A stretch of 36,522 bases of DNA. Source: Robiginitomaculum sp. GTDB lineage: Bacteria > Pseudomonadota > Alphaproteobacteria > Caulobacterales > Maricaulaceae. The stretch's first letter is position 1. Each line of letters starts with the position of its first letter. The notes beneath the pieces were generated by a model. The model saw nothing but the letters and a program-made list of their open reading frames with translations, was not told where the DNA came from and did no database searches. Shown here piece after piece: positions 1 to 36,522 of this stretch. Both the position numbers and the translations under genes were made by a program. The stretch covers positions 1 to 36,522 of the forward strand of contig WFTT01000005.1 of the NCBI GenBank assembly GCA_015485335.1, read 5' to 3'.

Positions 1-135
1 GTGCTTTCCAGTGCGCTGGCGGTTTTGCTGGGCCAGGCGGCGCAGGGCTGGCTGGCCAAATTGCCCTTATCCCTCATCGCCGGGGTGATTTTTATTGTGC
101 TGGGACTGTTTTCCATCTGGGATTATTTTCGCTGA
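1..135 (+). CDS. GDT1/TMEM165-type (UPF0016) membrane transporter, C-terminal fragment
   Basis: The window opens inside an open frame that ends at TGA 133-135 and encodes 45 residues. The visible peptide is hydrophobic, with the pattern AVLLGQ, a short amphipathic stretch and then a final membrane segment (IAGVIFIVLGLF). This matches the C-terminal end of the GDT1/UPF0016 family, where the last helix follows a LGQ-containing helix. Members export manganese or exchange cations across the membrane. The E-x-G-D signatures that define the family lie upstream of the window and cannot be checked. The gene is cut by the window edge, so start, length and operon partners are unknown. Another small multi-pass transporter remains possible. 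Confidence 0.55.
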   Translation: MLSSALAVLLGQAAQGWLAKLPLSLIAGVIFIVLGLFSIWDYFR

Positions 136-164
136 GGCGGGCGCAATTATCCCATTGCCGCCTC
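134..164 (+). terminator. Hairpin just after the first gene, possible terminator
   Basis: A 7-bp stem (GAGGCGG / CCGCCTC) starts inside the stop codon of the preceding gene. It can be extended by CAA/TTG across a three-base bulge. No T-run follows, so intrinsic termination is uncertain, but its position between two transcription units fits a terminator. Confidence 0.35.
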
Positions 165-224
165 CTCATGCCCGTGCTAGGTGACGCGCCATCAGCGTTA
201 AGGACGAGTTACGCTGACCAGAAC

Positions 225-416
225 GATCTTCGCGGGAGAGTCTGACCTCGTGTCAGCGCCGAAGGAGCAACCGCCCCGGAAACTCTCAGGCCCCAAGGAC
301 CGCGAAGGGATCGACACGCTGGAAAGTGGCGCCTGTGAGTGCCGCACCGAAGGAGTAAGCCGCCGACGCAATGATGCGATGGGCAGTGAATCTCTCAGGT
401 ACCAGGACAGCGGGGG
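225..416 (+). promoter_or_regulatory. Tandem glycine riboswitch (two aptamers) upstream of gcvT
   Basis: Two consecutive copies of the glycine-aptamer consensus are visible. The first runs from about 230 to 318, with GCGGGAGAG (232-240), CCGAAGGAGCAA (259-270) and AACTCTCAGG (281-290). The second runs from about 320 to 415, with GGAAAGTGGC (321-330), CCGAAGGAGTAAGCC (about 347-361) and ATCTCTCAGGTACCAGGACAG (from about 390). A short linker joins the two. The element lies directly before gcvT, the classic position for a switch that turns on glycine cleavage when glycine is abundant. The 25 bases between aptamer 2 and gcvT contain CGGC/GCCG pairing potential close to the start codon and no T-run, which hints at control of translation rather than transcription termination. 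That last point is inference. Confidence 0.95.
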
Positions 417-458
417 CCTTCGGCAGTTTACGCCGGGGTTATGCTATCGGGGCATGAA

Positions 459-1586
459 ATGCAAAATGATGGTCTGAAGCGTACGCCGCTAGCGTCTTTG
501 ATGGAGAGTCTGGGCGGCAAAATGGTGCCTTTTGCGGGCTATGCCATGCCGGTGCAGTTTGCCGACGGCATATTGAAAGAACACAAATGGACCCGTGCCA
601 ATTGCGGCCTGTTTGATGTGTCTCATATGGGACAGGCCTTTGTAATCGGGCCAGACCATGAAACCACCGCCAAGGCACTGGAAGCCCTGATGCCGGGTGA
701 TTTTGTCGGCCTGAAACCGGGACAGCAGCGTTATTCCCTGCTGTTGACGGACGAGGGCGGCATCATGGATGACCTGATGGTCACGCGTTCCATCCATCCG
801 CATTTCGAGGGCTGGTTGATGCTGGTGGTGAATGCTGCTTTCAAGGGTGTGGATTTCGCCCAGATTGCCTCGCGCCTGCCAGAGGGTGTGCGTCTTGAGG
901 CCGCGCCAGACCGCGCGCTGATCGCTGTACAGGGGCCCAAGACCGCCGAAGTACTGGCCCCCCATTGCGAAGATTCCTGTGATATGGTGTTCATGCAATC
1001 CAAGGCTAGCAAGATCGGCGGCATAGACTGTCATATCAGCCGTTCCGGTTATACCGGCGAGGATGGCTTTGAAATATCGGTCAAATCCGAATACGCCAAT
1101 GATCTGGCGCGGCTTCTTTTGAAAAACAAACTGGTCAAGCCCATTGGGCTGGGGGCGCGGGACAGCCTGCGTCTGGAGGCGGGGCTGTGCCTGTCTGGCC
1201 ATGATTTTGATGAAACCCGCACCCCGGTAGAGGCATCCCTTAGTTGGGCGATCCCCAAAGTGCGCCGCGAGGCCGGTGGCTTTCCGGGCGCAACGCGGAT
1301 TTTACGTGAACTGAGCGAAGGCACCACGCAAAAACGGGTGGGCATCAAACCGTTGGGCCGTGCCCCGGCGCGCGAGGGCACACAGGTGCATCTGGACGGC
1401 GTTTATGTGGGCGAGATCACCTCGGGCGGCTTTGGTCCCACCTTTGGTGGGCCGGTGGCCATGGGCTATGTGCGTGCCGATCTGGCGGTGCCGGGCACGA
1501 AACTGGAACTGATGGTGCGCGCCAAGGCGCATCCGGCCGAAGTGGTGAAACTGCCCTTCGTGCCGCAAAACTATTATCGGGGTTAA
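459..1586 (+). CDS. gcvT: Glycine cleavage system T protein (aminomethyltransferase)
   Basis: GcvT transfers the methylene group from the aminomethyl-lipoyl arm of GcvH to tetrahydrofolate, releasing ammonia. The protein starts with LKRTPLASLMESLGGKMVPFAGYAMPVQF, abbreviated here to its hallmark GGKMVPFAGY, and continues with FDVSHMGQ, GYTGEDGFEI, GLGARDSLRLEAG and LSWAIPK, all typical of the family. The open frame extends to an ATG at 441. I prefer ATG 459 (375 aa) because family members usually begin a few residues before LKRTPL and CGGGG lies just upstream. It is the first gene of a tight gcvT-gcvH-gcvPA-gcvPB operon (12 nt to gcvH) and sits directly under the glycine riboswitch. Length and motifs are normal. 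Confidence 0.95.
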   Translation: MQNDGLKRTPLASLMESLGGKMVPFAGYAMPVQFADGILKEHKWTRANCGLFDVSHMGQAFVIGPDHETTAKALEALMPGDFVGLKPGQQRYSLLLTDEGGIMDDLMVTRSIHPHFEGWLMLVVNAAFKGVDFAQIASRLPEGVRLEAAPDRALIAVQGPKTAEVLAPHCEDSCDMVFMQSKASKIGGIDCHISRSGYTGEDGFEISVKSEYANDLARLLLKNKLVKPIGLGARDSLRLEAGLCLSGHDFDETRTPVEASLSWAIPKVRREAGGFPGATRILRELSEGTTQKRVGIKPLGRAPAREGTQVHLDGVYVGEITSGGFGPTFGGPVAMGYVRADLAVPGTKLELMVRAKAHPAEVVKLPFVPQNYYRG

Positions 1587-1598
1587 AGGGGAACCATA

Positions 1599-1970
1599 AT
1601 GAGTAAACTGTACTATACCGAAGACCATGAATGGCTGAGTGTTGATGGCGATACCGCCACGGTTGGCATTTCCACCTATGCCGCCGGCCAATTGGGCGAT
1701 GTGGTATTTGTTGAACTGCCAGAGGTCGGCAAGACCGTCAAAAAAGGCGAGGACATCGCGGTGGTGGAATCCGTAAAATCAGCCAGCGAGATCTATGCGC
1801 CGGTGTCGGGGCAAATAACCGCCGCTAATGCGGCGCTGGAAGATGCCCCCGAAACCGTCAATGAAGATGCCCAAGGTGCCGGCTGGTTCTTTAAAATGAC
1901 CATTAGCGACGCAGCCGAGCTGTCCGGCCTGATGGACGAAGCGGCTTACGCAGAATTTACCAAAGAATAG
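1599..1970 (+). CDS. gcvH: Glycine cleavage system H protein (lipoyl carrier)
   Basis: The 123-residue lipoyl carrier shuttles the aminomethyl group between the P and T proteins. The lipoylation motif [17 protein letters not shown] is intact, with the lipoyl lysine at residue 60. The N-terminal YYTEDHEWL and the C-terminal GWFFKM are also canonical. A strong ribosome binding site (AAAGGGGAA) lies about 6 nt before ATG 1599. The gene follows gcvT by 12 nt and precedes gcvPA by 11 nt. Loading of lipoate needs LipB/LipA or LplA encoded elsewhere. Confidence 0.97.
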
Positions 1971-1981
1971 GCACCCCCATC

Positions 1982-3331
1982 ATGCGTTACCTGCCGCTGA
2001 ACGAGGATGACCGGGCCGCCATGCTGGCACGCATCGGGGTCTCTTCCATTGATGATCTTTTTGCCGATATACCGGCCAAGGCCCGCCTTGATGGTCTAAT
2101 CGAGGGCTTGCCGCCCCACGCCAGTGAAATGGCGGTCGAGCGGCATTTTACAGATCTTTCCAGACAGTCGCTAAGCGCTGGTGATGCGCCATTTTTTTGT
2201 GGTGGCGGGGCCTATCGGCACCATGTTCCGGCCAGCGTGGATCATCTTATCCAGCGATCAGAATTCCTGACTGCCTATACCCCATACCAGCCAGAAATTG
2301 CCCAAGGCACCTTGCAAACCCTGTTTGAGTTTCAAACCCAAGTGGCGCAACTGACTGGCATGGATGTGGCCAATGCCTCGCTTTATGATGGCTCCACCGC
2401 CACCGCCGAGGCGGTGCACATGGCGGCGCGCATTACCCGGCGGCGCAAATGCGTATTGGCCCCGGGTCTGCACCCCCATTATGCGCAGACCGTGCAAACG
2501 GCGGTGCAGGGCGAAACCATGGACATGCAGGTGATGACGCCGGCCATGGGCGCCGATGCGGGCGTGGTGGATGCGCTGGACGATCAGACCGCCTGTATAG
2601 TGGTGCAAAGCCCCAATGTGTTTGGCGAACTGGTGGATCTGGAACCACTGGCCAAGGCCGCCCATGCGGTAGGGGCCTTGCTGATTGCGGTGACTACCGA
2701 AGTGGTGGCGCTTGGGCTGGTGAAAAGCCCCGGTGAAATGGGGGCCGATATTGTCGCCGCCGAGGGGCAATCCATCGGTAACGGCCTTAGCTTTGGTGGG
2801 CCATATGTGGGTCTGCTGGCGTGCCGAAATGATCGTAAATTCATTCGCCAGGCCCCGGGGCGCTTTGCCGGGGAAACGGTGGATGAGGCAGGCAAGCGCG
2901 GCTATGTGCTGACGCTATCTACTCGCGAACAACATATCCGCCGCGAAAAGGCGACCTCGAACATTTGCACCAATTCAGGCCTGTGTACGCTGGCCTTTAG
3001 CATTCATCTGGCTCTGCTGGGTGAAGTGGGCCTGCGCAAGCTGGCGGCCTTGAACCATGCCCGGGCCTGCGTACTGGCTGATCGACTGGACGCGCTGGAT
3101 GGGGTGCAGGTTTTAAACCAGAGCTTTTTTAACGAATTTGCCGTGCGGGTGCAGGGCAATGCCAGCCAGATTGTCGAAGACATGGCCAAGGCGGGGGTGC
3201 TGGGCGGGATACCGGCGGCGCGGCTGTTCGGGACTGGGAAATTTGATGATGTTTTGATCATTGCGGTTACCGAAACCAATAGGGATGAAGATTTTGACGC
3301 CCTGGTGGCGACATTGGCGGAGGCGCTCTGA
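1982..3331 (+). CDS. gcvPA: Glycine dehydrogenase (decarboxylating) subunit 1
   Basis: This is the N-terminal half of the split P protein, 449 residues, a normal length for GcvPA. It opens with MRYLPLNEDDRAAMLARIG and carries the family blocks FCGGGAYRHHVPA, FLTAYTPYQPEIAQGTLQTLFE, NASLYDGSTA and REQHIRREKATSNICTNSGL. The last is the region that in the single-chain enzyme precedes the C-terminal half. The subunit has a PLP-type fold but lacks the cofactor lysine, which is on subunit 2. With GcvPB it decarboxylates glycine and loads the aminomethyl group on GcvH. The stop overlaps the next start (TGATG at 3329-3333), so the two halves are translationally coupled in a 1:1 arrangement. Confidence 0.96.
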   Translation: MRYLPLNEDDRAAMLARIGVSSIDDLFADIPAKARLDGLIEGLPPHASEMAVERHFTDLSRQSLSAGDAPFFCGGGAYRHHVPASVDHLIQRSEFLTAYTPYQPEIAQGTLQTLFEFQTQVAQLTGMDVANASLYDGSTATAEAVHMAARITRRRKCVLAPGLHPHYAQTVQTAVQGETMDMQVMTPAMGADAGVVDALDDQTACIVVQSPNVFGELVDLEPLAKAAHAVGALLIAVTTEVVALGLVKSPGEMGADIVAAEGQSIGNGLSFGGPYVGLLACRNDRKFIRQAPGRFAGETVDEAGKRGYVLTLSTREQHIRREKATSNICTNSGLCTLAFSIHLALLGEVGLRKLAALNHARACVLADRLDALDGVQVLNQSFFNEFAVRVQGNASQIVEDMAKAGVLGGIPAARLFGTGKFDDVLIIAVTETNRDEDFDALVATLAEAL

Positions 3332-4887
3332 TGGCTATGAACTCCACTGGTCGCCCCACCGCCCCCACTGGCGATGGCCTGTGCCCGGATGATCTGAAAA
3401 CCTTTTCCGGCTCTCGTGGCCTGATGCAGCAAGAGCCATTATTGCACGAGGTCGGCGCGCCGGAAAAATGCGGCGTTGATTTGCCCGATGTGCCCGAACA
3501 CACGGCGCGCCTTGGTGGGTTGGAGCGGGACAAGACCATCGGTCTGCCCGGCCTGTCTGAGCCAGAGGCCATGCGCCATTATGTGCGCCTGTCGCAACGC
3601 AATTATGCCATTGATCTGGGGCTTTATCCGCTTGGCTCGTGCACCATGAAGCATAATCCGCGCCTGAATGAGAAACTGGCGCGATTGCCGGGCTTTGCCG
3701 ATGTGCACCCGTTGCAGCCGCAATCCACCGTACAAGGGGCGCTGGGTCTGATGGCCGAACTGTCGGACTGGCTGGTGGCCATTACCGGCATGGATGCGGT
3801 GGCGCTTCCGCCCAAGGCAGGTGCCCATGGTGAGTGGTGTGGCATGATGTGTATTCGCGCCGCCATTGAAGAGCGCGGCGAGCTGGATACACGTCGCCGG
3901 GTGCTGGTGCCAGAATCGGCCCACGGCACCAATCCGGCTACGGCGGCGGCGTGCGGCTTTGAAATTGATGAACTGCCCGCCGATGCCACGGGGCGCGTGG
4001 ATATGGAAATTTTGCGCACTAAAATCGGTCCCGATGTGGCGGCGATCATGCTGACCAATCCCAATACGGGCGGTCTGTTTGAGCGCGATATACGCGAAAT
4101 CGCCGATCTGGTGCACGAGGCGGGGGGGTATTTTTATTGTGATGGGGCAAATCTGAACGCCATTATGGGCAAAACCCGGGTGCGAGATCTGGGTGTGGAT
4201 GCCATGCATATCAATCTGCACAAAACCTTCTCCACCCCCCATGGGGGCGGTGGGCCGGGGGCCGGGCCGGTGGTGTTGTCCAAACGCCTCAGCAATTATG
4301 CGCCGCTGCCTTATCTGGTGCGCAATGGCGATGGCTGGGCGCTGATTGAAGAGGCGACACAATCAGAGGCCAAACCCTTTGGCCGTATGAGCGCCTTTCA
4401 TGGCCAGATGGGCATGTTTGTGCGTGCGCTGGCCTATATGATGAGCCATGGTGCCGATGGTCTGCGCCAGGTATCCGAAGATGCGGTTTTGAACGCCAAT
4501 TATCTGCTGGCGCGGCTATCCGAAGAAATGAGCCCGGCCTTTGACGGGGTGTGTATGCACGAAGCGCTCTTTGATGATGCATTCCTGAAAGATACCGGGG
4601 TGACCACACTGGACTTTGCCAAGGCAATGATCGACGAAGGCTATCACCCCATGACCATGTATTTCCCGCTTATTGTGCATGGGGCAATGTTGATCGAACC
4701 CACGGAAACCGAATCAAAAGAAAGTCTGGATCGGTTTGCTGATTCGCTGCTTTTACTGGCTAAAATGGCAAAATCCGGCGATACGGCACGGTTTACCGCC
4801 GCTCCGGCTCTGGCACCCTTGCGTCGTCTGGACGAGACCAGAGCAGCCAGAACGCCGGTTTTACGCTGGAAAGCGACAGACGCCTAA
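3331..4887 (+). CDS. gcvPB: Glycine dehydrogenase (decarboxylating) subunit 2
   Basis: This is the C-terminal, PLP-binding half of the split P protein, 518 residues. The glycine-rich and lysine block HINLHKTFSTPHGGGGPG is intact; the Schiff-base lysine is residue 298. Other conserved blocks are YPLGSCTMKHNP, VPESAHGTNPA, YFYCDGANLNAIMG and the C-terminal FPLIVHGAMLIEPTETESKE. The start overlaps the gcvPA stop by one base. It is the last gene of the glycine cleavage operon: the next gene begins 86 nt away behind its own regulatory box. The dihydrolipoamide dehydrogenase (L protein) is not in the window and is probably shared with other 2-oxoacid complexes. Confidence 0.96.
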   Translation: MAMNSTGRPTAPTGDGLCPDDLKTFSGSRGLMQQEPLLHEVGAPEKCGVDLPDVPEHTARLGGLERDKTIGLPGLSEPEAMRHYVRLSQRNYAIDLGLYPLGSCTMKHNPRLNEKLARLPGFADVHPLQPQSTVQGALGLMAELSDWLVAITGMDAVALPPKAGAHGEWCGMMCIRAAIEERGELDTRRRVLVPESAHGTNPATAAACGFEIDELPADATGRVDMEILRTKIGPDVAAIMLTNPNTGGLFERDIREIADLVHEAGGYFYCDGANLNAIMGKTRVRDLGVDAMHINLHKTFSTPHGGGGPGAGPVVLSKRLSNYAPLPYLVRNGDGWALIEEATQSEAKPFGRMSAFHGQMGMFVRALAYMMSHGADGLRQVSEDAVLNANYLLARLSEEMSPAFDGVCMHEALFDDAFLKDTGVTTLDFAKAMIDEGYHPMTMYFPLIVHGAMLIEPTETESKESLDRFADSLLLLAKMAKSGDTARFTAAPALAPLRRLDETRAARTPVLRWKATDA

Positions 4888-4933
4888 AAAAATCATGCGC
4901 TTTAGACTTCCCTTTTGCGCGATTTTGCGCGAG

Positions 4934-4948
4934 TTAAGGAGTCGTTAA
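4934..4948 (+). promoter_or_regulatory. CtrA-type box TTAA-N7-TTAA containing a GANTC site
   Basis: The sequence TTAAGGAGTCGTTAA has two TTAA half-sites separated by exactly seven bases, the consensus spacing for the cell-cycle regulator CtrA of alphaproteobacteria. The spacer holds GAGTC (4939-4943), a GANTC target of the cell-cycle methyltransferase CcrM. The box sits 26 bases before the ATG of the next gene, so it could overlap that gene's promoter. Binding and methylation are inferred from the motifs alone. A short AT-rich motif of this kind can occur by chance, but the exact spacing and placement argue against that here. Confidence 0.5.
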
Positions 4949-4973
4949 TTTTAGCCCTTATGGGGGGAAGTGC

Positions 4974-7223
4974 ATGTCTGAAACTCACCAGGAACGGGAA
5001 AATTCTGAAAGCGGCACCTATGGTGCAGTGACCGGGGTCAAGCTGTCCGAAGAGCGCCAGGCCGAACGTGAGATTGTGGTCCATGCCGACGAGGCAGATA
5101 CGCCCAAGACAGACCCGGGGCTTCCGGATGGTGATGCCAAATCTCCCCATGTCTGGTTTTTACTGGCCGGGGCGGTGGTTTCCTTTTTCTGGGTATCGGC
5201 GGTGTTGGCCTTCACCTTGGGTCAAACCGGGCTTTCCGGTCTGATGGCATTGCCGGTGACGGGGGTGGCCAGCCTGTTGTTCGTTTCGGTTGGCCCGGCC
5301 ATTTTTGTCATGCTGGCGGCGGTGCTGATTGCCGAACTGGTCCGTTTTCGCAGTACTGCCCGTTATATCGGGGCGATGGCGGCACGCTTTGCCGATCCGG
5401 CCAAGGCCACGCGCGAGGATGCGCGCCTGATGGCCGATGCGGTGCGCGGCGAAATTACCCGGGTGAATGGCGCGGTAGAAGGCGCTCTGGCCCGCCTTGG
5501 CGCCATGGAAGAAGTGCTGGGTCATCACAGCGAGGCTTTTGCCAAGGCCGAAGAAAGTGCGCGTGAACGCACCGATGCCCTGATCAATGATTTGCGCCGC
5601 GAACGCGAAGCGCTTGCCGATCTGGCCATTGTGCTGGATCAAAAGGCTGCCGATATTGCTGAGGCCATAACCGAACAGTCCAAAATGGTGGTAGCCGCCG
5701 CCGACATTGCCAACGCCCACGCCATCGACAGCACCAAAACCCTGGAAGAAAGCGCCGAGCGCCTGTCTGGCTCTGCCCATGATGCAGCGCAAGGGGCCAA
5801 GGTGATTGCCGCCAAGCTGGATGATGCCACCGAACGTCTATCCTCGACCACTATCGAGCTTGGCGATGCCAGCAAAGCCCTTTCCTCCAGCACGCAGGAA
5901 CTGGATCAGGTGCGCGAACGCGCCCGGGACAGCTTTGCCGCCAGCCGTGATGATGCGCGGGTGCTGACCGACCTGACCCGCCAAAGTGTTGAAAAAATGC
6001 AGGATGTGGCGCGCCAGGGGGCCGAGATTGTTAGCGAGGCCTTTGATACGGCCCTGACCACGTCTCAGGAACGGGTGCAGGAAGTTCAGCGCGAAACCCG
6101 CCTTGCCGCCGAACGCAATGCCCGCCAGGCCGAAGAACTTAAAAACGCGGCCGAAGAGGCAAAATCTGCGCTGGATGCCTATGCCGAAGTGATTGCCAAA
6201 CGGCTGGAACAGGCCAATGAGGCCAGCTTTTCGGCGGCCAGTTGGGCCGATAAAACGTTTGAGCGACTGGAGGCGGCCACCAAAACGCTGGAAAGCAAGC
6301 TGGCAGCCTTGCCCGAAACCGCCGATGCCCAGGCCCGCGACCTACAGGAAAAGCTGCGCAAGGGTCTGGAAGGTCTGAACGAGGCGGCCCGGGCGGCCGC
6401 CGATGAAGCCGAAGAAATTGATGCCGGGTTTCAGGCCCGCATTCGCCAGAATTACGAATTGCTGAGTGACTTTATGTTGCGCATGGGGGCCGCCGCCGGA
6501 CCGCGTGGCGGCGCTTTGGATGTGCCCAGCCCATTTAAAATGCCAGGGCAGGATGAGCCGTTCAAAGCCCAATCCAGCACCCCCGCTGAACAGAGCAAAA
6601 CCAGTGAGAGCGTAAAAGCTGCCGCCCCATCACCAACCCCCGCCGCGCCAAAGCCTGCCAAAACCAAAAAGAAGAGCTTTATTGAGGCGCAGATTGAGGC
6701 CCAGAACAAGGCACGCGCCGCCACCAGGGACGAGCCGGCGGTCAAGACCGAAGAACCGTCCCAGAAAAATCAGGGCTGGAGCTGGAAAGACGTTTTGTCA
6801 GGCATGGACCGGGCCAAGGACAAAGCCGATGGCGTGGCCGCCTCTTCCCCAGCATCACGCCAGGGGACCGATACGCTGGACCGTCTGGTCACGCTGTTTC
6901 GCATTCATGACATTGACCCGCAGGATCTGTTCAGCACCCAAACCTATCGCAGTCTGGCTCATGCACGGCTGGTCGGGGGCAAGCGAGCTATGGTGGATAT
7001 TGTCCGCCTGGAGGCCGAGGCCCAGATTGAGGCCTTGGGCGCAGCCTTTTCTGATGATGCAGCCCTGTTGGAAATTGCCGAGGAATTTGCCAGCGAGCTG
7101 CGCCAGAAAATCAATCAATCGGCGCAAAAAGGCAACAAGTTGCATCTGGAAACCCACTTGCGCACTGGCGATGGCCCGGCCTATCTATTGATTGAAACGG
7201 CGCTGGAACACATTGCTGCCTAG
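4974..7223 (+). CDS. Large two-TM coiled-coil protein, TipN-like architecture
   Basis: This 749-residue protein has no enzyme motif that I recognise. About 58 polar residues are followed by two membrane segments (roughly residues 60-82 and 90-122). A long alanine-, glutamate- and arginine-rich region with heptad-like periodicity, predicted coiled coil, runs from about 140 to 500. A proline-, alanine- and lysine-rich linker follows (about 530-620), then a compact C-terminal domain from about 635 (DTLDRLVTLFRIHDIDPQDLF onward). Two N-terminal membrane helices plus a long cytoplasmic coiled coil is the layout of the Caulobacter birth-scar/polarity protein TipN, which is somewhat longer. That link rests on architecture, not on recognised sequence identity. 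The ribosome binding site GGGGGAAG precedes ATG 4974, and a CtrA-type box lies just upstream, fitting a cell-cycle role. Alternatives are a chemoreceptor-like scaffold or an envelope-spanning structural protein. Confidence 0.6.
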   Translation: MSETHQERENSESGTYGAVTGVKLSEERQAEREIVVHADEADTPKTDPGLPDGDAKSPHVWFLLAGAVVSFFWVSAVLAFTLGQTGLSGLMALPVTGVASLLFVSVGPAIFVMLAAVLIAELVRFRSTARYIGAMAARFADPAKATREDARLMADAVRGEITRVNGAVEGALARLGAMEEVLGHHSEAFAKAEESARERTDALINDLRREREALADLAIVLDQKAADIAEAITEQSKMVVAAADIANAHAIDSTKTLEESAERLSGSAHDAAQGAKVIAAKLDDATERLSSTTIELGDASKALSSSTQELDQVRERARDSFAASRDDARVLTDLTRQSVEKMQDVARQGAEIVSEAFDTALTTSQERVQEVQRETRLAAERNARQAEELKNAAEEAKSALDAYAEVIAKRLEQANEASFSAASWADKTFERLEAATKTLESKLAALPETADAQARDLQEKLRKGLEGLNEAARAAADEAEEIDAGFQARIRQNYELLSDFMLRMGAAAGPRGGALDVPSPFKMPGQDEPFKAQSSTPAEQSKTSESVKAAAPSPTPAAPKPAKTKKKSFIEAQIEAQNKARAATRDEPAVKTEEPSQKNQGWSWKDVLSGMDRAKDKADGVAASSPASRQGTDTLDRLVTLFRIHDIDPQDLFSTQTYRSLAHARLVGGKRAMVDIVRLEAEAQIEALGAAFSDDAALLEIAEEFASELRQKINQSAQKGNKLHLETHLRTGDGPAYLLIETALEHIAA

Positions 7224-7226
7224 GGC

Positions 7227-8225
7227 TTATTTGGCAAAACGTTTTTTGAGCGCAATGCACGGATCCTTGCGGATCACCTTGGGGGTGAACCAGGCATAAT
7301 CGGCAACCGGTTTGCCATCCGGGTCGGTGGGGATCAGGGCCATTGGATCTGTATCTTCATCTGTAACGCCAACAAACATCAGGCTGGATACGGTTTTGCC
7401 GGGGCGCAATTGGCGCACATACCATGGCACGGCGCGGTCCTGTCTGACATGGCCGGTGCCAGCAATGAGAATGGCCCCGTCCTGTGCCCCTTTTTCGACC
7501 ATATGCATGGCCATGCTGGCATCACGCAGGCGTTGCCCGCGATACATGGGGCCAGTGGCTGTTGCGGGAATAAGGTCGCAATGGGATTTGACGATTTGCG
7601 TTTGCAGGGCGTTTTGCAATCCCGTTTCCAGGGATCTGTTCAGTAACAGTTTTTCACTCTGCCCCGCAGGTAGTACTGAAAAGTCTTTTTTGCCGACAGC
7701 ACGCACCAGCTTCACTGGTGGGTCGCCGGCATACATGGCCAGCCCCGATGACAAAGCGGCCTCGGCAATGGGCTGATATAGAGGCCATTTTGGCCAACCG
7801 GTTTTTTCCCATTGTACCGCGCTGCCCAGCGCGTCGGCATGACCCGGCTTGCCGGCCTGAAAACTGGCCAGGGCATCGCTCTGACCGGTATCAAACATTT
7901 CCCAAATGATCGCGGGCTGACGGCCCTCATTGGCAATGGCGCTGACCATCCAGCCTTGCAAACGGTGATGATCTGCATTGTCGTGGGTTTCACCCAAAAG
8001 GGCAAAGTCCACAGCCGCCATGCGTTTGGCCAGACCATCCGGGCTGATGTAGGCGTTATCCCTGTATGACCAGATCTTGCCCAACAGGGGGGAAGGGGTC
8101 GAAACAGGAACTTGCCAGCTTTGCCACGGCCCAGTGGCCTGGGCATGGGGAGTTGTACTCGCACAGCCGGCCAGCGTGACCATCGCAGCGCTCAGCAGAC
8201 CCACGCGAAATTTTGAAAAGGTCAT
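7227..8225 (-). CDS. ChaN-like (haem-binding Tiki superfamily) lipoprotein
   Basis: This 332-residue protein starts with a lipoprotein signal (lipobox LAGC, lipidated cysteine 21), so it should be anchored in the envelope. The block FALLGETHDNADHHRLQ matches the GExHDNxxHH signature of ChaN-family proteins, and the later IAGTGHVRQDRAVPWYV is the second conserved histidine block. ChaN proteins bind haem and have been linked to iron uptake; the wider Tiki/TraB-like fold includes metalloproteases, so enzymatic activity is also possible. Its ATG overlaps the carA stop (ATGA, 8225-8222), so it is translated from the carA transcript. It faces the upstream coiled-coil gene with a gap of only three bases. 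Confidence 0.8.
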   Translation of the reverse strand: MTFSKFRVGLLSAAMVTLAGCASTTPHAQATGPWQSWQVPVSTPSPLLGKIWSYRDNAYISPDGLAKRMAAVDFALLGETHDNADHHRLQGWMVSAIANEGRQPAIIWEMFDTGQSDALASFQAGKPGHADALGSAVQWEKTGWPKWPLYQPIAEAALSSGLAMYAGDPPVKLVRAVGKKDFSVLPAGQSEKLLLNRSLETGLQNALQTQIVKSHCDLIPATATGPMYRGQRLRDASMAMHMVEKGAQDGAILIAGTGHVRQDRAVPWYVRQLRPGKTVSSLMFVGVTDEDTDPMALIPTDPDGKPVADYAWFTPKVIRKDPCIALKKRFAK

Positions 8226-9421
8226 AGCGGTGCTTCGCTCCCAAGGGCGGCTTTGAAATCCTCAAACAGATAAAAACTGTCTTGCGGTCCCGGGCTGGCC
8301 TCGGGGTGGTATTGCACGGAAAAGACGGGCTTTTCCGAAAGGCGCAGACCACAATTGCTGCCGTCAAACAGTGATATATGGGTGGCCACAACCCCATCGG
8401 GCAATGTGTCTTCGTCCACGGTAAAACCGTGGTTCATGGAAACAATTTCAACCTTGCCGGTGGACAGGTCTTTGACCGGATGGTTGGCTCCATGATGGCC
8501 CTGATCCATTTTCTTGGTATTGGCCCCCAGGGCCAGTGCCAGCAATTGATGCCCCAGACAGATGCCAAAGATTGGCATTTTGGCGCGGATTAATCCCTGG
8601 ATGACGGGGCTGGCATATTTGGCGGTGGCGGCCGGATCGCCAGGGCCATTGGACAGCAAGACCCCATTGGGGTTCAGTGCCAGAATGTCGGCGGCCGTCA
8701 TCGTGCACGGCACCACCGTCACCCGCAGTCCCAGGGCGGCCAGGCGGCGCACAATATTGCTCTTGGCGCCATAATCGATGACCACCACCAATGGTCCCTC
8801 CTGCGCCGGGGCAGCGGCATAGCCGGTTTCCAGATCCCATTCGCTTTGCCGGGCCGGATAAGCGGTTTTGGCCGAGACAGTGGCCGCCAGATCTGCATGT
8901 TCCAGCCCGGCCCAGTTATTGGCTTTTGCCTGCAAAGCGGGAATATCAAATTTACCGTCCGGCTGGTGGGCAATCACCCCATGGGGCATGCCGTGGCGGC
9001 GGATGTGCACGGTCAGAGCGCGGGTGTCCACGCCGTAAATACCCACAATGCCGCGGGCGTTAAGCCAGATGTCAAAATCATTGTTGGAACGCCAACTGGC
9101 GGCCTCGCCGGGGGCCGCCCGCATGATCACGCCTTTTGCGCCCGATGGCGGCCCATCTTGGCGGGCGCTTTCATCTTCGGTATCATCGGCATTGGTGCCG
9201 GTGATGCCCAGGTGCGGAAAGGTGAAACACAATAACTGGTCTGAATAGGACGGATCGGTCAAAACTTCCTGATACCCGGTCATCGCCGTGTTAAAGCAAA
9301 CTTCGCCAAGGGCCTCGCCCGTGGCCCCTGTGCCAAAACCGGCAAAAACCGTACCGTCCGCCAGCACCAGCAATGCGGTTGGCACTTCAAGATGCTCTTG
9401 ACTCTTTGGCTGAGCAGTCAT
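8222..9421 (-). CDS. carA: Carbamoyl-phosphate synthase small subunit
   Basis: CarA is the glutaminase subunit that hydrolyses glutamine and channels ammonia to CarB for arginine and pyrimidine synthesis. The N-terminal domain shows ALLVLADGTVFAGFG and FNTAMTGYQEVLTDPSY. The class I amidotransferase domain holds the nucleophile in FGICLGHQLLALALG (Cys288 of the 399-residue form), with His372 and Glu374 in QYHPEASPGP. The open frame extends to 9490, but ATG 9421 (MTAQPKSQEHLE) is preferred because a GGAG site precedes it and the extra 23 residues do not fit the family. carB is not next to it, which is common in this class. The gene downstream is a ChaN-like lipoprotein coupled by ATGA. Confidence 0.95.
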   Translation of the reverse strand: MTAQPKSQEHLEVPTALLVLADGTVFAGFGTGATGEALGEVCFNTAMTGYQEVLTDPSYSDQLLCFTFPHLGITGTNADDTEDESARQDGPPSGAKGVIMRAAPGEAASWRSNNDFDIWLNARGIVGIYGVDTRALTVHIRRHGMPHGVIAHQPDGKFDIPALQAKANNWAGLEHADLAATVSAKTAYPARQSEWDLETGYAAAPAQEGPLVVVIDYGAKSNIVRRLAALGLRVTVVPCTMTAADILALNPNGVLLSNGPGDPAATAKYASPVIQGLIRAKMPIFGICLGHQLLALALGANTKKMDQGHHGANHPVKDLSTGKVEIVSMNHGFTVDEDTLPDGVVATHISLFDGSNCGLRLSEKPVFSVQYHPEASPGPQDSFYLFEDFKAALGSEAPL

Positions 9422-9578
9422 AGGCCAACGCTCCGGTTTTTCCCAGTGTGGAAGTTGCGCGAAACTAGGCAAGGCGCTGGTCAGCGTCAACCGGGAGCAC
9501 GGTCTGTCAGGTGCTTTAATTTATGGGAAACAGACCGTATTATCTGGCGGCAATTTTGCCGCAAACAAGGTGAAACGC

Positions 9579-10037
9579 ATGTCGCTACGCGATCAGATTA
9601 AAACCAAGCTTGTTGAATCCATGAAAGCCAAAGAACCGGTGCGGGTTTCCACCCTGCGTCTGGTCCAGGCGGCGATCAAGGATCGCGATATTGCGGCGCG
9701 CACCCGCGATGTGGGCGAGGGCTGTGCCGAAGAGCAAATTTTGCAAATTCTGGCCAAACTGCTAAAACAGCGTGAAGAAAGCGCCCGCATTTATGAAGAG
9801 GCCGGCCGCGCTGATCTGGCCGAGCGCGAACGTGAAGAAAGCGCCATTATTGCCGAATTTATGCCCCGCCAGATGAGCGATGAGGAAATTCAGGCCGCCG
9901 CCCGCGCCGTGGTCGAAGAACTGGACGCCGCCGGCCTGAAGGACATGGGCAAATGCATGGCGGCCCTGAAGGCCAAATATGGCGGGGCCATGGACTTTGG
10001 CAAAGCCGGCGCCGCGGTCAAAGCCATTTTGAGCTAA
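9579..10037 (+). CDS. yqeY: GatB/YqeY domain protein
   Basis: This 152-residue helical protein starts MSLRDQIKTKLVESMKAKE and contains TLRLVQAAIKDRDI, YEEAGRADLAEREREE and IAEFMPRQMSDEEI, the typical YqeY sequence. The C-terminal MGKCMAALKAKYGGAMDFGKA is the conserved tail block. YqeY shares its fold with the tRNA-binding domain of the amidotransferase subunit GatB, but its own role is not settled. An upstream GTG (9570) is in frame, but ATG 9579 has AAGG at good spacing. It is divergent from carA and lies upstream of dnaG-rpoD, a common alphaproteobacterial arrangement, here interrupted by a BrnTA pair. Confidence 0.92.
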   Translation: MSLRDQIKTKLVESMKAKEPVRVSTLRLVQAAIKDRDIAARTRDVGEGCAEEQILQILAKLLKQREESARIYEEAGRADLAEREREESAIIAEFMPRQMSDEEIQAAARAVVEELDAAGLKDMGKCMAALKAKYGGAMDFGKAGAAVKAILS

Positions 10038-10049
10038 GGCTTGTTTTTT

Positions 10050-10111
10050 CATCCTGAGCTTCCTCACCCTGAGGAGGCCCGAAGGCCTGTCTCGAAGGGC
10101 GAAGGATGAGG
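10050..10111. repeat. Intergenic palindromic element (alphaproteobacterial type)
   Basis: The outer arms CATCCT (10050-10055) and AGGATG (10103-10108) enclose a GC-rich core in which GGCC-CGAA-GGCC forms a tight tetraloop hairpin. The outline (CATCCT, CTGAGGAG, central hairpin, CTCGAAGG, AGGATGAG) is the pattern of short palindromic intergenic units that are scattered in many alphaproteobacterial genomes. It lies between the convergent yqeY and brnA genes and may also act as a bidirectional terminator. Confidence 0.6.
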
Positions 10112-10432
10112 TCAGGCGCGTTTTTTCTTATCCTTCTGGTGCGTCATATATTGGCGCAATACCGCATTCATACGGGTTTGATAGCCACGACCGCTGGCGC
10201 GGAAAAATTCCAATACGTCATTATCAACGCGCAGGCTGATGGCTTTTTTGCTGACCGGGATCCACAATTCCGCATCTGACCAATCCAGATCAATCGGGGC
10301 GGCATCGGGGTCATCGGCCACGGCCTTGGCAATGTCCTCATCGGTAAGGGCACGCACGCGTTTCCAGTCGGTTTCATCGGGAAGTTTATCCAGTTCCTCC
10401 CGGGTATAGGTCACGATATTCTCTTCGCTCAT
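10112..10432 (-). CDS. brnA: BrnA-type antitoxin
   Basis: This 106-residue protein matches BrnA antitoxins, which neutralise the RNase toxin BrnT and repress their own promoter. The N-terminal half is acidic (DEDIAKAVADDPDAAPIDLDWSDAELW). The C-terminal half has the ribbon-helix-helix pattern KKAISLRVDNDVLEFFRASGRGYQTRMNAVLR. I chose ATG 10432 over the in-frame GTG at 10444 because of the AAGAGAT site upstream. It overlaps the 3' end of brnT by 47 nt in a different frame, as expected for a toxin-first BrnTA operon. The lysine-rich tail (HQKDKKKRA) is ordinary for the family. Confidence 0.88.
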   Translation of the reverse strand: MSEENIVTYTREELDKLPDETDWKRVRALTDEDIAKAVADDPDAAPIDLDWSDAELWIPVSKKAISLRVDNDVLEFFRASGRGYQTRMNAVLRQYMTHQKDKKKRA

Positions 10433-10691
10433 AATCTCTTGCACGCCGTGCCGAAATTATTCGGCAATGATTGCCCCGCATCGTGAAGACCACAGCTATT
10501 TCAATGTGATTCAAAATGCCAATGGCGATATGACGTGTCTCTCCTTTCTGATCTGATTTTCTTACGGCAACTGGCACATCAAAAATTCTGATGGCGCGCC
10601 TAAAATCAATGCCATGCTTATCCAGATTCTTTAGACGCTTATCTGCGTCCCATTCAAAACGGTCCTCGAAGGAGAAAAATTGAATCTGCAT
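10386..10691 (-). CDS. brnT: BrnT-type ribonuclease toxin
   Basis: This 101-residue protein matches BrnT toxins of the RelE-like fold, which cleave RNA and stop growth. Conserved blocks are FEWDADKRLKNLDKHGIDF, an aspartate-proline type turn near FDVPV, ETRHIAIG and the C-terminal IISARRARDYERREY, which carries the arginine-rich active-site region. The ribosome binding site AGGAAG precedes ATG 10691. It is the first gene of the operon, with brnA overlapping its end. The locus lies between yqeY and dnaG, two housekeeping genes that are often closer together, which suggests insertion of the pair. Confidence 0.88.
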   Translation of the reverse strand: MQIQFFSFEDRFEWDADKRLKNLDKHGIDFRRAIRIFDVPVAVRKSDQKGETRHIAIGILNHIEIAVVFTMRGNHCRIISARRARDYERREYRDLYPGGTG

Positions 10692-10744
10692 AATCGCTTC
10701 CTGTTATGTTTAACCATTATCAATTCCTTTCCTTGATAGTGGTG

Positions 10745-10773
10745 TATATACATACTAAGTATACGAATGTCAA
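10745..10773 (-). promoter_or_regulatory. brnTA promoter with palindromic operator
   Basis: On the minus strand a perfect -35 TTGACA (10773-10768) is followed after 17 bases by TATATA (10750-10745), a strong sigma-70-type promoter 54 bases before the brnT start. The spacer contains the inverted repeat ATACT-A-AGTAT (10752-10762), a good candidate for the operator bound by the BrnA ribbon-helix-helix dimer in autoregulation. The promoter is seen directly; operator function is inferred. Confidence 0.65.
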
Positions 10774-10870
10774 TACGCGGTGGAAGGTCGTTCTTGTAAA
10801 CAACCGCTACCGTGCCCGCATTTCCCCTTTCCCTTTCCCCGTGTAAGATTTATCTTCCCCTATTGGGTGA

Positions 10871-12691
10871 ATGGCGAAAAACATGCGCTTTGGCGAAGAT
10901 TTCATTGAAGAGCTGAAAAGCCGCGTCAAACCGTCTGATGTGATCGGGCGGACGGTAAAGCTGCGCCGGCAGGGGCGCGAATTTGCCGGGCTTTCCCCCT
11001 TTAACAAGGAAAAAACCCCCAGTTTTTTCGTCAATGACGAGAAGGGGTTTTACCATTGTTTTTCGTCCGGCAAGCATGGCGATGTGATTAGCTGGTTTCA
11101 GGAAACCGAAGGTCTTAGCTTTACCGAGGCGGTGGAGCGCCTGGCCGGTGAGGCGGGCATGGCTCTGCCCGCGCCGGACCCGGAGGCGGCGCAAAAGGCC
11201 GAGCGCCAGAAGGGTCTGGTGGAATGGATGGAGGAGGCGGCACGGTTTTATGCCGCCGAACTGGGCCGCGTGCGGGGGCGTCATGCGCGCCAATATCTGG
11301 AAAATCGTGGCCTGGACGCAGAAGTGTGCAAATCATTTGGCATGGGCTATGCCCCCTCATCCCATTCGGCGCTAAAAGATTATTTACTGCAAAAGGGCGC
11401 CCGCCCCGAAGTGTTGGTCGAGGCTGGTTTGCTGATCGCACCTGATGACGGCAAAGCTCCCTATGATCGTTTTCGCGACCGGGTGATGTTTCCCATTCAT
11501 GATGCGCGCCGCCGTCTGGTGGGCTTTGGCGGGCGGGCGCTGTCGGCCGATGCCAAGGCGAAATACCTGAACTCGCCCGAAACGCCGCTGTTTCACAAAG
11601 GCCGCACGCTATACCATTACCCCCAGGCCCGCACCGCGGTGCGCAAGGCCGGGGCCGGTGGCCTCTTGGTGGTTGAAGGTTATATGGATGTGATCGCGCT
11701 GGCCCGTGCCGGGATCGAACACGCGGTGGCGCCTTTGGGCACGGCCCTGACCGAAGATCAATTGCGCCTTTTGTGGCAGGCCGGGCCGGATCCGATCCTG
11801 TGTTTTGATGGCGACAAGGCTGGCCAGCGGGCGGCATACCGGGCGCTGGACCGGGCCTTGCCACTTTTGGAGCCGGGCCGCACGCTGAAATTTTCCTTCC
11901 TGCCAGCCGGGCTGGACCCGGATGATATGTTGCGCCAGCGCGGCCGCGCCGCCATGGATGATGTCTTGCGCGACGCCCGCCCCCTGGTGGATGTTTTGTG
12001 GGAGCGCGAACGGGACCGTGCCCCGCTGGATACGCCGGAATCCCGTGCCGGCCTGAAAAAAAGACTAAGAGAGGTCGCCAGCGAAATCAGCAATAAGGAA
12101 GTGGCCGGGTATTATGCCAGTGAATTTTTTTCACGACTGGATGCATTATTCCGCAGGGCCCCGCGCGTGGGATCCGGGCGAGCACCGGTTAAAGCCTATC
12201 CCAGTCAAGGTTTGCGCCAAATCATAAAAAAACAGCCTGCTGGCCTTGCCGAACAACGATTCCTGATCGCCCAGATCATTGCCTATCCGCAAATTCTGGC
12301 CGAAGCCGATGAGACCTTTGCCAATATGCCCTTCACCGAAGAGGCTCTGATTGGGCTGCAACAGGCCATTCTTGAGCACTGGCTGGCCTCGACAAGTGTT
12401 GACAGGGAGAGTTTGCATCGCCATTTAACGCACAAAGGTTTTGCAGACGATCTTAAGCAATTGGAGCGGCGCACGATACCTGTCCCGGAACAGTCCGAAA
12501 CTGATCGCGTGACGCGCTGGTTACAAACCGCGCAGGACTTGATCGGGCGGCAAGGTTCTATGGATGAACAGGCGGCGCGGGTTCACCAATTGCTTGAGGG
12601 GCTAAAGCGAGGCGACCAGAGCAGCCTGAGGGCGCTTGGGGCCGCGCAACGCGCTGCAAAGTCTGGCGAAGAGGATGCGGGCACGGTCTGA
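10871..12691 (+). CDS. dnaG: DNA primase
   Basis: DnaG makes RNA primers for chromosome replication and is recruited by DnaB. The 606-residue protein has the N-terminal domain, the RNA-polymerase and TOPRIM core (LLVVEGYMDVIAL at about 266-278 and CFDGDKAGQRAAYRAL near 313-328) and a C-terminal helicase-interaction domain. The CHC2 zinc finger is degenerate: the usual Cys and His of the CPFH motif are Ser42 and Asn45, Cys63 remains, and the last Cys is Ser66 (YHCFSSGKHGD). Three of four zinc ligands are therefore missing while the surrounding fold signature (KEKTPSFFVNDEKGFYHC) is kept. I recall similar zinc-free DnaG proteins in Caulobacter-type lineages. GGGTG precedes ATG 10871. It is followed by rpoD after 95 nt. 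Confidence 0.95.
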   Translation: MAKNMRFGEDFIEELKSRVKPSDVIGRTVKLRRQGREFAGLSPFNKEKTPSFFVNDEKGFYHCFSSGKHGDVISWFQETEGLSFTEAVERLAGEAGMALPAPDPEAAQKAERQKGLVEWMEEAARFYAAELGRVRGRHARQYLENRGLDAEVCKSFGMGYAPSSHSALKDYLLQKGARPEVLVEAGLLIAPDDGKAPYDRFRDRVMFPIHDARRRLVGFGGRALSADAKAKYLNSPETPLFHKGRTLYHYPQARTAVRKAGAGGLLVVEGYMDVIALARAGIEHAVAPLGTALTEDQLRLLWQAGPDPILCFDGDKAGQRAAYRALDRALPLLEPGRTLKFSFLPAGLDPDDMLRQRGRAAMDDVLRDARPLVDVLWERERDRAPLDTPESRAGLKKRLREVASEISNKEVAGYYASEFFSRLDALFRRAPRVGSGRAPVKAYPSQGLRQIIKKQPAGLAEQRFLIAQIIAYPQILAEADETFANMPFTEEALIGLQQAILEHWLASTSVDRESLHRHLTHKGFADDLKQLERRTIPVPEQSETDRVTRWLQTAQDLIGRQGSMDEQAARVHQLLEGLKRGDQSSLRALGAAQRAAKSGEEDAGTV

Positions 12692-12717
12692 CGAGACAGT
12701 GCTCTTGGGGAATCATT

Positions 12718-12731
12718 ACGGGTGCGCCCGT
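12718..12731 (+). terminator. Small hairpin between dnaG and rpoD
   Basis: ACGGG-TGCG-CCCGT forms a 5-bp stem with a four-base loop in the 95-bp gap between dnaG and rpoD. No T-run follows. It may attenuate read-through or act as a processing site in the dnaG-rpoD transcript, but it may also be incidental. Confidence 0.25.
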
Positions 12732-12786
12732 TACAGCTTAGGGTTACCGCAAATACGCCCGGCGTATGCGCGAGGATAGGTGATAA

Positions 12787-14781
12787 ATGGCCAAGGCCGC
12801 AGAAGCAGCAAAAAACACGACAAGCGAGGCTCAGGACGGACCACTGCTGGATCTTTCCGACAGCGGCGTAAAGCGTATGATCACGCTGGCAAAGACGCGT
12901 GGCTTTGTCACTCACGATGAATTGAATAAGGCGCTGCCTTCTGGCGAGGTCAGCTCGGAACGCATCGAAGACATCATGGCTTTGCTCTCTGAAATGGGCA
13001 TTAATCTTGTCGATTCTGAGGATGCAGAGGGCGAGCCGGGTAAGGCCGTTGCTACCCGCACGGCCACTACGGCAGTGCGCACCGGCAATACCACGGCGGC
13101 GGCGGATCGCACCGATGATCCGGTGCGCATGTATTTGCGTGAAATGGGCACGGTTGAGCTGCTCTCTCGTGAGGGCGAAATTGCCATTGCCAAACGGATC
13201 GAGGCCGGACGCGATACCATGATCCGCGGCCTGTGCGAAAGCGCCCTGACGTTCGAGGCCATTATGGTCTGGCGCGAAGAATTGGCCGAAGGGCGTATTT
13301 TGCTGCGCGATATTATTGATCTGGATACCACCTTTGCGGCCCGGCACGGGGCCGAGGAAGACAATGCCGACGATGAGGCTGCCGGTGAAGTACAGGCCGA
13401 AGCGCCACCGGAATCAAAAGACGGTAAAAAAGACGAAGACACCGCCAAGGACGGGGAAACCGCCGAAGATGGCGAAACCAGTGACGACGATGACGACTAT
13501 GATGACGACGAGGTCAATCTGTCGATCTCGGCCATGGAGGCCGAACTGCGCGAAGGCGTGGTGGCCGAGCTGGATGCCATCGCCGCTGATTTCAAGACCT
13601 TTAACAAATTGCAGGGAAAGCTGATTGACGCCCAGATGAAGGGCAAGGATCTGACCCCGCAATCGCGGCGCAAATATACCGAAATTCAGGACGCGATTAT
13701 TACGCGCCTCAAAGCCATCCATTTGAACAATAACCGGATCGAAGCGCTGGTCGAACAATTGTACGCGATTAACAAGCGCCTGGTCGGTCTGGAAGGGCGT
13801 ATCATGCGTCTGGCCGATGGCCATGGGGTGCCGCGCACACAGTTTTTGAAACATTATTTCCAGCACGAACTGGACCCCAATTGGGAAAAAAGTGTCGCGA
13901 AACTGTCACCGGCCTGGGAAAAATTTATTGATCGCGAAGCGGACCAGATTACCCGTCTGCGCCGTCTGGTAGGTCAATTGGCGCAAGATGCAGGGGTGAC
14001 CATTGATGAGTTTCGCATCATCGTCAAAACCGTACAAAAAGGTCAGCGCGAAGCGGCACAGGCCAAAAAAGAAATGGTTGAGGCCAATTTGCGGCTGGTG
14101 ATCTCGATCGCCAAAAAATACACCAATCGTGGTCTGCAATTCCTGGATCTTATTCAGGAAGGCAATATTGGCCTGATGAAGGCGGTGGACAAGTTTGAAT
14201 ACCGCCGGGGTTATAAATTCTCGACCTATGCGACCTGGTGGATCAGACAGGCGATTACCCGCTCGATCGCTGATCAGGCGCGCACCATCCGTATCCCGGT
14301 GCATATGATTGAAACCATCAACAAGCTGGTGCGGACCTCGCGCCAGATGCTGCACGAAATCGGCCGCGAACCAACGCCCGAAGAATTGGCCGAAAAGCTC
14401 TCTATGCCGCTGGAAAAAGTGCGCAAAGTGATGAAGATCGCCAAAGAGCCGATCAGTCTGGAAACCCCCATTGGGGACGAGGATGACAGCCATCTTGGTG
14501 ACTTTATCGAAGATAAAAACGCCATTTTGCCGGTCGATGCCGCGATCCAGTCAAACCTGCGTGAAACCACCACGCGGGTATTGGCTTCCCTGACACCCCG
14601 CGAAGAGCGCGTCCTGCGCATGCGCTTTGGCATTGGCATGAATACCGATCACACGCTGGAAGAAGTTGGCCAGCAGTTTTCGGTGACCCGCGAACGTATC
14701 CGCCAGATCGAAGCCAAGGCCCTGCGCAAGCTGAAACACCCCAGCCGTTCTCGCAAACTGCGCAGCTTTTTGGATACGTAA
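12787..14781 (+). CDS. rpoD: RNA polymerase primary sigma factor
   Basis: This is the housekeeping sigma factor, 664 residues. Region 1.1 is at the start ([25 protein letters not shown]) and region 1.2 is [23 protein letters not shown] non-conserved insertion follows, with an acidic tract near residues 232-243 (aspartate-rich). Region 2 holds [39 protein letters not shown]. Region 4.2 is [28 protein letters not shown] close to the C terminus. The ribosome binding site AGGATAGG lies before ATG 12787. The position after dnaG is the conserved macromolecular-synthesis arrangement; rpsU is absent here. Length and domains are normal for an alphaproteobacterial RpoD. Confidence 0.98.
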
Positions 14782-14821
14782 GGTATTTACGCGATTTTCG
14801 CATGATTTCAGATTGGTCTGG

Positions 14822-14844
14822 ATTGCCCGAGATGTTCGGGCAAT
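14822..14844 (+). terminator. Hairpin downstream of rpoD, probable terminator
   Basis: ATTGCCCGA-GATGT-TCGGGCAAT is a perfect 9-bp stem with a five-base loop, 41 bases after the rpoD stop. There is no T-run, so it may be a non-canonical terminator or one of the palindromic repeat family found next to it. Confidence 0.45.
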
Positions 14845-14873
14845 GACATGCTGTAGTAAACCATATCCTATGT

Positions 14874-14902
14874 GTCATTACCGGGCTTGTCCCGGTAATG
14901 AC
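14874..14902. repeat. Perfect 12-bp inverted repeat, intergenic palindrome
   Basis: GTCATTACCGGG-CTTGT-CCCGGTAATGAC is a perfect 12-bp stem with a five-base loop. Sequences of the type GTCATTGCCGGGCTTGTCCCGG are a familiar dispersed palindrome in alphaproteobacterial intergenic regions. It lies between rpoD and the DsrE-like gene, close to the hairpin at 14822-14844. Confidence 0.65.
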
Positions 14903-15026
14903 AGGTGAAAGACTGTACGAAGCTACGCCATTGTCACGACAGGCGAGACCAAAATAAGCGCATGACATCGCCCGGCTCGGGCCGTAGATTGGTTCGCTGA
15001 ATTGACCAATCCAAGAGGGGTAATCC

Positions 15027-15566
15027 ATGCGCTTTATCGTTTCTTTTTTTCTGTTTTTGACTTTCTCTGTACCAGCACTGGCTGGGCCGGAAGCCTTTCA
15101 TGCGGGCACGGCCATTCCCGGGTTTGGTAAAATCGCTGATGTGAAATCCGATCTGCCGATTCCGGCCAATGCGGTTTTCAAGGTTCGCTTTGACATCTCC
15201 AAAGGAGGCAAGGCAGAGCAGGTAAACCGTCAGCTGGAATCCGTGGCCCGTTTTATCAATATGCATGTGGCCGCCGGGATGAGTGAAGACAATATCCATC
15301 TGGCCGTGGTGCTGCATGGTCAGGGGGCCATGGACGTAACCCGGGATGAATATTACAGCACCCAGCATGAACATGCGCAAAATGCCAATGTGGATCTGAT
15401 CAAGGCGCTGGTGGCCCACAAGGTACGCTTTTATGTGTGTGGCCAGACCGCTGCCTATTATGGCATTGGCAATGAAGATTTGCTGCCGGGCGTGAATATG
15501 GCGCTGTCGGCCATGACCGCCCACGCGGTGTTGAATAATGAAGGCTATGCCATAAACCCGTTTTGA
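15027..15566 (+). CDS. Secreted DsrE/DsrF-like protein
   Basis: This 179-residue protein has a clear signal peptide (hydrophobic FIVSFFLFLTFSVPALA, cleavage near residue 20). The mature part matches the DsrE/DsrF-like fold: FKVRFDISKGGKAEQVNRQLESVARFINMH, LAVVLHGQGAM, and near the end VRFYVCGQTAAYYGI followed by LPGVNMALSAMTAHAVLNNEGY. Cytoplasmic DsrE and TusD proteins carry sulfur on a conserved cysteine, here in the VCGQ block. Periplasmic relatives often sit near sulfur-oxidation or thiol genes, but their substrate is not known. The ribosome binding site AGAGGGG precedes the ATG. It is followed after 9 nt by a GST-like gene in the same direction. Confidence 0.75.
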   Translation: MRFIVSFFLFLTFSVPALAGPEAFHAGTAIPGFGKIADVKSDLPIPANAVFKVRFDISKGGKAEQVNRQLESVARFINMHVAAGMSEDNIHLAVVLHGQGAMDVTRDEYYSTQHEHAQNANVDLIKALVAHKVRFYVCGQTAAYYGIGNEDLLPGVNMALSAMTAHAVLNNEGYAINPF

Positions 15567-15575
15567 TCGGAAAAG

Positions 15576-16667
15576 ATGATGAGCTATCAGTTTCTTGCGG
15601 CCCCCTTGTCCCTCTATTCGGGCAAGGCGCGGGGCTATCTACGGTGGAAAAATGTGCCCTATCGGGAAGTGCTTTCCAATCGCAAGATTTATGAGAAAGA
15701 GATCATGCCGCGCCTTGGCTATGGCATGGTGCCGGTGCTGATCACGCCCGAAGGCGAGACGGTGCAGGACACCACTGACATTATTGATTATCTTGAAGAA
15801 CGTGAAGGTGGGCCAACGGTCTATCCCCAAGGCCCGGCGCAGAAACTGGCCGCCCTGATGCTGGAACTGTTTGGCGATGAATGGCTGTTGATTGCGGCCA
15901 TGTATTATCGCTGGACCTATAATGAGGACTTTGCCTATCAGGAATTTGGCAATACCGCCTTTCCAAATTTACCCAAAGAGGAACGTTATGCACTGGGTAA
16001 AAAGGCGGCGGAAAAATTCAAAGGCTCGCTGCCATTTCTGGGCATAACCGAAAAAACCGCCCCGGCGATCGAGAGCACCTATGAGGCCTTTTTGCGGGCC
16101 TTTGATGCCCATCTGGCCGACCATCCTTTTTTGTTTGGCACTCGGCCATCCATTGGCGATTACGGGCTGTTGGGGCCGCTTTATGCCCACAATTATCGTG
16201 ATCCGGCCTCGGGTGAAATGATGGAGCGCATCGCGCCCCGCGTGGCCGATTGGGCGCGCCGGGCCCATGCGCCGCAACATCCGCTTACGGGGGATTTTCT
16301 GGGCGATGATCAGATCCCCGAAACGCTGGTGCCGATCCTGAAAATGTTTGCCACCGAGCATTTGCCGATTTTGCAGGACAGCCTGAAAGATCTGCAAAAA
16401 TGGGGTGGCGAGAACCCTGATGTACGGGAACTGCCTCGCATTACCGGCTTTCACAAATATAAGATCGGCGGCGTGGAAGAAGACCGGGCGGTCTTCCCGT
16501 ACCCGCTGTGGATGCTTCAGCGCGTACTGGACCATTATCAGAGCCTTGCGGGCGCGGACAAAGCGGCGGCCGATGCCTTGCTGGGCCGGATCGGGGCCGA
16601 CGCCCTGATGGATATGTCCGTGGAACCACGGCTGGTCCGCGAAAATTTCAAACTGATGCGGGCTTGA
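15576..16667 (+). CDS. Glutathione S-transferase-like protein
   Basis: The N-terminal 75 residues form a thioredoxin-like GST domain: YQFLAAPLSLYSGKARGYLRWKNVPY, then MVPVLITPEGETVQDTTDIIDYLEER with the cis-proline and the glutathione-binding D-T/S pattern. A GST C-terminal helical domain follows (about 90-230, including LFGTRPSIGDYGLLGPLYAH). A further extension of about 120 residues makes the protein 363 residues, longer than ordinary GSTs of about 200-230. The extension (residues about 245-363) shows no motif I recognise. Substrate is unknown. It follows the DsrE-like gene closely and precedes a KAS III-like gene by 65 nt. Confidence 0.8.
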   Translation: MMSYQFLAAPLSLYSGKARGYLRWKNVPYREVLSNRKIYEKEIMPRLGYGMVPVLITPEGETVQDTTDIIDYLEEREGGPTVYPQGPAQKLAALMLELFGDEWLLIAAMYYRWTYNEDFAYQEFGNTAFPNLPKEERYALGKKAAEKFKGSLPFLGITEKTAPAIESTYEAFLRAFDAHLADHPFLFGTRPSIGDYGLLGPLYAHNYRDPASGEMMERIAPRVADWARRAHAPQHPLTGDFLGDDQIPETLVPILKMFATEHLPILQDSLKDLQKWGGENPDVRELPRITGFHKYKIGGVEEDRAVFPYPLWMLQRVLDHYQSLAGADKAAADALLGRIGADALMDMSVEPRLVRENFKLMRA

Positions 16668-16732
16668 ACGAGTACTGGTCTTTTGCGCCAGAAGGCGTAA
16701 AAGCAAATGGGTAATTTTGGGCAGGAATTTTT

Positions 16733-17857
16733 ATGCAACACAACGCCGTATTAAGTGCCACGGGTCTGTGGACCCCGTCGCAAAGCATTTCCAACGAAGA
16801 ATTGGTACAAAGCTATAACACCTGGGCCAACCAGTGGAATGCCGAACATGCCGCCGCCATAGAGCAGGGCGAGGTGGAGGCCAAGCCCCTATCTTCGGCG
16901 GCCTTTATTGAAAAGGCCTCGGGCATCAAATCCCGTTATGTGGTCTCCAAAGACCCCATACTGGACCCTGCCATTATGGCACCGCGTATTCCCGAACGCC
17001 CCAATGAAGAAATTTCCATATTGGCGGAAATCGCCGTCGGCGCCGCCAAGGATGCCCTGCAAAACGCCGGGCGGGATGCCAATGATGTGGATGCGGTGCT
17101 GGTCGCGTGTTCCAATCTGCAACGGGGCTATCCGGCCATATCGGTCGAGGTACAGGATGCGCTGGGCATTGATCATGGTTTTGGCTATGACATGAATGTG
17201 GCGTGCTCTTCAGCCACGTTTGGACTGGCCACAGCGCAAAGCATGATTGTCTCCGGTCAGGCAAAGTCTGTGCTGGTATGTAATCCTGAAATTTGCTCCG
17301 GCCATTTGAATTTTCGTGACCGCGACAGCCATTTCATCTTTGGTGATGTGGCCACTGCCATTCTGGTCGAGGAAGAAAGCCGGGTGAACGGGGCGGGCTA
17401 TGACATTCTGGGTACCAAGCTGAAAACCCAGTTTTCCAACAATATCCGCAATAATTTTGGCTTTTTGAACCGTGCCGCCCCCGAAGGCATCGGCAAGGAT
17501 GACAAATTGTTCGTACAGGAAGGCCGCAAGGTGTTTCGCGAAGTGGTGCCATTGGTGGCATCCATGATCGCTGAACACATGGCTGAACTGAACCTGGAGC
17601 CCACCCAGTTAAAACGCCTGTGGTTACACCAGGCCAATTTGTCCATGAACCAGCTGATTGCCAAACGCGTGATGGGGCACGAGGTCAGCGAAGAAGACGC
17701 CCCGGTGATCTTGGATGAATATGCCAACACCTCGTCGGCGGGTTCGATCATTGCCTTTCACAAACACCATGATGATTTCAAATCCGGTGATCTGGGTCTG
17801 ATCTGTTCCTTCGGGGCGGGCTATAGTGCCGGTACGGTGGTGTTGAAAAAACGCTGA
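16733..17857 (+). CDS. Beta-ketoacyl-ACP synthase III-like protein
   Basis: This 374-residue thiolase-fold protein belongs to the FabH-like condensing enzymes. The catalytic triad is visible: Cys158 in NVACSSATFGL, His299 in LWLHQANLSMNQ and Asn332 in EYANTSSAGS. It therefore should perform a Claisen condensation of an acyl-CoA starter with malonyl-ACP. It is about 50 residues longer than housekeeping FabH, with an insertion near residues 30-60 (NTWANQWNAEHAAAIEQGE). It is not in a fab or plsX cluster, so it may be a second, alternative initiation enzyme rather than the main FabH. AGGAA lies 6 nt before the ATG. It ends 9 nt from a convergent gene. Confidence 0.88.
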   Translation: MQHNAVLSATGLWTPSQSISNEELVQSYNTWANQWNAEHAAAIEQGEVEAKPLSSAAFIEKASGIKSRYVVSKDPILDPAIMAPRIPERPNEEISILAEIAVGAAKDALQNAGRDANDVDAVLVACSNLQRGYPAISVEVQDALGIDHGFGYDMNVACSSATFGLATAQSMIVSGQAKSVLVCNPEICSGHLNFRDRDSHFIFGDVATAILVEEESRVNGAGYDILGTKLKTQFSNNIRNNFGFLNRAAPEGIGKDDKLFVQEGRKVFREVVPLVASMIAEHMAELNLEPTQLKRLWLHQANLSMNQLIAKRVMGHEVSEEDAPVILDEYANTSSAGSIIAFHKHHDDFKSGDLGLICSFGAGYSAGTVVLKKR

Positions 17858-17866
17858 GTGAACGGC

Positions 17867-18304
17867 TCAGCGCAACCCTTTGGGCCATTGAAATGTATAG
17901 GCAAGGGCGGTGGATCCGTCGGCATTCACATGCGCGTTTTGGGTTTGTGCCTGTGGCTTGAAACTAACCGGCCATATCTGGACATCATAATCACCTGCCG
18001 GCAGGTTCAGGTTGAACGGCAGGGCTTCATTACGGCTAGGCGCGCTCTGATAAATGCCGCAATCCACACTGCCCGGCGTAGAAATACAGACCTTGATGGC
18101 CATACCTGTCTGGCGTGGTGAGGCCGGCCCCCCCATCAGCGCGCCAATATTGAAATGCGTGCGCATGAATTGGCGCAGGCTGAACGGCTTGCCCTGCCAA
18201 TGGGCATTGATGACCACCTGTCCCTGTGATGGCGCAGGGGCACCGGTGTTTTGGGCCATGGGTGCGGTTTGTATTACGGCCAGCATTATGATGGGTGCCA
18301 ACAT
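17867..18304 (-). CDS. Small secreted protein of unknown function
   Basis: I do not recognise this 145-residue protein. The open frame runs upstream to 18481, but ATG 18304 is preferred: AAGGAAG lies at good spacing, and the protein then begins with a short signal peptide (MLAPIIMLAVIQTAPMA). The mature part has a beta-rich look with two cysteines (VCISTPGSVDCGIYQ) that could form a disulphide, and ends with NLPAGDYDVQIWPVSFKPQ, a pattern seen in small secreted beta-sandwich domains such as DUF2141-type proteins. It is convergent with the KAS III-like gene and divergent from the FrnE-like gene, with only 66 nt for both promoters. Confidence 0.7.
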   Translation of the reverse strand: MLAPIIMLAVIQTAPMAQNTGAPAPSQGQVVINAHWQGKPFSLRQFMRTHFNIGALMGGPASPRQTGMAIKVCISTPGSVDCGIYQSAPSRNEALPFNLNLPAGDYDVQIWPVSFKPQAQTQNAHVNADGSTALAYTFQWPKGLR

Positions 18305-18370
18305 GGTGACTTCCTTTTTATTCTGGTTCCAGTGTACCATAGTTATCGGCAAGGAAAAAAGGCGAAGAGA

Positions 18371-19003
18371 ATGAAAACGACCCTGGATATGGTTTCCGAT
18401 GTGGTATGTCCCTGGTGCTGGATTGGCTTGCGCAATGCCCGCGCCGCCCTGGATCTGCTGGGTGACGAGGTGCAGGTGCAAACCGCCTTTCGCCCCTTTT
18501 TCCTGGATGGGGGCATTCCCAAAGAGGGGCTAGAATATCACGCCTATATGGATCGTAAATTCCCGGACAAGGCGGCCCGCAAAGCCGGTATGGAGCATTT
18601 GCAACAGGCCGGCGCCCAGGTGGGGATTAATTTTCGCTTTGATAAAATTACCCGGCGACCCAATACCCTGAACGCGCATCGCCTGATCCGCTGGGCCGAG
18701 GGGCAGGGCAAGGGCTGGGAAGCCGAAGAATCCCTGTTTGATGCATTTTTTACCCAAGGGCTGGATGTCGGGGATGTGGAAACGCTGATCGGCATCGGCG
18801 TTGGGCTGGGTTTGGAAGAAGACGTGCTAAGCGGGCTGTTTGCCAGTGATCGGGATGTGGACCAGATCATCCGCGAAGTGCGCGAAGCACAGCAAATCGG
18901 AGTTCAGGCCGTACCCACCTTTATAGTGGCCCGCGCTCGCGGTGCCTCTGGCGCACAGCCACCGGCGGTGCTGGCAAAATTATTGCGCGAAGGGGCGGCC
19001 TGA
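18371..19003 (+). CDS. FrnE-like DsbA-family oxidoreductase
   Basis: This 210-residue thioredoxin-fold protein has the active-site motif CPWC in SDVVCPWCWIGLRNAR, diagnostic for the FrnE/2-hydroxychromene isomerase branch of the DsbA family. The helical insert contains NTLNAHRLIRWAEGQGKGW and the cis-proline loop is GVQAVPTFIV. No signal peptide is present, so it acts in the cytoplasm, probably in thiol-disulphide exchange or glutathione-dependent chemistry. The open frame continues upstream to 18251, but ATG 18371 gives the normal family start and has GGCGAAGAG before it. It ends 14 nt from a convergent small membrane peptide gene. Confidence 0.9.
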   Translation: MKTTLDMVSDVVCPWCWIGLRNARAALDLLGDEVQVQTAFRPFFLDGGIPKEGLEYHAYMDRKFPDKAARKAGMEHLQQAGAQVGINFRFDKITRRPNTLNAHRLIRWAEGQGKGWEAEESLFDAFFTQGLDVGDVETLIGIGVGLGLEEDVLSGLFASDRDVDQIIREVREAQQIGVQAVPTFIVARARGASGAQPPAVLAKLLREGAA

Positions 19004-19017
19004 TCCCAAAGAGGGGC

Positions 19018-19098
19018 CTAGTCGATGCGGCCGTATTCTACGATATTCAGAACTGCAAAAATCACGACAACGGCAATAATGGCAAGAAGGGCGCTCAT
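19018..19098 (-). CDS. 26-residue single-span membrane peptide
   Basis: A minus-strand frame from ATG 19098 to TAG 19018 encodes 26 residues: a short start (MSALLAI), a run of aliphatic residues forming one membrane span (AIIAVVVIFAVLN) and a polar tail ending EYGRID. The ribosome binding site AAGGAAG is strong and well spaced. Codon choice is ordinary and the frame fills the gap between a convergent FrnE-like gene and the HhH protein gene. Small peptides with this layout are common in the alphaproteobacterial envelope, but I cannot name a function. The gene is easily missed by length cut-offs. Confidence 0.65.
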   Translation of the reverse strand: MSALLAIIAVVVIFAVLNIVEYGRID

Positions 19099-19214
19099 AA
19101 TATCTTCCTTTTGTGGGCGGTCAGGACCAAATTTATGTTGAACACAGCCATAGCGCGCACCACAGGGTGTGGCCAGTGGGAATGCGTAAAAAATGCATTA
19201 GGCGTCCGCCATGC

Positions 19215-19697
19215 CTAGCGATTAGAGGACAGGGCGCTGGCCTGGGCGCGCCAGTTATCGCGCATGATACGGCCCTTAAAGCGCAACCGTTCATCTATTT
19301 TGGCGGCTTGGCTGTCGGTCCAGGCGGCGATCTGGTGATAATAATATATGCCCATGTCGTTGAGCATTTTTTCCAGTTGCGGGCCAATTCCCTTGATCAG
19401 TTTAAGGTCATCGGCATTACCGTCGCTGGCCGATTCATACAGGATCGGGTCAACTTCTGTGTTGTCCTGTTCCGAGCCTGATTGACGCTGTACCGTTTCA
19501 TATTCCAGCAATTGCGAGCGCAGTTTGGCTTTTTCCGCATCGCTTTCTTCAATTCGCGAGCGCAATTGAGCCAGCTCTTTGTCGGCTTCATCGTCTCGGT
19601 TGCTTTGTGGTTGACGCCAGATCCATCGCCCGGCGAGCAAGCCCAGTACCAGGCTTAGCGCAAGTAATCCCCACATTTGTGCGGCAAGCCATACCAT
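19215..19697 (-). CDS. Membrane-anchored coiled-coil protein with helix-hairpin-helix domain
   Basis: This 160-residue protein starts with one membrane span (MWGLLALSLVLGLLAGRWIW). A charged coiled coil follows (about residues 40-75, KELAQLRSRIEESDAEKAKLRSQ), and then a C-terminal domain with DDLKLIKGIGPQLEKMLNDMGIYYYHQIAAWT. This GIGP-type helix-hairpin-helix module is shared with the C-terminal part of some NuoE-type proteins and with flap-endonuclease-like 5' nucleases, but no nuclease catalytic domain is present. The in-frame extension to 19775 is rejected because ATG 19697 has AAGGGA upstream. It follows the BON-OmpA gene by 14 nt, so the two are co-transcribed and may form an envelope complex. 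Confidence 0.72.
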   Translation of the reverse strand: MVWLAAQMWGLLALSLVLGLLAGRWIWRQPQSNRDDEADKELAQLRSRIEESDAEKAKLRSQLLEYETVQRQSGSEQDNTEVDPILYESASDGNADDLKLIKGIGPQLEKMLNDMGIYYYHQIAAWTDSQAAKIDERLRFKGRIMRDNWRAQASALSSNR

Positions 19698-19711
19698 GGT
19701 TCTGTCCCTTT

Positions 19712-20815
19712 CTACTCTATGCCTATTTCTATCCGGCGGTTGCGCTGGCGGCAAGAACGGGTATTTTCTGAACACAGAGGTTCCGTAGACCCCGCCCCGC
19801 GCGCGCGCAGGTTATTTTCATCTATCCCTTTGTTTACAAAATACTTTTTCACGGCCAAGGCCCGTTGCAAAGACAGCCAGTCATTAAAGGCAGGATCCCC
19901 AAGGGCATCGGTATGGCCTGAGATGACCAGCGTATGGTTTTGGCACTTTGCCGCCAATTCAGCCAAACTGTCCATAAGCGCATAGCTGTCTTGGTTAATA
20001 ATGGCCTTGGATGTGGCAAAATGGATGCTGTCCTTGCCAAGGCTTTCTGTGAAACGCTGTTGGCAGCCATTACGGTCATAGGGATCTGTTGGTTTCTGCA
20101 CCGGTTCTGGCGGGGTGGTTAAGACAATGGAGGTGGTGGCATTGGCCGGAGCCGGAAAGTTTTTGAACCGTGCTTCCACTTCGGTTTTGACTTTTACATC
20201 ATCGGTACTGCCTTGCAGGCTAAGGCGGTTATCACGCATACGGGCGGTGCCCACATCCAGCCGTGATAATGCCTCCAGCAGCATTTGCGCCCGCTGGTTC
20301 CAACCGGTGGGCATGTCCGATGCCAGGTGCATCTGGTCTTCTATCTGAGCGGTCGACACCTGCTGACCCTGGGCAATAAAGTCGATCAGGGCCTGTCGGC
20401 TTCTGGCATCGCCGATACTGCCGGAAAATGCCCATTGTCCATCAGGCAGTTTTTGCACCTGCCAGATATCCGGTTCTTTTTCTTCCCGTATGTTGACCTG
20501 ATCTGTATTGACCGCGGTAATGGGCCCCATAATTGGTCCGCCCTTGCCAACACTATGCAGTACGGCCATGCGGGCTTTTTCGCGGGCGGCCTTGGTCGGC
20601 GCGGTTCCCGACAACAAGGCCTCCTGTCCGTGGATCTCTATCTTGGCCCAATCCAGATTGGCCTTGTGCAAGGCACGTTCGGCTTGGGTTTTCAAATTGG
20701 CTTCAATGCTCTGGATGCCTGAACCACCCGGCATGCCGGCAAAAACGCCATAATGAATGCCGCCTATGCCCAACGCTATAAAACCAGCCAGTGCAATTAT
20801 CCACTTCACGTTCAT
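19712..20815 (-). CDS. BON-OmpA domain envelope protein
   Basis: This 367-residue protein has one N-terminal membrane anchor (WIIALAGFIALGIGGIHYGVF). Two or three BON-like modules follow (about residues 35-105, 115-165 and 185-235, recognised by the alternating L-x-G/W-x-F-S-G patterns). The C-terminal OmpA domain is from about 265 (IHFATSKAIINQDSYALMDSLAEL, SGHTDALGDPAFNDWLSLQRALAVKKYF, RRIEIGIE), which binds peptidoglycan. The arrangement resembles mycobacterial ArfA/OmpATb-type BON-OmpA proteins. I start at ATG 20815 because the upstream extension to 20887 has no ribosome binding site and would put a polar stretch before the anchor. It is translated ahead of the HhH protein gene in the same operon. 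Confidence 0.8.
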   Translation of the reverse strand: MNVKWIIALAGFIALGIGGIHYGVFAGMPGGSGIQSIEANLKTQAERALHKANLDWAKIEIHGQEALLSGTAPTKAAREKARMAVLHSVGKGGPIMGPITAVNTDQVNIREEKEPDIWQVQKLPDGQWAFSGSIGDARSRQALIDFIAQGQQVSTAQIEDQMHLASDMPTGWNQRAQMLLEALSRLDVGTARMRDNRLSLQGSTDDVKVKTEVEARFKNFPAPANATTSIVLTTPPEPVQKPTDPYDRNGCQQRFTESLGKDSIHFATSKAIINQDSYALMDSLAELAAKCQNHTLVISGHTDALGDPAFNDWLSLQRALAVKKYFVNKGIDENNLRARGAGSTEPLCSENTRSCRQRNRRIEIGIE

Positions 20816-20938
20816 CCCCCTGGGGTTTTCTGCGTCTTCTCTACTTATGTCACAAAAACCGTTTGTTTTTCTAGGGTGAAAACTCATCCAAATGGTTTAA
20901 CTTCATGCCTTTAGGTCTTTTTCGCTGAGGTTCGCGAC

Positions 20939-22411
20939 CTAGAGCGCATATTGATAGATTGTCGCGTTTACATCATCAATAAAGTACATTTTTGTGCCAT
21001 CGGCTGAAAACGGCACAGCCCGTGGACTGGTACCCTGGGCGACCACTGGAAAGGATTTGCCGGCATAGCTGGCCGTGGAAATGTCCCAGGCAGTATTCAG
21101 GACGTATTGATAGACCGTATCATTGGTCACACCCACCACAAACATGCGGGTGCCATCCAATGAGAAAGACAGGCCCGTGGGGCTGGCTTCCTGGGCGGCT
21201 ACAGAGAAGGATTGCCCGCTATAACTGGCGGTGGAAATGTCCCAGGCCGTACCAAGGGCATATTGATAGACCGTGTCGGTGATGACCCCCACAATATACA
21301 TGCGCGTACCATCGGCGGAAAACTGTACGGAATGGGCCACGCCTTCCTGTGTGCCAATAAAGGAAGATGCGTTGGCATAACTGGCGGTGGCAATATCCCA
21401 GGCCGTACTTAAACTGTATTGATAGACGCTGTCATCGATGACCCCAACCACATACATTCTTGTGCCGTCCTGCGAAAATGCCAGCCCGGTTATATTGGCT
21501 TCTTGTGATCCGGCAAAAAAGGATTTGCCGGCATAACCGGCCGTGGAAACATCCCAGGCTTGGCTTAATGTATATTGGTAGATTGTATTGAGACTGGCAC
21601 CAACCACATACATTTTTGTGCCATCGGTGGAAAAGGCGACCTCCTGGGGCGAGCTATCTTGCGCCGACGTGGAAAAGAGTTTGTTTTCATATTGGGCGTT
21701 CCCCAAATCCCACGGATTGGCAAAGGCAGCCGTCGTGGTGAAGCTGATGGCCGGTGACCAGGCGCTGACACCCTGCGCTACCCCGGTATGACGCACCCGC
21801 ACATAATAGCCTGTGGAGACCAGGAGGTTTCCCGTCGGCACGGCCCAGCTTGTCTTGTTGGCGGCGTCACTCAGGCTTTGCACAACGATATCGGTAAAGC
21901 CTGTATCACTGGCCACCTGCCAGTCTGAACTGGCGTGGGTGTCGGTGCCGCCATTCACGGCAAAGGCCGATGAAGTGATGGTGGGGGTCTCGCCAATGCT
22001 CGTTGCCGCCGCCGCCGGGTTGGTAATGGCGGGTACGGCCACGGAAACCGTGATGGTATTGAACATCACCGGTGCACTGAATTGGGATTGATAATTTGTG
22101 CCGTTATGGCGGGCGCGAGCGTAATAGGTACTGGTTTCACTCAGGGCCAGACCGGTCGTGATTTGTGTCAGGTTCAAACTGTCCAGGGCCGCCCACACCA
22201 CATTGGTAAAGGCCGCATCGGTGGCAATTTGCCAGTCCGTGCTGGCATGGGTGTCCACCGCACTGTTTTCCAGCGTGAACGCCCCGGTATTCAGTTGCGG
22301 CTGCAGGGGTGTATCTGTGGTGCCACCGGTAAGGGTGAGCACGGGCGCGGCAATGTCAGGCAGGGCATTTTGTGCGCTCCCCGATGTGAGGCGAAGTCCC
22401 AGGCCGATCAT
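20939..22411 (-). CDS. Repeat-propeller protein of the spike locus
   Basis: This 490-residue protein has two parts. Residues about 10-220 contain two fibronectin-III-like segments (TDWQIATDAAFTNVV and SDWQVASDTGFTDIV, each followed by YYARARHNG or YYVRVRHTG). Residues about 230-490 hold five repeats of about 51 residues with the core WDxxxAxYxxxSF, FSxDGTxMYVVG and xTVYQYxL, a beta-propeller-like blade. The start ATG 22411 overlaps the stop of the spike-base gene (TAATG), so the two are coupled. An upstream in-frame GTG (22426) is less likely. Similar WD/LVIVD-like repeat proteins occur as receptor-binding parts of phages. Here its coupling to spike-base and DUF2793 genes suggests the outer tip of a particle spike. 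No signal peptide is seen. Confidence 0.65.
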   Translation of the reverse strand: MIGLGLRLTSGSAQNALPDIAAPVLTLTGGTTDTPLQPQLNTGAFTLENSAVDTHASTDWQIATDAAFTNVVWAALDSLNLTQITTGLALSETSTYYARARHNGTNYQSQFSAPVMFNTITVSVAVPAITNPAAAATSIGETPTITSSAFAVNGGTDTHASSDWQVASDTGFTDIVVQSLSDAANKTSWAVPTGNLLVSTGYYVRVRHTGVAQGVSAWSPAISFTTTAAFANPWDLGNAQYENKLFSTSAQDSSPQEVAFSTDGTKMYVVGASLNTIYQYTLSQAWDVSTAGYAGKSFFAGSQEANITGLAFSQDGTRMYVVGVIDDSVYQYSLSTAWDIATASYANASSFIGTQEGVAHSVQFSADGTRMYIVGVITDTVYQYALGTAWDISTASYSGQSFSVAAQEASPTGLSFSLDGTRMFVVGVTNDTVYQYVLNTAWDISTASYAGKSFPVVAQGTSPRAVPFSADGTKMYFIDDVNATIYQYAL

Positions 22412-22674
22412 TAAACCAGCCCACACAGATCAAGCGCCGTGGTGCCGCTCAGCATGATCCGTTTTACCCGCAGGGGCAGGATGACACCGGCGGGCACGGC
22501 CTTGAAGGTAACGGCCCCGCCGCCCTGCATGATCACCGCAATATCACCGCCGCTGCCGCTGTAAAGCGCCCGGGTGGTCAGGGCCAGATCCGTGGCATCA
22601 TCGGGGGTGATGGCAAAGGCATCAATGGCCGGGCCGCTCATGCCGGTGGCAGTATAGGGAAAGGAATCGCTCAT
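22411..22674 (-). CDS. Spike-base protein (GTA head-spike family)
   Basis: This 87-residue protein has the pattern AFAITPDDATDLALTTRALYSGSGGDIAVIMQGGGAVTFKAVPAGVILPLRVKRIM. It matches, from memory, the spike-base family typified by the Rhodobacter capsulatus GTA gene rcc01079. That protein attaches the head spike of the gene transfer agent. The open frame extends to 22722, but ATG 22674 has AAGGA at good spacing and gives the family start. It lies between the DUF2793 gene (31 nt upstream) and the repeat-propeller gene (TAATG coupling). Role in this organism is inferred; a prophage spike is the alternative. Confidence 0.72.
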   Translation of the reverse strand: MSDSFPYTATGMSGPAIDAFAITPDDATDLALTTRALYSGSGGDIAVIMQGGGAVTFKAVPAGVILPLRVKRIMLSGTTALDLCGLV

Positions 22675-22705
22675 GATAAAAGTCCTTGGTTGGTCGTTTG
22701 TGAAA

Positions 22706-23425
22706 TCAGGAAGTGGGCGCACCGCACAGCATCATATGGATGGCAATGCGGACGCTGCCGCCGGTGAAATTTGCTGTATTGGCGGTCAGGCGAATGGGGG
22801 TGTTTGCATAAAAGGCGGTGGGGCCGGTCACGCCGCTATTGGTGCTGCCCGCGGTAATGCTCAGCGTGCCGCCATATTTGGCCAGATCACCAACAATGCC
22901 GCAATCATAGCTGCTGGCCCCGGTAATGGCGGTGGTGGTGTGGGTGGTGACCGCAAACACAATGGCCCGATCCGGGATCACAATGGTGCTGTCGGTAAAG
23001 GCCCCGACCAGCGGGATATCTTCTTCGATAATGTCAAAGCGGGTCTGGGCCCCGTTTGGCGTTGCATTGGCAATCAGGCTCATCCCCCGGGGCGGGATTT
23101 GCCAAGTGGTGCCGTCAAAATACAGCATTTGCACCTGATCGATGACCCAGGCCTGCCAGCCCGCTTTGGGGATATAATAGGCCCAGGCCCCGTCCTGCCA
23201 GGCGGTGATCTGGGCATCCTTGCCTGCCCATACGCCGGTGGCATTGGCGGCAATAATATAGCGCTCGCCCTCAAGGGGGGCAGTGGGCGGCTCGGTAAGG
23301 CTCTGGCTGGTAATGACCAGCTGGACCAGCGCATCCAGTGCGCGAATGGCCTCGTTATGGGTGACGTGTTTTTGCGCCTGTGCCTCTAGAATATAAGGCA
23401 ATACCAGATTGGGGGTTTCGTTCAT
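22706..23425 (-). CDS. DUF2793 domain phage/GTA fibre protein
   Basis: This 239-residue protein begins NETPNLVLPYILEAQAQKHVTHNEAIRALDALVQL and continues with EGERYIIAANATGVWAGKDAQITAWQDGAWAYY, the hallmark of DUF2793 proteins. These occur in alphaproteobacterial prophages and in GTA spike/fibre loci. The C-terminal 110 residues are beta-rich and glycine/threonine-rich, as in fibre heads. It is the first gene of a three-gene block with the spike-base and repeat-propeller genes. AAGG lies directly before the ATG, unusually close. No capsid, portal or terminase genes are in the window, so the particle genes must be elsewhere. Confidence 0.78.
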   Translation of the reverse strand: MNETPNLVLPYILEAQAQKHVTHNEAIRALDALVQLVITSQSLTEPPTAPLEGERYIIAANATGVWAGKDAQITAWQDGAWAYYIPKAGWQAWVIDQVQMLYFDGTTWQIPPRGMSLIANATPNGAQTRFDIIEEDIPLVGAFTDSTIVIPDRAIVFAVTTHTTTAITGASSYDCGIVGDLAKYGGTLSITAGSTNSGVTGPTAFYANTPIRLTANTANFTGGSVRIAIHMMLCGAPTS

Positions 23426-23532
23426 CCTTGGTGTCCCGTGGGTTCATGAAGAAGAACCCCCAGACTAGGGCCGCCCGGCGACCCTCGGATACATTTGATT
23501 TATCCCCGCCATAAAGGCCGGGAAAAGGAAGC

Positions 23533-24357
23533 TTATTTTTTGGCCAGACGGCGTTCTTTTAACGCCCGTTCCGAGATTTCAAAAAAGGAAATATTGTCCA
23601 CATCAATGGGCCCATAGGCATAGGGCAACATGATAATATCCGCAGTAATGCCCAGTCTTTTGGCAATGCGTTGCAGCAATTCATCCAAGGTGGCGGCGTG
23701 CAGCTTGTACAAAATAAAGGGCATGATCCCAAACGCCTTGATAATGCGCAGCGGGCGTTTGCCAAACTGGCCACCGCCTTCAAAAATGCGCACCGCCGTC
23801 AGGGCCTTGTCCGAGCGAAACGCATAAAGGTTGCACGATGAATAGCCACCGTCTTTCAGGCGGTGATAGGCCAGGCCCACTTCGGGAAACTCGGCAATGA
23901 CGGTTTCGGCGGTGGTAAAGCCCGCGGCGGCATCGCCTTTCATCGATAAGAACTGGCCGACAAAATCCTGCAAAATCTCCGGGCCGTGCAGGGCATTGTC
24001 CCCGGTGGTGATGATCATGGGGAAGGCCGGCTCCATGATTTCGGCGGCGGCCAGCACACTGTCGGCCAGATTACCCCGCACGGGCGCCATCTGAATGGTA
24101 CCATCGTCCAGCCATTGGGCCAGTTCCGGCACGGTACGCAGCAGATCTTCACTTTCGATGGAGATATATATTTTCCCCATCACATCGGCATCCAGAATGG
24201 CCTGCACCACCCGGACCAGCATCACCACCCCGTCAATCGGGGCCAGGCATTTGTGTGAAGTGCCTTTCAGTCGGGCGACCGGGTCATCGGCGCCGGCGCG
24301 GCTGGCGGCCAGTACCAGAACGGATGGACGTTGGGTGGAGGGGGTGGGGGTGCTCAT
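23533..24357 (-). CDS. MobA-like NTP transferase
   Basis: This 274-residue protein has a nucleotidyltransferase fold of the sugar-phosphate/MobA-like type. The N-terminal loop is VLAASRAGADDPVARLKGTSHKCLAPIDGVVML, a stretched form of the LAAGxGxR...K signature. The metal-binding TTGDNAL block is at about residue 115. The usual arginine and glycine positions of the loop are altered, so activity is likely but the substrate is unknown; nucleotide-sugar formation fits best. Its ATG overlaps the stop of the MmgE/PrpD gene (ATGA, 24357-24354), showing coupled translation. A gap of 107 bp separates it from the spike locus. Confidence 0.72.
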   Translation of the reverse strand: MSTPTPSTQRPSVLVLAASRAGADDPVARLKGTSHKCLAPIDGVVMLVRVVQAILDADVMGKIYISIESEDLLRTVPELAQWLDDGTIQMAPVRGNLADSVLAAAEIMEPAFPMIITTGDNALHGPEILQDFVGQFLSMKGDAAAGFTTAETVIAEFPEVGLAYHRLKDGGYSSCNLYAFRSDKALTAVRIFEGGGQFGKRPLRIIKAFGIMPFILYKLHAATLDELLQRIAKRLGITADIIMLPYAYGPIDVDNISFFEISERALKERRLAKK

Positions 24358-25766
24358 GAGGTTTCTCTGCGTTCCAGGGGCGTGGCAAGATAGCGCGTCA
24401 TGGGCGTGATCTCTTCCAGAGCCGTAAAATTAATCAAAGCGTGTTTCAGGCCGTTCAGGCTGTCTGTATTCATATAGGGGGCGGCGCAGCTTTCAAATTT
24501 GGTCCAGTATTGTTCGTCACTGAAGGGGGCGGCCTTGCTGCCTAACGGCATGGTGCGCACGGTTTTATAAACCGTGCCGTCTTTCAGCGTGATTTTTACT
24601 TCGGTCGGGCAGGCCCCTTCCAGCGCATCAACGCCGTGCAAATAAATGCGTGGATAAAGGGCGCGCACGGAGGGGCGCATCACCGCTTCCTGGGTGAAAT
24701 CGCTCAGCGTAAAATCCCCAAAAAGCAAGGCTGTGCTGAGCGCATATTCAAAAGAGAATTTCGCCTGTAACGGGTCTTGCGGGTCATGATACATCAGATT
24801 GTTCACATGCACCTGCGGCAAAGTGATATCCACCCGTTCCACGTCTTCGGCGCCAAAGCCATGTTGTTCACGCAAAATCAGAAGACCGTCCAGCGCCCGG
24901 TGCGAGGCACCGCAATTGGCAAAGCGCTTTACTCGAAAGGCGTGTTCGGTAATCAGCAAGGGCTCGCCAATCGTTTGGGTATCAAAAGTCAGGGTATGGC
25001 CATGGTCCGGATTGGTCAGGGTATCGCGCAAATGCTCGTAATCCGGGCCCACCATCAAATGATTCATGGCGTTTTTGCCATCCAGCGTGTTCATGCTGGC
25101 GGTGATGCCGGCCCGGGCAAAGCATGCCGCCATGATCCCGGCCTTGGCCGCCAGACCCGCATGCAAAGGCTTGGCCATGGTGCCAAATTGCGACATGAAC
25201 CCGGCGGCCATGCTGGTGGATAGGGAAATGGCGATGGCGGCGCGTTGCGCGTCCAGCTTTAAAAGACGGGCACAGGCCGCCGCGGCGCCCACCGCGCCCA
25301 GCGTGGCGGTGGCGTGCCAGCCCCGGTCCCGGTGATAGGGGTTCACCCCCTGGCCCACTTTGCCAATGATTTGCAGGCCAGCAATATAGGCATCAATACA
25401 GGCGGCCCCGCCAGCACCTTCCTGTTCGGCCAGCGCCAGAATGGCCGGATACAGCACCGTGGTGGCATGCGATTTTGACGGATCAAAATTATCATCAAAG
25501 TCCAGGGCATGGCCCGCCGTGCCGTTGACCAGCGCGGCCCAAGGCGCGGCCAGACGGCTCTCTTGCCCGGCGGCCATTGATGGCCCGGTGCCCCAGGTGC
25601 TGACCACCTGCGCGGCGATTTTTGTGGCCGGTTCGGCGGTGCCCGGTACGGTAACGCCGATCTGGTCGATCAGCTCACGCCAGGCGGAATGGCGGGCCTC
25701 GTCCGGCCAGTCATCCGCAGTGTTGGCCAGCCAGTGACCATAGGCTTGAACCGGGGTGTCGTGCAA
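24354..25766 (-). CDS. MmgE/PrpD family protein
   Basis: This protein of about 470 residues belongs to the MmgE/PrpD family, which includes 2-methylcitrate dehydratase and cis-aconitate decarboxylase. Signature stretches are LVNGTAGHALDFDDNFDPSKSHATTVLYPAILALAE, NPYHRDRGWHATATLGAVGAAAACARLL, MSQFGTMAKPLHAGLAAKAGIMAACFA and FANCGASHRALDGLL. The frame has no ATG near its start. I choose TTG 25766 because GGAG lies 7 nt before it; another TTG is at 25835 without a ribosome binding site. It is not next to prpB, prpC or acnD, so a methylcitrate role is not supported by context. It is coupled to the NTP transferase and divergent from the sulfotransferase. Confidence 0.85.
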   Translation of the reverse strand: MHDTPVQAYGHWLANTADDWPDEARHSAWRELIDQIGVTVPGTAEPATKIAAQVVSTWGTGPSMAAGQESRLAAPWAALVNGTAGHALDFDDNFDPSKSHATTVLYPAILALAEQEGAGGAACIDAYIAGLQIIGKVGQGVNPYHRDRGWHATATLGAVGAAAACARLLKLDAQRAAIAISLSTSMAAGFMSQFGTMAKPLHAGLAAKAGIMAACFARAGITASMNTLDGKNAMNHLMVGPDYEHLRDTLTNPDHGHTLTFDTQTIGEPLLITEHAFRVKRFANCGASHRALDGLLILREQHGFGAEDVERVDITLPQVHVNNLMYHDPQDPLQAKFSFEYALSTALLFGDFTLSDFTQEAVMRPSVRALYPRIYLHGVDALEGACPTEVKITLKDGTVYKTVRTMPLGSKAAPFSDEQYWTKFESCAAPYMNTDSLNGLKHALINFTALEEITPMTRYLATPLERRETS

Positions 25767-25991
25767 AACGGAACTCCAACAGGACAGAGATTGTGAATTT
25801 GCGCGCAAAGTGTCAAACCCAGAAGGTTCGTGCAAGGAAAAGCTGCATCAGGGGGAAGCCTTTACCCGAACTTCGCCGTACTGGCGCAAGGACTTTGCGT
25901 TTGTCCCGCTATAGGTTATGGGTACGCTAAGCGGGTATGAACGTGTATATAAGCCCGCATAAAGATATAACTGCCGGGGTGGTTGTTCAAA

Positions 25992-27131
25992 ATGGTGCCG
26001 ATTTATGCCTTGCCAGACCATGAGGTCGTAGGGCGGCTTTTGCCGGGCCGTTTTGATATTCCTGTTCCTGATGACGAGGCCGTCGCGCGTATTCGCACCC
26101 ATGCAGGGCTGATTCCTGCGGCGATCGAGCCTGCCAGCGCTCCCGGACAAATCAGCAAGATATACTGGGTGGATATTGGCACCCATGCCTATCGTGACTG
26201 GCAGCATTTGTTCACCATCGAACGTCTGGCCCAGGCAGACATGATTTCCACGGCCTTTGCCACGACCATGAATGTGCTGGATGTGGATGACCTGATAGTG
26301 GATGCCCTGATGCCATCAGGTTTTATTTTCCATACCTCGCGTTGCGGCTCTACCTTGCTGGGCAAGGCACTGGCCAGAATTCCTGCCCACTGTGTGGTCA
26401 ATCAGGGCGGCCCCTTACAGCGCGGCTTTTGGGCCGCCATGACCCAGGACTGGCAAAACGAGCTGCCCGATGATGCACTCACGGTGAAGAAATTTCGCAA
26501 TCTGGTGTTTGCGCTGACCCGGCCGCGCCTGGGTACGGAAACCACCAGTTTTGTAAAATTCATCAGCTGGAACACGCTTTATCTGGACTTTATTGCGCGG
26601 GCCTTTCCCGAAGTGCACAGCCTGTTTCTTTTCCGGGATCCGGTGGAAGTGATTGCCTCGGTGATCAAGGAAACCACCGCGGTGCTGGTGGCCAAGGACT
26701 GGCCCCAGGCCAGTTTTTTGACCGGCAAAAGCGCCGCGCAGGTGCAGAAGATGGATGATGTCAGCTATCTGGCGCACTGTTATAATAATTATTTCAAAGT
26801 GATACTGGATTCTTCATTAGCTAATGTGAAGGCTTTAGACTATCATAACCTAAGACCCGATACATTGGGGCAGGTTTTAAAGTCAGGGTTTTCCTTTGTG
26901 CCGGATGAACAGGTGATCGCTGAAATGTGTACACAGTTTCGCTTCCATTCAAAGGATGATTCTGATACGAGCACCTTCCAAAGTGATGGCAGCGCTAAGC
27001 AGGCTGCTGTTTCTGAGAAGGATAGAATACAAATAGAGCGCATTACAAAGGCGCTGCTTGGGCGATTGCGAGCGGCTCCAAAAACCCTTTTCGGGGGTAA
27101 TGAACTGAGTTCCCGAGGGGCCGTAAGTTGA
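25992..27131 (+). CDS. Sulfotransferase family protein
   Basis: This 379-residue protein carries the 5'-phosphosulfate binding loop FIFHTSRCGSTLLGKALAR (about residues 111-129) and the 3'-phosphate block SLFLFRDPVEVIASV (about 210), the two signatures of PAPS-dependent sulfotransferases. The N-terminal 100 residues are a less familiar extension. ATG 25992 was chosen over TTG 25983, with GGGGTGG upstream. Acceptor is unknown; the glycosyltransferase 16 nt downstream suggests a surface glycan or lipid. The last third (after about 26,800) is clearly more AT-rich than the first two thirds and uses different codons, which suggests a mosaic or relaxed gene end. Confidence 0.75.
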   Translation: MVPIYALPDHEVVGRLLPGRFDIPVPDDEAVARIRTHAGLIPAAIEPASAPGQISKIYWVDIGTHAYRDWQHLFTIERLAQADMISTAFATTMNVLDVDDLIVDALMPSGFIFHTSRCGSTLLGKALARIPAHCVVNQGGPLQRGFWAAMTQDWQNELPDDALTVKKFRNLVFALTRPRLGTETTSFVKFISWNTLYLDFIARAFPEVHSLFLFRDPVEVIASVIKETTAVLVAKDWPQASFLTGKSAAQVQKMDDVSYLAHCYNNYFKVILDSSLANVKALDYHNLRPDTLGQVLKSGFSFVPDEQVIAEMCTQFRFHSKDDSDTSTFQSDGSAKQAAVSEKDRIQIERITKALLGRLRAAPKTLFGGNELSSRGAVS

Positions 27132-27147
27132 AAAGTGGGTATTGTCT

Positions 27148-27909
27148 ATGAGTGGTGCAACAACGCCGGTCCTATTATCGGTTATCATTCCTAACCATAA
27201 TTACGGCCAGTTTATTGGTGAAACCGTCGCCAGCCTGTCACGGCAGGACTATTCCCCTTTGGAAATTGTCATTGTTGATGATGCCAGCTCGGACAATTCC
27301 GTAGAAATCATCAAGGATCTGATCGAGTCCTATAAAGGCAAGCTGGATATCTCTCTGATCGAGATGAAGAAAAATGCCGGCAAAGTGGCGGCGGTAAATC
27401 GTGCCATGGAGGTGGTGACGGGCCAGTATTGCCTGCTTCTGGATTCTGATGACTATCTGATGGACAACCATATCGTCCGGTGTCTGGCGGTGCTGGAACG
27501 CGCCCGCAGCGAAGACAAAAAAGTCGGCTTTGTCTATATGGACTGCCATCTGATCTCCGCCAGTGGGGAATTTCTGGAACGGGGCCGTTCGGCCCCATTT
27601 GATGCGGACCTGATCCGCACGCTCAGCTATATTCCCGAACCTGCTTTGGTATTGATGGAGGCCATGAAACAAGTGGCCCCGTTTGACGAAAGCGTGCGCA
27701 AGGGCACCAAACAGGACAAATGGTGCCGGATTATCGCCAATGGCTGGACCGGCGTTTATATCCCCGAACCGCTGTTTTGCTATCGCATGCACAATAACAA
27801 TCTTTCCGGGATTGGCGCGCGGGTACAAGAAGAAGTCGAAAACGGTAAAACCGGCGAGCGTATCTTATCTGGCTATTGGCCGGTGGCGTCTCGCAAAAAA
27901 ACCGGCTGA
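27148..27909 (+). CDS. Family 2 glycosyltransferase
   Basis: This 253-residue protein has a GT-A fold N terminus (LLSVIIPNHNYGQFIGETVASLSRQDYSPLEIVIVDDASSDNS) and the metal-binding DxD-type motif in YCLLLDSDDYLM near residue 98. A later acidic and aromatic region (FDESVRKGTKQDKWCRI) fits the acceptor side. It is short, with no membrane segment, so it is a soluble transferase for a surface polysaccharide or glycolipid. An in-frame TTG (27142) precedes ATG 27148, and neither has a strong ribosome binding site. It pairs with the sulfotransferase gene, and it is the last gene before the AT-rich accessory patch. Confidence 0.88.
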   Translation: MSGATTPVLLSVIIPNHNYGQFIGETVASLSRQDYSPLEIVIVDDASSDNSVEIIKDLIESYKGKLDISLIEMKKNAGKVAAVNRAMEVVTGQYCLLLDSDDYLMDNHIVRCLAVLERARSEDKKVGFVYMDCHLISASGEFLERGRSAPFDADLIRTLSYIPEPALVLMEAMKQVAPFDESVRKGTKQDKWCRIIANGWTGVYIPEPLFCYRMHNNNLSGIGARVQEEVENGKTGERILSGYWPVASRKKTG

Positions 27910-27942
27910 AATTCACAGCATCGTTTCAATAACTGGATTGAC

Positions 27943-28472
27943 CTAGCGGTCTATCATTGAGATTTGCTCAATAATTTGCCTTTTTAGTTCATCAGATTCT
28001 TGTTCAAATTTTATTTGGGCTTTCTGAAAAGGTTTAATGAATGACGACCCATCACCCCTTAGTTTGTATGATTGTTTGTGATCATGCACAATATTATTGT
28101 GCTCCTCTAATGCCATTCGCACGCGCTTATATTGAGGGATAATTTTGGGAAAGTAAGCATGGATCAGGAACTCCATACGATGGGGGCAATGTTCTTGGAA
28201 TCTCTTGAGTTATATTGATCCAGATGATCATTATATGATACTTCACCGCGCATGACAGCGTAGAGCGATATATGCGATGTGAAGACCAATGTAGCCCAAT
28301 TTGCGACCAAATTGTAGAGTTCTTCGCCAGAACTTCTTAGACGTTCCTGTTGATGTTTGAGGCTTTGCAGTTTGTTTTGTTTTTCAGTTGAGCGTTCTAA
28401 AAGTTTATTGGACAAAAAGACACCAGCAAGTGCCGATCCACTGGCTAGAATCCACATCACAATCTGCGACAC
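27943..28472 (-). pseudogene. Frameshifted one-TM coiled-coil protein gene
   Basis: Two overlapping minus-strand frames read as one gene. The upstream part starts at GTG 28472 (AAGGTGGAG before it) and encodes a membrane anchor (WILASGSALAGVFLSN), a charged coiled coil and a domain ending at TGA 28164. The downstream frame encodes IHAYFPKIIPQYKRVR and a second charged helix to 27943. A single extra C in the five-C run (plus-strand GGGGG, 28182-28186) joins them into a 176-residue protein with the natural-looking junction NIAPHRMEFLI. It is therefore a recent 1-base deletion, a sequencing error or a programmed -1 frameshift on the C run. Function is unknown. It follows higA by only 10 nt and is more AT-rich than the core genes. 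Confidence 0.6.
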
Positions 28473-28482
28473 TAACTCCACC

Positions 28483-28773
28483 TTAGGCACTGGCCATTGG
28501 CTGAACAGTCTTTTGCAATTCAGCAAAGCGGTCTCGCTTGGCGATGCGCAGCTCATAGTCCTTTTGCAGGTTGAGCCAAAAGCCGTTGCTCATATTAAAG
28601 AACAGGCTAAAGCGCAGCGCCATATCAGCCGATATTGCTCGCTTGCCATCTATGATCTTTTTGATCGCTGCACGATCAACGCCAATCGCTTTGGCAAATG
28701 TGCCGGGCTTAATGCCCAGATCATCCAAGAAATCTTGTTTAAGCATTACACCGGGATGTTCTATCTCTATCAT
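28483..28773 (-). CDS. higA: HigA-type antitoxin
   Basis: This 96-residue HTH protein matches HigA/VapI antitoxins: the start IEIEHPGVMLKQDFLDDLGI, the helix-turn-helix GTFAKAIGVDRAAIKKIIDGKRAISADMALRFSLFF and the C-terminal FWLNLQKDYELRIAKR. It neutralises HigB and represses the operon. The frame extends to a TTG at 28803, but ATG 28773 has AAAGG upstream and gives the family start. It follows higB by 16 nt, the usual toxin-first order. The C-terminal AELQKTVQPMASA is followed by a gene for a broken membrane protein. Confidence 0.9.
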   Translation of the reverse strand: MIEIEHPGVMLKQDFLDDLGIKPGTFAKAIGVDRAAIKKIIDGKRAISADMALRFSLFFNMSNGFWLNLQKDYELRIAKRDRFAELQKTVQPMASA

Positions 28774-28789
28774 CTCATCACGCCTTTCA

Positions 28790-29071
28790 TCAGTGATAAT
28801 CAATCAGCTCTACATCATGTGCAAAGCCATCAATCCATTTAAAGGTGATCCGCCATTGTCTGTTTACCCATATGGCGTAATGGTCTCTCAAATCACCTTG
28901 TTTTTTCTCAAGCTTATTAGATGGCGGAACTTGTAGGTCTTCAACATTTTCTGCGGCCTCGATATATCGCAAACGGCGCAGAACTTTCTTTTGAAGATCA
29001 GCATCCATTTTTTTGACTAAATGCCCGTCAAATATCTGCTTGGTTCGCTTATCCGCAAAACTCTTAATCAT
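28790..29071 (-). CDS. higB: HigB-type ribonuclease toxin
   Basis: This 93-residue protein of the RelE/HigB fold cleaves mRNA on the ribosome. Conserved blocks are the start IKSFADKRTKQIFDGH, VLRRLRYIEAAENVEDLQVPPSNKLEKKQGDLRDHYAIWVNRQWRI and the end FKWIDGFAHDVELIDYH, which contains the C-terminal catalytic His/Asp/Tyr region. ATG 29071 has only a weak ribosome binding site. It is the first gene of the higBA pair, in the AT-rich patch between the glycosyltransferase gene and tRNA-Thr. Confidence 0.92.
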   Translation of the reverse strand: MIKSFADKRTKQIFDGHLVKKMDADLQKKVLRRLRYIEAAENVEDLQVPPSNKLEKKQGDLRDHYAIWVNRQWRITFKWIDGFAHDVELIDYH

Positions 29072-29238
29072 ATATGTAGCCTATCAGACAACGTAAAATT
29101 AGTCAAGATAAAGTTGCCCCCTAAGCAACGTATGTGTTTTTTGTAAAATGACCTCTGAATCATGATTGTTTTCACCATAATATAAGCTGAAAAATACAGT
29201 GAACGGCTTTTGGAAAAAGCTTGTCGTTGCGTCCTTTG

Positions 29239-29325
29239 AGGCCGCTTTGCGGCACCTAAGAGCTTGCCCCGACGAAGGCCGGGGCTGAGGAAGGATAAGA
29301 GAAAAATCCTGTCCTCAAATAGCGG
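29239..29325. repeat. Degenerate palindromic element near tRNA-Thr
   Basis: The stretch between higB and tRNA-Thr holds two hairpins: GCCGC-TTT-GCGGC (29241-29253) and GCCCCG-ACGAAGGC-CGGGGC (29266-29285). CTGAGGAAGGAT and TCCTGTCCTC lie to the right. The order resembles a decayed copy of the palindromic unit at 10050-10111. No gene is visible in 29072-29355. Confidence 0.4.
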
Positions 29326-29355
29326 GCGCCAGCACCACGATAGGACGAGAAAAAA

Positions 29356-29430
29356 TGGTGCCGCAGGGGAGAATTGAACTCCCGACCTCGTCATTACCAA
29401 TGACGCGCTCTACCACTGAGCTACTGCGGC
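29356..29430 (-). tRNA. tRNA-Thr (anticodon GGT)
   Basis: On the minus strand the acceptor stem GCCGCAG / CTGCGGC, the D-arm GCTCAGTGGTAGAGC, the anticodon stem CGTCA/TGACG with loop TTGGTAA and the T-arm around GTTCAATTC form a complete cloverleaf. The anticodon GGT lies at plus 29396-29398 and reads ACC and ACU threonine codons. The 3' CCA is encoded (29358-29356) and is followed by a short T-rich stretch (TTTTTTC) that may help end transcription. The body is 72 nt plus CCA. Confidence 0.95.
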
Positions 29431-29556
29431 CTTTTCCAAGCCATGGAGGCGGTCTATCATCATAGACAAATGCCTGTTGGGCTGCGCATATAACCCAGTG
29501 ATCGGGCGAGATAAAGGGTACAGTCACATTCCTTCTGCAAATGGGTGCTTTTTTTC

Positions 29557-29691
29557 ATGCGTAAAGCTGTTGATGAGAACAAAAACAAGCCAAAAAAGGC
29601 TATGCCGCAAACCAAGGAAGAGCGTTTGGCCGAGGCCTTGCGCGCCAATTTGCGCCGTCGCAAAGCGGGCAAGGCCAAGCCGACGGGCTAA
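29557..29691 (+). CDS. Small basic protein upstream of murA
   Basis: This frame encodes 44 residues, rich in lysine and arginine, with the core TKEERLAEALRANLRRRKAG. Very short basic proteins of this type (EARLAEALRANLKRRKAQ) are, from memory, found just before murA in many alphaproteobacteria, so context and sequence agree. The ribosome binding site is weak, and an internal ATG at codon 16 (MPQTKEERL) could be the real start. Function is not known; it may be RNA- or ribosome-bound, which is inference. The gap to murA is 74 nt. Confidence 0.7.
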   Translation: MRKAVDENKNKPKKAMPQTKEERLAEALRANLRRRKAGKAKPTG

Positions 29692-29765
29692 GGCGGGCTG
29701 GTGGTATCCTGAAAACGCCATGATTTACGCTTGCCCTTGCCTTTTTAGCTCTCTAATCCCTCCCC

Positions 29766-31037
29766 ATGGATCGTATTCTGATAAATGGCGGCAATCCTCT
29801 AACGGGCAGTGTTCGCATTAATGGTGCCAAAAACTCGGCGCTAAAGCTGATGGCTGCATCGCTGCTTTGTGATGAGCCATTAACCCTGACCAATATGCCA
29901 GATCTGGCAGACACCCGCTTTATGGCGCACCTGCTGAAGCATTTAGGCGTTGAGGTGAGCCGTCAGAACGGCACCCAAATGGTATTGCATGCCAATACCA
30001 TGGCCGAGCCCTATGCCCCATATGATCTGGTGCGCAAAATGCGTGCGACGTTTAATGTGCTGGGACCATTGCTGGCCCGGCGAGGCAGGGCGCGGGTGTC
30101 CTTGCCTGGTGGTTGTGCCATTGGGGCGCGTCCGGTGGACCTGCATCTGAAGGCGCTTGAGGCTATGGGGGCTGAGATAGAGCTGGACGAGGGCTATGCC
30201 ATGGCCAAGGCCCCCAAGGGGTTGCACGGTGCCATGATCAGCTTTCCCTTCGTTTCGGTGGGGGCCACCGAACATGCCATGCTGGCGGCGGTGCTGGCCA
30301 AGGGCGAAACGGTGCTGGAAAATGCTGCAAGAGAGCCGGAAATTGTGGATCTGGCGGTGTGTCTGAATGCCATGGGCGCCCGGATTGAAGGTGGCGGCAG
30401 CGCCCGGATCATCATTGCCGGGGTGGATCATCTGGGCGGCACCACGCACCGGGTGGTGCCCGACCGGATCGAGGCCGGCACTTATGCGCTGGCAGTGGCG
30501 GCCACCGGTGGTAATGTGTGTATTGAAAACTGTGACCCGTCGCATCTGGGCGCGCTGTGGGGCCGCATGCGGGCCATCGGGGTTTCGGTAGAGACCGTGG
30601 ACGCGCAAAGCGTGCGTATTATCCAGACGGACCAGCGTTGCCAGGCCGCGGATGTGGAAACCCAGGCCTATCCCGGTTTTCCTACGGATTTACAGGCGCA
30701 ATTCATGGCGGTGGTTTGCCGTGCCCAAGGGGCATCCATCATTCGGGAAACCATATTCGAGAACCGCTTTATGCATGCGCCGGAACTAAGCCGTCTGGGT
30801 GCAGACATCACCGTGCATGGACGCGAAGCGGTGGTGCGCGGCGTAGAGGTTTTGCATGGAGCGCCGGTGATGGCGACAGATTTGCGCGCCAGTGTCAGCC
30901 TGGTCATTGCGGGACTGGCCGCCCAGGGGCAGACCGAGGTTAATCGGGTCTACCACCTGGATCGCGGCTTTGAAGGGTTGGAACGCAAGCTGGGCGCGCT
31001 GGGTGCCGATATCAAACGGGTCAGCAGTGGCCCTTAA
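29766..31037 (+). CDS. murA: UDP-N-acetylglucosamine 1-carboxyvinyltransferase
   Basis: MurA adds enolpyruvate from PEP to UDP-GlcNAc, the first committed step of peptidoglycan synthesis. The 423-residue protein has the start [34 protein letters not shown], the lysine in GAKNSALK (residue 22), and the active-site cysteine 117 in [16 protein letters not shown], so it should be fosfomycin-sensitive. The C-terminal block [12 protein letters not shown] and the end [19 protein letters not shown] are normal. The gene follows the small basic ORF and is convergent with a cytochrome c gene 9 nt away. Confidence 0.98.
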
Positions 31038-31046
31038 CGCGGTGGA

Positions 31047-31430
31047 TTAGTCGTCCAGACTGTCCAGATATTCAATAACCGCCTTGCGGTCGGCCTCATT
31101 TTTCAAACCCGGAAAGATCATTTTGGTCTTGGCGACCAGTGCGCGGGGCTGAATCAGATAGGTATCCAGGGTTTTGGCATCCCAGACGGCCCCGCCGGCA
31201 CCAAAGGCCTTCATGGCTTCGCTGTATTTATATCCGGGTACGGTACCCGGCGTGCGGCCAACTACCCCATACAGGCTGGGGCCGACTTTCTTTTTGCCTT
31301 CGACATTCGAATGGCAAACCCGGCATTTCTTAAACACCGCTTCACCAGCCGAGGTATCGGCCATGGCGGCCCCGGCATTGATGGTCAGTGCCAAGGCGCT
31401 GCCGATGAGCAAAAGAGATGATGTACGCAT
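31047..31430 (-). CDS. Small periplasmic cytochrome c (c2-like)
   Basis: This 127-residue protein has a signal peptide (LLLIGSALALTINAGAAMA, cleavage near residue 24) and one haem site CRVCH (Cys36, Cys39, His40) near the mature N terminus. The distal methionine is in AKTKMIFPGLKN. The spacing VGPSLYGVVGRTPGTVPGYKYSEAMK matches class I cytochrome c/c2 carriers. It probably shuttles electrons in the periplasm between the bc1 complex and an oxidase. ATG 31430 (AAGGATAA upstream) is preferred to the in-frame start at 31481. The gene upstream on the same strand also encodes a c-type cytochrome, 178 nt away. Confidence 0.92.
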   Translation of the reverse strand: MRTSSLLLIGSALALTINAGAAMADTSAGEAVFKKCRVCHSNVEGKKKVGPSLYGVVGRTPGTVPGYKYSEAMKAFGAGGAVWDAKTLDTYLIQPRALVAKTKMIFPGLKNEADRKAVIEYLDSLDD

Positions 31431-31552
31431 GATATTATCCTTGTTTTGGCGAGGCAGGCTCGCAAATTTGCAATCTCTCATGGTGCGGGATGAACCTGTA
31501 TGTTTCAGGTCTGCCCTAACACCATATCCCCCATGCCCTGTTCAAACCATTA

Positions 31553-31573
31553 CGCCCACCGTGATGGTGGGCG
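31553..31573 (-). terminator. Hairpin downstream of the repeat-rich cytochrome gene
   Basis: CGCCCACC-GTGAT-GGTGGGCG is a perfect 8-bp stem, about 36 bases after the stop of the cytochrome gene that ends at 31609. No T-run follows on the minus strand, so termination is possible but not proven. It lies in the 178-bp gap before the smaller cytochrome gene. Confidence 0.4.
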
Positions 31574-31608
31574 CAAGGCTCGTGTGCATTTATCTTAAAT
31601 GCTCACCC

Positions 31609-32292
31609 CTATTTCGCAGCATATTCTTTTTGCAGCACCTCGACATAGGCTGTCAGGGCGGCCAGTTCTTCGGAATCCCAAGGCAGCGGCTTGGCCTCCA
31701 TGGGTTGCTGCATGCAAACCTGTACCATGGATTCGGCGGTCAGCTTTTTCTGGCCATAAATGTCTTTGCCCATGGCCACATAGTGGGGGTAGGGCTGTTT
31801 GAAGGTGTCGTTATAGCCAGCCATATCGGTATGACAGCTATTGCAGTTCAACCCATTGGTGGAAAGCGATGAGTCGCCATAAAGCTCTTTGCCGCGAGCG
31901 ACCAGCTGACGGCGATCCCCTTTATACTTTTTGGAAAACATGGGGCGTTTGATGTCTTTGGGATTGCCTTCGGCTTCGCCCTCGGCCTCTCCTTTGGCTT
32001 CCCCTTCTGCCTCACCCTTGGCTTCTCCTTCGGCTTCGCCCTTGGCCTCGCCTTCTGCCTCGCCTTTGGCTTCACCCTTGGCCTTGTGCATTTTAGCTTC
32101 GGCCTCACCTTCGCCGCGGGCTTCTTTTTTGGCTTCGCCTTGGGCCTCTCCGGCGGCCTGTTCAAAGGCCGCGGTCTCCGCGTTTGCTGTCTGGCTGATA
32201 CCAAGGCCCGCCACCATTAACGGCGTCGAGTACAAAAGTCCCTTGGCCAGATTTTTCAGTAATTTTTGGCGTTTTTCCTGACGGTCTTGCAT
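31609..32292 (-). CDS. Cytochrome c with Gly-Glu-Ala-Lys/Glu repeat domain
   Basis: This 227-residue protein starts with a charged N terminus and a signal peptide (LLYSTPLMVAGLGISQTANA). Residues about 47-109 are a low-complexity tract built on four-residue units GEAE and GEAK. The C-terminal 110 residues form a monohaem cytochrome c domain with CNSCH (Cys150-His154) and a candidate ligand region VCMQQPMEAKPL (about 192-202). The domain recalls SoxX-like or other single-haem cytochromes, but I cannot assign a partner. The repeats form a Glu/Lys-rich linker and are encoded by 12- and 24-bp DNA units that can change copy number in frame. ATG 32292 with AAGGGGA upstream is preferred to the open frame start at 32487. 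It is divergent from the TTL fusion gene. Confidence 0.85.
   Translation of the reverse strand: MQDRQEKRQKLLKNLAKGLLYSTPLMVAGLGISQTANAETAAFEQAAGEAQGEAKKEARGEGEAEAKMHKAKGEAKGEAEGEAKGEAEGEAKGEAEGEAKGEAEGEAEGNPKDIKRPMFSKKYKGDRRQLVARGKELYGDSSLSTNGLNCNSCHTDMAGYNDTFKQPYPHYVAMGKDIYGQKKLTAESMVQVCMQQPMEAKPLPWDSEELAALTAYVEVLQKEYAAK
31960..32090. repeat. In-frame 12/24-bp tandem repeats within the cytochrome gene
   Basis: This stretch is built from near-identical 12-base units of the type TTCGCCCTTGGC and TTCTGCCTCGCC (plus strand), pairing into 24-base units that encode GEAEGEAK. The copies differ mainly at third codon positions. Copy number can vary by replication slippage without breaking the frame. 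Confidence 0.8.
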
Positions 32293-32539
32293 GGTTTTCC
32301 CCTTAGCATGATGGTTGCCCGCGGCAGCATATGGAAACGCAGTGACAGGCGGGGCACCCTTGGCACCCGACCATGACAGGCTATGGGCAGGGGGGAGGCG
32401 AAGCAAAACACTTGTAATCTCGCAGAAGTAACAATTTCGAGAGGTCTGGCCCTGTTCCGGGGGAACGCGGCGGTGTGTGCTTGACATCCCTTTGCTTAAC
32501 CATGCTCATTCGGGCATGGGTAATGGACAAGGGATCAGG

Positions 32540-34936
32540 ATGGGCCGCACAAGAAAACCATATCGTCGATACTGGCTGGCCGGCAATCGGGAACCGGGCC
32601 AGGACGTCTTTTTTGTCGAGGCGCTGGATACCTCCATCTGGAAACCAGGCTCGGCAAAAAACTGGGATACCTGCTGGTATACCGGCATGCCCGATCCCCA
32701 TGTGTTTGAACAATTGGATGCCACCAAGACCATCAATCATATTCCCGGTAATAATGGTCTGACCATCAAGGATTATCTCTATGAGACGCTAAGGGCGGCG
32801 CGCGACCGTCAGGCCTCGCCCAAAAATCTGGCGCGCATGGACTATTTCCCCCGGGTGTATGCCATGCCCGACGATTTTCATGAACTGCAACACTGTGCCG
32901 CGCAAAACCCGGACAAGAGCTGGATTTTAAAACCCAAGAACTCGTCCCGCGGGCGCGGAATCGAAGTGGTGCAGGACATCGCCAATATTCCGCTGGAAAA
33001 CACCTGGATGGTGCAGGAATATATCGACAACCCCCATGTGATGAATGACCGTAAATACGTGCTGCGTCTGTATGTGCTGATCAGTTCGGTCGAGCCATTG
33101 CGGTTTTATCTGCATGATGAAGGTTTCGCCAAACTGGCCTCCGAGCCATATAATATAGAGGATCCGGATAATCCTTTTGCCCATCTGACCAATCCAGACA
33201 TTAACGCCACCAATACTGATGCCGATGCGCCGGTGGTGTTTGTTGGCCTGGGGGCATACCGTCAATGGCTGCGTGATACCGGCTATGATGATGAGGCCTT
33301 ATTTGCCAAAATCCGCGATCTGGTCACGCTGACGGTAATTGCCGTACGCGAGCGTATGCGCCAGCGTATCAATGTGCAAAAGGCCCCGGCCAATGGCTGT
33401 TACGAGCTGTTGGGGGTGGACTGTCTGGTGGATGCAGACCTCAAACCCTGGATACTGGAATGTAATCTCAGCCCGTCATTGGAGGTTTGTGCCGGGCCCG
33501 AAGATGGCGGCGATACCGAAACCATTATCAAGCGGACCATGGTGGCCGATATGGTGTCCTTACTGGGGCTGAATGCGCCAATTGCCGATTATACCGGTCT
33601 GGATCGCGCCGAACGCATGGCCCGCCAGATCAAAGACGAGATGGCCCGTGCCGGCGGCTTCCGGTGCCTGTTTCCCGCCAAAGACACGGTCGAGGATTAT
33701 TTGACATTTTTTCCGGTGCCGCGTTATGCCGATATGGTCAGCGCCCGGGCCGTTCTTGGCCGTGAATTGCGCCCGGTGCGCCTGTGTTCGAACCAGACTG
33801 TCGAGATCGTTTCCGAAGACGAACTGGCGCTGTATTTTGAGAAAAACGGCACCCTCTATACCCCCAATCCAGTATCGGGATGGATCTGGCTACAAGTGGC
33901 CGATGGTGCCGACCCCCAAGGCATTACCCAGGATCTGATTGCGGCGCACGAGGCGGCCCACGGCACACCCAGCGAGGACGAGCAATGGATGATCTTTGAG
34001 AATGTCTGGGATGCCCTGTCCAGCTGGGCGCAACTGGGCCTGTTGCGCCGTGATACCGGCGATCAGGCTCAATCAGAAGATACGCCCGAAACGATCCCAG
34101 ACGCACCGCCCGTTGATCCGCTGATGATAGGCAAGCGCCTGCTCAGCCTGGATTATGGTTGCGCCGCGGTGGCAACCCGGCTTGGACCGCTCTTTGCGCC
34201 TTTGAAAACCAAAAAACAGGCCGGGGTGAATATCACCGTACAAAATGCGCCGGTGGGCTATGCACTGGCGGTAGGCTCACACCTGATCACCACGGGGCTG
34301 GGGCTGGATACTGTGGCGCAGGTGGTTTCTCGCGCACTTTTTGAACAGGCCCCCCTGAAGGAAACCGATATTGCCATTGCCGGCACCCTGATACCGATCA
34401 ACGATAGCGAGGCGGTGTTTTTTACGGCTGGCCGGATGAGCGGGTGGGAGGACGCCCTGCCGTTGGCATTCGCTGCCCTGGCCAAGGCCGGTTATGGCGG
34501 CGGCGTCGTGCTGGACATGAAAAAACCAAAATCGGCCTTGCCCCTAGGCCTGCCGGTACGGCTGAATGACGATGATATAGACGCCATTGCCACGCATTTG
34601 GATCCCCTGGCACCATCAGCCTTTCAGAACTGGTCAACGGGGGGGCAGGGGTGTTTGCTGGCCGCAGATATGCAGGGTAAGCCAAAGCCGTATACCTTAC
34701 GGGGCATCGTTATGATGGAAAGGGGGCCGGACAGAAAGGTAAAACTGCAAAGCGCCAGCCTGCACCGGGCGCTGGATGGAGCACTGGTTTCGGCGATCGG
34801 CGTGCAAGGGGCGCATTTAACTGGCGCACAGGTCAGCGCACTGAATGACTGGCTGGAAGGGATTTCTCTCTACACATTGGCTTTTTCTGATCCCATAGAG
34901 GGGGCACAAAAACTCACCGAAGAATTGGGCGTTTAG
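32540..34936 (+). CDS. TTL-family ligase fused to PqqD-like and degenerate HprK-like domains
   Basis: This 798-residue protein appears to combine three domains. Residues about 50-330 form a tubulin-tyrosine-ligase-like ATP-grasp domain: [18 protein letters not shown] (Lys131), [38 protein letters not shown] and the metal-binding [27 protein letters not shown] (Glu and Asn in LECN). The ligase residues look intact. Residues about 405-505 resemble a PqqD-like peptide-binding domain ([29 protein letters not shown]). Residues about 525-798 resemble HprK-related kinases, but the P-loop position reads [10 protein letters not shown], so the GKS/T is lost. The start ATG 32540 has AAGGGAT upstream; the open frame reaches 32477. 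The gene is divergent from a Glu/Lys-repeat cytochrome and ends in a 4-nt overlap with the convergent SulP gene. Bacterial TTL-like proteins can ligate amino acids to peptides; the substrate here is unknown. Confidence 0.72.
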
Positions 34937-36522
34937 TGCGCCCCGCCCAAAATGCCGGTACGCACCGAATAATCCACCGCCAGGCCGTAATCCGGATCAT
35001 CATTGGAATCCACCATGAGCTGTCCGGCGCGGTTCAACAGTTTGTGGCAATCGCGCGATAAATGACGCAGGCGCAGGGTCTTGCCGCGCTTTTCATATTT
35101 TGAGGCCAGTGCCTCGATGGCCTGCAGGGCGGACTGGTCCACCACACGGGATTTCATGAAATCCACAATCACCACGTCCGGGTCTTCATCGGGGGTAAAG
35201 AGTTCGGCAAAACCGTCCGTCGAGCCAAAGAAAAGCGGCCCTTCGATTTCATAAACCTTGGCCCCGGTTTCACTGTGGCTTTCACGAACCACCGCATGGA
35301 TGCGCCGGGCATTGCTCCACGCATAGGCCAGCGCCGAAACGATTACCCCCACCACCACGGCGGTGGCCAGATCATATTTCACGGTGACCGCAGTCACCAG
35401 AATGATGACAAATGCATCCAGACGTGGGATGCGCTGCATAATGCGCAGGCTCTGCCAGGCAAAGGTGCCGATCACCACCATAAACATAACCCCCACCAGG
35501 GCGGCCAGCGGGATCTGTTCGATCAGGCCCGAAGCCAGCAAGATAAAGCTCAGCAGGAATAATGCTGCTGCCAAAGCGGAAAGGCGCGTGCGCCCGCCGG
35601 ATTTCACATTGATCATGGACTGGCCGATCATGGCGCAACCGCCCATGCCGCCAAAAACTCCGGTGACCGTATTGGCAACGCCTTGGGCCAGGCATTCACG
35701 CGAAGCCCCGCCGCTATGCTTGCCGGTCATTTCGCCCACCAGGTTCAGGGTCAACAGACTTTCTATCAGGCCAATGGCGGCCAGTATGATCGCATAGGGA
35801 AAAATGATCTCCAGGGTTTCCAGGTTCAGCGGCACCATGGGCAGATGAAATGAGGGCAGGCCACCCTTGATCGAGGCCAGATCGCCCACCCGGGGAACCT
35901 CTAGCCCAAAACCAATAACAATGGCGGCCACCACCGCAATCCCGGCCAGCGGGGCGGGGATGGCATTGGTGATTTTGGGCACCGCCCAGATAATCCCCAT
36001 GGTCAGCAGAACCAGACCCAAAGTCAGGGCCAAAGGCAGGCCGGTCATCCAGTGGCGGTCGCCTTCTGGTCCCACCTGAAATTGTGTGAGTTGCGCCAGA
36101 AAAATAACGATCGCCAGTCCGTTGACAAAGCCCAGCATCACCGGGTGCGGCACCAGACGGATCAGTTTGCCCAGCCGAAAAACACCGGCCAGTATTTGCA
36201 AAATCCCCATCAACACCACGGTGGCGAACAAATATTCCACCCCATGGGCGGAAACCAGCGCCACCATGACCACGGCCAACGCCCCGGTGGCCCCGGAAAT
36301 CATGCCCGGCTGTCCGCCAAAAAGGGCGGTGATCAGGCCTACCAGAAAGGCCGCATACAGCCCCACCAGCGGATGCACACCGGCAACAAAGGCAAAGGCC
36401 ACGGCCTCGGGCACCAAGGCCAGCGCCACGGTTAGCCCGGCTAGCACTTCGATACGAATGCGTTTGGGGGTAAAATCGCGTAAGCTGCGTTCTTTCCAGC
36501 CAGAGGCGGAAAAGCGATCAGC
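34933..36522 (-). CDS. SulP-family anion transporter with STAS domain, 5' end cut
   Basis: The frame is open to the window edge, giving 529 residues without a start. The membrane part contains the SulP signature [20 protein letters not shown]-like stretch (here [27 protein letters not shown]), [14 protein letters not shown] and [22 protein letters not shown], giving about ten to twelve spans. The C-terminal STAS domain ([41 protein letters not shown]) is complete. Transporters of this group carry sulfate or bicarbonate, driven by sodium or protons. This subgroup is common in marine bacteria as a probable bicarbonate or sulfate uptake system. It is convergent with the TTL fusion gene. An internal GTG (36447) is not the true start, because the upstream sequence continues the conserved N terminus. 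Confidence 0.93.

Follow-up and report, generated by a model that had tools for sequence, protein, structure and literature searches.

The window, here the whole analysed stretch of 36,522 nucleotides from the marine bacterium Robiginitomaculum sp. (contig WFTT01000005.1), carries a gene whose product joins three domains in one chain. The open reading frame (32540..34936, forward strand) opens with an ATG at 32540, ends with a stop at 34936 and codes for a TTL - PqqD/RRE - degenerate HprK fusion protein of 798 aa. An alternative, longer frame begins with a GTG at 32477; since the homologue L004, which is 84% identical to the window ligase, has no alternative start codon farther 5' in its frame, the ATG at 32540 was taken as the start. 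The AF2 model built from 60 sequences was confident along nearly the full length (pLDDT 90.3, pTM 0.85) and superseded an earlier, poor model from 11 sequences (pLDDT 70.5). The three-domain architecture proposed in a sequence-only reading of this DNA was borne out, the TTL, PqqD/RRE and HprK-related parts each by profile, and the fusion, which that reading had suggested looking for in other Alphaproteobacteria, was conserved in the same domain order there and in Gammaproteobacteria. On balance we think it probable that the protein is a leader-guided protein-tail ligase, in which the RRE would dock a leader peptide and the TTLL-like domain would modify tail glutamates before export.

Analysis of the N-terminal part placed the TTL/TTLL ATP-grasp ligase core at residues 62-315 (32723..33484, forward strand), where PF03133 matched with an E value of 4.7e-57 and 193.9 bits against a cut-off of 20.1. 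The top match of a phmmer search of the PDB was TTLL6 (3.6e-39), in agreement with the TTL-type ATP-grasp assignment made earlier from the letters. Residues K131, K172, R176, K198, D294, E307 and N309 were invariant in all 76 family members, and K131, R176, D294, E307 and N309, which we take to be the ATP/Mg-binding and ligase residues, aligned with their TTLL6 counterparts. When PDB entries were ranked with a profile of 11 homologues, TTLL6 (1.4e-53) was followed by TTLL7 (8e-44), TTLL11 (3e-29), 5vlq_A ('LOC100158544 protein', presumably the glycylase TTLL3; 1e-16) and TTL (about 2e-15); this ranking places the ligase domain nearer to the polyglutamylases TTLL6 and TTLL7 than to other TTL-type ligases. 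Foldseek comparison of the ligase model with TTLL6 gave an E value of 3e-29 and a TM score of 0.81 on the target over about 420 columns, and only TTL-type proteins were found among the best 50 of 735 PDB matches of the full model. As for a microtubule-binding domain like that of TTLL6/7, a second stretch, residues 356-391, aligned at a non-significant 0.9 bits.

Two positions were compared with TTLL6. R137 (32948..32950, forward strand) aligned with TTLL6 Q180, a position occupied by R in 36 and by K in 40 of the 76 members and by Q in none, and L310 (33467..33469, forward strand), which is L in 76 of 76, aligned with TTLL6 H362. Excerpts of the TTLL literature state that Q180 of TTLL6 determines elongation (PMC12366701) and that, with Arg at this position, gamma-linked addition onto the acceptor Glu is favoured (PMC7970040). 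The R or K of the family is no more than a hint in this respect, because TTLL7, classed as initiating and elongating in an excerpt of PMC7970040, has M at the same position.

The middle domain (residues 415-504; 33782..34051, forward strand), supported by PF05402 in the family and by DSSP of the model, consisted of four short strands within 415-440 followed by helices at 444-454, 459-474 and 479-499. The rule for RREs given in an excerpt of PMC12710340 is three strands and then three helices, compared with which the window domain has one extra strand. PF05402 matched 22 of 24 family middle domains at E <= 0.01 (best 2.3e-10), so that the description of this region as PqqD-like stands, though the cut-out domain of the window protein alone scored weakly and under the cut-off (19.5 against 23.4 bits). 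A middle-domain profile searched against the PDB at E <= 1 retrieved only TbiB1 (2.1e-5) and TfuB1 (2.6e-4), both of which are lasso-peptide RREs.

Pfam and NCBIfam models had no match in the C-terminal stretch of the window protein (34052-34933), and the TIGR04352 model had none in the protein or its genome. By hhalign, a 60-row alignment of residues 505-798 matched 16 HprK-related kinases at a probability of 97.5% (E 6.5e-12, 243 columns) and five close TIGR04352 members at 93.5% (E 2.3e-7), and the N-terminal part of the ligase, run as a control, reached 0.2% and 0.1% against the two HprK sets. The assignment of residues 527-796 (34118..34927, forward strand) to an HprK-related domain is thus one of profile comparison. 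The lost Walker A position, residues 629-638 (34424..34453, forward strand), lies between a strand at 624-630 and a helix at 639-648, and none of the 76 aligned members has a GK[ST] there; the two GKT strings that were seen, in L053 and L059, belong to the linker instead, around residue 521. The HprK-like order with a degenerate Walker A motif was therefore recognised correctly from the start, and because the motif is missing in 76 of 76 members the domain is a degenerate homologue and not an active member of the family. An active kinase was ruled out on the missing P-loop. The domain is also the least conserved part of the ligase, with R547, G573, Y574, L589, L600, G655, P672 and W771 near-invariant.

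Inspection of the region upstream of the ligase revealed a divergent gene (31609..32292, reverse strand; start set by leader homology), its start codon separated from that of the ligase by 247 bp. This is the proposed substrate, a protein of 227 aa made of a leader, a Glu tail and a c-type cytochrome domain. The leader or signal-like region, MQDRQEKRQKLLKNLAKGLLYSTPLMVAGLG... (32161..32292, reverse strand), was matched by leader profile A3 at E 6.8e-17, the sole match in the window's genome at E <= 0.01, and contains YSTPLM (32215..32232, reverse strand), which conforms to YxxPx[L/M] and so resembles the motif that lasso B1 RREs bind. The Glu tail (31966..32151, reverse strand) has 20 Glu in 62 aa, with Lys present between Glu residues; as its codons are mixed, the repeat is more than a reiterated stretch of DNA. 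The cytochrome c domain (31636..31893, reverse strand), with a CNSCH site, is of the SoxA/TsdA type (PF21342, E 6.6e-9, 36.1 against 27 bits). This adjacent partner gene was absent from the sequence-only reading, and it bears most of the interpretation given here.

Clustering of the neighbours of 80 loci and the window revealed that the partner belongs to a class whose members combine a leader of the Sec or lipoprotein type with an alternating-glutamate tail. The leader consensus is roughly KRxxLLxxLSRxLxYTAPxL; among 82 distinct leaders Y was present in 62, L or M at P+2 in 75 and P in all 82, an invariance partly built in because the initial leader-picking pattern demanded L and P. According to excerpts of the RRE literature, recognition by lasso B1 RREs requires a Tyr, a Pro and a Leu in the spacing YxxPxL (PMC10368454), and W/Y/LxxP/L/I is the motif of many RREs, PqqD among them (PMC12710340).

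The repeat core of the tails is 43% Glu, 5% K and 1% S, the spacers being Ala, Gly and some Lys. For 86% of tail Glu the next Glu stood at +2, and for 1% at +1 or +3; such strict spacing suggests an acceptor role for Glu and not acidity in general. The tails of L078, L084 and L091, for example, are almost only E, G and A, and those of L089 and L110 are Glu-Ala rich and not alternating. Some partners terminate right after the tail, with an AEG or GEG terminus in 24 of the 51 partners that have no cytochrome site. A CxxCH site after the tail was found in 24 of 75 leader-bearing repeat ORFs, and since the tail is internal there, before the cytochrome, the side chains and not the C-terminus would be modified. 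A lipoprotein-like LAAC, LAGC or VAGC box was identified in L055, L056, L057, L105, L109, L089 and L110.

The partner is closely linked to the ligase. In a scan designed after the repeats had been noticed, a Glu-repeat ORF was present in 73 of the 81 family loci, and in 71 of the 81 it lay no more than 1 kb from the ligase; 78 such ORFs fell in the 157 kb lying within 1 kb of the ligase compared with 11 in the 992 kb beyond. An origin of the Glu tail by chance or from halophile acidity was set aside on the strict spacing and on this density near the ligase. The leader profile, built from 38 of the very leaders later counted, detected 75 of 80 loci, giving 77 of 81 with the window and L087, the latter recognised by eye. 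No partner was found near the ligase in the Pararhodobacter loci L060 and L063, whose flanks are complete, nor in L046 and L066, where contig ends are close by in both.

The partner was upstream and divergent in 18 of 71 loci, upstream on the same strand in 2, downstream on the same strand in 42 and downstream and convergent in 9. Mapped on the ligase tree, a quick tree with open forks in which 55 of 60 rows were labelled (L087, L089 and L110 by hand), these arrangements changed at least five times as a rough figure. With four arrangements and at least five changes, the ligase-partner pair stays together despite rearrangement.

A similar association was observed between genomes. In the window genus, ligase and leader occurred in the same 10 of 18 genomes, with leader E values of 1e-14 or better and two weak leader matches (E 0.008-0.009) left out of the count. 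In the G596 family, a strong TTL (E 1.1e-54 or better) and the leader were found in the same 18 of 121 genomes, five genomes with weak partial TTL matches being left out; in G931, counted here as having both, the ligase frame spans just 488 aa. The G822 family, also of 121 genomes, gave 19 matches to the ligase profile and 19 to the leader, 18 of them shared. G958 carries no more than 204 residues of the ligase and lacks the leader, while in G1054 the leader is matched but the ligase is missing. The ligase frame of G974, counted as having both, is interrupted by a stop. The three groups together comprise 260 genomes, 46 with both genes, 212 with neither and 2 discordant, a count which joins three different ligase queries and genomes related within a genus or family, and which is therefore not one of 260 independent trials.

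The linked partner, with its RRE-type leader and Glu-rich tail, strengthens the earlier suggestion that a single protein forms the modification machine, possibly acting on a ribosomal peptide or on a protein tail, and the neighbouring Glu-tail protein is probably what the ligase decorates. In the mechanism that we propose, the PqqD/RRE domain would bind YxxPx[L/M] in the partner leader, as the match of motif and domain suggests, and the TTLL-type domain would, by homology, attach amino acids, glutamate being the likeliest, to the carboxyl groups of the regularly spaced tail Glu side chains, in the way that TTLL enzymes modify tubulin tails and the Glu-Gly repeats of RPGR. A branch-forming, initiating step would be more likely than pure chain elongation. 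The HprK-like domain would no longer phosphorylate and may serve as a peptide-binding scaffold that remains of an ancestral RRE-kinase unit. Because the cytoplasm is where ATP and amino acids are available, and heme attachment takes place outside it, the ligase has to work ahead of export. The partner is apparently exported, judged from the anatomy of its leader, and once modified it would leave the cytoplasm either free, as a polyanionic peptide, or as a lipoprotein, or as the tail carried by a periplasmic cytochrome c. The putative docking motif overlaps the signal-like stretch of the partner; with the motif in that place, binding by the RRE could retain the substrate until it is modified. 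The finished tail might bind metals or cations, tether the cytochrome or provide a surface charge. According to an excerpt of PMC13052805, the Glu-Gly repeats of RPGR, which resemble tubulin tails, are glutamylated by TTLL5, so the TTLL fold also acts on repeats of this kind in a protein other than tubulin.

The same machine might carry out another chemistry, with the TTL domain adding Gly, Tyr or another residue, or extending the C-terminus. Tyrosine and glycine ligases exist among TTL-fold enzymes, TTLL11 is able to add at main-chain ends (excerpt of PMC12366701), and the AEG or GEG ends of nearly half of the cytochrome-less partners would suit a terminal reaction; but the PDB ranking is led by the polyglutamylases TTLL6, TTLL7 and TTLL11 ahead of 5vlq_A and TTL, the tail is internal in the cytochrome-bearing partners, and the tail is Glu-specific, so that we regard this chemistry as unlikely. 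A cross-link of the graspetide type, from tail Glu to Lys, Ser or Thr within the same protein, is highly improbable: acceptors are scarce, with several tails made nearly only of E, G and A and with the K and S contents of the repeat core given above, and both Pfam and fold assign the ligase domain to TTL, against which stand the Lys between Glu residues in the window tail and the lactams and lactones made by ATP-grasp ligases with precursor peptides, as described in an excerpt of PMC8939145.

It is likewise quite improbable that the Glu-tail neighbour is no substrate, being linked in some other way such as a shared stress response, and that the ligase acts on something else. The two Pararhodobacter loci without a nearby partner and the one genome with a leader match alone would fit this, but the leader motif suits the RRE type and the Glu tail the TTLL type, and the adjacency survives the rearrangements and is matched by 46 genomes with both genes against 2 discordant ones. 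The HprK-like domain might further be a second catalyst or a nucleotide sensor with a changed active site, comparable to SidJ, a kinase-fold protein able to glutamylate (excerpt of PMC9117372), and its few near-invariant residues could be read in this sense. We judge this very improbable, as the domain is the least conserved one and has lost the Walker A Lys-Ser/Thr in 76 of 76 members, catalysis by BsfK depends on H148, G163, K169, S170, D186 and D187 (excerpt of PMC10368454), and the TTL domain already has a complete ligase site.

The window ligase shares the TTL-type ATP-grasp domain, its catalytic residues and its fold with TTLL6, TTLL7 and TTLL5 acting on RPGR-ORF15, and the Glu-rich repetitive tail encoded alongside it resembles tubulin tails and the RPGR repeats (excerpt of PMC13052805). 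Unlike the eukaryotic TTLLs, it is bacterial and without a convincing microtubule-binding domain, it would dock its substrate through a PqqD/RRE domain, and that putative substrate appears to be exported. With the lasso RREs TbiB1 and TfuB1 and with BsfK it has in common a B1-type RRE, a YxxPxL-like leader and the company of an RRE with a distant HPr-kinase relative; BsfB1 accelerates the phosphorylation by BsfK in an excerpt of PMC10368454. Unlike these, the HprK part of the window protein has no Walker A, a TTL ligase is fused N-terminally, and the substrates are long and appear to be exported. The domain is collinear with HprK-related kinase A (TIGR04352) over nearly its whole length but has no GKS. 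Leader-guided ATP-grasp chemistry is found in graspetide pathways as well, from which the window system differs in its TTL-type ligase and its different tail. That RRE substrates can bear a Sec-type signal peptide has been seen before, in the RREs paired with the Sec-signal precursors DUF2063/DUF2282 (excerpt of PMC12710340), whereas in the window system the putative recognition motif sits within the signal-like stretch. Of the features of a RiPP, a leader and genetic linkage are present, and 24 of 75 leader-bearing repeat ORFs continue to CxxCH.

All the modules are already known, and no description of the combination itself was found among the papers listed by the literature searches; neither a fusion of a bacterial TTL to a PqqD/RRE domain, nor a TTL enzyme docked by an RRE, nor a bacterial TTLL acting on a Glu-tail substrate appeared among them. 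The words tubulin and TTL are missing from the main texts of PMC8939145 and PMC12710340. The term 'bacterial TTL' is used in the Legionella longbeachae genome paper (excerpt of PMC2824747), and SidJ is the bacterial glutamylase discussed in an excerpt of PMC9117372. RRE-guided bacterial peptide modification and eukaryotic TTLL glutamylation of disordered acidic tails, two fields unconnected in the literature searched, would be united by such a system. Bacterial TTL proteins may be mentioned in the amidoligase survey that Iyer and colleagues published in 2009.

Tentatively, and with slightly less than even confidence, we propose that bacteria possess a counterpart to the tubulin-tail code. A TTLL guided by an RRE would write glutamates on (xE)n tails with strict alternation, in peptides, lipoproteins and cytochromes bound for export, and the docking motif in the signal peptide would block export for as long as the ligase stays bound. 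Such a system would be an undescribed class of leader-guided modification, possibly a counterpart or ancestor of the TTLL polyglutamylases, and would bear on their origin. If true, the known post-translational modifications of bacterial envelope proteins would gain a new member, and TTLL enzymes a simple system of two genes; as the enzyme, the docking motif and the substrate are all named, the proposal is testable as two genes in E. coli.

Relatives of the ligase over most or all of its length were found in 10 of the 98 other genomes near the window's own (99 searched with the window), and a scan of one genome per species gave 91, of which the best 80 were kept. Carriers include Robiginitomaculum, Marinicaulis and other Parvularculaceae, Pararhodobacter, Halomonas and its kin, Marinobacter, Aquisalimonas and other Ectothiorhodospiraceae, and Arenicella, and the Robiginitomaculum records are the closest to the window on the ligase tree. 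An origin from phages or mobile elements was rejected, with no close relatives in viral_contigs and no PHROGs match at 0.001. Weak PF03133 matches in other bacteria were mostly to short pieces of the model and were taken for other ATP-grasp proteins and left uncounted. Besides that of the window, two strong TTL proteins (E 1e-50 or better) were present in the class sample of 385 genomes and two, at the same threshold, in the phylum sample of 398. The phylum sample also contained one intermediate match, in G765 (875-aa frame, E 8.5e-13), which may be another kind of TTL.

Clustering of the neighbouring genes of the 81 loci encoding the TTL-PqqD/RRE-HprK ligase, the window included, indicated that a DinB-family gene was present in 35 and a DUF302 gene in 19 of them, both mostly downstream on the same strand, each cluster being named from a single member. 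The neighbours of these two clusters lie, for example, at L107:10805-11898, with similar places in other loci.

The Glu-repeat and leader-profile scans revealed no Glu-tail partner near the ligase in loci L060 and L063 (Pararhodobacter), where both flanks are full; the related locus L073 carries two repeat ORFs, one of them truncated by the contig end. The Arenicella partner (L087:10614-10925, minus strand) escaped both scans and was found by eye; its leader is further diverged, reading LPVM with the Tyr absent, and the spacers of its Glu tail are Ser/Lys. In Halomonas jincaotanensis the partner gene is present and a stop codon near the beginning breaks the reading frame of the ligase (L065:8001-10346); a partner also accompanies the short ligase frame (584 aa) in locus L091. 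Another Halomonas locus harbors a second, cytochrome-bearing Glu-tail gene (with its surroundings, L070:12115-16156); close by are glycosyltransferase-like genes and one sigma-factor-like gene, all named by eye.

The 875-aa frame of genome G765 from the phylum sample (locus L115) gave an intermediate TTL match (E 8.5e-13) and is perhaps a different bacterial TTL kind.

Elsewhere in the window, the plus-strand ORFs 4974-7223 (749 aa) and 25983-27131 (382 aa) had no Pfam match at 1e-8. The minus-strand gene 22706-23425 encodes a DUF2793 protein (E 4e-33), a family that frequently accompanies phage or gene-transfer-agent genes. Immediately past the partner gene sits a c-type cytochrome gene (31047-31481, minus strand), which matched the Cyt550 model at E 2.5e-25, under the model cut-off.
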